NCBI RefSeq assembly: GCF_025398315.1
Contig: NZ_JAODOQ010000001.1
Location: 1 to 64,000, forward strand
Source: Shewanella phaeophyticola
GTDB lineage: Bacteria; Pseudomonadota; Gammaproteobacteria; Enterobacterales; Shewanellaceae
Length of the DNA: 64,000 bases
Direction: 5' to 3'
A program made the translations under genes and the position numbers. Within the stretch, counting starts at the first letter, position 1. Every line of letters starts with the position of its first letter. This document shows positions 1-64,000 of the stretch, one piece after another. The notes below the pieces were generated by a model. That model ran no database searches. It had not been told where the DNA came from and was given only the letters and a program-made list of their open reading frames with translations.

Positions 1-3000
1 AAGGGTTAAGTCAACGGTGATACTCCCCACGATAGCATCAACGATTCCATCATCATTATCAGTGGCAGAATTACCTGCAGGATCTGTTACTTCAGCAACG
101 ACTGTATAGCCGCCTTCAGCTAGCGGATCACTTACGTCAACCTCGTAGGTTCCATCTGGCTGAACCGTTGTTGTTATTGTTTGTTCGTTACCTTCACTAT
201 CTGTAATAATTAATGTAACAGTACTGCCAACAGGTGCGTCAGTCGTACCAGTAATCGTTGGTGTTGAGTCATTTGTTAGGGCTGGTGCATCAACGGTAAT
301 AACTGGTGGCGTGGTATCTAAAATTGCAGAGTCACTTCCTTCAGGTGATGTATTACCAGCAGAATCAACAATTACAGCAACAACTTCAATTTCTTCGCCT
401 TCATCAGGTGCAGGTAAATCGAGATTAACATTACCATTATCGATATCATCTTGTGTTAGTACAACTTCAACTCCATTCACTACAAGGGTGTCACCAGCTT
501 GCGCGCCGGTATCATCTAGACCAATAGTGACATTGACTTCAGTAGCTCCACCTAACTCTTCATTACTCATAAAGCCGTCATCATTAAGATCGGTATTTAT
601 GATGACTGTCGGGGCACCATCAGGTACAGGCGTTACTTCAATAGTCAGAGTCGCTGTTTCACCGGTGTTGGTGGTGTAAGTGATAACAGGTACTGTACCG
701 TTCCAGTTGTCATTTGGCGTGAAGATGTAAGATCCATCGTCATTGATGATTAATATGCCGCCTTCAAGAGTGACTTCTGTACCCGGTTGGTAGGTTTCGC
801 CTTCAACTTCGAAGCTGACGACACTTAAATCAGAATCTGGATCGCTGTCGTTATCTAATACATTGCCTGTTGCAGGGGTATCTTCAGATACGGTAACAAC
901 GTCATCAACAGTGACCGTTGGATCGTCAACAGGGCTGACTTCAATGGTTAATGTCGCCGTTTCACCAGTGTTGGTGGTGTAGGTGATGACAGGTACTGTA
1001 CCGTTCCAGTTGTCATTTGGCGTGAAGATGTAAGATCCATCGTCATTGATGATTAATATGCCGCTTTCAAGAGTGACTTCTGTACCCGGTTGGTACGTTT
1101 CGCCTTCAACTTCAAAGCTGACGACACTTAAATCAGAATCTGGATCGCTGTCGTTATCTAATACATTGCCTGTTGCAGGGGTATCTTCAGATACGGTAAC
1201 AACGTCATCAACAGTGACCGTTGGATCGTCAACAGGGCTGACTTCAATGGTTAATGTCGCCGTTTCACCAGTGTTGGTGGTGTAGGTGATGACAGGAACT
1301 GTGCCGTTCCAATTATCATTAGGCGTGAAGGTATAAGAACCATCGTCGTTGATGATCAATACGCTGCCGTCGAGGATAACTTCAGTACCCGGTTGGTACG
1401 TTTGGCCTTCAACTTCGAAGCTAACGACACTTAAATCAGAATCTGGATCGCTGTCGTTATCTAATACATTGCCTGTTGCAGGGGTATCTTCAGATACGGT
1501 AACAACGTCATCAACAGTGACCGTTGGATCGTCAACAGGGCTGACTTCAATGGTTAATGTCGCCGTAATACCTGTGTTGGTGGTGTAGGTGATGACAGGA
1601 ACTGTGCCGTTCCAATTATCATTAGGCGTGAAGGTATAAGAACCATCGTCGTTGATGATCAATACGCCGCCGTCGAGGATAACTTCAGTACCCGGTTGGT
1701 ACGTTTGGCCTTCAACTTCGAAGCTAACGACACTTAAATCAGAATCTGGATCGCTGTCGTTATCTAATACATTGCCTGTTGCAGGGGTATCTTCAGATAC
1801 GGTAACAACGTCATCAACAGTGACCGTTGGATCGTCAACAGGGCTAACTTCAATGGTTAATGTCGCCGTAATACCTGTGTTGGTGGTGTAGGTGATGACA
1901 GGAACTGTGCCGTTCCAATTATCATTAGGCGTGAAGGTATAAGAACCATCGTCGTTGATGATCAATACGCCGCCGTCGAGGATAACTTCAGTACCCGGTT
2001 GGTACGTTTGGCCTTCAACTTCGAAGCTAACGACACTTAAATCAGAATCTGGATCGCTGTCGTTATCTAATACATTGCCAGTAGCCACGGTGTCTTCAAC
2101 AATGATAATGCTGTCATTAACCAATACCGAGACGTCATCAAGTGGTGTGACTTCAATGGTTAAGGTCGCCGTAATACCTGTGTTGGTGGTGTAGGTGATG
2201 ACCGGAACGCTACCGTTCCAGTTTTCATTTGGCGTGAAGGTGTAAGAACCGTCGGCATTAAGTACGAGCACGCCATCTTCTAAAGTGACTTCAGTGCCAG
2301 CAGCGTAGGTTTCGCCTTCAACTTCATAGCTGACCACGCTGAGATCTGAGTCCACATCGCTGTCGTTATCTAATACGTTGCCTGTAGCTACCGTATCTTC
2401 AACAATGACATTGCTGTCATTAACCAATACCGACACGTCATCAAGTGGCGTGACTTCAATGGTTAAGGTCGCCGTAATACCTGTGTTGGTGGTGTAGGTG
2501 ATGACAGGAACGCTGCCGTTCCAGTTTTCATTTGGCGTGAAGGTGTAAGAACCGTCGGCATTAAGCACGAGCACGCCATTTTCTAAAGTGACCTCAGTGC
2601 CCGCAGCGTAAGTTTCGCCTTCAACTTCAAAGCTGACCACGCTGAGATCTGAGTCCACATCGCTGTCGTTATCTAATACGTTGCCTGTAGCTACCGTATC
2701 TTCAACAATGATATTGCTGTCATTAACTAATACTGAGGCGTCATCAAGCGGCGTGACTTCAATGGTTAAGGTCGCCGTAATACCTGTGTTGGTGGTGTAG
2801 GTGATGACAGGAACGCTGCCGTTCCAGTTTTCATTTGGCGTGAAGGTGTAAGAACCGTCGGCATTAAGCACGAGCACGCCATTTTCTAAAGTGACCTCAG
2901 TGCCCGCAGCGTAAGTTTCGCCTTCAACTTCAAAGCTGACCACGCTGAGATCTGAGTCCACATCGCTGTCGTTATCTAATACGTTGCCTGTAGCTACCGT

Positions 3001-4149
3001 ATCTTCAACAATGATATTGCTGTCATTAACTAATACTGAGGCGTCATCAAGCGGCGTGACTTCAATGGTTAAGGTCGCCGTAATACCTGTGTTGGTGGTG
3101 TAGGTGATGACAGGAACGCTGCCGTTCCAGTTTTCATTTGGCGTGAAGGTGTAAGAACCGTCGGCATTAAGCACGAGCACGCCATTTTCTAAAGTGACCT
3201 CAGTGCCCGCAGCGTAAGTTTCGCCTTCAACTTCAAAGCTGACCACGCTGAGATCTGAGTCCACATCGCTGTCGTTATCTAATACGTTGCCTGTAGCTAC
3301 CGTGTCTTCAACAATGACATTGCTGTCATTAACCAACACAGAGGCGTCATCAAGTGGCGTGACTTCGATGGTTAAGGTCGCCGTAATACCGGTGTTGGTG
3401 GTGTAGGTGATGACAGGAACGCTGCCGTTCCAGTTTTCATTTGGTGTGAAGGTGTAAGAACCGTCAGCATTAAGCACGAGCACTCCGTCTTCTAAAGTGA
3501 CTTCAGTGCCCGCAGCGTAAGTTGCGCCTTCGACTTCAAAGCTGACCACGCTTAATGCGGTGTCGGCATCGGTGTCATTACTGAGTACATTACCTGAAGC
3601 AACTTGGTCTTCTGCAATCGTAATTGCATCGTTAACTAAAACTGATGGGGAATCATTTTCACCTAGACCTTCTTCCTGGATTTCAGCTGTTGGGGTAACT
3701 AAAGCTCCAGTCGTGTCATAGCCATTAGAGGCTAATGTTTCGTTAGCATCTCTTGATACTGCAATATATCCAAATTCACCCTGGTTGGCAGTTGGGGTGC
3801 CAGCAGCGGTTTCAGGTAACTCTTCCGTAGGATCTTCACCTGCTGCGATTAGATCTTGCAGGGCTTCAATTTCGTCTAAGGTTGCCTGGTCTACAGCTTG
3901 CTCTGGGGTGACCTCTGCATCATTGATGGTATTGGCAATCGATTCATCTAAAGGCGTTTCTGCGCTGTTAAAAATGGTGCCATCATCAAAAGTAATCACG
4001 AAGTTGATATCGTCACTACTCGCCACAATCGCTCCAGCTGGCACCATTTGTCCCAATTGAAGCTCTGTCGTGTCATTATTGATGGTCATGGTTACTTTGC
4101 CTTCTGAGGCAGAAAGTATCCCATTTTGTGATGTTTTAATCGATTCCAT
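1..4149 (-). CDS. bpfA: Giant LapA/BpfA-family biofilm adhesin, N-terminal part (open at window edge)
   Basis: This is an open reading frame of 1383 codons without a stop, starting at ATG 4149 and running off the left edge. Residues 1-110 resemble the LapA-type N-terminal retention module that anchors the adhesin in the outer-membrane exporter. A DPTEELPETAAG stretch places a TAAG motif at residues 114-117 (3810-3799), the di-alanine context cut by LapG proteases. From about residue 167 come ten 101-residue cadherin-like/VCBS-type repeats with GSYTFTP-N-NWNG signatures, then Ig-like domains (about 300-1) and an EF-hand-like loop DLNDDGFMSNEE (about 580-550). The family is exported by a type I system and regulated by LapD and c-di-GMP. 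From memory, Shewanella bpfA adjoins the hemCDXY cluster, as here. The C-terminal RTX region and the exporter genes are outside the window. The family call is firm; the symbol rests on context. Confidence 0.88.
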   Translation of the reverse strand, partial: MESIKTSQNGILSASEGKVTMTINNDTTELQLGQMVPAGAIVASSDDINFVITFDDGTIFNSAETPLDESIANTINDAEVTPEQAVDQATLDEIEALQDLIAAGEDPTEELPETAAGTPTANQGEFGYIAVSRDANETLASNGYDTTGALVTPTAEIQEEGLGENDSPSVLVNDAITIAEDQVASGNVLSNDTDADTALSVVSFEVEGATYAAGTEVTLEDGVLVLNADGSYTFTPNENWNGSVPVITYTTNTGITATLTIEVTPLDDASVLVNDSNVIVEDTVATGNVLDNDSDVDSDLSVVSFEVEGETYAAGTEVTLENGVLVLNADGSYTFTPNENWNGSVPVITYTTNTGITATLTIEVTPLDDASVLVNDSNIIVEDTVATGNVLDNDSDVDSDLSVVSFEVEGETYAAGTEVTLENGVLVLNADGSYTFTPNENWNGSVPVITYTTNTGITATLTIEVTPLDDASVLVNDSNIIVEDTVATGNVLDNDSDVDSDLSVVSFEVEGETYAAGTEVTLENGVLVLNADGSYTFTPNENWNGSVPVITYTTNTGITATLTIEVTPLDDVSVLVNDSNVIVEDTVATGNVLDNDSDVDSDLSVVSYEVEGETYAAGTEVTLEDGVLVLNADGSYTFTPNENWNGSVPVITYTTNTGITATLTIEVTPLDDVSVLVNDSIIIVEDTVATGNVLDNDSDPDSDLSVVSFEVEGQTYQPGTEVILDGGVLIINDDGSYTFTPNDNWNGTVPVITYTTNTGITATLTIEVSPVDDPTVTVDDVVTVSEDTPATGNVLDNDSDPDSDLSVVSFEVEGQTYQPGTEVILDGGVLIINDDGSYTFTPNDNWNGTVPVITYTTNTGITATLTIEVSPVDDPTVTVDDVVTVSEDTPATGNVLDNDSDPDSDLSVVSFEVEGQTYQPGTEVILDGSVLIINDDGSYTFTPNDNWNGTVPVITYTTNTGETATLTIEVSPVDDPTVTVDDVVTVSEDTPATGNVLDNDSDPDSDLSVVSFEVEGETYQPGTEVTLESGILIINDDGSYIFTPNDNWNGTVPVITYTTNTGETATLTIEVSPVDDPTVTVDDVVTVSEDTPATGNVLDNDSDPDSDLSVVSFEVEGETYQPGTEVTLEGGILIINDDGSYIFTPNDNWNGTVPVITYTTNTGETATLTIEVTPVPDGAPTVIINTDLNDDGFMSNEELGGATEVNVTIGLDDTGAQAGDTLVVNGVEVVLTQDDIDNGNVNLDLPAPDEGEEIEVVAVIVDSAGNTSPEGSDSAILDTTPPVITVDAPALTNDSTPTITGTTDAPVGSTVTLIITDSEGNEQTITTTVQPDGTYEVDVSDPLAEGGYTVVAEVTDPAGNSATDNDDGIVDAIVGSITVDLTL
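620..3650 (-). repeat. Ten tandem 303-bp repeats inside the adhesin gene
   Basis: The string ttatctaata recurs at 851, 1154, 1457, 1760, 2063, 2366, 2669 and 2972 with a strict 303-bp period, and again near 3275 and, diverged, near 3578. Each unit encodes 101 residues. There are two subfamilies: units centred on about 850-2060 carry a YQPGTEV variant, and units on about 2370-3580 carry YAAGTEV. Several neighbouring copies (about 2460-3370) are almost identical over their full length, which suggests recent duplication or gene conversion. Assembly collapse or expansion is possible here. Confidence 0.95.
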
Positions 4150-4208
4150 GGAATCTCCCAACAGCTTTGATATATCAAGTAATTAATACGTATACGTACG
4201 TAAGTATG

Positions 4209-4224
4209 TGTGATCTAGGTCAAA
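4209..4224. promoter_or_regulatory. CRP-like site upstream of the adhesin gene
   Basis: TGTGATCTAGGTCAAA has a perfect left half-site, a 6-bp spacer and one mismatch in the right half against TGTGA-N6-TCACA. It lies 60 bp upstream of the adhesin ATG in a very AT-rich intergenic region (4150-4437) that holds no convincing gene. Control by CRP is inferred from the match only. Confidence 0.5.
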
Positions 4225-4437
4225 ATTAATAAATTAAAAATAATTTAACTACAATCTAACAATTTTATCATTTACCTGCTAGGTAGTCAATTTTTTGACG
4301 TGACAGTTTTATTAAATTAAGTGATTGAAAAATTGATACTTTACATTTATGGATTACACAAAAAATGTAGACTTTATAAGGAATGTAAGAGGTGTAGTCA
4401 GTAAATTTGTATCGGCATAGATGAAAGTTAGTTGAAT

Positions 4438-4461
4438 AAAAAACCCGCAAAAAAGCGGGTT
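4438..4461 (-). terminator. Intrinsic terminator after hemY
   Basis: The stem is AACCCGC/GCGGGTT with a six-A loop. On the minus strand it is followed by a run of T. It lies 36 bp beyond the hemY stop and ends the hemCDXY transcript before the adhesin gene. Confidence 0.85.
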
Positions 4462-4496
4462 GTTTAATTAAGTGAATAGAAATTAATACTAAAGTC

Positions 4497-5666
4497 TTAC
4501 ACTGTGTTGGCCGCTTTGCGATAGTTTTGGGCTGCAGCGGTATTTTCCCCTAATTGTTCTTGAATTTGGGCAAGTGATAACCACGATTGACGTGATGGAG
4601 CTATTCGACAGACATTTTGCCAATGAACTTTAGCTTGTTTAGCATCACGCTGTTGCATTGCAAGTTTTGCTAAACACATTTGATAATCGGCGTCATTTTC
4701 ATGAGTTGATTCTAAGCGAGCTAATACATTACGAATATCGGTGTCATCGGCACCCACCAAATCAGGTAAGGCCTCAAATAGGATAGCAGATGGTGCGGTT
4801 TTTAATTGTTTACCCAATAACTTTAATGCTTGAGTTTGGCGATTAAAGCCTTTTAAACCATGGGCATAAGCCACAAGTAATGGATCTTGTTTACGATCGT
4901 TTTTACTTAGCCATTGCCAGCATTTTTCTAATTCTGCTTCAGATATTTTCGCTGCATCAGCGAGTAAAATGGTATTCGTTTTGATGCTGAGAGTTTGTAA
5001 TTCTTCATCACTTAGTAACTTGCGTTTAACTATGATGGGTAATAATAGTTTTAGAGCCTGCCAGTCTTGTTGTTGTTGATACAAATCGATTGCCAGTTTG
5101 AGTACAGGTTCACTGCTTTTACTTGTTGGTTCAAGCTTGTCTACAATCGCTCTTGCTTGGGCTAACTCACCTTGCTTAATGAAATAACGTGCTCGAGAGG
5201 TGTTCACCGCGGTTTTAGCGACGGGATTTTTTTCAGCTTGGGTTAAGTAATGATCGCGGGCTGTTGTTTTACCTTGGTGGTGTGCGGCACGGGCTGCCGC
5301 AAATAGATTCAACAAAGGTATTTCACCCTGTTGTGCGCCTTTTGCCATCGCTGTTTCTGCAGCTGGCCAATTTTCTTCAGCAATAGCTAAGGCACCGGCT
5401 AAGGTATGTTTTTTAGCCGCTTTTTGACGCCATTTAGTGGGTAAGTAGCGGCTATTAAGTACTAGGTTGAGCAACAACATGATTGCCCATTCAAGTAGTT
5501 GTAGCGCAAAGTAAAATACAATTAACCCTACAACGGCAGCAACCAGGCTTGTTTCTATTTGATACTCACCGATAGCAATATAAACATAACCACTTTGGCC
5601 AATAATCAATGGGCTAAGACACAAACCCACTAATATGATCAATACAAACACTAAGACTCTGATCAT
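4497..5666 (-). CDS. hemY: HemY-like tetratricopeptide inner-membrane protein
   Basis: The product has 389 residues. Two hydrophobic segments at about residues 4-21 and 38-68 are followed by a helical TPR-like domain rich in A/Q/L repeats, the architecture of the proteobacterial HemY N-terminal domain family. Its exact function is unknown; it is genetically tied to haem synthesis and is not the protoporphyrinogen oxidase of the same name in Bacillus. Its ATG (5666) overlaps the end of hemX by 4 bp, so the two are translationally coupled. It is the last gene of hemC-hemD-hemX-hemY, and a terminator follows directly. Confidence 0.92.
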   Translation of the reverse strand: MIRVLVFVLIILVGLCLSPLIIGQSGYVYIAIGEYQIETSLVAAVVGLIVFYFALQLLEWAIMLLLNLVLNSRYLPTKWRQKAAKKHTLAGALAIAEENWPAAETAMAKGAQQGEIPLLNLFAAARAAHHQGKTTARDHYLTQAEKNPVAKTAVNTSRARYFIKQGELAQARAIVDKLEPTSKSSEPVLKLAIDLYQQQQDWQALKLLLPIIVKRKLLSDEELQTLSIKTNTILLADAAKISEAELEKCWQWLSKNDRKQDPLLVAYAHGLKGFNRQTQALKLLGKQLKTAPSAILFEALPDLVGADDTDIRNVLARLESTHENDADYQMCLAKLAMQQRDAKQAKVHWQNVCRIAPSRQSWLSLAQIQEQLGENTAAAQNYRKAANTV

Positions 5667-6904
5667 TGTGACAGTTCCTCCACTGGCATAATTTCACCGT
5701 AGGTGACCAATTGCTGTAGCAAAGGAGTGGCTTGGAATTTATTCAAGGTTACTTTTTCAATTTTGACCCGGGATAATTTATCTAGCGCTTCGATAGTGTC
5801 CTTTGTTTTTGCATCTGACACATCAAAATATTGTTGCAGCCATTTATCGGCTAACGCAATAGACTGTTTGTAGCTTACTTGATCAAATCGATACAAGGCC
5901 AATTGTGCCTGAAGTAATTTATTACGAATATTTTCAACTAAATACCATTGTTGTTCAGGTGATAATAGCGGTTCTAAATCTGTTGTGCGCTTGCGGATAG
6001 TTACGAAACCATCAGTCAAATCATGCCAAGTACGAGCTAGATTTTGTTGCCAATCGTCAACCGAATCACTAATTGGCTGATTATCTGTTTTGTCGGCAAA
6101 GTCTTCATTCACACGATTAAGCGGTAAGGCGGTTAACTGGCTAATCACAGTATCTAATTCAAAAATAGTATTGGTGATGTCAGTGGTTTTTAATGCTTTC
6201 ACGCTGGTGATATCGTTAGCTAGTGCTTTACGTAAATGAGTTAAAGCAGGGTCTTTCATGGCACTGATCCGCTCATCAGCTGATTTTAATAAACCCATTG
6301 CCGTTTGTGGATCATTCTCTAACCATAGCTTTCTGCCTGCCATGCGGACTAAGTATTCAGCTTCAGATGCCATCCAATGATTAGGACTACGCTGAGCAAT
6401 TACAGCAACTCTCTCTTGTAGTAGCTTACTTGATTGTTGCAGTTCAGCTAATTTTGAATAAGCTTTGGTGTCGTTTAATTGTTGCTTTTCTAGGGCAGTA
6501 ATACGTTTGTTACTGTCCATCGAAATTTGTTGTAATTCGTATTTTAAAGACTGGTTTTGTTTGGCTTGTTCAGCGATGCTTTTATCGAATTGAATCTGGT
6601 TGCCATCTTGTTTGTCCAATTGCAAATAAAGCCAATAGCATGCAGCAATGGCAATGATTGCAATAATTAAGCTAAATAGCACCCCAAGGCGGATCCACCA
6701 AGAACTTTTCTTCGCCTGGCGATGGCTGTTATTAACCGGAGTGCTTTTGGTTTGTGTGTTTTTAGGCGGAGTGTCATTGGTTGATTTGTTGACCGTGCTG
6801 TCTTCTTGGGTGTCAGCTGGTTTTCCTGTTGGCGCTGTTGTTGGAGAAATGACTTTCTCATCCTTGCCTGCTGGCGAGTTTGGATCTTTTTTATTGTTTT
6901 CCAT
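5663..6904 (-). CDS. hemX: HemX-like membrane-anchored protein
   Basis: The product has 413 residues. The frame opens at 6931, but the ATG at 6904 has AAGGA 7 bp upstream and gives MENNKKDPNSP, the usual charged, Pro/Thr-rich cytoplasmic start. One transmembrane helix (about residues 75-95 of this start) is followed by a coiled-coil stretch rich in Q and K (about 100-170) and a helical periplasmic domain. The family is often labelled uroporphyrin-III C-methyltransferase, but no SAM-binding motif is visible, so that enzymatic label is probably wrong. It is the third gene of the hem cluster. Confidence 0.9.
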   Translation of the reverse strand: MENNKKDPNSPAGKDEKVISPTTAPTGKPADTQEDSTVNKSTNDTPPKNTQTKSTPVNNSHRQAKKSSWWIRLGVLFSLIIAIIAIAACYWLYLQLDKQDGNQIQFDKSIAEQAKQNQSLKYELQQISMDSNKRITALEKQQLNDTKAYSKLAELQQSSKLLQERVAVIAQRSPNHWMASEAEYLVRMAGRKLWLENDPQTAMGLLKSADERISAMKDPALTHLRKALANDITSVKALKTTDITNTIFELDTVISQLTALPLNRVNEDFADKTDNQPISDSVDDWQQNLARTWHDLTDGFVTIRKRTTDLEPLLSPEQQWYLVENIRNKLLQAQLALYRFDQVSYKQSIALADKWLQQYFDVSDAKTKDTIEALDKLSRVKIEKVTLNKFQATPLLQQLVTYGEIMPVEELSQ

Positions 6905-6979
6905 GAACAGTCCTTGAAAGCAAAAATACAACCAATAAAAGCTATGTTATTTAATGCGCGTCAACGCTAATTAACAACA

Positions 6980-7708
6980 TTATAACAAATTAATGCCCAG
7001 ACTTGTTAATGTTGCTTGAGTATTTGCTCCATTTGCATTGGTAATATGGTTCAAACCCAAAGCGTTAGCTTGTATTTCGACGCGGCTACTTGGGACTATG
7101 ATATGACATGAACGTAGCCATGCAAATAATTCTTTTGGCACAAGGGCAACTAAATTGGATAATATTTCGCCGCTAGTGACCACAATAGTGTCAATTCCGA
7201 AAGATTGCCATTGGCGACAAATGTCGTATCCGTCAAGTTTAGGGAGTGTGCGTTGATATACTTGCCAGTAGCTTACTTTGGCGCCACGCTCCGTTAATTG
7301 TTCTGCTAAGGTTTCACGACCGCCTACACCACGTACAATAATAAAGCTTTGAGTTTTCACGTGTTGTAATTCGGCTAAAGATAGCAGACCTTCACTGTCT
7401 TGACTGTTGTCTGGTGCTGTTAGTGCATTAATATTGTGTAGCGCTAAACTGTCGGCTGTCGCTTGTCCTACAGCAAAGTAACGGCAATGGGGCGGGAACG
7501 AGTTCGCTAATTTTTTAGCAGCAAAATCAACTGCATTGGTACTGATAAATAATAAATTGTCAGTACAACTGAGGCGAGACTCGGAGAGTTGTTCAGTGGT
7601 TTCTACAACAGCTAGAAGAGGGGTAACAAAATAAGCAACGCCACATTGTGACAGTTGCTCTTCCATTGCTTGATTGCGCCCTTGAGGGCGCGTTAACAAG
7701 ACTTTCAT
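6980..7708 (-). CDS. hemD: Uroporphyrinogen-III synthase
   Basis: The product has 242 residues. HemD closes hydroxymethylbilane into uroporphyrinogen III with inversion of ring D. The start MKVLLTRPQGRN is typical, and VTSGEILSNL near residue 170 is the conserved C-terminal signature region. The gene begins 25 bp after hemC and is followed by hemX. The length is normal and the frame intact. HemD is a poorly conserved family, so the call rests on the N-terminal motif, the fold-typical length and the position next to hemC. Confidence 0.93.
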   Translation of the reverse strand: MKVLLTRPQGRNQAMEEQLSQCGVAYFVTPLLAVVETTEQLSESRLSCTDNLLFISTNAVDFAAKKLANSFPPHCRYFAVGQATADSLALHNINALTAPDNSQDSEGLLSLAELQHVKTQSFIIVRGVGGRETLAEQLTERGAKVSYWQVYQRTLPKLDGYDICRQWQSFGIDTIVVTSGEILSNLVALVPKELFAWLRSCHIIVPSSRVEIQANALGLNHITNANGANTQATLTSLGINLL

Positions 7709-7733
7709 AGTTTATTATCTTGATAATAAACGA

Positions 7734-8663
7734 TTAACTAGCATATACGGCATCTAAAATCGTTTTGGCGCCGCGACTTAATAAGTCATCTGCCAATGCT
7801 TGTCCTAGGCTTACCGCATCAGTTTTTGGATCTGATACCGTGCCATTAATGACTTCGCTGCCGTCAGGGTTACCCACTAAACCACGCAGCGTTAATTCGT
7901 CGCCGGTAATTTCTGCAAAAGCACCAATAGGTACCTGACAACCGCCTTCTAGGCGAGTGTTCATTGCACGCTCAGCTAACACTCTGTAACGTGTTTCTAT
8001 GTGCTCTAGTGGTGCAAGTAATGCTTTTACTCGTTCATCATCTGTACGGCACTCAATACCAACAGCACCTTGACCATTAGCGGGTAAAGATTCTTCAGCA
8101 GAAATAAAGCTGGCAATACGGTCATTAAGTTTTAAACGAATAAGACCTGCAGCAGCAAGAATAATGGCATCATAGTCACCGCTGTCTAGCTTGGCTAAGC
8201 GCGTACCCACATTGCCACGTAAGTCTTTAATGACTAAATCAGGGCGTGCAGCACGAATTTGGCATTGACGACGTAAGCTTGAAGTACCAACTACAGCACC
8301 TTGTGGAAGCTCGCTAATCGTTTTGTAGGTATTAGAGACAAATGCATCACGAGGGTCTTCGCGCTCACAAATCACTTCTAAGCCTAAACCTTCAGGAAAA
8401 TCTACCGGCACATCTTTCATAGAGTGCACAGCAATATCTGCACGGTTTTCAAGCATTGCGACTTCAAGCTCTTTAACAAATAAGCCTTTACCGCCCACTT
8501 TTGCTAAAGGCGTATCTAAAATGACATCGCCTTTAGTGCTCATCGGCAAAAGCTCGACGCGTAAACCAGGATGAATACGTTCAAGTTCTGCTTGAACAAA
8601 TTCTGCTTGCCACATAGCCAGTGGACTTTTGCGTGTTGCAATACGAATTACATTTTCAGACAT
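7734..8663 (-). CDS. hemC: Hydroxymethylbilane synthase (porphobilinogen deaminase)
   Basis: The product has 309 residues. HemC polymerises four porphobilinogen units. Visible signatures are [14 protein letters not shown] at the N-terminus, [15 protein letters not shown], the arginine-rich [10 protein letters not shown], and the cofactor-cysteine loop [10 protein letters not shown], where the Cys carries the dipyrromethane primer. It is the first gene of hemCDXY, divergent from cyaA across a 280-bp promoter region, an arrangement also known in enterobacteria. The frame is intact. Confidence 0.98.
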
Positions 8664-8943
8664 GTTAATAGATCCAATCAGATAGCCTTATTTAGCTAAT
8701 GCTATCATTGCAAAAGCCTCGATGTAATATATGGATGCTAATTGTTTGAAGTCTGTAGCGGTTATTTACCTAAAAGCTTTAATTTAAAGTACTAGCGAAA
8801 TGAGTAATTAATGCTACGATGATCACATAATTGGTAAGTTTGTGATATTCAATTAACTTCTGATAGTGATAAATTCAAATTCTAAAAATAAAACGTGTAT
8901 CTAGCTTTTGTATATATCGCATGAAGAAATAAGGAAATAGGCT
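8664..8943. promoter_or_regulatory. Divergent hemC/cyaA promoter region
   Basis: This is 280 bp of AT-rich sequence without a gene. It must hold the promoters of hemC (-) and cyaA (+). A TGTGA half-site lies near 8840 without a matching right half, so no convincing CRP operator was found, although cyaA autoregulation by CRP is known in enterobacteria. A ribosome-binding site AAGGA near 8930 precedes the TTG start of cyaA. Confidence 0.55.
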
Positions 8944-11427
8944 TTGGCGACCCTCTCTACAGGTTATCAACAAGGATTAGCACAACAGCTCAATAGTATT
9001 CGTTTGTCTCGAGTATTGAGTGTGTTATCCCGCACTCAGCAACACTTGTTCAACATTATTCCTTTATTACTCAGTTGCCATCATCAAGATTTACCCGGCG
9101 TAATCAACTCAAAAACACCTTGCGGTATTGAAGGGTTTTCAACCTCAGATAAAATCACAAAAGCGTGTGCAGAATTATCACTCACCTTACCTCAAGACGA
9201 TGATCTTCAATATATAGATACAGATATTGCCTTTGAAGGTGTATATGCCATGGGCAGCACAGCCAGTTTTGGCCAACATTTCAAAAGCGATGTTGATGTA
9301 TGGGTAGTGTATAAACCTCACTTAACTCAAAGCGAACTCAATTTAATTAGTCACAAAAATGCATTGTTAACCCAATGGTTTGCAGGGTTTGATTTTGAAG
9401 TTAATTTTTATCTTGTTCACCCGCAACAATTTATACAATCCAACGTGTTTGATAGTCATCAATCTCTCGGGCTAGAGCACAGCGGAACCAGCCAACATTG
9501 GTTATTGCTTGAAGAATTTTATCGTTCACATATTTGTTTAGCAGGAAAAACTGTTGCATGGTGGCCAAATGCCCATTGTGATGGCTACGCGCGTGATCCA
9601 CAGTTACTGTATTTAGGTGATATTGAGTCACTACCCGCGGCAGAATATTTTGGTGCATCATTATGGCAACTCTATAAAGGATTAAATAAGCCCCATAAAG
9701 CATTGTTAAAAGTATTGCTACTTGAGACTTATGCATCTGAATATCCTCAGACAACATTGATTACCCAACAAATTTGGCAACTATGTGAACAAAACAATTT
9801 TAGCAGCGATAACGATGCCTATTTATTGCTATACCAGAGGATTGAGGCTTACTTACTGGCGCAGGGTGATACAAGCCGTTTAGAAATTGTTAGACGTTGC
9901 TTTTATTTGAAATCTGGCGTGATACTGTCGCAAAAGTCTGATAAAAATGGCTCTGAAAGTGGCTCTGATTGGCGCTTAGCCAAAATCTCTCATCTCGTGC
10001 AAGAGTGGGGTTGGAGTCCTGATTTAATCTCGACATTAGATAATAGTCCACACTGGCATGCCGGCCAATTAAAATGGTTCAACCAACAATTGAGTGAATT
10101 ATTACTCGTCAGTTATAAAAATTTACTTCAATTTGCTTCAAAACAAGCATTAAGTGACCGAATGCGAGTTGAAGAGCTTGGTTTGTTAGCAAGAAAGTTA
10201 CACGGTTATTTTAGCGATGATGACCATATACTGCAGCCTCTTAATCGGTTGTGGAGTATCACGACTACCGAGAATGAACTCACAGTGCGTTATTGTGAGT
10301 CGACGGCTCGATTTTACCTTTATCGTCAGCCCCAATCTGAAATTGCAGCCTCTGTAACCCCAAGCGATCTATTAAAAGAAGTTAATGATGGACACGTTAT
10401 TCACCAAGCAGACAATGTTTGCAGTTTAGTTGCCTGGTCGGTAATGAATGGGCTTGCTACCGCTGATACTACCTGGTCACAAATTGGTCGAGGTCATCGC
10501 CGAGCAAGTAAGCTGGCTTATTTAACGCGTAAATTAATCCCGGTTTTACATAACGTACCGATGGTATCTAAACGGCATTTGTGTGAACCCTGGTATTACC
10601 AAAAAGTCGTATTAGTGGTAAATGTTGATCATGATCCAACGGGGCAATGGCAAGGTCAGGAGTTGATGTTTGATTATCTTGACCTAAATATTTTGTCGTT
10701 TGGCCGCGATAAAACCAATATGTTGTCGTCAGTCGCGGTAGTGTGTTTAAACAGTTGGGGTGAGTGGCAAAGCCACCGTTTTGATGGGGATACGGCATTA
10801 TTAGAAGCCATTTCGTTTGTTATTTTAGGCCTTAAGCGCTCAGATGATAAAGTCGATTTATCAATTATTAGTTGTTCAGTAAAATTAAAGCAGCCGATAT
10901 TCAACCAGCTTAAATCATTATTGTTACGTTGTTATGGACTAATGAAAAAGGTAAGCCAAACCAATACATTAATGCATCAAGTTACCATTGGTGAGCATCG
11001 GTATGGTATGTATTTTAACTCCCTAGGGATGATGTATCGTAAAATTGATGCCGCGGTGAAAAGAGATTTAGTAGAAAACCTAGTGTTAGCCAGACCTGAA
11101 CTGGTAGATGATCCTTACGCGAGTGTACCATCGATTATTCAGCAGTTTGTCGCGTTGTGTGCCAAGCAATATTTTCTGCGTGAGCGCGCTAATACGTTAG
11201 ATGTGTTTATCGTTGATGAACATAACCGCTTAACTCAATTAGAGTATCAAAATACCAGTATGAAAAGTTTTGTTGAAAAAGAAAGTCACTCATACGTATT
11301 TGATGGCCAAAAACAGCGTTTGTCGGTGTTTAATATGCCGCAGTTTTTCTTGCTGTCACGTATTGAGGGCGAGTTAACCGTGATCCCGTTTGGGTTGTCT
11401 AATGACGAAATGGGGTCGGCTTTCTAA
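8944..11427 (+). CDS. cyaA: Class I adenylate cyclase
   Basis: The product has 827 residues, close to the usual 840-850. It makes cAMP from ATP, the ligand of CRP. The nucleotidyltransferase core is visible as AMGSTASFGQHFKSDVDVWV (about residues 100-120), with the G-S and D-x-D metal-binding residues of the class I fold, followed by the long regulatory domain. The start is TTG at 8944 with AAGGA about 8 bp upstream; a UUG start is also known for E. coli cya and keeps expression low. Divergent to hemC and convergent to cyaY. The CRP-like sites elsewhere in the window fit an active cAMP system. Confidence 0.97.
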   Translation: MATLSTGYQQGLAQQLNSIRLSRVLSVLSRTQQHLFNIIPLLLSCHHQDLPGVINSKTPCGIEGFSTSDKITKACAELSLTLPQDDDLQYIDTDIAFEGVYAMGSTASFGQHFKSDVDVWVVYKPHLTQSELNLISHKNALLTQWFAGFDFEVNFYLVHPQQFIQSNVFDSHQSLGLEHSGTSQHWLLLEEFYRSHICLAGKTVAWWPNAHCDGYARDPQLLYLGDIESLPAAEYFGASLWQLYKGLNKPHKALLKVLLLETYASEYPQTTLITQQIWQLCEQNNFSSDNDAYLLLYQRIEAYLLAQGDTSRLEIVRRCFYLKSGVILSQKSDKNGSESGSDWRLAKISHLVQEWGWSPDLISTLDNSPHWHAGQLKWFNQQLSELLLVSYKNLLQFASKQALSDRMRVEELGLLARKLHGYFSDDDHILQPLNRLWSITTTENELTVRYCESTARFYLYRQPQSEIAASVTPSDLLKEVNDGHVIHQADNVCSLVAWSVMNGLATADTTWSQIGRGHRRASKLAYLTRKLIPVLHNVPMVSKRHLCEPWYYQKVVLVVNVDHDPTGQWQGQELMFDYLDLNILSFGRDKTNMLSSVAVVCLNSWGEWQSHRFDGDTALLEAISFVILGLKRSDDKVDLSIISCSVKLKQPIFNQLKSLLLRCYGLMKKVSQTNTLMHQVTIGEHRYGMYFNSLGMMYRKIDAAVKRDLVENLVLARPELVDDPYASVPSIIQQFVALCAKQYFLRERANTLDVFIVDEHNRLTQLEYQNTSMKSFVEKESHSYVFDGQKQRLSVFNMPQFFLLSRIEGELTVIPFGLSNDEMGSAF

Positions 11428-11455
11428 CCGTCCCCATTTAGGTAAGATGCGTGCG

Positions 11456-11791
11456 TTAAGACTTAATGTCTAACACTATACCGCTTTGCTTTTTGATTGA
11501 ATCAATTACAAAAGGCATAAATTCAAGGCTGTTACGTGTATCAAGCCATTTACCATCACTATAATTAAAATGAAAACCACCAAACTTGGTCGCGATCCAA
11601 ATTTCATGAAGCGGTTCTTGTTTGTTAATTACAATTTGCGAGCCATCTTCAAATGACAATTGCAGCACGTTACCGCTTGCATCAATATCAACATCAGCGT
11701 CTTGGTCGTCAATTGCTCGTTCAACCGCGTTGTCAATCTCGCTAAACATTTCATCCGCTAACCGGTGAAACTCAGTATCTGTCATAGCCAT
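11456..11791 (-). CDS. cyaY: Frataxin-like iron-binding protein CyaY
   Basis: The product has 111 residues. CyaY binds iron and modulates IscS-dependent Fe-S cluster assembly. It carries the acidic first helix ([18 protein letters not shown]), the acidic patch around [12 protein letters not shown] and the conserved [13 protein letters not shown] strand with the Trp core. The start at 11791 (MAMTD) has AGGA 9 bp upstream; the ATG two codons later (11785) is also possible. It converges with cyaA, its usual neighbour in gammaproteobacteria. Confidence 0.96.
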
Positions 11792-11858
11792 GCATTTCTA
11801 TCCTTTGCTTTCTGCGTTATGAATGCGATTATAAGACCATTATTCATGAGATGCACAG

Positions 11859-12053
11859 ATGTTGAGAAAAATGAGACTGCTTTTATTTATTATGCTTGCT
11901 AGCCTATTCGTAACCGCATGTGGTCAAAAAGGGGATTTATACAAATCTCCCGAGCCAGTGGACAATAAAGTTGCCCCGCAATCTGTCAGTACCAATGTGG
12001 CTGATAAAACGCTAGCAACCGACGAACAAACCTCAATTTCACAACAAGAATAG
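11859..12053 (+). CDS. lptM: Small lipoprotein LptM (YifL-like)
   Basis: The product has 64 residues. A short signal peptide (LLLFIMLASLFVTA) ends in the lipobox with the modified cysteine in VTAC-GQKGDLY; the CGQKG(D/P)LY signature is diagnostic for the YifL/LptM family, which in E. coli helps assemble the LptDE lipopolysaccharide translocon. A second in-frame ATG at 11871 is an equally plausible start, as neither has a strong ribosome-binding site. It precedes lysA by 20 bp, the conserved order. Confidence 0.9.
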   Translation: MLRKMRLLLFIMLASLFVTACGQKGDLYKSPEPVDNKVAPQSVSTNVADKTLATDEQTSISQQE

Positions 12054-12073
12054 CTTTTTTAAGGAACCGCATT

Positions 12074-13318
12074 TTGGATTACTTTTCTTATCAAAACGAT
12101 GCTTTGTTCGCAGAAGACTGCGATGTAGCACAGCTGGCAAAAGCGCATGGCACGCCTCTTTATATTTATTCGCGTGCGACTTTAGAGCGCCATTGGCATG
12201 CATTTAATAATGCAGTGGCTAATCATCCACATCTTATTTGCTATGCAGTAAAGGCTAATTCAAATTTAGCGGTGCTCAATGTACTTGCGCGTTTAGGCAG
12301 TGGCTTTGATATTGTCTCTGGTGGTGAGTTGTCTCGCGTGCTTAAAGCGGGTGGCGACCCTAAAAAAGTGGTGTTTTCTGGTGTAGGGAAAACTGTCGAT
12401 GAAATGGAGCAAGCGCTGCACGTAGGTATTTATTGCTTTAACGTTGAATCCAGTGCCGAACTTGAACAGCTTAATGACGTCGCAGGTCGTTTAGGTAAAG
12501 TGGCTCCTGTGTCACTGCGAATAAACCCGGATGTTGATGCGGGCACCCATCCTTATATATCTACTGGTCTGAAAGAAAATAAATTTGGCATCGCGATGGA
12601 TGAAGCCGATACAGTTTTTGCTCGCGCAGCAGCACTACCGTATTTACATGTTAAAGGGGTAGATTGTCATATTGGCTCGCAGTTAACAGAGCTTAAGCCA
12701 TTTTTAGATGCTATGGACCGCATGTTAGCGTTAATTGACCGCTTAGCGAGCCAAGGTATTGTGATTGAACACTTTGACGTAGGCGGTGGCTTAGGGGTGA
12801 CTTATAATGGTGAAACTCCACCACACCCTGACGCTTATGCAGCCGCACTACTCGAACGTTTAGGGGGCGTCCACTTAAATTAATTTTTGAGCCAGGACGC
12901 GCTATTGCTGCTAATGCTGGTATTTTTGTTACTCAAGTACTGTCTTTAAAAGAAAACAGCGACAAACGTTTTGCAATTGTAGATGGCGCAATGAACGATC
13001 TGATCCGTCCATCGCTATACAGTGCTTGGCAAAATATTATTCCCGTTCAACAAACTGATGCCACTACGTTTGCTTATGATATTGTAGGTACCAGTATGTG
13101 AAACGGGAGATTTTTTAGGTAAAGATAGACAGTTAGCGATAAAAGCTGGCGATTTGTTAGCCGTACGTTCGAGTGGAGCTTATGGCTTTGTGATGTCATC
13201 AAACTATAATTCACGTCCGCGAGTGGCTGAAGTGATGGTTGATGGCGATAAAGATATCGTGGTGCGTCAACGCGAAACCCTAGAACAGCTTTGGCAGGGC
13301 GAACACCTGCTACCGTAA
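12074..13318 (+). CDS. lysA: Diaminopimelate decarboxylase (two compensating frame lesions)
   Basis: This PLP enzyme makes L-lysine from meso-diaminopimelate. The TTG start at 12074 has AAGGA 8 bp upstream. The PLP-lysine motif CYAVKANSN, the glycine loop FDVGGGLGV and the C-terminal EPGR motif are present. The frame breaks at 12866-12872, where one base is missing and translation would stop at 12883. It breaks again at 13087-13092, where GGTACC stands for the expected GGTCC in the codons of IVGPVCETGD. The two lesions cancel, and the reading frame ends at 13318. Restored, the protein has 414 residues, the normal length. See the GGNCC finding; sequence error is more likely than a dead essential gene. 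Confidence 0.93.
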
Positions 13319-13359
13319 GTCAAATAATCGTCGGTATAACGTTTTATAAGGAAACTTTA

Positions 13360-14188
13360 GTGATCCATTTCACCAAGATGCATGGGCTAGGTAATGATTT
13401 TATGGTTGTCGATGGCGTAACACAAAATGTGTTTTTTTCGCCTGAGCAAATTCGACGCCTTGCCAATCGAAATTTTGGAATTGGGTTTGATCAGTTATTG
13501 TTGGTTGAGCCGCCTTATGATCCAGATTTAGATTTTCATTATCGTATCTTTAATGCCGACGGTAGCGAAGTTGAACAGTGTGGCAATGGTGCACGCTGTT
13601 TTGCGCGTTTTGTTAGAAACAAAGGCCTGACACAAAAAAATAAAATTAATGTGAGCACCAGCTCAGGCAAAATTACCTTGCGTATTGAGCGTGATGGCAA
13701 TGTGACCGTTAACATGGGTGTGCCAGTTATCGAACCTAGCCAAATTCCGTTTAAAGCCAAAAAAAGCGAAAAAACCTATTTATTACAAACGCCAATGCAA
13801 ACCTATTTGTGTGGGGCTATTTCAATGGGTAATCCACATTGTGTGCTTCAAGTTGATGACGTACAAGAGGTCAATGTAGATGAAATTGGCAGCAAATTAA
13901 CCCGCCATGAACGCTTTCCAAAAGGTGTGAATGTTGGCTTTATGCAGATTGTGACGCCAGGCCACATTAAACTGCGGGTATACGAGCGTGGAGCAGCCGA
14001 AACCTTAGCCTGTGGCACAGGAGCATGTGCCGCTGCTGCCGTAGGGCAATTACAAGACAAATTAGCAAAGCAGGTCAGAGTCGACTTACCTGGTGGCAGT
14101 TTAGTGATTAATTGGGAAGGCGAGGGCAAGCCACTGTGGATGACTGTACTCTGCTGAACACGTATACGATGGACAAATTCAACTATGA
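13360..14188 (+). CDS. dapF: Diaminopimelate epimerase (C-terminal frame lesion)
   Basis: DapF converts LL- to meso-diaminopimelate, the step before LysA. The start is GTG at 13360 ([14 protein letters not shown]) with AAGGA upstream; an upstream ATG at 13291 lies inside lysA and is rejected. The two catalytic cysteines are in EQCGNGARC and [11 protein letters not shown]. Near 14145-14151 one base is extra, so the raw frame ends early at 14157. Correcting it gives the conserved ending WMT(G/V)[12 protein letters not shown], 275 residues, with the stop overlapping the next ATG (ATGA). Confidence 0.95.
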
Positions 14189-14937
14189 GTGACATGACTT
14201 CTGATATTGCCTCTGATATTACCGACATGACGGATGATAACCAACATACGGTAAGTAGTTCCAAGGCAAAAGATATTAATGGCATAGGCCATGACTTAGG
14301 GGCTGAAATGCTCACAAATATGCAGCAACTTCCTTTTGATGAAATGTTGATTCGTGAGTATTTATTAGATAACCCTGATTTTTTTAATCGTTATCCTGAG
14401 CTGTTAGTGGCTATGCGTATACCGCATGCGGAGCGTGGTGCAGTGTCGTTAGTTGATCGCCGGCAAGAATTGCTACGCCAACGGGTCAGTGAGTTAGAAG
14501 AAGAAATTACTTCGCTGATGAAGATTGCCACGCATAACGAAAGAATATTCAATTTTAATAATGAGTTATCTTTCAAGTTACTTGCTAGCAACGATTTAGG
14601 CGAACTGCGGCAAGCCTTGTCAGAAGGCTTAAAAGGTGAGTTCGGTTTTAGCCATGTTAGGTTAATAACCGTGCATGACATTGACAGCGAATTAGCCAAT
14701 ATTTGGCGACATCGTTTGCAAGGTGGCTATTATTTTGGCCGATTAACTCAATCAGAGTCTTCACGGTTATTTGGTTGTGAAGTGGGTTCTGTGGCATTAA
14801 CTAAATTGTCAGACGAAAATGGCCAAGTTATTTTTGCTATTGCCAGCAAAGATCCCGCTCACTTTCACCCCGATATGGACTCATTGTTGTTTAGTCAATT
14901 ACGTGATTTATTAGACCATATACTGCCGCAATTATAA
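14185..14937 (+). CDS. DUF484 family protein
   Basis: The product has 250 residues. It has a variable acidic N-terminus (about 1-45), then the conserved DUF484 start [24 protein letters not shown], a coiled coil around [19 protein letters not shown], and a C-terminal GAF-like domain (about 125-250). The function is unknown; the gene sits between dapF and xerC in many gammaproteobacteria. The ATG overlaps the corrected dapF stop by 3 bp, so it is translationally coupled. The frame is intact. Confidence 0.9.
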
Positions 14938-14951
14938 TTGAGGCCTGCCCA

Positions 14952-15850
14952 ATGAAGCAAATAGACTGGCTAGAGACCTATCGCCAATATCTGACTTCAG
15001 AACGGCAGTTATCGACCTATACTGTGCGTAATTATTTGTTCGAATTACGCAGATTCGATAGCCAATTAGGTGACAACGTAGCTCTTGTCGCTGTGACTCG
15101 CGAGCAACTGCAGTCAGTCATCGCTGGGCTGCACCGCAAAGGGTTAAGCCCGCGTTCTTTGTCTTTATGTTTGTCATCGATTAAGCAATTTTTTGATTTT
15201 TTACTGCGCGAAGGTGTAGTGAAAGTGAACCCCGCTCAAACCCTAAGCGCTCCGAAACAAAACAAACCTTTACCCAAAAATATGGATGTTGATTCCGTCA
15301 GCCATTTATTGTCTATTGAGGGCGACGATCCTCTTTGTCTGCGTGATAAAGCCATGATGGAATTGTTTTATTCCAGTGGTTTACGCTTGGCTGAATTAGC
15401 GAACTTAGATTGTACAGACATTCAGTTTGATCAAGCTGAAGTGAAAGTGATGGGAAAAGGCAGTAAACAACGCATTGTGCCGATTGGTAAAATGGCGCTA
15501 GCGGCAATTCAACATTGGCTCAGATATCGTGAGCAATTGCCACATGCTGAGGCGGGAGACGCTCTGTTTATTAGCACTCAAGGTAAACGTTTGTCACATC
15601 GGAGCATTCAGGCGCGGATGAGCAAATGGGCCAAGAGCAGGCCATGTCAGTAAAAGTTCATCCGCATAAGTTGCGCCATTCGTTTGCAACCCATATGCTT
15701 GAATCAAGTCAAGATTTACGTGCAGTGCAAGAATTACTCGGACACGCTAATTTATCGACGACACAAATTTATACTAGTTTAGACTTTCAGCACCTTGCAA
15801 AAGTGTACGATGGCGCGCATCCAAGAGCGAAAAAAGATAGGGGAAAATAA
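14952..15850 (+). CDS. xerC: Site-specific tyrosine recombinase XerC (one frame lesion)
   Basis: With XerD, XerC resolves chromosome dimers at dif. The N-terminal SAM-like DNA-binding domain (residues 1-90) and the catalytic domain are present: Arg in SSGLRLAEL, Lys in GKGSKQR, H-x-x-R in HPHKLRHSF, His in [10 protein letters not shown] and the nucleophile Tyr in QIYT. One base is missing at 15627-15632 (TGGGCC), which would end the protein at 15653 before the HxxR box. Restored length is 299 residues, normal for XerC. It starts 14 bp after DUF484 and runs directly into yigB. Confidence 0.95.
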
Positions 15851-16590
15851 TGACATATCAGCAACCAGCCGCTTCAATTACCCAGTATCAACGCCTGCAA
15901 CCTTTTAAAGCCATTAGTTTCGATTTAGATGACACTCTCTACAATAACTTGCCATATGTTAGCCACGCGAGTGAGCAGTTATTTGCGTTAATGAACACTC
16001 ACTTCCCAGCCACTTCATCGTGGGATTCTGCCCAGTGGCAACAGCTGAAACACCGTTTATTTACTCTGCGTCCTGAGTTGGCGCACGACACTACAGCTGC
16101 GCGATATGCCATGTTGCATCAAGGCTTATTGCAGTTTGGCTATTCAGAAATACAAGCCAGCCAGGGTGCGCAAATGGGCATGGACTGCTTTCATCACCAT
16201 CGCAGTGATTTTACCGTCGCGTCAGAGGTGTTAGCGGTATTGCACAAGCTTGGTCAACGCTATCCTCTCGTGGGGATTACCAATGGTAATGTTGATGCCA
16301 AGCGCATTGGCTTAAGTGATCTGATGCAATTTATATTACACCCAGGGCATGGCGTAAAAATGAAACCGCATAGTGATATGTTTACCTTGGCATGTCGGCA
16401 ACTTGCCATTGAACCATCACAATTGCTGCATATTGGCGATAATCCTTCGTCGGATATTGCTGGAGCTAAAATGGCAGGGTGTCAGAGTCTGTGGTTAAAT
16501 CCATGCATGCAACAGCGCCATAAAAAAGCCCAAACTGTATTACCACATGTTGAAATAAACCAATTAGATTTGCTGCTTGAGTTTTTATAA
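15850..16590 (+). CDS. yigB: HAD-family phosphatase, YigB-like
   Basis: The product has 246 residues. HAD motif I SFDLDDTLYNN with the nucleophile Asp, motif II GITNGN, the Lys of motif III in GVKMKPHSDMF, and motif IV HIGDNPSSDIAGAKMAG are all visible. In E. coli YigB dephosphorylates flavin precursors and FMN and also lies directly after xerC. The ATG overlaps the xerC stop region by one base. It is the last gene of the lptM-lysA-dapF-DUF484-xerC-yigB run. Confidence 0.9.
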   Translation: MTYQQPAASITQYQRLQPFKAISFDLDDTLYNNLPYVSHASEQLFALMNTHFPATSSWDSAQWQQLKHRLFTLRPELAHDTTAARYAMLHQGLLQFGYSEIQASQGAQMGMDCFHHHRSDFTVASEVLAVLHKLGQRYPLVGITNGNVDAKRIGLSDLMQFILHPGHGVKMKPHSDMFTLACRQLAIEPSQLLHIGDNPSSDIAGAKMAGCQSLWLNPCMQQRHKKAQTVLPHVEINQLDLLLEFL

Positions 16591-16651
16591 CGATTGCTGA
16601 ATAACGACGGCATAAGAGTAATGGCGGGTGCTCATTGACCTCATGATGTGG

Positions 16652-17176
16652 TTAGCGCTTTAGGCCTTTTGCTGTACTACGGTTTAGCTCAATGCCAGCC
16701 TTTAGGCTCATTTGTTCCACTTGCTCGCGACTGGCGTGCATATCCGCATCACCTACCCGAAAATATGTCCCGCTGTATGGATCTGTGCCGACATAGATAG
16801 GCCTGAGTTTTATGTCAACACTGGGTACATGAATACGGATAAGTTTTTTTGCCATGATTTCAATAGTTTGTACATCTGTTGGCGCTAAAATATTGTGACT
16901 GATTTTTTTAGGATCATTTAAAATAGTCCAAATTTCACTGAGCATTGGCATCGGGTTAACAATCCCCTCGATAGTAAATTCCCCCTGATGTTCTTTCACT
17001 CCCAAAATAATTTCGCCGCCTAACGTATTGGCAAACGCGCTGTAGCTTTCCCACATACCTTCAGGCAGTTTGCCGTTACCATCACGGCCGCCGGCTAACT
17101 TAAATTCTACTTGAGCAGATTCTTGTAAGTTGGCAATGTCATCTAACGCAAATGTAGGGTAATGATGTGGCGACAT
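16652..17176 (-). CDS. Short AlbA_2 (Schlafen-type) domain protein
   Basis: The product has 174 residues from ATG 17176, which has GGAG 5 bp upstream; the longer frame from 17212 lacks this. The motifs ESAQVEFKLAGG (E-x-K), YSAFANTLGGEIILGVKE and the GTYFRVGDADMHASREQ ending are typical of the AlbA_2 / divergent AAA-4 family of putative nucleic-acid-binding proteins. Most relatives carry a second half of 200-300 residues, which is absent here, and no continuation is visible downstream in other frames. It may be a natural single-domain form. It stands alone between yigB (convergent) and a MITE. Confidence 0.7.
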   Translation of the reverse strand: MSPHHYPTFALDDIANLQESAQVEFKLAGGRDGNGKLPEGMWESYSAFANTLGGEIILGVKEHQGEFTIEGIVNPMPMLSEIWTILNDPKKISHNILAPTDVQTIEIMAKKLIRIHVPSVDIKLRPIYVGTDPYSGTYFRVGDADMHASREQVEQMSLKAGIELNRSTAKGLKR

Positions 17177-17259
17177 AGTGACTCCGTGTAATTTGCAAAC
17201 AGATAATGTCACTTTAAGAACTATCGCTAAAAAAAGGAAGAGATTCCTGGCTGGTGAGG

Positions 17260-17558
17260 GCTAGGGTCTGTTGATCTTTCAAGGTTGTTTTTGCAGCGAA
17301 TTGTTGGTCTTTACTCACATATATAACTGCGCGGCAGAGACTTTGAGGTGTAGTTATTCTACATAAAAAGTCGATAACGCAGTAAAAATGGCCAACAAAC
17401 GCTGCCTGAAAGGTTCGGCTAAAAACGTTTTACTCTTTGTTGAATGACTCTTTGCGAATAAAGAGTTGCTTAGATGACTAGGCATCAATCAATTCGCCTC
17501 GATTAAAACGTTTTTAACTCGAACAAAATTTAACCAGCAAAGATCAACAGACCCTAGC
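17260..17558. mobile_element. MITE-like element with 20-bp terminal inverted repeats
   Basis: A perfect 20-bp inverted pair beginning GCTAGGGTCTGTTGATC lies at 17260-17279 and 17539-17558, enclosing about 260 bp without a transposase or other gene. The outer CTAG at each end could be part of the inverted repeat or a 4-bp palindromic target duplication. It lies in the gap between the AlbA_2 and hemerythrin-like genes. The size and lack of coding point to a non-autonomous element mobilised in trans. Confidence 0.75.
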
Positions 17559-17601
17559 AATAAACCGTTAGGCAGCGATAAAAAATTACCGCGCTAATTG
17601 A

Positions 17602-18123
17602 TTACATTGATTGTAAGTCTAACGTTTTTGAAAACAATAGTGTGTCTTCAACATTGATATGTGCTTGTAAATCGGTGTCAAATTCTGCCAAGGTGCGGTA
17701 GCACGTTTTCCAGGTGCTGCAAGCGCCTTCTGGAGGTGTGTAATTATTGGTTATTTGCCTAATGGTTTGCAGAATATGTTCAGCATTATCATGCTCATGC
17801 TGCATCATTTTTATTGGGTTCCCAACATGACCAAAACAACATGTTGAAGGTTGGCCTAAACTTAATGATCTAATTGCAGGAAATAATATCCGCTCTTCTT
17901 TCATTAAGTGTGGCATCAGTTCGGCAATTAATTGGTTTACGGCGTGTGCAAGGGGTTTGATTTCACTGTGGTCATCACTATGAGCATGAACCATTTTTTC
18001 GGTGTATTCGACGAGTAATGGAGCGGTATCACGAATGTATTGATGGTGAGTGGCTTCAATGTGGTCAATTAAATCGATTAAAGACAACTGTTGCAATGCG
18101 GGTAACGCGTATTCAACTAACAT
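17602..18123 (-). CDS. Hemerythrin-like protein of the RIC/YtfE type, without ScdA_N domain
   Basis: The product has 173 residues. The di-iron hemerythrin ligands characteristic of RIC (repair of iron centres) proteins are present: HIEATHHQY, MPHLMKEERILFP, MMQHEHDNAEH and HINVEDTLLF. Normal YtfE/DnrN/ScdA proteins (about 220 residues) begin with a roughly 45-residue ScdA_N domain with conserved cysteines; upstream of the ATG at 18123 (GGAAAAGCC before it) stop codons close the frame, so that domain is absent. The likely role is nitrosative or oxidative stress defence, inferred from the family. Confidence 0.8.
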   Translation of the reverse strand: MLVEYALPALQQLSLIDLIDHIEATHHQYIRDTAPLLVEYTEKMVHAHSDDHSEIKPLAHAVNQLIAELMPHLMKEERILFPAIRSLSLGQPSTCCFGHVGNPIKMMQHEHDNAEHILQTIRQITNNYTPPEGACSTWKTCYRTLAEFDTDLQAHINVEDTLLFSKTLDLQSM

Positions 18124-18239
18124 GGCTTTTCCGAAGATACACTAAGTGACATGCATTTTATTCGCACCTTAAATTTGACTCAAATGATTACCCTAAAGTT
18201 GCTAGCAAACTCACATTATCATACCTAAATGATACTTTA

Positions 18240-19415
18240 TCATCTGCAGTTTTCATCGTTGTTGAGCGGTATACTTAATATCTCATCGCTCACTTGTTGC
18301 TGCGACAACATGCCGCCAACCCGCAGTAAAGTATTTTTCCAGCACAGCAAGCCTCGATGATCCATACTCGGTTGCGATAAAGCCTGTGGCGTTAGCCATT
18401 GCTTACTCGCTAAGTCGAAGCGGTATTGATAGTTACCGGGCTCACTTGGTTGACCGTTATAGCCGATGCCTGAATAGTTATATGGATTATCACTGCCACC
18501 TAAAAAAACGATTTGGCCGCCTTTTGGCGTCATAATACCTGTAGCAGCCATACGATAATGCGCGCTTGGCGTATTTGCCTGACTTGCAGATTGCTCCTCG
18601 GGTAGATTTGCAATTGAATAATGCGGCAACAATTGCCAATCAATACGCAAGTGATTGCTAGAGTTAATCTCTCCTAATAAACACACGGGTGAAGCTTTAT
18701 AGCTTCTGCGTGCATTAATGTTTGGCTGCACTTTGACCCCATCACACAACACTAACCGATTACCGACTATGCCAACAGCCTGGCCAAAGACTGCTGGTGC
18801 AGGGATAGGGCTGGCTTGCGCCCAAGTGTCAGTTTGGGTGTCATACACTTGGACTAAATTAACATTGCCGTCATTGTGCCAACCGCCAAACAGATAAATA
18901 TAACGTTGTTGATATGTGGCTGCTGTGGTGTCATCAACCGCAACAGGCATGTCGGCAATTCGCTGATATTGGTCAGTATTAATAGAGTATTGGTAATTGT
19001 CTATCGTACTTATTTCATCATGATTTTCGGCCACGGTATAACCACCAAATACATATGCATGCTCTTTTATGCCCACCGCAATAGCCGCCAAGCGACCAGA
19101 AAGCGGCGCGACATGCGGTACTGCTTTAATCGATTGCCATTGAGCAGCATATCCATTGATGGATAATGCCCACGCCAAGTTATGCACATCTTGATAACCT
19201 TTGCCTTTACCAAACGCCATAAAGCTCAATAAATACGTTTGCTCGTTGCTGCGAACCATTGCGACCGCGTTATTGCTCACGGCTTGAGGTAAAGGTGGTA
19301 TTTGAGCCGCGTATAGCGGTGCAGATACCATTACGGCTGAGCATAGGAATGCCAAATACAAACGCTTAATAGCTGCTTTTGCAGGCATATAATGAGATAA
19401 AAATAAGCGTGGCAT
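18240..19415 (-). CDS. Exported kelch-repeat protein
   Basis: The product has 391 residues. A signal peptide (about residues 17-36, ending near PLYAAQ) is followed by kelch-type beta-propeller repeats with YVFGGYT, YLFGGWHND, IVFLGGSDN and LLRVGGM signatures. It resembles the NanM-like N-acetylneuraminate epimerase family, but no sialic-acid genes are near, so a sugar substrate cannot be assigned. It is probably periplasmic. It is monocistronic as far as can be seen. Confidence 0.75.
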   Translation of the reverse strand: MPRLFLSHYMPAKAAIKRLYLAFLCSAVMVSAPLYAAQIPPLPQAVSNNAVAMVRSNEQTYLLSFMAFGKGKGYQDVHNLAWALSINGYAAQWQSIKAVPHVAPLSGRLAAIAVGIKEHAYVFGGYTVAENHDEISTIDNYQYSINTDQYQRIADMPVAVDDTTAATYQQRYIYLFGGWHNDGNVNLVQVYDTQTDTWAQASPIPAPAVFGQAVGIVGNRLVLCDGVKVQPNINARRSYKASPVCLLGEINSSNHLRIDWQLLPHYSIANLPEEQSASQANTPSAHYRMAATGIMTPKGGQIVFLGGSDNPYNYSGIGYNGQPSEPGNYQYRFDLASKQWLTPQALSQPSMDHRGLLCWKNTLLRVGGMLSQQQVSDEILSIPLNNDENCR

Positions 19416-19507
19416 AGTGTCTGTCCTATGTTGATATGAGCAAACGCATTAGGCAATTAAAGGCGACTTTAAGGCCGAATACCTTTGCCCATGCGTATTT
19501 CAATTGT

Positions 19508-19754
19508 TTACAGGTATGGCGGTGTTGTGTCATCGGGACCATTTTGTTCGACAATAATATACTAGTTAAAACCCAATTGCTCGGTGAGTATGGACGCTTG
19601 AGTTTGTGCATTAATCAGTAAATCAGCCTTGTGTTTGCTGGTAATGCTAAGCAAATAATAATTATCGGTAAGCTTGTGCTCAAGGTAACGATATCCTTCT
19701 GCTTGCTTATATTGCGGCGCAGCGGTTGTGCTGCCACAACCACTGAGCGCATTT
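19508..19754 (-). pseudogene. Remnant of a small lipoprotein gene
   Basis: In the frame running from 19750 to 19508 the minus strand reads ALSGCGSTTAAPQYKQAEGY and on through YRYLEHKLTDNYYLLS, resembling small lipoproteins of the CC0125/CC1285 type just after their lipobox. The signal-peptide codons and a start are missing: the frame is immediately preceded by the stop of the gene ending at 19755. An in-frame TAG at 19564-19562 stands where CAG would give FNQYIIVEQ, and the final stop is at 19510-19508. Loss of the start plus an internal stop indicates a decayed gene. Confidence 0.6.
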
Positions 19755-20351
19755 TTACTTCCCTCTGGTTAATTGGGCAGATGTATCAGCTGAGGTGATA
19801 ACAGCAGTGGACGCTGATGTTAACGTTTGTGACGCTGCCAATCCTGCCGTAGAAGCAGTTTGACCGCTAAGTTCAGTTGCCAATGTCAGCGAACCATTAG
19901 TTAAGTCGTTAAGTTGAGAGCTTGCCATTTGAGACACAGAACCGACATTAGCGATTGTTGTGTCAACTGATGAGTTGACCGCCGTTAGCGTTTCTGTCGG
20001 CATTGATAGTGTTAATTCGCCGTTAGCTGATGTGGATGATTCAGCCGTCATTGATGCTGAGTCATTTGTTTCGCTCGATTCAGCGCTGTCAGTGTCATTA
20101 GCCGCAGTTTGCTCTGCGCTCATATCAGTGCTGCTTTCAGTGACGGTATCAGACGTTGCGGTATCATTAAATGCTTCAGTTTTGTGACTATTTTGAAGAT
20201 TAACACTGGCACTCATTTGTGTTGATTGGCCTTGGTTAAATTGTACATCAGCTTGTGCAGATGTTGAGGTTGAAACTGACATTTCAGCACTCATGGCCAC
20301 CGTTGAAAAACAGGCCAATGCGATTAAAGTTTGTTTGAATAATGTGTTCAT
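19755..20351 (-). CDS. Exported Ser/Thr/Ala-rich low-complexity protein
   Basis: The product has 198 residues from ATG 20351, preceded by GAGGGAACTACA; a longer frame to 20399 lacks this signal. A clear signal peptide (LFKQTLIALACFSTVAMSA) is followed by a mature part made almost only of S, T, A, N, Q, D and E with no cysteine, for example DTVTESSTDMSAEQTA. No family was recognised. It may be an extracellular or periplasmic disordered protein. The unrelated lipoprotein remnant follows directly. Confidence 0.65.
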   Translation of the reverse strand: MNTLFKQTLIALACFSTVAMSAEMSVSTSTSAQADVQFNQGQSTQMSASVNLQNSHKTEAFNDTATSDTVTESSTDMSAEQTAANDTDSAESSETNDSASMTAESSTSANGELTLSMPTETLTAVNSSVDTTIANVGSVSQMASSQLNDLTNGSLTLATELSGQTASTAGLAASQTLTSASTAVITSADTSAQLTRGK

Positions 20352-20488
20352 TGTAGTTCCCTCGTTGTTGTCGTGATTGGCACAGTGATAACGAGACAAC
20401 GACAGATTCTATTCCGATTATTTTTTAAAAAAGTGGAAATAAATTAATTTAACAAAGCTGATTTTTATTAAGTCATTGTAAATAAAAA

Positions 20489-21157
20489 TTATTGTATTTT
20501 TGCTAGTTTTTTATTTAATCTAACTAAGCGTTTATCATAATCATCTGTCCAACCTTGTTTTAATGCCTTTTCTGAAAGTTTAATAGCACTTTTTATATCT
20601 CCTTCTTTTTCAAGAATAATTGCTAGCTGTTTATAGCCTGTATGTGAAGGTAGCATTTGTGGTTCATCGTAATAAGGATGTCTAATCCCAGTTATTTTAT
20701 GCAATCGTTTTAGCTCTGTAGGTTTTTCAGGGTGACGAAATTTTTTGGCAACTTTGTTAGCAAAAGAAATTTGCATTAGGCAAAGCTCTTTCGCTTTTTC
20801 ATAATGTTTGTTATCAGCCCTTAATGAATAATGATGTTGGATAAGTGATGCAAGAGCTAGATGAGTGTCGATAAGATTTATATTTGCTGACGTATTACTT
20901 TTAGTAAGCTCGCTTTCTGCTTTGGCCTTGAGTATTTCTTTTGCTGGGGACTCTGCGACGTGTGACAATGTGAGTAACAGACTTAATTTACCAAAGCCAT
21001 CATTAAAATATGTCTTATCTACATTTTGGTATAGACAAGGGGTATCACTAACAGGTAATCCCATCGGACGGTAGTTATTAGAAACTTGGTTCCTTTGGCT
21101 TACTGTTAATGATTCAACCCACCATTCCTTGAGTTGATACTTATCTAATATGTCCAT
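20489..21157 (-). CDS. Hypothetical protein with C-terminal helical (TPR-like) repeats
   Basis: The product has 222 residues. No signal peptide or membrane segment is visible. The C-terminus (about residues 170-210: YKQLAIILEKEGDIKSAIKLSEKALKQGW) looks like a TPR unit; residues 75-150 are also helical. The N-terminus DKYQLKEWWVESLT suggests a partner-binding helix. The region is lower in G+C than its neighbours and flanked by gene-poor sequence, so it may be a lineage-specific acquisition. No function is assigned. Confidence 0.6.
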   Translation of the reverse strand: MDILDKYQLKEWWVESLTVSQRNQVSNNYRPMGLPVSDTPCLYQNVDKTYFNDGFGKLSLLLTLSHVAESPAKEILKAKAESELTKSNTSANINLIDTHLALASLIQHHYSLRADNKHYEKAKELCLMQISFANKVAKKFRHPEKPTELKRLHKITGIRHPYYDEPQMLPSHTGYKQLAIILEKEGDIKSAIKLSEKALKQGWTDDYDKRLVRLNKKLAKIQ

Positions 21158-21321
21158 TTGTCCATTTCCTTCTAGACGTTAATATCCATCTCAATTTTAT
21201 TAGTACCTAACTAACGAGTATAAAAAATATACTCTATAAAGTTAGTGGAATATAAGCAAGCAAGATAAAAACTAATGCGTGTAAAGCACTAACAGTGGGT
21301 TCATTCGTGGGTTCAAGAAAC

Positions 21322-21356
21322 AAAACGGGCTTCTCATTGCTGAGAAACCCGTTTTA
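21322..21356 (-). terminator. Intrinsic terminator after fis
   Basis: A long hairpin AAAACGGG-c-TTCTC ... GAGAA-a-CCCGTTTT has one mismatched pair in the stem. It lies 25 bp beyond the fis stop and serves the minus-strand dusB-fis transcript. It is nearly symmetric and could act in both directions. Confidence 0.8.
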
Positions 21357-21380
21357 ATACAACAAATTAAGAATTACTTC

Positions 21381-22671
<1,291 letters not shown>

Positions 22672-23031
22672 TGCGAACTTCACCTTGCTCTTCAAAGGGG
22701 CGCTATAGTAGCCCTTTTTGACGGCCATGAAAAGGTCAATAAATGACCTAAATGCAACTTTTTTGCTTGACTTTTATTGGCTGTCACAACTTTGACTAAT
22801 AATTAGCATTTTTTTGTGATGTATGAGTGCTGGTGCGAGCTGTAGCTCACCTTTTTTATTGACGCATGTTTTTTTTAGGTTAATTCGGCTGTAAAAAACA
22901 TCAAATAGACTGTAAAAAAGCAGAAATGATTTTGTTAAAAAATAAAGCTCATAATGTAAAAAAATGTAGTCGGTTGTTTTGTATATAAAACAACCGACTT
23001 ATATTGCAATCGTCAACAGCGTGTAACGAAT
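22672..23031. other. Gene-free interval between prmA and dusB
   Basis: About 360 bp contain the prmA terminator at 22968-22999 and, closer to dusB, AT-rich sequence that presumably holds the dusB-fis promoter. In enterobacteria the fis promoter lies in the equivalent place and is under growth-rate control. No gene or further repeat was seen. Confidence 0.5.
22968..22999 (-). terminator. Intrinsic terminator after prmA
   Basis: A 13-bp stem AGTCGGTTGTTTT/AAAACAACCGACT encloses a six-base loop. On the minus strand it is followed by AT-rich sequence with a T run. It lies 32 bp after the prmA stop and separates prmA from dusB-fis. Confidence 0.8.
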
Positions 23032-23912
23032 TTATTTGCGGATCCCGCTTAGACGACTCCAGTCTTCTTTATGACAAACTGGGTCCATATCAAACCATTG
23101 GCTGTAAAAGTCAGACACTTCTTGTGCTTGTTCCTGAAGTAAACCTGATAATGCTAGCTTGCCGCCTGTTTTGACTTTTTCTGCAATCAATGGCGCTAAC
23201 TCTTTGAGTGGCCCAGCCAGAATGTTGGCAACCAATACATCTGCTTGTAGATTTTCTGGTTGGTTCTCTGGTAAATATAAGGCTAATTTGTCGGCGACAT
23301 CGTTGCGCTCGGCATTGGCCGTTGAGGCATCAATCGCCTGGTAATCAATATCAACGCCCGTGACCTTTTTGGCCCGAGCTTAATGGCTGCAATGGCCAAA
23401 ATACCTGAACCACAACCAAAGTCGATCACTTCTTGATCGGCTAAATCTAGGCTGTCTAGCCATTCTAAACATAAGGCTGTAGTCGGGTGAGTACCGGTAC
23501 CAAAAGCGAGGCCGGGATCTAAGATAACGTTAACCGCTGCTGGGTCAGGGATTTCACGCCAGCTTGGGCAAATCCATAGGCGTTGACCAAATTGAATTGG
23601 GTGGAAACTGTCCATCCACTCGCGTACCCAGTCTTTGTCTTCAACTTGTTCTATTTTATGGGTAAAACCTTTGCCTAAAAATGGCATGTTTTCTAAAAAC
23701 TCGATAGTCGGTGCTAAGTCAGTTTCGGCATCAAATAAGGCGATTAAGATGGTGTCTTGCCACAGTGGGGTTTCGCCTAATTTAGGCTCAAAAATCGGCT
23801 CGTCTTGCCCATCTTCATAAGTGATGGAAACGGAACCTTGATCCATTAATAAGTCACCAAGCATATCTGCATGGTCGCGATGGGTGTGAATGCGCAATTG
23901 GATCCAAGCCAT
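23032..23912 (-). CDS. prmA: Ribosomal protein L11 methyltransferase (one frame lesion)
   Basis: PrmA trimethylates L11 using [11 protein letters not shown] at the N-terminus, [14 protein letters not shown] and the SAM motif [19 protein letters not shown] are diagnostic. One base is missing at 23371-23376 (minus-strand CGGGCC); correct reading continues with [26 protein letters not shown] and SGLL to the stop at 23032. The raw frame would end at 23283. Restored length is 293 residues, identical to the E. coli protein. Confidence 0.95.
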
Positions 23913-24074
23913 GGAATATTCCTAATCGATAATAAAACAATGTAATTGGCGACTATTATACCCAAACCACCTGCCTTTGTGCGTTTTCGTCGACAGTTTA
24001 TCTACCTTATTTGTAAAACCCTGTAGGCGAATTGCGCTGTATTTGTGACCAGTGTCTAACTAACTGTAAATAAT

Positions 24075-24090
24075 AGTGAGCGTTGTCACG
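24075..24090. promoter_or_regulatory. CRP-like site upstream of frdCAB
   Basis: AGTGAGCGTTGTCACG contains the perfect GTGA-N6-TCAC core. It lies about 80 bp before the frdC start in the 240-bp prmA/frdC divergent region. From established knowledge, cAMP-CRP is the main activator of anaerobic respiration genes in Shewanella, which fits. Binding itself is inferred. Confidence 0.6.
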
Positions 24091-24168
24091 TATTTTTTTG
24101 CGAACAGTGCTGTAGCGTTGAAAGACTTGCTATGTTCATGATCTCTTATTGTGTCAGCACAGGATGTA

Positions 24169-24918
24169 ATGTTTATGGCCGTAAACCCTCTACCTGCAAA
24201 AAATATTTTGAGTCGTTATACCGCCAAAGGATTTTCTCATCCTATTTGGGCGGCTCGAGCAGATAGATTGCAAAGTGCCTCGGGTGTGTTACTCGGTTTG
24301 TTCCTTATTATGCATTTGCATTTTGAGTCGAGTATTTTACTGGGTAAAGAGGCTTTTTATCAGGTAGCGCAATTTCTCGAAGGCGGTATTTTTAGTGAAA
24401 CCGGGCATGGTTTTCCTATTCTTACGCAGATTTTTTCTGTCGTAATGTTATTGGTTGTGCTTATTCATGCCGTGTTTGCATTAAGGCGTTTTCCTACCCA
24501 AATTGGCCAGTGGCGTGCCCTGCGTCAACAGATGAAATTTTTACCCCATGAAGATACCAAAATCTGGTTCTGGCAAATGGTCAGTGGATTTTTACTGTTT
24601 TTCTTAGTGCCTGTGCACCTGTTTACCATGATCACTAACCCTGAAATTGGTCCACATTTATCAGCTGAGCGAGTGGTGTATCAAAATGCTTGGGTGTTGT
24701 ATGTGTTGCTATTACCGGCGGTCACAATACACGCCATATTTGGTTTGTATCGGGTTTCGGTTAAATGGGGTCTGATCACTCAACGCTTTGCATTATTAAA
24801 GTTAGCTAAAGTTATGCTGGCTTATTTAATGGTGTTGGGTGTTGCGAGTCTAGTGGCTTATATCATTATTGGTCGTTCATTGAGTTTGCCTGTGGTGCCT
24901 TTTGTGCCTGGTTTGTAA
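24169..24918 (+). CDS. frdC: Fumarate reductase cytochrome b subunit (type B, dihaem)
   Basis: The product has about 249 residues. Five hydrophobic segments carry the histidines of the dihaem cytochrome b family as in the Wolinella/Campylobacter quinol:fumarate reductase: MHLHFESS, VLIHAVFAL, VPVHLFTM and TIHAIFGLYR. It transfers electrons from menaquinol to FrdAB at the inner membrane. The start is uncertain: ATG 24169 (AGGA 4 bp upstream) or ATG 24175 (AGGA 10 bp upstream). It is first in frdCAB; this gene order and the single fused membrane subunit differ from E. coli frdABCD. Confidence 0.9.
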   Translation: MFMAVNPLPAKNILSRYTAKGFSHPIWAARADRLQSASGVLLGLFLIMHLHFESSILLGKEAFYQVAQFLEGGIFSETGHGFPILTQIFSVVMLLVVLIHAVFALRRFPTQIGQWRALRQQMKFLPHEDTKIWFWQMVSGFLLFFLVPVHLFTMITNPEIGPHLSAERVVYQNAWVLYVLLLPAVTIHAIFGLYRVSVKWGLITQRFALLKLAKVMLAYLMVLGVASLVAYIIIGRSLSLPVVPFVPGL

Positions 24919-24930
24919 TAAGGATATGTT

Positions 24931-26925
24931 GTGAAAATTATTTATACCGATTCCTTAGTCGTCGGGGCTGGTTTGGCTGGCCTTAGGGTCGCGATCGCGT
25001 CTAAAGAACGTGGGCTTGATACCATAGTACTGTCACTTATTCCGGCTAAACGCTCTCATTCTGTTGCCGCGCAAGGCGGTATGCAGGCCAGTTTAGCTAA
25101 TACTGTAAAAGGAATGGGCGACAATGAGGATGTGCATTTTCAAGATACAGTTAAAGGGTCTGATTGGGGCTGCGATCAGCAAGTTGCCCGAATGTTTACC
25201 CATTGTGCGCCTAAAGCCGTACGCGAATTAGCCCATTGGGGCGTGCCGTGGAGCCGAGTGAGCCAAGGTGACCGTGAGGTTATCGTTAATGCGCAAAAAG
25301 TGACCTTAACCGAGGCAAAAGAAGCCCATGGCTTAATTAACGCTCGTGATTTTGGTGGTACTCAAAAGTGGCGTACTTGTTATACCGCCGATGGAACTGG
25401 GCATTCATTATTATACGCTGTCGATAACCGTGCGATCTCAATGGGCATTCCAGTTCATGAGCGCATGGAGGCGCTGAAAATTATCCATGATGGCAAACGG
25501 TGTCATGGCGTGATTGCTCGCTGTTTAATTACCGGCGAAATAAGGGCTTATGTTGCTAAGTCGACAACGATTGCGACCGGTGGTTATGGCCGTATTTATG
25601 AAGTGTCGACCAATGCGATTATTTGCGAAGGCATTGGTCAGGCGTTAGCGCTAGAAACCGGTGTCGCGACATTAGGTAATATGGAAGCGGTCCAGTTTCA
25701 CCCGACAGCCATTGTGCCGGTGGGGATTTTAACCACAGAAGGATGTCGTGGTGACGGTGGTGTATTACGTGACAAAGATGGCCACCGCTTTATGCCTGAT
25801 TACGAGCCCGATAAAAAAGAGCTCGCCTCGCGCGATGTTGTATCACGACGAATGACCGAACATATCCGCAAAGGCAAGGGCGTTGATAGCCCTTATGAAT
25901 CTCATTTATGGTTAGACATCACTTTGTTGGGCAAGAAACACATCGATACCAATTTGCGTGAGGTCAAAGAGATCTGTCAGCACTTCTTAGGCATTGACCC
26001 TGTGACAGAATGGATCCCTGTGAGGCCAACACAGCATTATTCAATGGGCGGAATTCGCACTAAAGCTAATGGTGAAAGCCCGCAGTTATCAGGACTCTTT
26101 AGCGTCGGTGAAGCTGCGTGTTGGGATATGCATGGTTTTAATCGTTTAGGCGGTAACTCGTTAGCTGAAGCTGTAGTGGGCGGAATGATCATTGGTCAAT
26201 ATGTGGCAGATTTTTGCCAACAAGCAACCTTAACCATTGATACCAAATTAATTGAGGAGTTTGGTCAGCAAATAGACAGTGAAATTACTGAATTGATTGA
26301 CGGTGGTGGCACTGAAAAAGCAATGACAATCAAGCAAGAAATGCTGCGAATTATGATGGATTACGTAGGTATTTTCCGTAATGGCACTCAGCTTGAGCAA
26401 GCTGTTAATGAGCTAAGTGAACTACTTAAGCGCTCACGTAATATCGGCTTAACGTGTAAAAAGCGTCACGCTAACCCTGAGTTAGTCGACGCGTTAAGAG
26501 TGAAACGCATGTTGAAGGTTGCGTTAACTGTGGCTAGCGGTGCTCATGCTCGTACAGAAAGCCGTGGAGCGCATTCGCGTGAAGATTATCCTGAGCGAAA
26601 TGACCGTGATTGGCTTAATCGTACGCTCAGCTCATGGCCAGATGAAAACGCATTAGTGCCAACGTTAAGCTATGAACCCATCGATGTGCTGTCTATGGAG
26701 TTACCTCCAGGATATCGAGGTTATGGTACTAACAATGCCATTGTTCATCCTGATACCGTGATACGCCAACAGCAAATTGAGCAAATATTGGCGGATTTAG
26801 ATAACCCAAGTGATCGCGTGGCAAGACAAGCGGCCATTATGCCTTATGCGTTACCCGATGATTTTATGCCAGCCAACCAAAGATTGTTTGATAACGTCGA
26901 TGTTAAAGGAGATCCTGCCAAATGA
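24931..26925 (+). CDS. frdA: Fumarate reductase flavoprotein subunit
   Basis: The product has 664 residues. The N-terminal FAD motif [19 protein letters not shown], the covalent-FAD histidine in [13 protein letters not shown], the catalytic-site stretches QFHPTAIVP and [12 protein letters not shown], and [11 protein letters not shown] are all present. The length and the cytochrome subunit put it with the type B quinol:fumarate reductases. It starts at GTG 24931 with AAGGAT upstream. It overlaps frdB by 4 bp (ATGA). It is an integral membrane complex subunit, distinct from the soluble periplasmic fumarate reductase FccA of Shewanella. Confidence 0.96.
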
Positions 26926-27647
26926 GCCAAGCCCGTCAATTGACGTTTTCAATATTTCGATATGATCCACAAGATCCTAACGATAAGCCGAAAATGGTGA
27001 ATTATTATATTACCGAAACCCCAGGTATGACGGTATTTATAGCATTAAATAAAATACGCGAGACGCAGGACCCATCGCTGCAATTTGACTTTGTTTGTCG
27101 TGCGGGTATTTGTGGCAGTTGCGCCATGGTGATTAATGGTAAGCCGACACTGGCTTGCCGTACCCTAACGGCGAATTTCCCAAGCGCTGAAATAAGTTTA
27201 ATGCCTTTACCAGGGTTTGAGTTGATTGGTGATTTATCTGTCAACACCGGTAAATTTATGCGTGAATTAGCTGAACGTTTGCAGTTGTGGTTACAGCCTA
27301 ATGACACCGACATGGACATTCATCGCATTGAAGCGCCTATGGCGCCAGAAGAAGCCGCCAAACTATATGAACTTGAGCGTTGCGTAGAATGTGGCGTGTG
27401 TGTATCGGCGTGTGCAACTAAGCAAATGCGTGACACCTTTGTGGGTGCGGTAGGGTTAATGAAAATTGCCCGCTTTGAACTCGACAGTCGTGACAGTCGC
27501 ACCAGTGATGATTTTTATCATGTTATCGGTAATCAAGATGGGGTATTTGGTTGTATGACCTTGTTGGGCTGCCAGGATACATGCCCTAAAGATTTACCTC
27601 ATATGCAACAAATTGCTTATCTTCGTCGAAAAATGGCAGCAGTATAG
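26922..27647 (+). CDS. frdB: Fumarate reductase iron-sulfur subunit
   Basis: The product has 241 residues. The plant-type [2Fe-2S] ligands are in CRAGICGSC plus a later C in TLACRT; the C-terminal ferredoxin-like clusters use [11 protein letters not shown] and [15 protein letters not shown]. It links FrdC haems to the FrdA flavin. Translationally coupled to frdA. No further gene follows in the operon; a repeat region and the rho terminator lie beyond. Confidence 0.96.
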
Positions 27648-27659
27648 CGGGGGAGCACA

Positions 27660-27815
27660 AAGGCTCGCAGCGAGATGCTAAAGTGCTTCGCTGCTAGATA
27701 CTATACAAGCTAAAGCTTTAAAAGCAGGAAGATGTCCGACTTGAGACGATACAAGCTAGCTTTTATAGCAACGAAGCGTACTATCAGGACGAAGTCCGCT
27801 CTAGGCATGGTTTTA
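27660..27815. repeat. Intergenic repeat-like block between frdB and rho
   Basis: Two related arms share TACAAGCTA and then AGC-(A/N)GGA-GA-GTCCG segments (about 27703-27742 and 27750-27803), with small hairpins such as GGAC-GAA-GTCC. The base composition differs from the coding flanks and no reading frame is convincing. It resembles a dispersed intergenic repeat, but only one copy was recognised in this window. Confidence 0.4.
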
Positions 27816-27840
27816 GTTAGTCACCATGATTTAAACATAA

Positions 27841-27874
27841 AAAAATGCCGCTAATTGTCATTGGCGGCATTTTT
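27841..27874 (-). terminator. Bidirectional intrinsic terminator between frdB and rho
   Basis: The stem AAAAATGCCGC/GCGGCATTTTT has a 12-base loop. The A and T runs on both sides let it end both the plus-strand frd transcript and the minus-strand rho transcript, whose stop is at 27895. Confidence 0.88.
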
Positions 27875-27894
27875 ATCTGTAATATCTAATCTTA

Positions 27895-29160
27895 TTAAGA
27901 CTTAGCGCGTTTCATCGCAGTAAAGAACTCTTCATTGGTTTTGGTCATCGCCAATTTATCAATTAAGAACTCCATTGCTGCAACTTCATCCATTGGATGT
28001 AGAATTTTACGTAAAATCCACATTTTCTGAAGCTCATCTGGCGTCGTGAGTTTTTCTTCACGACGTGTACCAGAGCGGTTGAAGTCAATCGCTGGGAAAA
28101 CACGTTTTTCAGCTGCTTTACGAGAAAGGTGTAACTCTTGGTTACCTGTACCTTTAAATTCTTCGTAAATTACTTCGTCCATTTTCGAGCCGGTATCAAC
28201 CAATGCAGTTGCAATAATGGTTAAGCTGCCACCGTGTTCAATGTTACGCGCAGCACCAAAGAAACGCTTAGGGCGGTGCAGGGCGTTAGCGTCAACACCA
28301 CCGGTTAATACTTTACCCGACGATGGGATAACGGTGTTGTAAGCACGAGCTAAACGAGTGATAGAGTCTAACAAAATCACCACGTCCTTTTTGTGCTCAA
28401 CTAAACGCTTGGCTTTCTCGATAACCATTTCAGCAACTTGTACATGACGGCTTGCAGGCTCATCAAAGGTAGAGGCTATGACCTCTCCTTTAACCATGCG
28501 TTGCATTTCGGTTACTTCTTCAGGACGTTCATCGATAAGCAATACCATCAACACTACATCTGGGTTGTTGTAAGTAATACTTTGGGCAATGTTTTGCAGT
28601 AATAAGGTTTTACCCGCTTTAGGCGGCGCTACAATCAAACCACGTTGACCTTTACCGATAGGCGAACAAAGATCAAGAATTCGAGAGGTAATATCTTCAG
28701 TTGAACCATTACCACGCTCCATGCGAAGACGTTCTTCTGCATGCAGTGGGGTTAAGTTTTCAAACAGGATTTTATTACGAGAGCTTTCTGGCTTATCAAA
28801 GTTAACTTCGTTGACTTTTAACAGTGCGAAATATCTTTCGCCTTCTTTGGGCGGGCGTATTTTACCAAAAATGGTGTCACCGGTGCGCATGTTAAAGCGG
28901 CGAATTTGGCTTGGCGATACGTAGATATCATCAGGATCCGCAAGGTATGAGCCGTCTGAACTTCTTAAAAACCCGAATCCGTCTTGGAGGATTTCTAATA
29001 CACCGCCACCGAAGATGTCTTCTCCGCTTTTAGCGTGAGCTTTTAAAATAGAGAAGATAATATCTTGCTTACGAGTACGAGCCATATTGTCTAATTTCAT
29101 GCTTTCAGCAAGAGAAACTAGATCCGAAATGGGCGTGTCTTTTAATTCTGTTAAATTCAT
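27895..29160 (-). CDS. rho: Transcription termination factor Rho
   Basis: The product has 421 residues. The N-terminal Rho domain [15 protein letters not shown], the RNA-binding cold-shock-like domain with GFGFLRS and [16 protein letters not shown], Walker [13 protein letters not shown], Walker [17 protein letters not shown] and the Q-loop/R-loop region [20 protein letters not shown] are visible. It is a homohexameric RNA helicase. The 220-bp gap to trxA holds its leader, where Rho commonly regulates itself. The frame is intact. Confidence 0.99.
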
Positions 29161-29323
29161 GTATGGGAGTCTTGTATTACGCGACGAAGCTTACCGTAAT
29201 CAATCAGTAAGGTTGAAAAGAAATATATGATTGATAAACGAGAAAGGTTATTTGAAAAAATCTGATGAATAAATTAGCACTATATGACTTGTCCGTCCAG
29301 AAATTTAGACTAATTTTGATCTA

Positions 29324-29358
29324 AAAACGGCACAAATTGTATAAAACTTGTGCCGTTT
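29324..29358 (-). terminator. Intrinsic terminator after trxA
   Basis: The stem is AAACGGCACAA/TTGTGCCGTTT with a 13-base loop; on the minus strand the stem continues into a T run. It lies 24 bp beyond the trxA stop. Confidence 0.85.
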
Positions 29359-29381
29359 AACACTTTTAAGACAATTAATGC

Positions 29382-29708
29382 TTAGATTTTAGCGTCAATG
29401 AACTCTTTTAATTGTGTTTTAGAGAGTGCGCCAACCTTAGTTGCCACTAGCTCGCCACCTTTAAACATAAGCAATGTAGGAATACCGCGCACGCCATACT
29501 TAGCTGGTGACACATTGTTTTGGTCAACATTTAATTTAGCCACTGTCAACTTGCCTGCATACTCATCAGCAACGTCATTTAAGATTGGGGCAATCATTTT
29601 ACAAGGACCACACCATTCAGCCCAGAAGTCTACTAAAATCGGTAAATCAGACTTTAATACGTCGTTTTCGAAGCTGTCATCGCTAAGGTATACAATTTTA
29701 TCGCTCAT
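29382..29708 (-). CDS. trxA: Thioredoxin 1
   Basis: The product has 108 residues from ATG 29708 ([13 protein letters not shown]), preceded by GGAGAA; the longer frame to 29732 has no such signal. The active site [13 protein letters not shown], the cis-Pro loop GIPTLLMF and the G-x-x-x-K ending are canonical. It is the general cytoplasmic disulfide reductant. Divergent from rhlB and followed by rho, as in enterobacteria. The Gly-Pro pair of its active site is encoded by an intact GGNCC. Confidence 0.98.
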
Positions 29709-29861
29709 GTTGTTCTCCAGATTTGGTTCCATTGCTAGTTTATTAATGGCTTACCATGTATATTGGGTCAGTTAAATAGCTTTTCAAGAGACCGTTTTAA
29801 TAATGTAGCTATTTCAAACGATCGAATCTTTTTTTGCAACCCCTACAGGTATGCTTGTGCT

Positions 29862-31168
29862 ATGAGTCAAACACATTTATCGACCCAAAAATTCGCCGAC
29901 TTCCCTTTAAAGCCTGAAGTACTTGCGGCATTAAATGAAAACGGGTTTGAGTTTTGCACGCCAATTCAGGCGTTATCTTTACCTATTTTACTAAAAGCAA
30001 AAGACATTGCCGGACAAGCCCAAACCGGTACAGGTAAAACCATGGCTTTTTTAGTGGCCACGTTTAACCACTTGTTAACTGTTGCAGCGCCAGAGGCCGC
30101 AAAGCAACTGAACCACGCGCTATAATCATGGCGCCCACCCGCGAGTTAGCGATACAAATTGCCAAAGATGCCAACTTGTTAACTAAACATACTGGCCTAA
30201 AAGTGGGTATTGTTTATGGTGGCGAAAGTTATGAAACTCAGCGTGAGGTGTTAGACAAAGGCGTTGATATTTTAATTGGTACTACCGGACGGATCATTGA
30301 TTACGTTCGCCAGGGAGTGATTAGTTTAAATCACATTCAAGCAGTAGTACTTGATGAAGCTGACCGTATGTTTGACCTGGGTTTTATTAAAGACATTCGC
30401 TTTTTATTCCGCAGAATGCCTGATGCTCAGTCACGATTAAACATGCTTTTTTCTGCCACGCTTTCAATGAAAGTGCAGGAATTAGCCTACGATCACATGA
30501 ATGACCCTGAAAAAGTTGAAATCGCGCCGTTAGAAAAAACCTCTAAAAACATTAAAGAGGAAATTTTCTACCCATCGATGGAAGACAAGATGCGTTTATT
30601 GCTCACGCTAATCGAAGAAGATTGGCCAGACAAAGCCATTGTGTTTTCTAACACCAAACATAGCTGTGAAAAGTTATGGTCTTATTTAGAAGGTGATGGT
30701 CATCGTGTTGGTTTGTTAACTGGCGATGTGCCGCAAAAGAAACGTATCCGTATTCTAGAACAGTTTACGACAGGTGATTTAGATATTTTAGTGGCGACTG
30801 ATGTTGCTGCACGTGGGTTACATATCTCTGATGTGTCGCACGTATATAACTACGATTTACCTGATGATTGTGAAGATTACGTGCATCGTATTGGCCGTAC
30901 AGGTCGTGCGGGTAAAACGGGGGTATCGGTAAGTTTTGCATGTGAAGAATACGCACTTAACTTACCCGCAATTGAAACCTATATTGCCCATTCGATTCCT
31001 GTGTCTAATTATGACCAAGCCGCTTTGTTAGATGATATTCCACCACCAGTGCGTATTCATCGTAAGCACCCAACATCACGTAGCCGTGATGGCGGCGCAA
31101 ATAAAGGTGCACATCGTAGTGGTGGCAATAGCCGTCCACCACGCCACAGGACTCGTAGACCACAATAA
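29862..31168 (+). CDS. rhlB: DEAD-box RNA helicase RhlB (one frame lesion)
   Basis: RhlB is the helicase of the RNA degradosome. The start is ATG 29862 ([16 protein letters not shown]). Motifs in order: Q motif [10 protein letters not shown], Walker [34 protein letters not shown] as [16 protein letters not shown], and [12 protein letters not shown]-terminal basic Gly/Arg/Ser tail follows (about residues 395-435). The frame breaks at 30111-30116 (raw stop 30125), before the PTREL motif. One missing base, or a 4-bp loss from AACCAACC giving NQPRAIIM as in relatives, restores it. Length is 435-436 residues. Confidence 0.94.
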
Positions 31169-32101
31169 ATGCCAGTGTCGAACGTATCTCAACCTTATGC
31201 GGCGATAACGTTAGGATCTAACAGTTTTAATATGTTAGTTGCTCAAACCGTAGGTCATAAACCTACGGTTATCGCCAAATATAAACGTAAAGTGCGCCTT
31301 GCTGAAGGTATCGGTGATGATGGTAATTTGTCTGAAGACGTTATGCTTCGTGGTTTAGATTGTTTAGCCATGTTTGCATCAATGCTTGAGCAGCACCATG
31401 TCCCTATTGATAACGTCGCCGTATTTGCGACGGCGACATTACGCGTTATCAATAATGCCGATGAGTTTCATCGTCGCGCATTGCCCATCTTGCAACACCC
31501 TATCGAAGTGATTTCTGGTCTGCGTGAAGCAGAGTTAATTTATCAAGGTATGGTGGCAACAACACAAGGTGATGGTCGCCGTTTAGTGATTGATATTGGT
31601 GGTGCCAGTACCGAGTTTATTATTGGTGATGGCAGCAAAGTGTTGTTTAAAACCAGTGTGCCTATGGGCTGCGTGTTATTTAACCAACGTTTTTTTAATC
31701 AGTATCCCTTACAAAATATTGATTTTGAGCAAGCCATTGATTACGTCAATGTCATGCTAGGTGAACATCGCGAGCAATTGCTGTTGTTGGGTTGGCAGGC
31801 TGTGCTTGGTGCTTCTGGTGCCGTGCAATCAGTAGTGTCAGTGCTACAACACAGACAATGCTCAGCGATTATCACCCAACAGACCTTATTGGCTTTTAGG
31901 GCAGAGATTCTGGCGCAAAGTGATGCGAGTTTGGCTGGCATTAGCGGCCTTGATGCTGAGCAAGTTCCGACATTTGCTGCCGGTGTTGCGATACTGGCGG
32001 CGTTGTTTGAAAGCTTGTCTATCAACAGTTTGCATCTTGCTGGTGGGGCATTGCGCGAAGGCGTATTGCAATTATTGGCCGATCGTATAGCAGCTAAATA
32101 A
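31169..32101 (+). CDS. gppA: Ppx/GppA-family phosphatase
   Basis: The product has 310 residues. It has the ASKHA ATPase-like phosphate loops LGSNSFNMLVAQ, ATATLRVINNADEF, GLREAELIYQG and VIDIGGASTEFIIGD. Family members hydrolyse polyphosphate and/or pppGpp; at about 310 residues it lacks the C-terminal domain of long Ppx and GppA enzymes (about 500), so the exact substrate is open. Its ATG directly abuts the rhlB stop, so they are co-transcribed, as rhlB-gppA are in E. coli. The symbol follows this context. Confidence 0.85.
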   Translation: MPVSNVSQPYAAITLGSNSFNMLVAQTVGHKPTVIAKYKRKVRLAEGIGDDGNLSEDVMLRGLDCLAMFASMLEQHHVPIDNVAVFATATLRVINNADEFHRRALPILQHPIEVISGLREAELIYQGMVATTQGDGRRLVIDIGGASTEFIIGDGSKVLFKTSVPMGCVLFNQRFFNQYPLQNIDFEQAIDYVNVMLGEHREQLLLLGWQAVLGASGAVQSVVSVLQHRQCSAIITQQTLLAFRAEILAQSDASLAGISGLDAEQVPTFAAGVAILAALFESLSINSLHLAGGALREGVLQLLADRIAAK

Positions 32102-32136
32102 TTTGATAAATAGTGAGTGGGCATTTACAGTATAAA

Positions 32137-32166
32137 AATAGGTCGCCATGGCGACCTATTTTTTTT
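32137..32166 (+). terminator. Intrinsic terminator after gppA
   Basis: A perfect palindromic stem AATAGGTCGCC-AT-GGCGACCTATT runs into eight T. It ends rhlB-gppA and faces the convergent thioredoxin-like gene. Confidence 0.9.
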
Positions 32167-32187
32167 GAGTATTCTTAATGAATAGAA

Positions 32188-32739
32188 TTATTTTAAGATT
32201 TCAACTAGGTCAGCTTCTAAAGTGACTTTTGGGCGCTCAACAATACGGCCTAATTCATTACCTTGCTGCTTAACAATAAAGGTTGGAATACGACTGAATG
32301 CATACTTAGCGGCTAATCCTTCAGAGTCTTGTTTGTTACGATCAACACCAATGTATTCAACTTGAATATTAGGGTTGGCAGCAGCTTCAAGTACGCGCAT
32401 AAAGTGTGGTGTTTCACGGTGGCAATCTGGGCACCAGGTTCCAATAATAACGGTGATTTGCGTTGGTTCATCAATGGCTTTAAGTATTGCTACTGCTTGC
32501 GCATCAACTTGATAACTAGCAAAACCATCGGCGTAGCCGGGTAATGTGGTCGTTAGGGTTTGTGGTTCAATGATGCCAGTTAAAATCACTTCTTGTTTCT
32601 CCTCGCTGCATGTCGCAATAAAGCCTTGGTTTTCTTCTTCAAACGCACAACCAGAATTTGCAGATGCGGTCATTGGTAATAATTGTGTGCTAAAAAAGAG
32701 TACGGTTGTGGCTAAAAATGTTTTAACGTTATTGTGCAT
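32188..32739 (-). CDS. Exported thioredoxin-like protein with CPDC motif
   Basis: The product has 183 residues from ATG 32739, with GAGG 8 bp upstream; the frame is open to 32799. A signal peptide (TFLATTVLFFSTQLLPMTASA) is followed by a thioredoxin fold with IGTWCPDCHRETPHF, so a C-P-D-C redox pair, and a cis-Pro loop SRIPTFIV. Two further cysteines (GCAFEEE and ATCSEEK) precede the fold and may form a structural disulfide. It is probably a periplasmic reductase or isomerase; the partner is unknown. Confidence 0.8.
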   Translation of the reverse strand: MHNNVKTFLATTVLFFSTQLLPMTASANSGCAFEEENQGFIATCSEEKQEVILTGIIEPQTLTTTLPGYADGFASYQVDAQAVAILKAIDEPTQITVIIGTWCPDCHRETPHFMRVLEAAANPNIQVEYIGVDRNKQDSEGLAAKYAFSRIPTFIVKQQGNELGRIVERPKVTLEADLVEILK

Positions 32740-32853
32740 GATAATGCCTCGCTTAAGAAGAAAAATACTTGGAGATAATGCCTGCGTGTATTCAAGCATG
32801 CTAATAATGATCTGTTAAGGCTTAGATGGTGTTGATGCTAGCTAGATCACTAA

Positions 32854-32891
32854 AAAATAAAGCCAATCATTGAGATGATTGGCTTTATTTT
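32854..32891 (-). terminator. Strong symmetric terminator after hemB
   Basis: A 17-bp stem AAAATAAAGCCAATCAT/ATGATTGGCTTTATTTT encloses a TGAG loop. It lies 32 bp downstream of the hemB stop. It can act on both strands. Confidence 0.88.
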
Positions 32892-32922
32892 TAAACATTG
32901 AAACTAAATTGAACAATTGATA

Positions 32923-35866
<2,944 letters not shown>

Positions 35867-35867
<1 letters not shown>

Positions 35868-36682
35868 TAATCGTCAACCATCAATGGTGGGACGTTCAAA
35901 CTAAAAAACTCACTGCTATTGCGGTAGCAATGTTGCGCCAGTTCATCGGGTGTTTGCTGGCGTAAGGCTGCAATGCACTCAACAATATAAGGTAAATATT
36001 GCGGTAGGTTTTTACTCGACTTAGGTTTAGGGCGCATGCTGCGAGGCAATAAGTATGGACTGTCAGTTTCAGCCATTATGCGGTTATTAGGGATTAAGGG
36101 CACTAGCTGTGCAAGTTCTTGTCCGCGGCGTTCATCGCAAATCCAGCCTGTTATACCAATATATAAATCGGCATTTAAACAATCTTCAAGTTCATCTCTA
36201 TTGCCGGTAAAGCAATGTAGTAAGCCTTTAGGTAATGCGCTGCGATATTCATTTACAATGGCAATAAAGTCTTGATGGGCATCGCGGCAATGCATTAACA
36301 CCGGCATATTAAGCTCACAAGCTAGCGCTAATTGTTCGGCAAACGCTTGTCGTTGAGCAGGCCTAGGTGAAAAGTCACGGTTATAGTCAAGGCCGCACTC
36401 ACCAATGGCAACTACACTGGGTTGTGCAGCAAGCTGTTTAAGTGTTTGACGGCTTTGAGGGTGCCAAGTTGATGCTTGATGAGGGTGAACACCAGCAGTG
36501 CTGAACAACTGCTGGGGATATTGTTGGCAAACAGCGTTGGCTTCAGCGCTTTCATCTAAATCGCTACCAATAACAATCAGCGGCGAAACATGCTGTTTTG
36601 CCGCATCATCAATGATCGTATCTATGTCGTGCTTTAACCTTTCGCTGAGTAGGTTAACCGCGATATCGATGTGTTGAGTCAT
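35867..36682 (-). CDS. tatD: TatD-family metal-dependent hydrolase
   Basis: The product has 271 residues. Metal-binding motifs of the TatD DNase family are present: HIDIAVNLL at the N-terminus (His), AGVHPHQAS, GECGLDYNRD, MHCRDAH, LLHCFTG and ETDSPYL. It hydrolyses DNA 3' ends in E. coli and is involved in DNA quality control rather than Tat transport. Located two genes after tatC, the usual association. The next gene (diguanylate cyclase) overlaps its stop by one base. Confidence 0.9.
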
Positions 36683-36701
36683 AAGAATAAAATGGCTTAG
36701 G

Positions 36702-37274
36702 CTACTTTAAACGTTTCACTCGGGTGGTGGCATTACGCTCATCACTGCCCATTAAAAATGAATTAAGCGCACCAGTTTCAATATAAATATCATGGCCTTT
36801 TTTCACTTTGTAACGTTCAGCGTTAGTTTGTTTCCACACTTGACCGTTATCTAAGGTCACTATGAGGGCACCACCAGGGGCTTTTGATACATCGGCAACG
36901 GTAAAGTACAGACGACCGACTTCATCTTCAATGACTCTTTTCTGTAATCCAAAATCATTGACGCTTAGTTCGGGTGATGAGGCAGCAGTAGGCACTTCAA
37001 TTGCGGCAGGTTTGACTGGTTGAGGTGGAACACTGGCGATAACGGGTGCAGCAGGTTTATTTGCGGCAACTGCATCGGCTGGTGCTTTGGCTACGGCAGG
37101 AAGGCTTATATTCGCGCTTGGATTAGCGTTAGCGGCTAATTCGTCATAACAGATTAAACGTTCAAGGCTGTCTGTTTTTTGAGCGCAAAAAGACAGTTGT
37201 TCGCCAAGTTGAGTGTTGGCCTGTGCATTAACTGATACCAATAAGATACCAGTCGCAATTAAACATAAGCGCAT
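36702..37274 (-). CDS. Exported protein with Pro/Ala-rich linker
   Basis: The product has 190 residues. A signal peptide (LIATGILLVSVNAQA) is followed by a small Cys-containing motif FCAQKTDSLERLICYDELA (C-x14-C) as in several exported gammaproteobacterial proteins, then a Pro/Ala/Val-rich linker (about 55-105) and a compact C-terminal domain with LYFTVADVSKAPGGALIVTLDNGQVW (about 120-190). No enzyme motif. It sits between tatC and tatD-like and is probably co-transcribed. The function is unknown. Confidence 0.75.
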   Translation of the reverse strand: MRLCLIATGILLVSVNAQANTQLGEQLSFCAQKTDSLERLICYDELAANANPSANISLPAVAKAPADAVAANKPAAPVIASVPPQPVKPAAIEVPTAASSPELSVNDFGLQKRVIEDEVGRLYFTVADVSKAPGGALIVTLDNGQVWKQTNAERYKVKKGHDIYIETGALNSFLMGSDERNATTRVKRLK

Positions 37275-37351
37275 TGTTATTCCTTATTATTATTTAGGGC
37301 AGTGGAACGTTTCAGTTTACTGTTTGTTGCAACGTTCAAAAGGCCAAGCAA

Positions 37352-37377
37352 AAAAATGGCCAATTAAGGCCATTTTT
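37352..37377 (-). terminator. Intrinsic terminator after tatC
   Basis: The stem AAAAATGGCC/GGCCATTTTT has a six-base loop, directly after the tatC stop at 37379. It may only partly separate tatABC from the downstream exported-protein gene (start 37274). Confidence 0.8.
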
Positions 37378-37378
37378 A

Positions 37379-38137
37379 TTAGCTATCAGCGTGCTCATTC
37401 TCTGGCACGTCATCTTCTTCATCTTCTTTTTTACTGTAAAAACGCGCAGCTATCAAGCCACCTTCAAACAATAACAGCATTGGTACTGCTAGCATAGTCT
37501 GAGAAATAATATCGGGAGGTGTTAACATCATGCCAATCACAAAGGCACCCACCACGATGTAAGGGCGTTTTGCCCTCAATTCATCAGGTGTTGTTGCGCC
37601 AGCCCAGCATAATAGAACAACGGCTACCGGTATTTCAAAAGCCAAACCAAAAGCAAAAAAGAGCTTTAAAATAAAGCTTAAGTAACTACTGATGTCTGTT
37701 GCAACTTGTACACCCTCGGGGGCGACACTGGTAAAAAAACCAAATACAACAGGAAATACAATGTAGTAGGCAAACGCGATACCTAAATAAAACAACAATG
37801 TGCTACTGGTTAATAATGGCACGACCAAGCGTTTTTCATGCTTGTATAACCCTGGAGCTACAAATGACCATATTTGATACAGTACATAAGGGATAGCAAT
37901 AAAAAATGCTAACACTAGTGTCAGTTTAAAAGGGGCAAAAAACGGCGCGGCTACATCGGTTGCAATCATGCTGCCAGTTTCAGGTAGCGATCGCATCAAA
38001 GGCAGTGCTATGTAGTGATAGATATCGTTTGCCCAATACACAATAGCAATGAATACAAGTAATACACTGCCAATAGCTTTAAGCAGTTTATTGCGTAATT
38101 CAAGTAAATGGCTGATAAGCGGTTGCTGTTGCGACAT
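37379..38137 (-). CDS. tatC: Sec-independent protein translocase TatC
   Basis: The product has 252 residues. It has six hydrophobic helices and the TatC signatures [45 protein letters not shown] and [11 protein letters not shown]; the Glu in this last motif is part of the signal-peptide binding site. The tail is highly acidic. It forms the receptor of the twin-arginine export system with TatB. Last of tatABC, 3 bp after tatB. Confidence 0.98.
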
Positions 38138-38140
38138 GAA

Positions 38141-38559
<419 letters not shown>

Positions 38560-38805
38560 TTACGCCTGTTTATCTTTAGATTCAGGTTGCTTTTCAGCTG
38601 CCTGTTGCGAAGTCGCTGCAGTCTGCTCTTGTTCTGGCTCTTTGTCTTCGAGTGATTTCTTTTCTTCTTCAGGTGACATGGCATTTTTGAAGCCTTTTAC
38701 TGCTCCACCCAAATCACCGCCTAAAGAGCGAAGTTTTTTAGTACCAAATAATAAAATGACAATTAACGCAACAATTAGAAGCTGCCAAATACTGATGCCG
38801 CCCAT
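38560..38805 (-). CDS. tatA: Sec-independent protein translocase TatA
   Basis: The product has 81 residues. [21 protein letters not shown] is the single membrane helix, and [24 protein letters not shown] is the hinge and amphipathic helix of TatA; an acidic/Gln-rich tail follows. It forms the pore of the Tat system. The first gene of tatABC, 110 bp after ubiB, which leaves room for its own promoter. Confidence 0.97.
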
Positions 38806-38915
38806 GAAGATTATCCTCTTTCAATAAATAATGGTTTATGCAAAACGTGATGTTAAAAGGTTACAATATCATCCAATTCTTTAAGTATTATGAACCTCTA
38901 ATAAATTAGTGCTAG

Positions 38916-40564
38916 CTAAAATTTACGATTCTTTGGCCTAGATCTCCATCCTATTGCCCAAATCAACACACCAGCGCCAATGCAAGTATATGCAGGCCAT
39001 AGTGTAGCTGTTTGTGAAATTAAAATTGTGCCGCAGATCAATAATACCGCAGAGGTGATCAATAGATAATTACTTTTGTGTGATTTTTGTTGATAGCGCA
39101 AGTACTTATCTAGCATTTGCTGTTGAGTACCCAGCAGTTTACGGCCTACTTTTAAGTTGTCGTAAATGAGTTCTGGAAACTCTGGCAGTTTGTCTGCCCA
39201 AAATGGCGCGTTAGATTTTACTTTACTGAACATGGCTTTAAAGCCAACTTGCTCTGCCATCCACTGTTCAAGGAAAGGTTTGGCTGTTTGCCATAAATCT
39301 AATTGTGGATAGAGCTGACGACCTAAGCCTTCGATGTAAAGGAGGGTTTTTTCAAGTAATACCAGTTGTGGCTGCACTACAATGTCAAAGTGGCGTGCGG
39401 TGCGAAATAGTTCTAGTAATACATGGCCAAATGAAATCTCGTCTAATGGTTTATTAAACATGGGCTCACATACTACTTTTACTGCCTGTTCAAAGGCGAT
39501 AATGTCGGTGTGCTCAGACACCCAACCCGACTCAATATACAGTTGGGCAATACGGTGATAGTCGCGATTAAAAAAGGCTAAAAAGTTTTCTGCTAAGTAG
39601 CGTTTGTCGACCTCGGTTAAGGTGCCCATGATGCCGCAGTCTAAACCAATGTAAAATGGGTCATCTGGGTGTTCTCGGCTAATAAAAATGTTACCAGGAT
39701 GCATGTCAGCATGGAAAAAGTTATCACGAAATACCTGGGTAAAAAACAGCTCTACGCCACGTTCTGCAAGCAGTTTAAAGTTGGTGCCTTGAGCACGCAG
39801 CGCTTCGGTGTCTGATACTGGAATACCGTAAATTCGCTCCATGACCATTAAGCGTTCATAGCTGTGTTCTTCATAGACAAAAGGCACATAAAGCGCATTT
39901 GAGTCGATAAAGTTATTGCGTAATTTAATGGCATTCAGCGCTTCAAGTTTTAAGTTAAGCTCACCTAAAATCGTGGTTTGGTAATCTTCAATCACTTCAG
40001 CTGGGCGTAAACGATTACCTTCACCGAGTATGGTTTCAAGCAAGTTTGCCGTTTGGGTCATTAACTGTAAGTCGGCCAGTATTTGCTGCTCTACGTTAGG
40101 GCGCAGCACCTTAAGTACCACGTCTTTACCGTTAGATTTTAATACTGCGGTATGCACTTGCGAAATGGACGCTGACGCCAATGGATTGTCGTCAAAATCA
40201 TCAAAATAGGTGTCGATAGGAGCGCCAAGTTCGGCTTCTATAGCCTCACGCGCAAGGGCTGAATCAAACGGCGGCACTCTGTCTTGCAACATGGCGAGTT
40301 GGTAAGCCCATTCGTCGTCGAGTAAGTCGCGGCGAGTTGACAGCATTTGGCCCAGTTTAATGTAAACTGGCCCAGATCTTGCATGGCGAGTTTTAAGCGT
40401 TCAGCAGGAGATTTACGTTTGTGCTTATTGCGGATCCAAAATAGGCTGTTACGTAAAATGACAAAATACCAAGGCTTTTTGTGTCGAGGAATGAGGTCAT
40501 CTAGGCCAAAATGCAGAATGGTTTTAATGACATGGTAACCACGCCTGATACTTGCAAATGTCAT
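38916..40564 (-). CDS. ubiB: Ubiquinone biosynthesis kinase-like protein UbiB (one frame lesion)
   Basis: This ABC1/ADCK-family atypical kinase is needed for ubiquinone synthesis. N-terminal [21 protein letters not shown] and the family motif [17 protein letters not shown], the A-rich loop [21 protein letters not shown] and GLDCGIMG are present; two C-terminal membrane helices follow. The frame breaks at 40369-40373, where the family reads [11 protein letters not shown]: one base is missing in minus-strand GGGCC. Raw stop 40238. Restored length is 549 residues (E. coli 546). Its start overlaps ubiJ by 4 bp. Confidence 0.96.
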
Positions 40565-41181
40565 TGAGTTATTTGCTCTCTTAATTTGGCTATTTTGGTT
40601 TCAATTTGCTCGGTTTTGCTCACGAGCTCTTCTAGATTATCACGAAAATGTACGATCTCAATTTTGTGTGGTGCCAGTCGGTATTCTTCGGTGGTTAACT
40701 GACTCACGTGTGCCCGTGATTTAAGCATCACCTGTTTAATCTCTTGGCCTAGTTGCTTAGCGCCTGTGATTAACTTGTGGGTTGGGGCATCGCCGAGATA
40801 ACGCGATAAGGGGTCGGCAAAATCGAAATGAATATGCTGTAGGTAATAACTCAGCGTTTGCAGTAGCTGAATATCACCCTCTAAGCTGAGTTTATCTTGT
40901 TTGATCAACTCAGTTAAATTGGCGCCTTCGGTTAACTGGTACAACGTCGATGCATCGGCATTCACCGTAACCGCAACATCTCCTTCGTAATGGCTCATCA
41001 CTTGTATTTGTTTGGCAAACACTAAGTATATGGGTCAATTGAGCTGACTTAATTGGATGCAAATCACTTTGCCATGCAATGATTTCTGCCTGGCATAATC
41101 ATCTTTAGCTTGTTGCGGTAATCGATTAAAACCGGTTTCGATTGCCGCACAAACTAATAAAGCAAACTGATTGACGGCCAT
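40561..41181 (-). CDS. ubiJ: Ubiquinone biosynthesis accessory factor UbiJ (in-frame TGA)
   Basis: The product would have 206 residues from ATG 41181 ([19 protein letters not shown]), which overlaps the ubiE stop by one base. An SCP2-like domain (about 15-115) with [13 protein letters not shown] and a C-terminal coiled coil ([21 protein letters not shown]) fit UbiJ (formerly YigP), a scaffold of the Ubi complex. Codon 49 is TGA (41037-41035) where Trp is expected (SQLN-W-PIYLVFA), so a raw call would only show an internal start. Either a sequence error (GGNCC context again) or a real nonsense mutation in a gene important for respiration. Confidence 0.88.
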
Positions 41182-41936
41182 TAAAACTTATAACCTTTGT
41201 GTAAAGCCACAACGCCATCGGTCATATTGGTGTAATCAACCTGTTCAAAACCGGCATCTACCATCATTTGCTTTAAGGTTTCTTGATCAGGATGCATACG
41301 AATTGACTCGGCTAGGTATTCGTAGCTGTCGGCGTCTTTAGTGATAAGCTCGCCCATTTTTGGCAATACTTTAAAGCTATACATGTCGTACACTTTACGC
41401 ATAATTTCATGCTTAGGTGTTGAAAACTCAAGTACCAACAGCTTGCCACCTGGCTTTAATACACGTTGCATTGAGCGTAGTGCAGCATCTTTATCTGTGA
41501 CATTACGTAAACCAAATGCAATGGTAATGATGTCGAAGTGATTATCAGGAAACGGTAATGCTTCTGCGTTTGCTTGTACATAACTGACGTTATTAACAAT
41601 GCCTTTGTCGCGCAGTTTAGTGCGACCCACTTTAAGCATAGAGTCATTGATATCAGCTAACACCACTTGGCCACGGTCACCCACTAAATGTGAAAACTTA
41701 GCCGTTAAATCGCCTGTGCCACCGGCTAAATCTAGGACTTTCATCCCTGGGCGTGCAGCAGCTGTTTCGATAGTGTGGCGCTTCCAAAAGCGGTGAATAC
41801 CGAAAGACATCACGTCATTCATAATGTCGTATTTAGCGGCCACAGAGTGAAACACATCGGCAACTAAGTCCGCTTTTTTATCTGCTTCAACGGTTTTATA
41901 TCCAAAATGCGTGTTCTTTGGTTCGCCCTCAGACAT
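41181..41936 (-). CDS. ubiE: Ubiquinone/menaquinone C-methyltransferase UbiE
   Basis: The product has 251 residues. It has the SAM-binding motif [15 protein letters not shown], the UbiE signature [17 protein letters not shown] and the second signature [17 protein letters not shown]. It methylates demethylmenaquinone and the ubiquinone precursor. It heads the ubiE-ubiJ-ubiB-tatABC run; the promoter lies within 41937-42130. The frame is intact. Confidence 0.98.
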
Positions 41937-42131
41937 CGGTATATTCCTATAATGTGCGATAATTAAGTGCGAGTGTAAGTCATTGCGAATGATTGCTGAA
42001 ACACTGTGGTGCTAGAGTGTGACAACAATCAATTAGTTGTCTTGTCCGCACGCGATGGGTAATTCACATCATCTTGAACGCTACAATGAACTCGCGTCGA
42101 TTAACCTTGGTAAAAATGACCATCAAAGGCT

Positions 42132-42154
42132 AAAAAATTGCTCTGCATTAGAGC
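42132..42154 (-). terminator. Intrinsic terminator after the formimidoylglutamase-like gene
   Basis: On the minus strand GCTCT-AATGC-AGAGC is followed by AATTTTTT. It sits inside a larger dyad (AAAGGCTAA/TTAGCCTTT, 42125-42169) and about 40 bp beyond the stop at 42191. Confidence 0.7.
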
Positions 42155-42190
42155 ATAAAATTAGCCTTTAATGAATAGCTTCAGTGGATT

Positions 42191-43220
42191 CTAATTCAAG
42201 CGAGCTAGCCGTCCTTGAATATAAGCATAAATTAATTCGCTCAACCCTTGGCCTACGTCACAATAACCCGCAGCTTCACCAGCGTGATGACATGACGGGG
42301 CGGCTTCTGCAAAGTGTACGTAACTGCACGAGCAATGTTTGGCAATATAATGTACATAATGGCAGGCATCGAGAAGCGGAATACCGGCAAATGTGGCCGC
42401 GCTACTGGGCATATTGGCAATGGCATCAACGTCGAGTTCTAACGCGACGGGTAATTGAGTTTGATTTAATCCTGCTGCAATGTGCTTTAATGCGGTGTCG
42501 AGCTGCAATTCTCTGCGCACCCAAATTTGTTGAAAACTATGCCATGTTGCGCCAAATAAACTCAGTTGCTCTAAAGTCGATTCGCTATTTTTTAGCTCGT
42601 GCAGCCCCAAAATATGGTAATGGTCTAACGCACCATTGGCTGCAGCGTAGCTAAATCCATTACCGCTGTGACGACCTTCTCGGAGTCTAAAATCGCTGTG
42701 GGGATCTAAATTTACCGCGGCAACGGGAAGACCTGTGTAGGCTTTAATGGCCATTAATAGCCCGTACGCATTATTGTGACCACCACCGATGACAATGGGT
42801 TCTAATCCTGCTTGAAATAACTGGCTTGTGGCATCAATAACAAGTTGATCAAGTTCGGCTGTAGCCTGACGAAGTGCATCAACGCTGGTGGTTGAGTCTG
42901 GTTGTGTGGTTAAACTTATTTGGCCGATAATGGCACATTGGTTACCGTGTAAAAAACGATTTGATTGTAAATTTAAAAATTGAGCCATGCAGGCGTGTAA
43001 GGTTTCACTCGCGCCACCACGACCGAAGTTTGCCCGTGCACCAATATCTTCAGCAATGGCTATGATGCCAAATCTTGCGCCGGCATTGGCTGCAAGTTGA
43101 GCGTTTTCAGCCAAGTTCAGTTTTGGATTAGCCAATAAGACTTGCTGGACTCAATTTGGTTTCATTGGCTCTGATGCTCAGTAAAGCATCACAATGTTGT
43201 TGGGTAAACGCGGTAAACAT
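42191..43220 (-). CDS. hutG: Ureohydrolase, formimidoylglutamase-like (one frame lesion)
   Basis: The arginase/agmatinase fold is shown by metal-ligand motifs GGGHNNAYG, NLDPHSDFR and ALELDVDAIA, with the domain start EDIGARANFGRGGA. The N-terminal piece MFTAFTQQHCDALLSIRANE from ATG 43220 (GAGG 9 bp upstream) belongs to the same protein but is out of frame: the switch is at 43131-43136 (minus-strand ATTGGC), where one extra or two missing bases explain it. Restored length is about 342 residues. Its substrate is inferred from family resemblance; no hut genes are adjacent, so agmatinase-like activity remains possible. Confidence 0.75.
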
Positions 43221-43256
43221 TGGTGTGTACCTCACATTGGCTGAATATTGACATAA

Positions 43257-43279
43257 AAAAACCAGCATAGCTGGTTTTT
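43257..43279 (-). terminator. Intrinsic terminator after rraA
   Basis: The stem AAAAACCAGC/GCTGGTTTTT has a 3-base loop. It lies 54 bp beyond the rraA stop and before the next minus-strand gene. Confidence 0.85.
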
Positions 43280-43332
43280 AGAAATCGTGTCGCCCTAGAT
43301 GATGTAAGAGCGCTGTCGTTGAGCCTGAGCTA

Positions 43333-43818
43333 TTATTCAATATCTAATGGTTCAGGTGACAAAATGACGCCGGTATTATCAGCGTAAATATGATCGCCTG
43401 GTAAGAAGGTTACACCACCAAAGTTAACCGGAATTTCAACTTCGCCAACGCCATTGCCTTCAGCGCCAACAGGAATTGATGCAATAGCTTGAATCCCAAT
43501 GTCGAGCTCCTCGAGGGTGTCGACATCACGAACCGAACCATAGACAATAATACCTTCCCAGTTGTTTGCAACGGCAAGTTCAGCAATTTTGGCGTCAACT
43601 AAGGCGCGTCTTAGTGATCCGCCGCCATCAACTAACAGAACTTTACCTTCACCGTCTTCTTCTAAAGCATCCGCAATCAAGCCGTAGTCTTCAAAGCATT
43701 TTATGGTACTGATTGAGCCACCGAAGGAGCTGCAACCACCATAGTTACTGAACATAGGTTCGACGACATCAACTACATCTATATACATGTCGCAGAGTTC
43801 TGAGGTGTTGTATTCCAT
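43333..43818 (-). CDS. rraA: Regulator of RNase E activity A
   Basis: The product has 161 residues. RraA binds RNase E and degradosome helicases and inhibits mRNA decay. It starts with [28 protein letters not shown], has the [16 protein letters not shown] glycine loop and [20 protein letters not shown], all near-invariant in the family. The fold resembles aldolases but the protein is not a methyltransferase despite the old MenG label. Upstream (43819-44201) no gene is visible; its promoter should be there. Confidence 0.97.
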
Positions 43819-44201
43819 ATTTAACTCCTGTTGGGCAGCAACGGTAAATTGCTGGGTAAAGCAAAGATAAATGAATTATATGAGCTTTTTGTGAAAATAA
43901 AAGCCTTATCAATCACCAGATTGCTGTAAATCAACTTATTGCTAAAACAGGTTAATTTAGTCGATTGGCCTAAATACAGAACAAGGATCAAATTTGGAAG
44001 TAATTTTCTTTCAAATTGAACGTTTTAGTCGATATATGTTGATTTAGGTCATTCTAATACGTTTTTTAATTACAACTTTGAATTTCATTTTGTTAACATA
44101 ACTCCCAGATTTTAATGTTAGTTTACAATTAATACTAGCTTTAGGGGCATGGATCCCCCGTTACGCTTACGGAAGGTAGAGTGCCTGAAATAGAGGTTCT
44201 T
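43819..44201. other. Gene-free divergent region between rraA and the YgjV-like gene
   Basis: About 380 bp of AT-rich sequence. It must contain the rraA promoter (-) and that of the small membrane-protein gene (+). No repeat, RNA gene or clear operator was recognised. AGAGG at about 44192 is the ribosome-binding site of the plus-strand gene. Confidence 0.4.
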
Positions 44202-44450
44202 ATGGAAAATATCAATTTTATTGAAGTCTTAGGTTATGCAGCATCGGTTATGGTTGCTATTTCTTTGATGATGAAAGACATCATTTTACTAAGATGTTTA
44301 AATTTTCTTGGTTGTTCTTTCTTTGTTGCTTACGGGTATTCAATCGATGCATGGCCTGTTGCTGGAATGAACGCATTTGTTGCTTGTATCAATATTTATC
44401 ACCTAGTGAAAATTTATCGCGGCAGATCATTACAAGCACAAACAGCTTAA
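44202..44450 (+). CDS. Small YgjV-like inner-membrane protein
   Basis: The product has 82 residues from ATG 44202 with AGAGG 5 bp upstream; the frame opens earlier at 44181 without a signal. Three hydrophobic segments with LGYAASVMVAISLMMKDIILLRCLNFLG and NAFVACINIYHLVKIY resemble the YgjV family of small inner-membrane proteins, of SemiSWEET-like size. Database entries often mislabel these as uroporphyrinogen decarboxylase; nothing here supports that. It is monocistronic, with a terminator 43 bp downstream. Confidence 0.7.
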   Translation: MENINFIEVLGYAASVMVAISLMMKDIILLRCLNFLGCSFFVAYGYSIDAWPVAGMNAFVACINIYHLVKIYRGRSLQAQTA

Positions 44451-44492
44451 GTCGCATTTAGCGCGGTAAAACGTGTGAGCTAAGTCGATTAC

Positions 44493-44526
44493 AAAACCTC
44501 TCAAGCTTATGTTTGAGAGGTTTTTT
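44493..44526 (+). terminator. Intrinsic terminator after the YgjV-like gene
   Basis: The stem AAAACCTCTCAA/TTGAGAGGTTTT is followed by a T run (TTTTTT). It closes the single-gene transcript ending at 44450. The following 44527-44687 stretch holds no gene. Confidence 0.88.
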
Positions 44527-44687
44527 GTTTGATAAGCTCAGGTTATTTATACCTCATATCTATTCATTCTTTCATTGTCATAAAACTGTAGACTCACTGT
44601 CACCTCGCGTTCATTCCTTCTCTTTATTATTTCGCTTATTAACAAATAGATAACCTTGCTCGGGTTGAAGATGTCCCAGCGTTTGGC

Positions 44688-45215
44688 ATGGAGTCAAGCA
44701 TGAAGATGAGTATCAGTGAGTTAGATAAATATTGCTTTTATTGGATAGTGCAATTTAGTCGTGACAATCAGTTAAGTCCTGCGGCTAAACGGGTGTCGGC
44801 AACGGGTGATGGCCACTACTATGTCTATTTATCTGTCGCGTTACTTTTTCTTCACCCCCATGGGCAATCATTTTTTAATTTAATGCTGGGCAGCTTTATT
44901 GTCGAGTTTCCATTGTATTTACTGCTTAAAAATAGCATTCGTCGTCACCGTCCCTGCCATGCATTAGCTGGGTTTGATTCTGGTTTTCAACCCTCTGATA
45001 AGTTTAGTTTACCCTCAGGACATACCGCTGGCGCTTTTGTGTTTGCTAGCGTGGTCAATGTGGTCTTTCCGTCATTGGCACCCATTGCCTTCGCTTGGGC
45101 ATGTTTTGTGGGTTCATCTCGTATCGCCCTTGGAGTGCATTATCCATTAGATATCCTAGCTGGGGCGAGTTTAGGTATGGGATCCGTCATACTTGTGGAG
45201 CAACTAATGCTGTAA
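44688..45215 (+). CDS. PAP2-family membrane phosphatase
   Basis: The product has 175 residues. All three acid-phosphatase motifs are present: KNSIRRHRP, SLPSGHTAG and SRIALGVHYPLDIL, inside a set of four to six hydrophobic segments. The family removes phosphate from lipid phosphates such as undecaprenyl diphosphate or phosphatidate. A second ATG at 44700 is an alternative start. It is followed after 56 bp by a glycosyltransferase gene, so the pair may act on the same glycolipid; that is inference. Confidence 0.85.
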   Translation: MESSMKMSISELDKYCFYWIVQFSRDNQLSPAAKRVSATGDGHYYVYLSVALLFLHPHGQSFFNLMLGSFIVEFPLYLLLKNSIRRHRPCHALAGFDSGFQPSDKFSLPSGHTAGAFVFASVVNVVFPSLAPIAFAWACFVGSSRIALGVHYPLDILAGASLGMGSVILVEQLML

Positions 45216-45271
45216 TTTTCATTACATCATCATTGTTTAAATGACTAAGTCGTTGAGGAAATAAAGCTATT

Positions 45272-46321
45272 ATGAAAATTTTGTACGGGATTCAAGGTAC
45301 TGGCAATGGGCATATTAGCCGTGCGCGGGTGATGGCTAAAGCGTTAGGAAAGCACAACATTGACGTAGATTTTATTTTTTCGGGGCGAGCGCCTGAGCAA
45401 TATTTTGATATGCAATGTTTTGGTGAATACCAAACGCGTAACGGCATGACCTTTATTAGCGAGAATGGCCGCGTAAATGTCGCTAAAACAGCAAAACAAA
45501 ATTTAATGGCGAATATATTTTCAGAAATTAAGCAGTTAGATTTAAGTGGCTATGACCTTGTACTCAACGATTTTGAACCGGTTAGTGCATGGGCTGCACG
45601 CCAACAAAACGTGCCATCGATTGCGATAAGCCATCAAGCAGCATTGCAATACCCAGTACCTAAACAGGGCACAAATTGGTTTAATGAGTTATTACTCAAC
45701 CGTTTTGCACCAGTTGATATTGCCCTAGGGTGTCATTGGCATCATTTTGGTTTTCCTATTTTACCGCCTTTTGTCGAAGTGTCTGCCAGTTGTGGGGATC
45801 ATAGCCATCAAATTTTAGTCTACCTTCCTTTTGAAGATGCCGACCGAATCGCTGAGTTTTTAGCGCCGTTCGATCAATATCAATTTTTTGTTTACCACGG
45901 CTTAAAACCGTTAAAAGGCATGGCGGAACATATACATTGGCATGGTTTTAATCGTGAAGGATTTAAGCAACATATGTCGCAATGCGGTGGCGTGATTGGT
46001 AATGCTGGTTTTGAACTTGCCAGCGAAGCAATGACCCTAGGTAAAAAGTTATTGGTTAAACCGCTATTAGGCCAATTTGAGCAACTCGCCAACGTGGCGG
46101 CATTGCAATTACTGGCCGCGGCAGACAGCATGATACAGCTTGATTCGGCCATATTAACACGTTGGTTAAAGTCACCTTCACCAAAGCCCATTGCTTATCC
46201 TCAGGTGGGCGATGCGTTAGTTGATTGGTTAAAAATGGGTGATTGGCATCAGCCTGAGCGTTTATGCCAGGACTTATGGTCGCAGGTTGAGTTACCTGAA
46301 AATTGGCATAAAAGGCAATAA
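45272..46321 (+). CDS. MJ1255/VC2487-type glycosyltransferase (GT-B fold, MurG-like)
   Basis: The product has 349 residues. The N-terminal glycine-rich loop YGIQGTGNGHISRARVMAKAL, DLVLNDFEPVSAWAA in the first domain and the C-terminal nucleotide-sugar region GVIGNAGFELASEAMTLGKKLLVKPLLGQFEQ are typical of this family, related to MurG-like glycosyltransferases. No signal peptide. Donor and acceptor are unknown. It is probably co-transcribed with the PAP2 gene upstream. Confidence 0.82.
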   Translation: MKILYGIQGTGNGHISRARVMAKALGKHNIDVDFIFSGRAPEQYFDMQCFGEYQTRNGMTFISENGRVNVAKTAKQNLMANIFSEIKQLDLSGYDLVLNDFEPVSAWAARQQNVPSIAISHQAALQYPVPKQGTNWFNELLLNRFAPVDIALGCHWHHFGFPILPPFVEVSASCGDHSHQILVYLPFEDADRIAEFLAPFDQYQFFVYHGLKPLKGMAEHIHWHGFNREGFKQHMSQCGGVIGNAGFELASEAMTLGKKLLVKPLLGQFEQLANVAALQLLAAADSMIQLDSAILTRWLKSPSPKPIAYPQVGDALVDWLKMGDWHQPERLCQDLWSQVELPENWHKRQ

Positions 46322-46362
46322 GTTCTTTGATAAAAGAGAGTGAAATTATATGCAGAAAGCAA

Positions 46363-46386
46363 AAAAGTGCGATTATTCGCACTTTT
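46363..46386. terminator. Bidirectional terminator between the glycosyltransferase gene and rsd
   Basis: A 10-bp stem AAAAGTGCGA/TCGCACTTTT with a TTAT loop. It lies between two convergent genes (stops at 46321 and 46410) and has A/T runs on both sides. Confidence 0.85.
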
Positions 46387-46409
46387 ATTAGTTGAGCCGC
46401 TCACATCAG

Positions 46410-46877
46410 TTACGAATGGCGGTTATGCAGTACTTCTAATAACTGATCTTCTAATTCAAAACGAGCTTCCATAGATTGTGCTAATTTCGATAAATCACTA
46501 TCCAGTTGATACAGAATATCTTCGTCGACAGCCTCAGTGTACTTGTCGTTAAAATCGAGAGCAGCATCAGTACTTTCGCTTATTTGAGGCAATAACGCTT
46601 TCGCGGTATCGATACTTGACTCACCAAATTTTTCGCAGGCTCTCACAACGTTGTTGTATACCTCAAAGTGGCCTTCCGAGACATAGTCGACTAATTGATC
46701 GCAAAAGTCTTTCACTTGCTCGAGTGTCGGTAACGACTTTTCCGCACGCGAATAGGGCGCAAGGCCAGCCACGATAAAATATTGAATCAATAATTTTCGG
46801 CGGTGATTAAGCCACTGATCGACTAACTTATTGGCGCCGCCCCAGCGTTTCTCTGCTTTTTCTAATTTTGTTAGCAT
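46410..46877 (-). CDS. rsd: Regulator of sigma D (Rsd/AlgQ family)
   Basis: The product has 155 residues. MLTKLEKAEKRWGGANKLVDQWLNHRRKLLIQY and the helical core with FCDQLVDYVSEGHFEVYNN match the Rsd/AlgQ family, which binds sigma-70 region 4 and frees core polymerase for other sigma factors. All-helical, cytoplasmic. Adjacent to the hemE region, as in related genomes. The frame is intact. Confidence 0.93.
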   Translation of the reverse strand: MLTKLEKAEKRWGGANKLVDQWLNHRRKLLIQYFIVAGLAPYSRAEKSLPTLEQVKDFCDQLVDYVSEGHFEVYNNVVRACEKFGESSIDTAKALLPQISESTDAALDFNDKYTEAVDEDILYQLDSDLSKLAQSMEARFELEDQLLEVLHNRHS

Positions 46878-47012
46878 GTGTTTTCTCTAATCAGCAACCT
46901 TTCTATAACACCTAATGTATTGGACAAAGTGTATTGTGATCAACTGTTTTATTTATATTCTCAGGACCAACCAGCTAGAGGCTGTGATAAAGAGGATGTG
47001 AAATGATAGACA

Positions 47013-47102
47013 ATAAAAAACCCCGTGAGGGCATGCCATCACGGGGTAACGAAGTTTTCAAAGGCTCGATTTTTCGGGCTTCTTGATTGTTCTTGCTAGC
47101 GC
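47013..47102 (-). ncRNA. Candidate ~90-nt small RNA between rsd and hemE
   Basis: A minus-strand unit with no reading frame. A promoter with TTGCGT (-35, 47137-47132), a 17-bp spacer and TATAAA (-10, 47114-47109) predicts a start near 47102. A strong terminator (8-bp stem CCCCGTGA/TCACGGGG, 47021-47046, then a T run to 47014) ends it. No minus-strand gene lies to the right (hemE is plus), so the terminator needs such a transcript. No known sRNA family was recognised. rsd starts 136 bp further, so read-through could also make this its leader. Confidence 0.55.
47021..47046 (-). terminator. Terminator of the candidate small RNA
   Basis: CCCCGTGA and TCACGGGG pair around a 10-base loop that itself contains the palindrome GGCATGCC. 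Six A upstream on the plus strand give a T run on the minus strand. Confidence 0.85.
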
Positions 47103-47329
47103 ACACTTTTTATACCAAACGACTTATCACGACGCAACTTTTAATCGGTTAATTTGCGATTTACACATCAGTATTGTGTGTTTTGTGAGCGATAAAGCGG
47201 ATATGTTAAAAAATTAACCATTAGATTTAGGAATAGCTCACATAAATCTCGCTTGAGTGGTTACATTAATCGCGTAAGTGCTAAACTAGCGCCCAGCAGA
47301 AATCATAACAGTCTAGGAAGAAAGCCCAC

Positions 47330-48394
47330 ATGGCAGAATTAAAAAATGATCGTTATTTACGTGCGTTGTTAAAGCAGCCTGTTGATGTCACTCCAGTATG
47401 GATGATGCGTCAAGCAGGTCGTTATTTACCTGAATACAAAGCAACTCGAGCTCAGGCTGGCGACTTTATGTCTTTATGTCGCAATGCTGAACTGGCTTGC
47501 GAAGTGACGCTACAGCCTTTACGTCGTTATGATTTAGATGCTGCGATTTTATTCTCAGATATTTTGACAGTACCCGATGCGATGGGTCTTGGATTGTACT
47601 TTGAGACGGGTGAAGGTCCTCGTTTTGAACGTCCAACAGATACGATTGATGCCATCAAAAAACTTTGCATCCCAGATCCAGAAGACGAGTTAGGTTACGT
47701 TATGCGTGCAGTGAGCACCATTCGTCGTGAACTTAACGGCGCAGTACCATTAATTGGCTTTTCAGGTTCACCTTGGACACTGGCCACTTATATGGTTGAA
47801 GGCGGTTCTAGCAAAACGTTTGAAAAAATCAAACGTATGGCTTATGCCGAACCTGCCGCATTGCACATGTTATTAGACAAGTTAGCTGACTCTGTAGTGT
47901 TATATCTTAATGCTCAAGTCGCTAACGGCGCACAATCGTTAATGATATTCGACTCGTGGGGTGGTGCGTTATCACATCACGCTTACCGTGAGTTCTCATT
48001 ACGTTACATGCAAAAAATTGTTGATGGTTTAACCCGTTTTGCCGACGGCCGTAAAGTGCCAGTAACCTTGTTCACTAAAGGCGGTGGATTATGGTTAGAG
48101 TCTATGGCTGAAACTGGTTGTGATGCTTTAGGTTTAGACTGGACTGTTGATATTGGTGATGCACGTCGTCGCGTAGGCGATAAAGTGGCACTTCAAGGCA
48201 ACATGGACCCATCAATGTTGTATGCATCTCCTGAGCGTATTCATCAAGAAGTTGACCAAATTCTTGCAAGCTACGGTGAAGGTACCGGCCATGTATTTAA
48301 CTTAGGCCATGGTATTCATCAGCATGTTGATCCTGAACATGCCGGTGCATTTATCAACTCTGTGCATGAGTTATCTGCTAAATACCACAAGTAA
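47330..48394 (+). CDS. hemE: Uroporphyrinogen decarboxylase
   Basis: The product has 354 residues. HemE removes four acetate carboxyls to give coproporphyrinogen III, downstream of HemCD. Signatures: [15 protein letters not shown] at the N-terminus, [17 protein letters not shown] with the substrate-binding Asp, [13 protein letters not shown], and [17 protein letters not shown] at the end. AGGAAG lies upstream of the ATG. Its Gly-Pro pair in EGPRFERP is intact (GGTCC at 47615). It stands alone with its own terminator. Confidence 0.99.
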
Positions 48395-48412
48395 TTACTG
48401 GTATAGGCTAAT

Positions 48413-48446
48413 AAAAAAGCGAATCTTCGGATTCGCTTTTTTGTTT
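48413..48446 (+). terminator. Intrinsic terminator after hemE
   Basis: A 13-bp stem AAAAAAGCGAATC/GATTCGCTTTTTT closes on a stable TTCG tetraloop and is followed by TTGTTTT. It lies 19 bp after the hemE stop. Confidence 0.92.
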
Positions 48447-48477
48447 TATAATGGCTATTTTTTGCCTGGGTCTCTTT

Positions 48478-48743
48478 GTAATACCATTGTGCATTAATAA
48501 GTGACCACTCAGAATGCGTCCAGCGGTTTTTGATTAAGGCGTCGCTATGTAGTAATGGTTGTTCCCTTTCAAATAGCGAGAACGCAGAGCAAAAGCGGCT
48601 GGGGCATTCCTTTCAGGCGAGTTTTAAAAGGGCTTACACTGTGTTGCATGACTTCGAAAGAGAACAACTATTCATTCAGTCATTCGCCTTGTTTAAGCCC
48701 TTTTAAATTCTCGCTGAGAGATCACTTACTAACGCGGAATGGT
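48478..48743. repeat. MITE-like palindromic repeat downstream of hemE
   Basis: Imperfect terminal inverted repeats are visible: left TAATACCATTGTGCATTAAT, then AAGTGACCACTCAG; right end, reversed, TTATACCATTCCGCGTTAGT, then AAGTGATCTCTCAG. Inner arms also pair: GGTTGTTCCCTTTC with the reverse of GAAAGAGAACAACT, and GCGAGTTTTAAAAGGGCTTA with the reverse of TAAGCCCTTTTAAATTCTCGC. The element can fold over its whole length. A 68-codon frame inside (48555-48761) is not a gene. It looks like one of the dispersed intergenic elements of Shewanella genomes. Confidence 0.65.
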
Positions 48744-49072
48744 ATAACCATTAATGAGTGATACCTCTCTGCCTATTCGTTTTATATTTGAATTTTTTCC
48801 CGTTATCCACTGGCCAATATTGACATAGCATTCCGCTGAGAATGTGATTGTTAAAAGTTAATTTTTTTGCTGTTTTTTTGCATCATAAAGGCATATTGTT
48901 ATTGGTATAGGTGAGTGAAAAATACACAACTTTTAATGGTGTTAACCAATCATTCACCGCGATAAAACACAAAATGCCTTTAGTGTTTAATTATTTCAAT
49001 TTTTGAGGTTAGTGACTAAAGGTTGTGTTATTGGTTTTCATTTTGCCAACCCTGAAGTAAGTGGAGGTTTAT
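48744..49072. other. Gene-free interval before the DUF2892 gene
   Basis: About 330 bp of AT-rich sequence without a reading frame. Apart from GGAGG at 49063-49067, the ribosome-binding site of the next gene, no promoter or operator could be assigned with confidence. Confidence 0.35.
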
Positions 49073-49261
49073 ATGAAATGTAACATAGGTAAAATTGACC
49101 GGATGATAAGGATATTTCTTGGAGCATGCATCATTGCTGTTGGCTTTTACAATCAGTCTTGGTGGGGAATAGTAGGGATTATTCCCCTATTTACCGCTGC
49201 GTTTGGCTGGTGCCCGGCATACGTGCCTTTTGGCATATCAACTTGCGAAACCAAGAAGTAA
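49073..49261 (+). CDS. Small DUF2892 (YgaP-like transmembrane) protein
   Basis: The product has 62 residues from ATG 49073 with GGAGG 5 bp upstream. MKCNIGKIDRMIRIFLGACI is the typical DUF2892 opening (N-x-G-x-x-DR-x-x-R), followed by two hydrophobic helices separated by a Trp-Trp turn and the ending FGWCPAYVPFGISTC. In YgaP this module follows a rhodanese domain; here it stands alone. The conserved cysteines suggest a role in sulfur or redox chemistry, which is inference. Confidence 0.8.
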   Translation: MKCNIGKIDRMIRIFLGACIIAVGFYNQSWWGIVGIIPLFTAAFGWCPAYVPFGISTCETKK

Positions 49262-49422
49262 ACCTAACACTGTAAATATTACTGTGGGGTATACCATCTG
49301 AGGATGACTTGTGCCCCTCAAATTTAGCCATTGATGTGTAGGGCATACATAGGATAACTTTGTGCTTTTAATTTAGCAGGTATTGAAGCTAGGTGTTAAT
49401 TAGCTTTGATGTAGGAGTGTTG

Positions 49423-50025
49423 ATGTGGGATCAAAGATATAACGAAGCAGGCTTTGTATATGGCGTTGAGCCTAATGATTTTTTAAAATCTGAATGTTCT
49501 CGTATACCAAAAGGTGGTCGAGTACTGTGCTTAGCTGAAGGAGAAGGCAGAAATGCGGTATTTTTGGCGAAACAAGGCTACAAGGTGACAGCTGTTGATC
49601 AATCTCCAGTCGGCCTGAAAAAAGCACAAGCCTTTGCTGCAGAGTGCGGGGTAGAAATGACAACTGTGGTTGCGGATTTAAGCCACTATGATTTAGGGCA
49701 AAACGTTTGGGATGGCATCGTCTCAATCTCTGCACATGTTCCCCCTTCATTACGAAAAGATCTCCACCAGCAAGCGGTAAACGCACTTAAAACTAACGGT
49801 ATATTTATTTTAGAAGCCTATACAGAACGTCATATTTATATGACGGGCATAGGCAGACTGCCTCCATCGAGCAAAGAGTTATTTATGTCTTTAGAAGCAT
49901 TAGAGACCGAGCTTAAAGGGCTCGATTTTTTGGTCGGTATTGAAGTCGAAAGGCATATCTCTGAAGGGAAATATCATCAAGGAGACAGTGCTGTAGTGCA
50001 AATCGTGGGCTGTAAAGAGGCTTAA
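49423..50025 (+). CDS. Class I SAM-dependent methyltransferase
   Basis: The product has 200 residues from ATG 49423 (MWDQRYNEAGFVYG), with GGAG 5 bp upstream. The SAM motif I is VLCLAEGEGRNAVFLAKQGY, followed by AVDQSPVGLKKAQ and DLSHYDLGQNVWDGIVSI. The opening W-x-x-RY-x-x-x-x-x-YG resembles TehB-like/tellurite-resistance or thiopurine-type small methyltransferases. The substrate is unknown. Neighbours on the same strand give no pathway hint. Confidence 0.85.
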   Translation: MWDQRYNEAGFVYGVEPNDFLKSECSRIPKGGRVLCLAEGEGRNAVFLAKQGYKVTAVDQSPVGLKKAQAFAAECGVEMTTVVADLSHYDLGQNVWDGIVSISAHVPPSLRKDLHQQAVNALKTNGIFILEAYTERHIYMTGIGRLPPSSKELFMSLEALETELKGLDFLVGIEVERHISEGKYHQGDSAVVQIVGCKEA

Positions 50026-50217
50026 ATCAACCCAAGCGGTGGAGGCTAGGATTCATACTTTATCCGGCGGATATACTGCCTCCTGTTATATCCACTCACC
50101 AAGAAAAATCGATTTTTACATTTAAGAAACAATTACTTATAGTATTATGTTGCTTAAATAAAACAAGGTAATTATAGCATCGGCTTTGATGAAATGAATA
50201 ATACAAGGGAGTGTAAA

Positions 50218-50655
50218 ATGAGATTGTTAGTCTTGGCAGTACTATTGAGTGCGGTGGTTTCGTGTCCTAGCGCAGCTAAAAGAATGAATATTTACGGTGA
50301 AATCCTCGTAACAAACATTACCCCAGAAAGTGGTGCAATGTGGACTCGCGTTAACCATAAAGCGCCAATGTATCCTATTGAACTTGCTAAGGCGCGAATG
50401 GTTGGCTGTACAATATTGTCATTTGATGTTGCTGAATCTGGTAAAGCTGAGAATATTCAAACAGACATTTCAATACCCAATACTAAGATTAGCCAACACG
50501 CAAAAAGTATTGTGAGCCAGTGGCAATGGCAAACTGATCAAACGCCAACCGTGAAAGAAAGTCATGCTGTTCGTCTCGACTTTTGTTTAGGGCTGGAATC
50601 GCTAGAAAAGACTCAGCAAGCTTGTGCAAAACAAGTACAACTTTCATGTGAGTAA
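50218..50655 (+). CDS. Exported TonB C-terminal-like protein
   Basis: The product has 145 residues from ATG 50218 with GGGAG upstream. A signal peptide (LLVLAVLLSAVVSCPSAA) is followed by a TonB_C-like domain: P-MYPIELAKARMVGCTILSF, DVAESGKAENI and the W-x-W of SIVSQWQWQTDQ. No membrane anchor or Pro-rich spacer of a true TonB is present, so it is probably a free periplasmic protein. Cysteines at the end (CLGL, QQACAKQVQLSCE) may form disulfides. Confidence 0.7.
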   Translation: MRLLVLAVLLSAVVSCPSAAKRMNIYGEILVTNITPESGAMWTRVNHKAPMYPIELAKARMVGCTILSFDVAESGKAENIQTDISIPNTKISQHAKSIVSQWQWQTDQTPTVKESHAVRLDFCLGLESLEKTQQACAKQVQLSCE

Positions 50656-50721
50656 TCGTTATCGTCACCTTGAACTCACGTTTTTTTAAGTTGTCCCCGT
50701 AAACGTCTTAAGGGCTAATTG

Positions 50722-52180
50722 TTAGCTTTTTGTCACCAGCTCTATCTTAAATTCACTGCCAACGCCGGGTTGGCTGTCTATTTCAATTCTGCATTTTAAT
50801 AAGCCTAATAACTGCCTGACGATGGCGAGCCCGACGCCAAGTTGTGGCAGGCTTTGGTTGGGTTCAAATGACAATGTGGTCATCGACAATTGTTTGAGGG
50901 CGTCGACTTCATGTTTGTGCATGCCGGCGCCGGTGTCGCGCACGGTTAACCACTGTTGGCCATTGTGTTGAGTGTTGATAATTTGAATTTTGCCGCCAGC
51001 GGGTGTGTAGCGCAGCGCGTTATCGACTAAGTTGTTGAGGATGCGGCGCATTAAAGTGGGGTCGGTATAGATTTGTTCAGCATGATTGATGTCAAAATCA
51101 AGCTGTACTCCCAGCTTTTTAGCCCGCGGGGTAAAGGTTTGTTCAATGTCGCTGAGTAATTCAGTTAAGTTTACCTGCTGTAATTGTGCATCGATTTGGC
51201 CGTTTTCTAATGCGGCGAGTTCTAATAACTGGGCGAGCAATTGCTGTAAGGTTTGGCCTGAGTTGGCCGCATATTGAATTAAGGCTTCGTCGCGCTCATC
51301 TTCGGGTAAAATAAGCCAAGTATCGATATAGCCTAATAGCGCGGTAAGTGGCGTTTTTAGGTCATGAGACAGATGCAATAAAAAGTCATGCTTAGCTTGT
51401 TGCTGGCGCTTAACTTGCTGTTGTTGTAACTGGATCTCTTGCAGCAGGTGATTGATGTGATGACTCAGTTGGCTTATCTCTAAACTGCCACGATAACGCT
51501 GTGGTAGCATTAAATTTTCTGACATTGGGTTATCTTTTAGCTCAGTTAAGTCTTGGGCTAGCTTTTGGATCGGACGAGTAAAATAGCGCAATAAAATAAC
51601 AAAGAGCACCAAGGAAAAAATGATCCAAAAACCTATGGTAGCGCCCCAAATTTTAGGTTGGTTTTCGGCGTTGATCAGCGCTTGCCAGCTGTCGTAATCT
51701 TCACCTCCAATAATGACGTACAAATAGCCGCTGTGCAGGCCTTCTGGTGTTACAAGTTTACTGACAGAGAATATCTTTTGCTTATCTTCACCGCGCGGAT
51801 CGGTGCCAAGCACTGGCAGGTTTTCGCCGGCTAAAAACTGCTGAATAGTATTAGTATCAATGCGGTGTTTTTTAATTTTTTCGTCTTTGGCATCATAAGC
51901 AATCACTTTGCCATTAGGGTCTAGAGTATAAATTTCAAAGCTTGGTGCCTAGCAACATAAAATCGTGAAAGGCTTCTTTCAGTGCGGCGTCGGAGGTAAT
52001 ACCTTGAGACAGCAGCGGATTGATATGAGCCATGTGATCGGCCAGTTCACGATGCAGTGATTGCTGTATTTGGTTGCGGCTAAACTCATGATTAAGTTGC
52101 AGCCATTGCCATAAGGCAACAAATAACAGTAATACAACCAGTGTTGCGGCTAGAAATAATCGGTTAAATAAGCGATTCAT
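50722..52180 (-). CDS. Membrane sensor histidine kinase (one frame lesion)
   Basis: The restored protein has 485 residues. An N-terminal helix (LFLAATLVVLLLFVALWQWL), a periplasmic domain, a second helix (about 130-155, IGFWIIFSLVLFVILLRYF), HAMP, then HisKA with the phospho-acceptor His in HDFLLHLSHDLKTPLTALLG and HATPase_c with NLVDNALRYTPAGG and DTGAGM. The frame breaks at 51944-51949: minus-strand GGCACC replaces the expected GG-N-CC of MLLGPSFEIY, one extra base. Overlaps the response-regulator stop by one base. The sensed signal is unknown. Confidence 0.92.
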
Positions 52181-52914
52181 TAGTGGGTTTGCACCTCTGG
52201 TGGTGAAAATTTATAACCTACGCCCCATACTGTTTTAACTAAGTCGTGTTCGGGTGAACACTGCGATAGTTTATTGCGTAATCGATTGATATGGCTGTTT
52301 ACTGTGTGCTCGTAACCGTCGTAGTTGTAACCCCATACGGCCTCGAGTAGTTGCATCCGGCTAAAGACTTGTTGTGGGTGTTTTGCTAAAAACAACAGTA
52401 AGTCAAATTCGCGGGCGGTGAGGGTCAGTGCTTTGTTAAACGCTTTGACTTCGCGGGTACTAGAGTTAATAGTGACACTATTAAATTCAATTTGTTGGGT
52501 TTGTTCTTGCTGGGCTTTACCACGTCTTAATAATGCTTTCACGCGTGCGCGCAGTTCTAACACGCTAAAGGGTTTTACCAGGTAATCGTCGGCTCCGGCC
52601 TCAAGACCTAATACCACATCAGCTTCTGAGTCTTTAGCGGTTAATAGCATTAGCGGGACTTCCTGACCGGCTTGGCGTATTTGCTCACACAACATAATGC
52701 CGTCACCATCGGGGAGCATGCGATCCAATAAAATTAAATCGAGCTTTTTATGTTCAATAATCTGCATGGCTTGCTTTAATGTGGTGGCGTGATCAACTTG
52801 GTAGTTGAGCGCTTTGAGGTTGAGGATAAGTAATTTAGCTAGGTCTTGTTCATCTTCTACCAGCAAAATATGTTGCGGGCAAACATGGCCGTTATGTTTA
52901 ATGGTTCCATTCAT
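52180..52914 (-). CDS. OmpR-family response regulator
   Basis: The product has 244 residues. The receiver domain has ILLVEDEQDLAKLL, the phosphorylated Asp in LILLDRMLPDGDG, LLTAKD and the Lys in DDYLVKPF; the C-terminal winged helix contains LTAREFDLLLFLAKHPQQVFSRMQLLEAVWGYNYDGYEHTVNSHI. It pairs with the histidine kinase just downstream. It lies 83 bp after the lipoprotein with a spondin domain and may be co-transcribed with the two spondin genes. Confidence 0.95.
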   Translation of the reverse strand: MNGTIKHNGHVCPQHILLVEDEQDLAKLLILNLKALNYQVDHATTLKQAMQIIEHKKLDLILLDRMLPDGDGIMLCEQIRQAGQEVPLMLLTAKDSEADVVLGLEAGADDYLVKPFSVLELRARVKALLRRGKAQQEQTQQIEFNSVTINSSTREVKAFNKALTLTAREFDLLLFLAKHPQQVFSRMQLLEAVWGYNYDGYEHTVNSHINRLRNKLSQCSPEHDLVKTVWGVGYKFSPPEVQTH

Positions 52915-52997
52915 GTTGAGTTCCTCAAAGCAAATCCAGTCATTGCATTAACAACTAGACCTGCCTTGAGGCGAATAAATTTCAGTGTGGTGGAAAT

Positions 52998-53717
52998 TTA
53001 TTCAGTGCGCATAATGGTGACAGCGAGTACTGGGTTATCAAAACGGTGCGATGCATCAAGAACTGAGTCATCTAAGCCGTCATACATTGAAATCACCCCT
53101 GGGTGAATATGAACAAAGTCAACATCATCACGCGCGGTGTTAAAGCCTTCGCCGCCATCAGCAGGACCTGGCAGAGTGCCTTTGGCTTCACTGTTTGCCT
53201 CGGTGCCCGCATCGTAGGCCATAAACTTCATTGAGCTTGAGGCGTCTACTTGCATACCTGCAATGCTGTAGCTGTTTATGCCGGTAAAAGCGTCGTTAGT
53301 GTTAACTAGCATGGTCGCTAGGCTAATACTTGCAACGTCTGTTTCATCTAATGTGAGTGTGAGGGTTTCACTTGCGCCAGGCATTAATAAGCCTGCACCG
53401 TTAACGCTGCTAGTCAGCACATCTAATGCGGCGATATCTGCAGTATCGCCACCTTCGGCCATTTTCTCTATGGCTTCGCTTGCCATTTCACCAGCGTTCC
53501 ACAACATGGCATCACTAGCATGACCGGCTAAAATTACCGGAGACATGGGCTGGTTTGCGGTGAGGTTAGTGACGGTAACCGTGAAAGTTTGCATCACTGG
53601 TGCTGCTGGCGTCTCGTCAACGGTGTCATTGTCGTCATCATCACACGCTGTTAATAAGATGGTCGCTGCCAACATGGCCAGTAAACTGGGCTTTAATGTA
53701 AAGTCAGTGGGTTTCAT
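52998..53717 (-). CDS. Spondin-domain lipoprotein
   Basis: The product has 239 residues. GGAGG lies upstream of ATG 53717. The signal peptide ends in the lipobox LLTAC-DDDDND, an acidic +2 region. The mature part has the spondin_N pattern: FTVTVTNLTANQPMSPVILAGH near the start, FTGINSY in the middle, DAGTEANSE and HIHPGVISM near the end. Bacterial spondin-domain proteins are poorly known. It is 38% or so alike by eye in motif order to the next gene upstream, so the two arose by duplication. Confidence 0.82.
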   Translation of the reverse strand: MKPTDFTLKPSLLAMLAATILLTACDDDDNDTVDETPAAPVMQTFTVTVTNLTANQPMSPVILAGHASDAMLWNAGEMASEAIEKMAEGGDTADIAALDVLTSSVNGAGLLMPGASETLTLTLDETDVASISLATMLVNTNDAFTGINSYSIAGMQVDASSSMKFMAYDAGTEANSEAKGTLPGPADGGEGFNTARDDVDFVHIHPGVISMYDGLDDSVLDASHRFDNPVLAVTIMRTE

Positions 53718-53728
53718 GGGCTACCTCC

Positions 53729-54430
53729 TTATTTTACTGTTACCACAACTTTGGCAACAGGGTTCAACCAGCGGTGTACGCGGCTGTCTAGGTCACTCAT
53801 ACCACCAGCAGGATTCATGTCTCCTAGTACGCCAGGGTGAGTATGTACGTTGCTGTTATCAGAACTGTCCATTACGCCTGTACCGTTAGCTCCACCATCG
53901 CCGCCAGGTGCAGCAGGAATACCCGGTACTCCAGACATGCCACCACCATTAATGATTTCATCATTGACTTCGGTGCCAGCATCATACGCATTAACGTACA
54001 TAGTATAAGTGCCCGCTTCTGTTGGGATTTCCCAGCTATCTAACCCAACAAAAGCATCGTTGGTTGGCAATACCATGGCTACAATCGATAAATGGGTGTT
54101 ATCGCCAGTATCAAGCATCACTTCGCTGACACTCATGCCTGCGGCTAGTAAGCCCATTGCGGGGTTGGCTGATGTGACGCCAGCATTACCTGTTACAGCA
54201 GCATCTAAATCGGCAATATCGCCACCCTCAGCCATTTTTTGTAAAGCTGCCGAGGCTTCAGTACCTACTTGAAACAGGTGGCTGTCAGCGTCGTGAGCTG
54301 CGATCAAAAGAGGGGTAAAGTGATTTCCGTGGGTTAAATTGGTCACGCTAACTTCAATATCTGCAGCTAAAGTTGGAAGGCTAAATAATCCAGCAGCCAT
54401 AAGACTTGCAGTCACTAATGTACGTTTCAT
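53729..54430 (-). CDS. Exported spondin-domain protein
   Basis: The product has 233 residues from ATG 54430 with AAGGAG upstream; the frame extends to 54457 without a signal. The signal peptide (TLVTASLMAAGLFSLPTLAAD) has no lipobox Cys. The mature part follows the spondin_N order: VTNLTHGNHFTPLLIAAHDA, NDAFVGLDSWEIP, NAYDAGTEVNDE and NVHTHPGVLGD, where the H-x-H-P-G motif might bind a metal. A Gly/Pro/Ala-rich loop (GIPAAPGGDGGANG) is inserted before it. First gene of the spondin-spondin-regulator-kinase run; 11 bp separate the two spondin genes. Confidence 0.84.
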   Translation of the reverse strand: MKRTLVTASLMAAGLFSLPTLAADIEVSVTNLTHGNHFTPLLIAAHDADSHLFQVGTEASAALQKMAEGGDIADLDAAVTGNAGVTSANPAMGLLAAGMSVSEVMLDTGDNTHLSIVAMVLPTNDAFVGLDSWEIPTEAGTYTMYVNAYDAGTEVNDEIINGGGMSGVPGIPAAPGGDGGANGTGVMDSSDNSNVHTHPGVLGDMNPAGGMSDLDSRVHRWLNPVAKVVVTVK

Positions 54431-54577
54431 AACCGAGCTCCTTTTGTTTAATTGCATTCAGTATGCGTTAGGAGTTTCACCAGGTTATTGCCAAATTATC
54501 ACAAAAGTTTAACATCGTAGCGGCTTGATAAAAGCGTGTGATAAAGTGTGCTTAAACAACTAAAAATAGTAGATATG

Positions 54578-55129
54578 ATGATTAGAGAATTGACCCACGC
54601 TGACTTTGACACAGTGATTGCTTTAGGCGAAGAGGTTCACGGCAGTGGTTATATGGACCTTGCTGAATTAACGGCGATTTATCACAAAGGCATTAAAAAT
54701 GGCATAAATGCCAATTTTGTCGCAATTGAAAACGATCAGCTTATTGGTTTTAGATTAACCTATGCCGCTGGGCAATGGCCGCAAGATCAATGGTGCACGG
54801 TAGACAAGTGGGGTGTTGCATTTGAGGATGTGTGTTATTTCAAGTCAAACACCATTGCCGAATCTGCCCGTGGTAAAGGGCTTGGTGGGCAATTATTAGC
54901 AGCATCCAAAGCGGCGGTTATTGCCCAAGGCGCTAAAGCGGGAGTGAGCCATTTATGGCAACAAAGCCCTAATAATGCAGCGGTACGTTATTTTACCAAA
55001 GCCGGGGGCGTGTTAATTGCCGAGCACCCACAACGCTGGCACCAGCGTTACATGGGGGAAGAGTATATTTGCGTCATTTGCGATCACGACTGCCACTGTG
55101 TCGCCTGTGAAATGCTGTTAACGTTCTAG
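54578..55129 (+). CDS. GNAT acetyltransferase with Cys-rich C-terminal tail
   Basis: The product has 183 residues from ATG 54578 (MIRELTHADFDTVI); GTG 54548 and ATG 54575 are alternatives with no better ribosome-binding site. The acetyl-CoA binding loop is ARGKGLGGQLLAASK, followed by NNAAVRYFTKAGG. The last 20 residues contain CVICDHDCHCVACEM, five Cys and two His, not usual for GNAT enzymes and suggestive of a bound metal or disulfide. Followed after 35 bp by an FAD oxidoreductase, probably in one operon. Confidence 0.78.
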   Translation: MIRELTHADFDTVIALGEEVHGSGYMDLAELTAIYHKGIKNGINANFVAIENDQLIGFRLTYAAGQWPQDQWCTVDKWGVAFEDVCYFKSNTIAESARGKGLGGQLLAASKAAVIAQGAKAGVSHLWQQSPNNAAVRYFTKAGGVLIAEHPQRWHQRYMGEEYICVICDHDCHCVACEMLLTF

Positions 55130-55164
55130 TCTCGCTTAACCATTACAATAAGAAGAATAACATT

Positions 55165-56505
55165 ATGTATGATCCACTGGTTAACGCTCATCCTAACAAT
55201 CAACCTTTTGCGCCAAGCTATTGGGCGACGACACAGGCATTGGGTGCTGCAACAGCACCATTGTCGGGTCGGCAGCATACTGATGTTGCGATTATTGGCG
55301 GCGGCTATACTGGGCTGTTAACTGCGTATTATTTGGCCAGTGAGTTTAATATTGATTGTCATGTGTTGGAGGCCAATCAAGTCGGATTTGGTGCCAGCGC
55401 TCGAAATGCTGGTTTTGTATTAAAAGGCTCTGGTCGTTTAGGGTATGCCGCCATGACCAAGCGTTGGGATTTAGCCACAACCAAAGGTATTTATAATGAA
55501 TTTACCCAAGCTGTTGCTAGGGTTGATGGATTAATTAAACAGCACAATATTGCCTGTGAGCCACAAGAAGCGGGTTACTTAAAAGTGGCGCATAATCCCA
55601 AAGCGCTCGTTACACTGCAAAATGCGGCTCAGTATATTCAACAACACCTTGCTGATGGCCAAGACAGCGGCGCCGAGTTTATTAATAGCGGCGATTTTAG
55701 ATCTCAATATTTAGATCATCACCAAACCTATGGAGCTTTGCGCTTAAAAGATGGTTTTGGCCTTAACCCGCTTAAATTATTGCTCGGTTATAAGGACATG
55801 CTCCAGGCGCAAGGGGTGACGATTTCTGAGCAATCATGTGTGTTAGAGTGGATTGAAGAGGGCGCTAAGCATCGTTTAATCACCGCCAATGGTGAGTTGA
55901 TTGCCAATAAGGTGATTATGGCGGGCAATGCCTATACGCCTAAACAATGTAATCAGCGTGTTGACGATAAATTTTTGCCGATATTAAGCAATGTGATTGT
56001 TACCGAGCCGCTCACTCCGCAAGAACGGGCAAAGGCTGGATTGCATACTCACCAAGTCACCATGGACACGCGTATTTTAAAATACTATTACCGTTTACTG
56101 CCCGACAACCGTTTATTGTTTGGTGGCCGTGGTGCTGTGTGGGGGAAAGATGCGGCTAATCCTGTATATGCTGAGCGCTTAAAAATAGCATTAAACAAGT
56201 GCTTCCCAAGTTTAACTAATAAAGCGATTGCCTATAACTGGACTGGTTGGATTGCTGCTGCGATGGACGATATGCCTCATGTGTATAGCAAGGAAGGAGT
56301 AGGATACAGCCTTGGGTATTGCGGTGCGGGTGTGTCGTTTAGCAGTCAAGCTGCGTACCGGTTAGCACAAAGCATTGCGGGTGAAGCCTTGCCCAATCTG
56401 CCTTTATATCAGCAAGCGTTACCGAAATTCCCCTTTACCCAAGCAATACGCCTTGGGCAATGGGGTTATTATCATTATGGTTGGTTAAAAGACCGCTTTG
56501 GTTAA
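55165..56505 (+). CDS. DadA/PuuB-type FAD-dependent amine oxidoreductase
   Basis: The product has 446 residues. An N-terminal extension (PLVNAHPNNQPFAPSYWATT, typical for the PuuB/OrdL group) precedes the FAD motif DVAIIGGGYTGLLTAYYLA; GASARNAGFVLKGSGR and the C-terminal GYSLGYCGAGVSFSSQAAYRLA are family signatures. Relatives oxidise gamma-glutamylputrescine, sarcosine or D-amino acids; the substrate here is unknown. It follows the GNAT gene and converges with nhaC. Confidence 0.85.
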   Translation: MYDPLVNAHPNNQPFAPSYWATTQALGAATAPLSGRQHTDVAIIGGGYTGLLTAYYLASEFNIDCHVLEANQVGFGASARNAGFVLKGSGRLGYAAMTKRWDLATTKGIYNEFTQAVARVDGLIKQHNIACEPQEAGYLKVAHNPKALVTLQNAAQYIQQHLADGQDSGAEFINSGDFRSQYLDHHQTYGALRLKDGFGLNPLKLLLGYKDMLQAQGVTISEQSCVLEWIEEGAKHRLITANGELIANKVIMAGNAYTPKQCNQRVDDKFLPILSNVIVTEPLTPQERAKAGLHTHQVTMDTRILKYYYRLLPDNRLLFGGRGAVWGKDAANPVYAERLKIALNKCFPSLTNKAIAYNWTGWIAAAMDDMPHVYSKEGVGYSLGYCGAGVSFSSQAAYRLAQSIAGEALPNLPLYQQALPKFPFTQAIRLGQWGYYHYGWLKDRFG

Positions 56506-56538
56506 CTGTTCATTTTGCCTTGTATGTTGCTTTGTCGA

Positions 56539-58038
56539 TTAACCGACGACTTCGCCAGTGCTTATTTTGGTTTCGTCCAATGGCTCAATTTTGACATTAA
56601 AATAAGCATAAGTGGCACTCACAAATGGGCATACCAAATTAAAGAAGGCGTATGGCAGGTAGGCAATGGTTGCCACACCTAAGGTGCTGGCCATAAATGC
56701 ACCACAGGTGTTCCATGGCACTAGCGGGCTGGTGACGGTTGCCGAGTCTTCAAGCGAACGACTTAAATTTACCGCAGCCAATTTACGGCGAGTGTATTCT
56801 ACTTTTAGCATTCGCCCTGGCAGAACAATAGCAATGTATTGGTCGGCGGTAATAATATTCGCGCCAATACACACGCCGATAGTGGTAATGATTAAGCTGG
56901 TGGTGCCAGTGACTACGGTGAGAATACTTTCTAAAATACGACTTAGCAGGCCAGTCACTTCCATTACGCCGCCAAATGCCATGGCGCATAAAATTAACCA
57001 CACTGTGGTCACCATGCTGCTCATGCCGCCACGGCTTAACAAACTGTCTAATACAACATCGCCGGTGTTAGCGACATAACCGTCAAACATGGCAATCCAT
57101 AAGCCTTTAACTAACGCCACGATCGGCACTAAGGTATCGTCGTGGACAAAAGCGATAACGTTATCAAACTGAAATAGTGCCGCGCATGCCGCCCCGGCCA
57201 ACGTGCCTAATATGACCGTGGGAAATGCAGGCATTCTGCGGTTAGCCAAATACAGCACCACTAATAATGGGATGAGTAAATGCAGCCCGGGGCTGTAGGT
57301 TTTGTCTAATAGCGCTAGCGTGTCAGTCAGTTGGTTTTCAATTGGGGTGGCGTCTGCGGTTAAGCCTAAAAAGGTAAAGCCAATCAGAGCAATAATGATA
57401 CTTGGTACTGTGGTCCAGGTCATGTGGCGAATATGACTAAAAATATCGGTGCCAGCAACTGCAGGGGCAAGATTTGTGGTGTCAGACATGGGCGACATTT
57501 TGTCGCCAAAATAGGCGCCACTGATGATAGCACCAGCAGTAATGTTCACATCTAATCCCATTGCCGACGAAATACCCACTAATGCGATACCGAGCGTACC
57601 GGCAACAGTCCAAGAACTGCCAATACTTAACGCCACTACCGCGCACAATAAACAACATGCGGTGTAAAAGTAATCGGGATTAAGAATTTGCATGCCATAG
57701 TAAATCATTGTTGGCACAGTGCCGGCTAAAATCCAGGTACCAATGAGCGAGCCCACGCTAAACAAAATTAATAATGCGCCAGTGGCAACACCAATGCTTT
57801 TAATAATGCCGCGTTCCATTTGGTTCCAGCTATAGCCATTTTTATAACCGATGATCATCGCAATACATGCGGCTAACACTAATGCTATTTGGTTGGCGCC
57901 CGATGAGCTGTCTGATGAAAACAGATATACCGCAGCACCAAGCATAATAACGAGCGCGAAAACAGGAATAAGTGCATCGAGTAGTGTGGGTTGCTTATGG
58001 TTGGAGGGTGACGGTTTTGAAGACGCGGCTTGAGACAT
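56539..58038 (-). CDS. nhaC: NhaC-family Na+/H+ antiporter
   Basis: The product has 499 residues and about 11-12 hydrophobic helices. GIALVGISSAMGLDVNITAGAIISGAYFGDKMSPMSDTTNLAPAV contains the conserved FGDKMSPLSDTTNLAPA core (shown here in part) of NhaC, and PLVPWNTCGAFMASTLGV is the second family signature. It exchanges Na+ (or organic anion/Na+) for H+ at the inner membrane; some relatives are malate/lactate antiporters (MleN), so the substrate is not certain. The frame is intact. Confidence 0.9.
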   Translation of the reverse strand: MSQAASSKPSPSNHKQPTLLDALIPVFALVIMLGAAVYLFSSDSSSGANQIALVLAACIAMIIGYKNGYSWNQMERGIIKSIGVATGALLILFSVGSLIGTWILAGTVPTMIYYGMQILNPDYFYTACCLLCAVVALSIGSSWTVAGTLGIALVGISSAMGLDVNITAGAIISGAYFGDKMSPMSDTTNLAPAVAGTDIFSHIRHMTWTTVPSIIIALIGFTFLGLTADATPIENQLTDTLALLDKTYSPGLHLLIPLLVVLYLANRRMPAFPTVILGTLAGAACAALFQFDNVIAFVHDDTLVPIVALVKGLWIAMFDGYVANTGDVVLDSLLSRGGMSSMVTTVWLILCAMAFGGVMEVTGLLSRILESILTVVTGTTSLIITTIGVCIGANIITADQYIAIVLPGRMLKVEYTRRKLAAVNLSRSLEDSATVTSPLVPWNTCGAFMASTLGVATIAYLPYAFFNLVCPFVSATYAYFNVKIEPLDETKISTGEVVG

Positions 58039-58381
58039 ACGATTTCCTTTATAATTATTATTTTGACCAATATCTCATTCGTGTGAGCTGGTTTAATGTT
58101 TTTTAATAACTTGGTAACGAATTTGTAACAGGTCGTATCCTGACAAAAAAAGGCCAATAAGTCGAATATTGTTATCGCGATCAAATGATTTGAATGAATG
58201 GCATTAAGTGGCGTTGTGCTTGGTTTGGTTAAATGTACTGATATTGATTGGTCGCTCGCATAAGCATCCGCTAAGGGTATATGGTGGAACCAGTGATACC
58301 CTTGCTAGGATCTCTCACTTTACTCAGTCGGATGAACGATGTGAGTGCGCGATATGAGATATGATTGCACGATATGAGTAA
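58039..58381. other. Gene-free interval upstream of nhaC
   Basis: About 340 bp. The part next to nhaC should hold its promoter. A direct repeat (CGATATGAG, at about 58350 and 58371) lies near the end of the small gene at 58382. No RNA gene or long repeat was recognised. Confidence 0.35.
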
Positions 58382-58606
58382 CTACTTGGGGTTATTAAGG
58401 TGGTTAACTATGGCGGTTTCAGCTGCCTCTTTATTGGTTTTACCTTTCGCAGGAGCAATCCCAGTCATCGCGCTATGGCCAGTGATATCTTCAGCAATAT
58501 GTAACCAATCAGGATGCCAATAAAAAGTGGCACCTTCTAATGTATTCCAACCATGCACGCCTGATTTTTCCCCTTTGTAAATAAGGTCTTTGATAGAGTA
58601 TGACAT
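58382..58606 (-). CDS. Small conserved hypothetical protein
   Basis: The product has 74 residues from ATG 58606, which has GGAGG 6 bp upstream; the frame is open further to 58651. The sequence is soluble and Trp/His-containing: KSGVHGWNTLEGATFYWHPDWLH, then an Ala/Lys-rich helix NKEAAETAIVNHLNN. No domain was recognised. A near-perfect CRP site lies 109 bp upstream, so expression probably depends on cAMP-CRP. The strong ribosome-binding site supports a real gene. Confidence 0.7.
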   Translation of the reverse strand: MSYSIKDLIYKGEKSGVHGWNTLEGATFYWHPDWLHIAEDITGHSAMTGIAPAKGKTNKEAAETAIVNHLNNPK

Positions 58607-58714
58607 TGTGTCCTCCAAAAATGATTTATAGGCCTTGGCAATGTTCAACAATCAGATTGATAAACATTATCCAATTCGTTTTATATTAGGGTGCACCTCA
58701 TACAGTATTAAATT

Positions 58715-58730
58715 TGTGATCTAGATCACG
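58715..58730. promoter_or_regulatory. Near-consensus CRP site upstream of the small gene at 58382-58606
   Basis: TGTGATCTAGATCACG differs from the ideal palindrome TGTGATCTAGATCACA only at the last base. The gene-free stretch 58607-58892 has purD terminating on the other side, so the only start it can serve is that of the minus-strand small gene. Confidence 0.75.
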
Positions 58731-58896
58731 CAAGGTGGTGTTTATGAACAAGGTGAATGATATTTAACCTTTGACGTTAATTGAAATATCAACCTTGCAG
58801 ATCAGTCTTGGTTGGGACGTTAAGATCATAATACAAAAGTGTTTTAGTATTTATTCGGTTCACATGGAATTAAAGAGAGTTTATGGTCGTATAAAT

Positions 58897-58934
58897 AAAT
58901 ACTCCCTGCGATGTAGCCATCGAAGGGAGTATTT
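58897..58934 (-). terminator. Intrinsic terminator after purD
   Basis: An outer stem AAATACTCCCT/AGGGAGTATTT contains an inner CGATG-tagc-CATCG hairpin. It lies 26 bp beyond the purD stop. Confidence 0.85.
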
Positions 58935-58959
58935 TATGCTAACAAAATAAGCGAATTAT

Positions 58960-60262
58960 TTACGCTTTACCTTGCTCACGTGCAATGGCGCGGTAAGCAA
59001 TATCGGTACGGAAATAAACGTCATCCCAATGGATGGCATCCACTAAAGCGTAAGCTGCTTGTTGGGCTTCAGTTACCGTGTTACCTAATGCGGTAGCACA
59101 TAATACACGGCCGCCATTTGTCACAACGTGGCCGTCTTTCATCTCGGTGCCGGCATGGAACACTTTGCCGTTTACATCGCCAAGGGTTAAGCCGTCAATC
59201 ACATCGCCTTTATTGTAGGTATCTGGATAACCGCCTGCGGCCATCACCACACCTACGGCTGCACGTGAGTCAAACTCTGCGGTGACTTTGTCTAATTCAC
59301 CACGAGTTGCAGCAAGACAAAGCTCAACAATGTCAGACTGTAAACGCATCATGATTGGCTGGGTTTCTGGGTCGCCAAAGCGGCAGTTGTATTCAAGTAC
59401 TTTAGCGCTGCCATCTGGTGCAATCATTAAACCTGCGTACAAAAAGCCGGTGTAAACGTTGCCTTCAGCTGCCATGCCATCAACGGTTGGGCGGATAACA
59501 TTGGCTATCGTCCAGTCGTGCACCGTTTGCGTTACAACCGGCGCAGGAGAGTATGCACCCATGCCGCCAGTGTTAGAGCCGTAATCGCCATTGTCGCGGG
59601 CTTTATGGTCTTGGCTGGTGGCCATGGCAAGAATGTTTTTGCCGTCAACCATTACGATAAAGCTGGCTTCTTCGCCTTTTAAAAACTCTTCAATAACCAC
59701 GCGTGAACCCGCATCGCCAAATTTATTACCGGCAAGCATGTCATCAATAGCGGCATCGGCCTGGACTTGATCGGCGGCGATAATCACGCCTTTACCGGCA
59801 GCTAATCCATCGGCTTTAATCACGACAGGAAAGCCCGTTTTAGCCGTTAATGCTGCCGCATAAGCTTTAGCTGGTGCAATCTCAGTGAAGTTTGAGTAGT
59901 CAGCCGTTGGAATATTGTGTCGTGCTAAAAAGTCTTTAGTGAAGGCTTTTGACGATTCAAGCTGTGCTGCGCCTTTTGTTGTAGTCAAAAATAGGTAAAC
60001 TGGCAGCATTAAAAGCATCGACAACGCCTAATGACAATGGCACTTCAGGGCCGACAATGGTTAGTTCAATCTTGTTGTCTTGAGCAAACTTAACTAAATC
60101 TGCGATAGCTTCAACTTGAATAGCCACGTTTTGTAATTTTGGCTCTAAAGAGGTTCCTGCATTACCAGGTGCAACAAACACTTTTGTGACTTGCGCAGAC
60201 TGAGCAGCTTTCCAAGCTAATGCATGTTCACGACCGCCGCCACCAATGATAAGTACCTGCAT
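58960..60262 (-). CDS. purD: Phosphoribosylamine-glycine ligase (one frame lesion)
   Basis: PurD joins glycine to phosphoribosylamine, step 2 of purine synthesis. MQVLIIGGGGREHALAWK, the ATP-grasp part with VVIKADGLAAGKGVI and EEFLKGEEASFIVMVDG, and EYNCRFGDPETQ are diagnostic. The frame breaks at 59981-59987, where the family reads LPIFGPTKGAAQLESSKAF: minus-strand GACTACA stands in place of a six-base Gly-Pro codon pair. Raw pieces end at 59957 and start at 60024. Restored length is 433 residues. It follows purH with an intrinsic terminator in between. Confidence 0.96.
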
Positions 60263-60308
60263 TTTTAATCACCCTTTTCATAAATTAAATAATATGATTC
60301 TTTAAACG

Positions 60309-60334
60309 AAAAAAGCAGCCAAAGAAGGCTGCTT
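60309..60334 (-). terminator. Intrinsic terminator between purH and purD
   Basis: AAGCAGCC/GGCTGCTT pair around AAAGAA, followed on the minus strand by six T. It lies 14 bp beyond the purH stop and 47 bp before the purD ATG, so it should reduce purD transcription relative to purH unless purD has its own promoter. Confidence 0.8.
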
Positions 60335-60348
60335 GTCTCAAGTGGAAT

Positions 60349-61938
60349 TTAGTGGCGGAAGTGACGCATGCCAGTAAATACCATGGCCATACCGTGCTCA
60401 TCTGCCGCGGCAATGATTTCTTCATCGCGAATAGAGCCACCTGGCTGGATGATACAGCTAATACCCGCAGCAGCGGCAGCGTCGATACCGTCGCGGAATG
60501 GGAAGAAAGCGTCAGACGCCATCACTGAGTTTTCAACCACTAGACCTTCATCAGCCGCTTTAATACCTGCAATTTTAGCTGAGTAAACGCGACTCATTTG
60601 GCCAGCACCGACACCGATTGTCATGCCGTCTTTGGCGTACACAATGGCGTTAGATTTAACAAACTTAGCTACTTTCCAGCAGAACATTAGGTCTTTTAAT
60701 TCATCTGCCGTTGGCTGGCGCTTAGACACGACTTTAACGTCGTCTAGGTTTACCATGCCTTGATCGCGGTCTTGCACTAACAAGCCACCATTAACGCGTT
60801 TGTAATCAAGCGTTGTGGTTTTGCTATTCCACTGCCCACACTCAAGTAAACGCACGTTAGCTTTAGCTGCAACAATATCGCGTGCTTCTTGGCTAACCGT
60901 TGGTGCGATGATGACTTCAACAAATTGACGGTCAACAATAGCTTGCGCCGTTTGTGCATCTAACTCCTGATTAAAGGCAATAATGCCACCAAATGCTGAT
61001 GTTGGGTCGGTTTTAAAGGCGCGGTCATAGGCTTCTAATAAGTTAGCGCCTAATGCTACACCGCAAGGGTTAGCGTGTTTAACGATAACGCAGGCTGAGC
61101 CTTCAAACTCTTTAACGCATTCTAGTGCAGCGTCAGTGTCAGCGATATTGTTGTAAGACAGAGCTTTGCCTTGTAACTGAATCGCGCTGGCAACTGAAGC
61201 TTCATCAATTTGGGTATCAACATAAAATGCGGCTTTTTGATGACTGTTTTCACCGTAGCGTAAATCTTGCTTTTTAATGAACTGAGAATTAAACGTACGT
61301 GGGAATGTAGAATCGTCGTGGCACTCATCGCTGCTGTGCGCTGGCACCATAGTACCGAAATAATTGGCGATCATGCCGTCGTAGGCAGCGGTATGTTCAA
61401 AGGCCGCAATGGCAAGGTCAAAGCGAGTTTCTAGCGTAGTGCTGCCATTGTTGGCTTGCATCTCAGCAATCACGCGACCGTAGTCTTTTGCGTTAACCAC
61501 AATGGTGGTGTCTTTGTGGTTTTTGGCGGTTGAGCGCACCATGGTTGAGCCGCCAATGTCGATATTCTCAACCGCATCGGCCAAGGTGCAACCTGGCTTA
61601 GCCACCGTTTCAGCAAATGGGTATAAGTTAACAGCCACTAAATCGATAGGGTTAATGGCGTTTTGCTCCATTACCACTTCGTCAATGCCGCGACGGGCTA
61701 AAATGCCGCCATGAATTTTAGGGTGCAGGGTTTTAACACGACCATCCATAATCTCTGGGTGACCAGTGTAGTCAGAAACTTCAATTACCGGGATATTATT
61801 GTCTGCAAGTAACTTTGCAGTACCGCCCGTTGATAAGAGTTCAACACCTTGTGCATGCAGCGCTTGTGCAAACTCAAGGATTCCAGTTTTATCTGATACG
61901 CTTAATAGCGCGCGACGAATTGGTCTGACATTATTCAT
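60349..61938 (-). CDS. purH: Bifunctional AICAR transformylase / IMP cyclohydrolase
   Basis: The product has 529 residues and catalyses the last two steps of IMP synthesis. The N-terminal cyclohydrolase (MGS-like) domain has [28 protein letters not shown] and [17 protein letters not shown]; the transformylase domain has [41 protein letters not shown] and [12 protein letters not shown]. In relatives the position after GEN is normally Pro; here it is Ser. The frame is intact and the length normal (E. coli 529). Confidence 0.98.
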
Positions 61939-62170
61939 GTAGGTACAGGATTCACTAGTTTGATTTTAAGGATCTTTCGTAAAACAGAATTGCCTCAAGT
62001 CTGCTTTACCAAAGTCCCTCATGGTGTTGCGATAACACCACTAGATAACTGTCTTAATGATCAGGCGGGCGTATTTTATCGTAAAGCGCATGTATTGGGT
62101 GTTTTTTCTGTGTGATTTCACAATATTGAAATGAGAACAAAGATAATCAAAAATAAACCATAACTAACCC
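61939..62170. promoter_or_regulatory. purH promoter region
   Basis: This is the divergent region between purH (-) and the MerR regulator (+). It contains a small hairpin GGTGTT-gcgat-AACACC (62021-62037). No match to a PurR operator was recognised. The MerR-type promoter lies just beyond at 62171. Confidence 0.4.
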
Positions 62171-62202
62171 TTGACCTTGGATTAAACTCTAAGGTTTATA
62201 CT
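62171..62202 (+). promoter_or_regulatory. MerR-type promoter with 20-bp spacer and operator dyad
   Basis: TTGACC (62171-62176) and TATACT (62197-62202) are separated by 20 bp, longer than the usual 17 bp. An inverted repeat ACCTTGGA-N6-TCTAAGGT (62174-62195) fills the spacer. This is the hallmark of promoters untwisted by MerR-family regulators and matches the 20-bp spacing of the E. coli zntA promoter. It should drive the regulator and the permease that follows. Confidence 0.85.
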
Positions 62203-62257
62203 TAAGCTAATTTCAGAGACTTTTAGCTGAATGCACTTTCTGAGTTGAGGTTAAATT

Positions 62258-62719
62258 ATGTATCGAATAGGCGAGCTTTCTGCCTTGTACGACATCAAGG
62301 CAGACACATTACGGTTTTATGAAAAACATGGGCTGCTGTCTCCTTCGAGTCGCTCAGGCTCCGGCTATCGATTATATAATCAAGACGACTCTGAAAGGTT
62401 GAAGTTTATTTTACGCGCTAAAGCGGTGGGGTTTTCACTGAATGATATTGCTGATTTATTATCGATTGAAGTGGACAAGTCAAACCGAGCCTGTGCTGAA
62501 GTGAAAGGCTTGGTTGACACTAAGCTTGAACAGGTTGAAGCTAAGTTAGCGGAGTTACAACATTTTGCGACGTCGTTAAAAAGCTTATCGAACACCTGTT
62601 GCGGCGGCTCCGATAGCGCTGAACATTGCTCAATCTTAGAAGCGTTAGAGTCGTCTGATCAACATATTATAGCCAAAAAAGAACATCATCATTTCTCTCA
62701 TTCAGGTCATAAGGACTAA
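62258..62719 (+). CDS. zntR: Zn-type MerR-family regulator (ZntR-like)
   Basis: The product has 153 residues, with GAGG before the ATG. The MerR helix-turn-helix YRIGELSALYDIKADTLRFYEKHGLL and RLYNQDDSERLKFI wing are followed by a long dimer helix and a metal loop with a cysteine (RACAEVKG) and SNTCCGGSDSAEHCSIL, the ZntR-type arrangement for Zn(II). A His-rich tail KKEHHHFSHSGHKD follows. Its own promoter has the 20-bp operator. The permease gene starts 3 bp after its stop. Confidence 0.88.
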   Translation: MYRIGELSALYDIKADTLRFYEKHGLLSPSSRSGSGYRLYNQDDSERLKFILRAKAVGFSLNDIADLLSIEVDKSNRACAEVKGLVDTKLEQVEAKLAELQHFATSLKSLSNTCCGGSDSAEHCSILEALESSDQHIIAKKEHHHFSHSGHKD

Positions 62720-62721
62720 TT

Positions 62722-64000
62722 ATGTTATTGACCAATTTTGTTCATTTATTTTTAGAGTCCGCGCCTTGGTTATTATTAGGCTTGGTGCTCGCAGGGTTGT
62801 TAAAAGTATTTGTGCCTATGGCCTGGATGCATAAACAGCTCGGTGGTCATGGCGTGAAAACCGTAGTTAAGTCGGCATTATTAGGTGCGCCTTTGCCATT
62901 ATGTTCGTGTGGGGTAATCCCCGCCGCGGTTGGTTTACGTCGTGCAGGGGCTTCAAAAGCAGCAACCACGTCATTTTTGGTTTCAACGCCTGAAACCGGG
63001 GTTGACTCGATTACCGTATCTTATGTGTTACTGGCACCGTTTATGGCCATAGTGCGACCTATTGCAGCTATTACTAGCGCTATTGTGGCTGGGTTGTTAG
63101 TTGGCCGCGATGACGATGATGGAGTACCTTCAACGGTTAAAGCTGAATCGAACAATAAGTCTGTAGTTAAAGTTGAATCGTCTTGCTGTGCCAGTAAAAA
63201 GGTCGATATATCCAGTTCGTCTCAAGCACCTTTAGTTACTCACGATAACAATGCAGACACAGTTCAACATGCAGGCATTAAAATGACAGCTGTAAAAGCT
63301 GAGTCGGTATTAAGCCCTATGGCCTCAGCCAAAGTGCTGAGTGCTGAACAAGCGCCAAAGCAAAGCAGTTGTTGTGCGAGTAAAACTGAACCCCAACCTA
63401 AAGAGGTGAAATCAAGCTGTTGCAGCACCAAAGCCGAGCCAGAGGTCGCCGCAACAAGCAGTTGCTGCGCATCAACATCAGTGAAAGCAGATCATACAGA
63501 AAGCACTGCAGAGGCTAGCTGTTGCACGTCAACTCAAGATATCGCAACCGAGCTTAAGCAAAACAGTGTATTTAGCCGAGTGTTATCTGGCTTGCATTAT
63601 GCGGCCACGGATTTAATTAAAGACACTACGCTATGGTTATTAGTCGGATTGTTTTTTGCTGCCCTAGTGCAAACTTATGTGCCAAGCGATTTTTTAGTGA
63701 AGTGGGGCGACGGCATTTTAGCCATGCTAGTGATGGTGCTTGTGTCTATTCCAATGTATATCTGTGCCACGGCTTCAACGCCGATTGCGGCAGGTTTACT
63801 GTTAGCGGGTGTCTCTCCTGGTGCTGTATTGGTGTTTATGATGGCTGGTCCAGCAACGAATATCGCGACACTGGGTGTTGTGACTAAAGAGTTAGGCAAG
63901 CGTGCGCTTTATGGATATTTAGGCGGTGTCATTGGTGTGTCGTTAATCTTTGGGGTGTTGGTTAACTATTTGGTTGATACCTTTGGCTTTAAAGTGATGC
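62722..64000 (+). CDS. SO_0444/ArsP-type metal efflux permease (open at right edge)
   Basis: AAGGA precedes ATG 62722, 3 bp after the regulator. Open to the window end (426 codons seen). The first helices carry the conserved GAPLPLCSCGVIPA (residues 55-68) and FLVSTPETGVDS of the DUF318/ArsP permease family; the second half repeats the fold with PMYICATASTPIAAGLL and MAGPATNIATLG. Between the halves lies a hydrophilic linker of about 155 residues with five Cys-Cys pairs (155-156, 217-218, 233-234, 248-249, 267-268) in SSCCA(S) motifs. Together with the Zn-type regulator this suggests heavy-metal export. Confidence 0.88.
   Translation, partial: MLLTNFVHLFLESAPWLLLGLVLAGLLKVFVPMAWMHKQLGGHGVKTVVKSALLGAPLPLCSCGVIPAAVGLRRAGASKAATTSFLVSTPETGVDSITVSYVLLAPFMAIVRPIAAITSAIVAGLLVGRDDDDGVPSTVKAESNNKSVVKVESSCCASKKVDISSSSQAPLVTHDNNADTVQHAGIKMTAVKAESVLSPMASAKVLSAEQAPKQSSCCASKTEPQPKEVKSSCCSTKAEPEVAATSSCCASTSVKADHTESTAEASCCTSTQDIATELKQNSVFSRVLSGLHYAATDLIKDTTLWLLVGLFFAALVQTYVPSDFLVKWGDGILAMLVMVLVSIPMYICATASTPIAAGLLLAGVSPGAVLVFMMAGPATNIATLGVVTKELGKRALYGYLGGVIGVSLIFGVLVNYLVDTFGFKVM

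Follow-up and report, generated by a model that had tools for sequence, protein, structure and literature searches.

Behind two spondin-domain genes of Shewanella phaeophyticola lie, on the same strand, genes for a response regulator and a sensor kinase, which raises the question of what connects the two pairs. No function for bacterial spondin domains was found in the literature searched. We analyzed the whole 64,000-nucleotide stretch of contig NZ_JAODOQ010000001.1 (the window) together with related loci. The original prediction had described two exported spondin proteins, S1 and S2, followed by an OmpR-type regulator (RR) and a kinase (HK) as a self-contained envelope signalling unit. Its gene order and strand were confirmed on the minus strand, as were the gaps of 11 bp (S1-S2) and 83 bp (S2-RR) and the overlap of the kinase start codon with the RR stop, which amounts to one base. 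The features of the locus are as follows.

54477..54513, minus strand: predicted RR binding region with four half-sites 11 bp apart (GTTA, GTGA, GCAA, GTGA); PWM score 29.6
54460..54465, minus strand: putative -10-like hexamer CATACT, 15 bp past the start of the last half-site, proposed from spacing conservation
53729..54457, minus strand: S1, soluble exported protein with a spondin domain, probably starting at 54430 (MKRTLV...); NF038123 match, AF2 model, signal peptide by inspection
52998..53717, minus strand: S2, spondin-domain lipoprotein (LLTAC lipobox); NF038123 match of 182.7 bits, lipobox Cys
52180..52914, minus strand: RR, response regulator of the OmpR/PhoB type, dedicated to spondin loci; domains, clade, profile, intact acidic pocket
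51935..52180, minus strand: N-terminal 81 aa of the sensor kinase, with a TM helix and the beginning of the periplasmic domain; tblastn to intact relatives, frame ends early
50722..51906, minus strand: C-terminal 394 aa of the sensor kinase in another frame, with the remainder of the sensor domain, TM, HisKA and HATPase_c

The kinase does not form a single open frame here but is split into 81 and 394 aa. The break coincides with a one-base insertion at 51946 relative to all 10 aligned relatives (11 were given; L108 yielded no alignment), and it is probably a sequencing error. We favor this over a pseudogene because purD in the same window is likewise split, into frames 59957-60262 and 58960-60024, with one extra base at 59982/59983, the genome has a completeness score of 90.97%, and the RR pocket is intact, in contrast to all 13 RRs of kinase-less modules. 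A programmed frameshift was also considered, as the kinases of the window and of L108 (83+418 aa) are interrupted after similar lengths. However, L108 is interrupted by an in-frame stop codon at a different residue, and L060, L077 and L091 are split at other places; with no break site in common, this explanation was rejected.

The regulator carries Response_reg and Trans_reg_C domains with a complete phospho-acceptor pocket (E20, D21, D64, T92, K114), as expected for the OmpR/PhoB family, and the kinase carries HisKA and HATPase_c. Among the models listed, PhoB scored best for RR (222.1 bits, cut-off 296.2), and the best match of the kinase core was PhoR (146.6 bits over the C-terminal kinase part only, cut-off 334.2); the HprR equivalog reached 149.4 bits against a cut-off of 353. 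As the curated cut-offs were missed, membership in PhoBR or HprSR was rejected. The predicted model of HK had a pLDDT of 83.2 and a pTM of 0.49.

Recurrence of spondin_N genes beside two-component genes had been set beforehand as a test of the original prediction, and such recurrence is what we found. RR occupies position +1 at 141 of 198 spondin loci, so the arrangement is far beyond chance; at any other position it occurs in at most 2.2%, except at -2 (12/187), where the order is permuted to RR-HK-spondin. In the phylogeny computed here, 77 spondin-linked RRs from downstream, upstream and single-spondin arrangements form one clade together with the divergent RR next to the spondin pair of L155 (SH-aLRT 97), separate from 11 paralogues of the own genome and 7 other RRs. 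Across 59 relatives, the RR is present in 31 of 34 genomes with spondins and in none of the 25 without. The kinase was detected in 27 of the 59, 26 of which have spondins; the exception, G051, has its kinase at a contig edge. The unit S1-S2-RR-HK is thus real and widespread, occurring across Gammaproteobacteria as well as in one other group within the phylum. These loci were drawn from a class sample (matches in 62 of 369 genomes, 60 regions taken; contig-edge and fragment matches were left out, e.g. G135, G272, G287, G314, G111, G215, the second match of G315 and G140:C57) and a phylum sample (32 of 398 genomes with a match, 20 additional regions taken, G650 omitted). Since the sets share species (e.g. 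L035 and L099), the loci are not independent. The same four gene types in a row, two Spondin_N, an OmpR-family regulator and a histidine kinase, have been noted beside the L-amino-acid oxidase gene of Pseudoalteromonas luteoviolacea (PMC6316408); the cluster is mentioned there in a single sentence and in the legend of Figure 8, as a side remark on one species, and these passages do not propose a wider occurrence, a promoter element, a regulon or a function.

Upstream of S1 we identified tandem GTGATA half-sites at 11-bp steps, followed by the -10-like CATACT. An expectation-maximization (EM) motif of width 20 from 79 divergent promoters had a log-likelihood of 817.5, compared to 67.0 and 67.7 in shuffles, and exceeded 99% of the null in 139 of 140 module promoters. 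The window site scored 29.6, whereas the 99th percentile among 1,098 control upstream regions was 5.4. When the matrix was trained outside Shewanella, all 52 Shewanella loci lay above the 99th percentile of these regions, and 60 of 63 did so in the reverse direction. At the spacing seen in the window, 59 of 79 loci have A as the second and T as the sixth letter of the -10-like hexamer. Tandem half-sites about one helical turn apart are typical of OmpR/PhoB regulators, and the four predicted half-sites agree with this. The system resembles PhoB/PhoR in the top-scoring models and in having tandem 11-bp half-sites ahead of a -10-like hexamer; it differs in that the half-site is GTGATA and not the Pho box CTGTCAT, and in that no phosphate genes occur among the targets found. 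The GTGATA element itself was not found in the literature searched.

The element also follows the regulator in trans. Among 32 genomes with a spondin gene that is not next to an RR, 14 have both motif and RR, three the motif only, one the RR only and 14 neither (Fisher p=1.8e-5; a hand tally in which RR presence was split at the gap between 278.6 and 234 bits, and from which G411 was omitted because its RR is adjacent). The motif-only genomes are G263, in which the contig ends after S1, G405, whose RR next to the pair has diverged, and G190. Some RR-HK pairs have no motif of their own (L273, L277, L278, L281, L282, L285). Spondins with neither RR nor motif also occur (e.g. G041, G045, G057), and spondin function therefore does not require the RR system. 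The direction supported by these data runs from the regulator to the spondin promoter. With a recurring neighborhood, a single RR clade, a common profile and a promoter element in cis and in trans, the view of the locus as a self-contained unit is strongly supported.

In an exact-pattern search of 64 genomes, which yields a site in only 22 of them, we obtained 27 matches compared to 3 for the reversed control; 20 matches (19 sites) were spondin promoters. The seven other sites lie before four methionine-sulfoxide-reductase genes, one catalase-like gene and two genes for uncharacterized exported proteins. The four msr sites, in G236, G407 (two sites) and G276, precede a redoxin/Oxidored_molyb/Ferric_reduct operon (MsrPQ-like), an MsrB gene and two MsrAB genes. 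The element also precedes msr genes beside the module in L213 and L232; it was not found facing MsrAB in four divergent MsrAB neighbors (L102, L113, L129, L143). With a looser pattern, 51 genomes gave 19 matches, 15 of them at spondin promoters, and the reversed control gave 4; the remaining four comprise one catalase-like gene, one YncE-like gene and two without evident target. In G040, two motif matches had no evident target. In Shewanella no element was seen before msr genes, and the sole additional target outside spondin genes was the YncE-like gene in one genome; the oxidative link therefore depends on other lineages. Within the own genome, the looser pattern gave 7 matches, none of them the degenerate site of the window, compared to 22 in the reversed control. 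A weak arsR/ArsP site (16.8) came from this search, which showed no enrichment.

We favor, with moderate confidence and on the basis of these comparisons, a dedicated two-component system that would serve an envelope oxidative-damage response and have the spondin pair as its conserved main output. The RR would bind the tandem 11-bp GTGATA half-sites upstream of S1 and turn on, in the manner of PhoB-type activators, one promoter for the spondins, RR and kinase, which would amount to positive autoregulation; S1 and S2 would act as exported effectors. Such control of the pair by its own regulator would hold for many marine bacteria, and the damage answered would probably be that to proteins beyond the inner membrane. 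According to PMC9302797, E. coli HprSR controls hiuH-msrPQ, and CusSR also acts on msrPQ. The likeness to HprSR, an OmpR-type system over periplasmic methionine-sulfoxide repair, lies in G236, in which the element-bearing redoxin/MsrP-like/MsrQ-like operon is located directly 3' of RR-HK. Unlike HprSR, the spondin unit has the spondin pair as conserved output and four predicted 11-bp half-sites of another sequence. Linking bacterial spondins to a single lineage of regulators, a single promoter element and methionine-sulfoxide repair genes provides a concrete hypothesis and a reporter.

Both window spondins exceed the cut-offs of NF038123 from NCBIfam (S1 197.5 and S2 182.7 bits, cut-off 40) and of Pfam Spond_N, PF06468 (46.7 and 32.8 bits, cut-off 24). 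The AF2 model of S1 (pLDDT 88.0) adopts the predicted F-spondin fold, a C2 variant: among 993 PDB chains realigned, only two F-spondin entries stood clearly apart, the mindin domain 3d34 (Z 17.9, rmsd 3.6, 182 aligned residues, 19% identity) and F-spondin 3q13 (Z 15.6, rmsd 4.8, 185 aligned residues, 16% identity), with the next row at Z 5.9. The bacterial proteins share fold and DAGT motif with mindin/spondin-2 and F-spondin, but each consists of one exported domain and has invariant H-x-H and HRWLNP segments of its own. That the pair arose by duplication was borne out, as all 42 second-position spondins fall into one clade (SH-aLRT 99); the S2-S1 profile-profile match had a probability of 100. 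The H-x-H-P-G and DAGTE motifs ascribed to both proteins are indeed present in both in the window. Across the alignments, H-x-H holds for S1 only: it occurs in 71/71 sequences (with P of H-x-H-P replaced by R in 40/71), whereas in S2 the second His is found in 61/61 and a His at the first position in only 17/61. The lipobox Cys of S2 is conserved in all 61 aligned orthologues. S1 (soluble) and S2 (lipid-anchored) would be the exported effectors, with C2-like and probably metal-binding domains.

Such binding could also mean that a metal (copper, calcium or similar) is both primary signal and cargo, buffered by the spondins at H-x-H and D-x-G-T-E, with Msr induction being secondary. The invariant His, Asp and Glu of S1 (H205, H207, D159, E163, N133, D134) and the title of the 3q13 entry, which names a Ca2+-binding domain, are consistent with this, as is the induction of msrPQ by CusSR on copper in E. 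coli described in PMC9302797. However, none of the seven non-spondin sites precedes a metal transport or metallochaperone gene, the arsR/ArsP site is weak and from an unenriched search, and the first His of H-x-H is not conserved in S2. We therefore regard the metal reading as unlikely, although it fares best among the alternatives.

We consider slightly less probable still that the spondins are part of the sensor, such that S1 and S2 would bind and gate the periplasmic domain of the kinase in a four-component sensor. CpxP with CpxA and ZraP with ZraS are examples of accessory proteins gating sensor kinases. The mostly common profile of kinase and spondins, their shared exposure to the periplasm and a kinase sensor region that matched no Pfam sensor family in 38 members would fit. 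However, of 24 spondin-bearing relatives within the genus, five have no kinase match (E<=1e-35) but keep both spondins and the RR, and spondin loci without any RR orthologue occur. In RRs of kinase-less modules the acidic-pocket Asp is lost in 13/13, compared to its retention in 139/139 RRs with a neighboring kinase (the former count omits three non-module RRs, L121_2, L132_4 and L148_9, with 12-22% identity in the DNA-binding domain). Parsimony gives four changes for kinase loss, and starred branches force at least two. The kinase is the most dispensable gene of the unit, as spondins and promoter boxes persist in lineages without it. The original suggestion that the kinase senses the state of the spondins thus found no positive evidence and is unsupported, because lineages without kinase and with a decayed RR pocket keep the spondins. 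Those retaining RR, spondins and boxes offer a natural experiment on an RR becoming phosphorylation-independent.

A further, rather improbable variant takes the spondins as redox sentinels, whose Cys-free, Met-enriched domains would be oxidized first, be repaired by co-regulated Msr and, through their oxidation state, report envelope damage to the kinase. One Met is invariant in each protein (M128 of S1 in 71/71, M136 of S2 in 61/61). If this were true, the animal spondin fold would gain a bacterial counterpart in oxidative-stress sensing.

Returning to the favored oxidative-damage response, we see little room for surface or host-interaction proteins (adhesion, mindin-like lectin function) under a general environmental two-component system. 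Although the nearest solved fold is that of mindin and the proteins are exported or lipid-anchored, the nameable co-regulated genes encode repair and redox enzymes, and record titles show sediment bacteria, deep-sea bacteria and metagenome bins among the carriers. Chance or frozen neighbors without functional link were rejected as next to impossible: flanking hemE is also conserved within Shewanella, but the association, with its single RR clade and common profile, persists with permuted order, at unlinked loci and between different flanks, and the promoter element mirrors it.

The gene order S1, S2, response regulator and kinase and the gaps between these genes, as given in the original prediction, were confirmed on the minus strand of the window:

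53729-54457 (-), S1, soluble exported spondin protein
52998-53717 (-), S2, spondin lipoprotein
52180-52914 (-), OmpR-type response regulator (RR)
51935-52180 and 50722-51906 (-), sensor kinase (HK)
54477-54513, predicted RR site upstream of S1 (motif model)

Profile searches identified two spondin domains, a receiver and a winged helix in the RR, and HisKA/HATPase_c in the kinase. The closest named loci are from Shewanella (S. frigidimarina and S. saliphila; S1 identity 95-96%). The kinase is not a single open frame, which had been overlooked: its coding sequence is split between two frames, and an additional base is present at 51946 relative to the 10 relatives for which an alignment was obtained. 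This more likely reflects a sequence error, because purD (58960-60262, minus strand) is also split, into two overlapping frames of 101 and 354 aa, the genome has a completeness score of 90.97%, and the RR pocket is intact. The one-base insertion in purD (59982/59983, by comparison with the fetched loci L074-L076) suggests residual indel errors in the assembly. Convergent with the kinase lies a gene for a short exported TonB_C-domain protein (50194-50655, plus strand), which among the loci clustered has near relatives in L074 and L075 only.

The NCBIfam spondin-domain profile NF038123 matched in 35 of 60 relatives searched (own genome counted), in 62/369 genomes of a class draw and in 32/398 of a phylum draw. 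Among fetched loci, the RR directly followed the spondin pair in 31/35 cases in relatives (window included), 71/74 in named genomes (picked by S1 similarity), 11/18 in the class draw and 17/17 new loci in the phylum draw. The predicted spondin-RR association recurs, with an RR at +1 in 141/198 loci compared to 12/187 at -2 and at most 2.2% elsewhere as internal control. Single spondin genes of the class draw had RR-HK downstream (6/42) or upstream (9/42), and 21/42 lacked any two-component gene nearby. Pairs without an RR are followed by unrelated genes, e.g. those of a peptide-chain release factor, a lysyl-type tRNA synthetase, and Ham1 and HemN-type proteins.

Unsupervised EM on the 200 bp preceding the first spondin gene in 79 divergent module loci (spondin genes plus RR), chosen from 139, returned tandem GTGATA repeats (log-likelihood 817.5 versus 67.0 and 67.7 for shuffled sequence), and a longer model read ttGTgATA.atTTGTGATAatTtcGTGAta.t...GtGA.aTtt......cAtacT. 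At least three of the four GTGA letters were present in 74, 78, 61 and 56 of the 79 loci for half-sites 1 to 4, respectively, and the A and T of the -10-like element together in 59. Scores exceeded 99% of the null in 139/140 module promoters, in 10/10 promoters of spondin genes behind RR-HK, and in 29/52 remaining spondin promoters. In cross-taxon validation, 52/52 and 60/63 promoters lay above the 99th percentile of the controls, a set of 1,098 real upstream regions; a few of these regions reached true-site scores (maxima 30.9 and 22.2).

The motif also predicts the RR in trans. In 32 genomes whose spondin genes do not adjoin an RR, tallied by hand with a motif cutoff of >12.4 bits (99.9% null), 14 had both the motif and an RR orthologue elsewhere, 14 neither, three only the motif and one only the RR (Fisher p=1.8e-5). 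The element precedes the RR in six unlinked RR-HK pairs (L271, L272, L274, L276, L280, L283), and none was found there in six others (L273, L277, L278, L281, L282, L285). A tree of 96 RRs places 77 spondin-linked RRs of any gene order and the divergent L155 RR in one group (SH-aLRT 97), outside which fall 11 own-genome paralogues and seven unrelated RRs from the loci. Among 59 relatives, an RR orthologue occurs in 31/34 spondin genomes versus 0/25 spondin-less genomes; the RR-HK genes and the spondin pair are far apart in G036. The phylogeny also argues for a single origin of S2, since 42/42 second-position spondins fall into one clade (SH-aLRT 99). In two module RRs, L155:7907-8683 and L221:7501-8247, the receiver is degraded (21% and 30% identical to that of the window RR) and the DNA-binding domain is conserved (57% and 56%); the neighbouring spondin pairs retain the promoter element.

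No kinase match at E<=1e-35 was obtained in five genomes of the same genus that have spondins and the RR. D21 and D64 are kept in 139/139 module RRs with an adjoining kinase; among the 13 without one, D21 is lost in all and D64 in eight (replaced by Glu in six and Thr in one, missing in one). Spondin promoters at kinase-less RRs score 21 to 33 (the eight scored). Kinase loss requires four changes by parsimony, two of them forced by well-supported branches. The pocket loss together with the retained promoter scores indicates that the RR-spondin link persists beyond phosphorylation control.

The exact three-half-site pattern occurred 27 times in 22 of 64 RR-positive genomes, versus three times for the reversed control. 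Spondin promoters take 20 matches (19 sites); the other seven are candidate sites upstream of:

G236, redoxin/Oxidored_molyb/Ferric_reduct operon directly after RR-HK
G407, exported MsrB with DUF1223
G407, MsrAB lipoprotein
G276, exported MsrAB divergent from RR-HK
G036, catalase-like protein with cytochrome b561
G276 and G227, two exported proteins without Pfam match

From its domains, the G236 operon would encode MsrPQ and a thioredoxin-like partner. MsrAB genes beside the module carry their own element in L213 (20.3) and L232 (30.0); no element faced MsrAB at four further MsrAB neighbours. A catalase-like protein (L306:2587-4184, plus strand; element score 29.0) has an N-terminal hydrophobic segment and then cytochrome b561, and the module locus L170 holds a homologue. 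Small exported proteins without Pfam match at L304:3362-3718 (minus strand, element 28.8) and L312:1939-2346 (plus strand; G321, 28.1 bits), the latter a relative by eye of the G276 type, have GPVI[YF]VTSQGLYYDSI ... GHLGGRWW in common by eye; this type, downstream of a strong element in both genomes, is a possible new regulon member. The oxidative reading is drawn from lineages other than Shewanella, because a looser pattern found spondin promoters and one YncE-like gene in Shewanella.

Most likely, an envelope oxidant would act through the kinase and the RR on the spondin operon, and msr genes may have been added to the RR regulon in some lineages. The system closest in working, as described in excerpts of PMC9302797, is HprSR-msrPQ of E. 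coli, although the S. phaeophyticola RR-kinase system is not an HprSR member. Excerpts of PMC6316408 mention a spondin-RR-kinase gene cluster of P. luteoviolacea once, beside an L-amino-acid oxidase gene. Our literature search found no paper on the generality of the cluster, its promoter element or its regulon.

The role of the spondin proteins is one that we infer. S1 is predicted to fold as an F-spondin domain (pLDDT 88.0), and a fold search with this model gave Z scores of 17.9 to mindin (3d34), 15.6 to 3q13 and 5.9 to the next match. H205 and H207 of S1 are invariant (71/71 aligned), one of the two H-x-H histidines is kept in S2, and the lipobox Cys of S2 is invariant (61/61). Apart from the lipobox, S1 and S2 are essentially Cys-free, and their Met content shows a modest excess (3.2% and 3.4% versus 2.2% in other ORFs).
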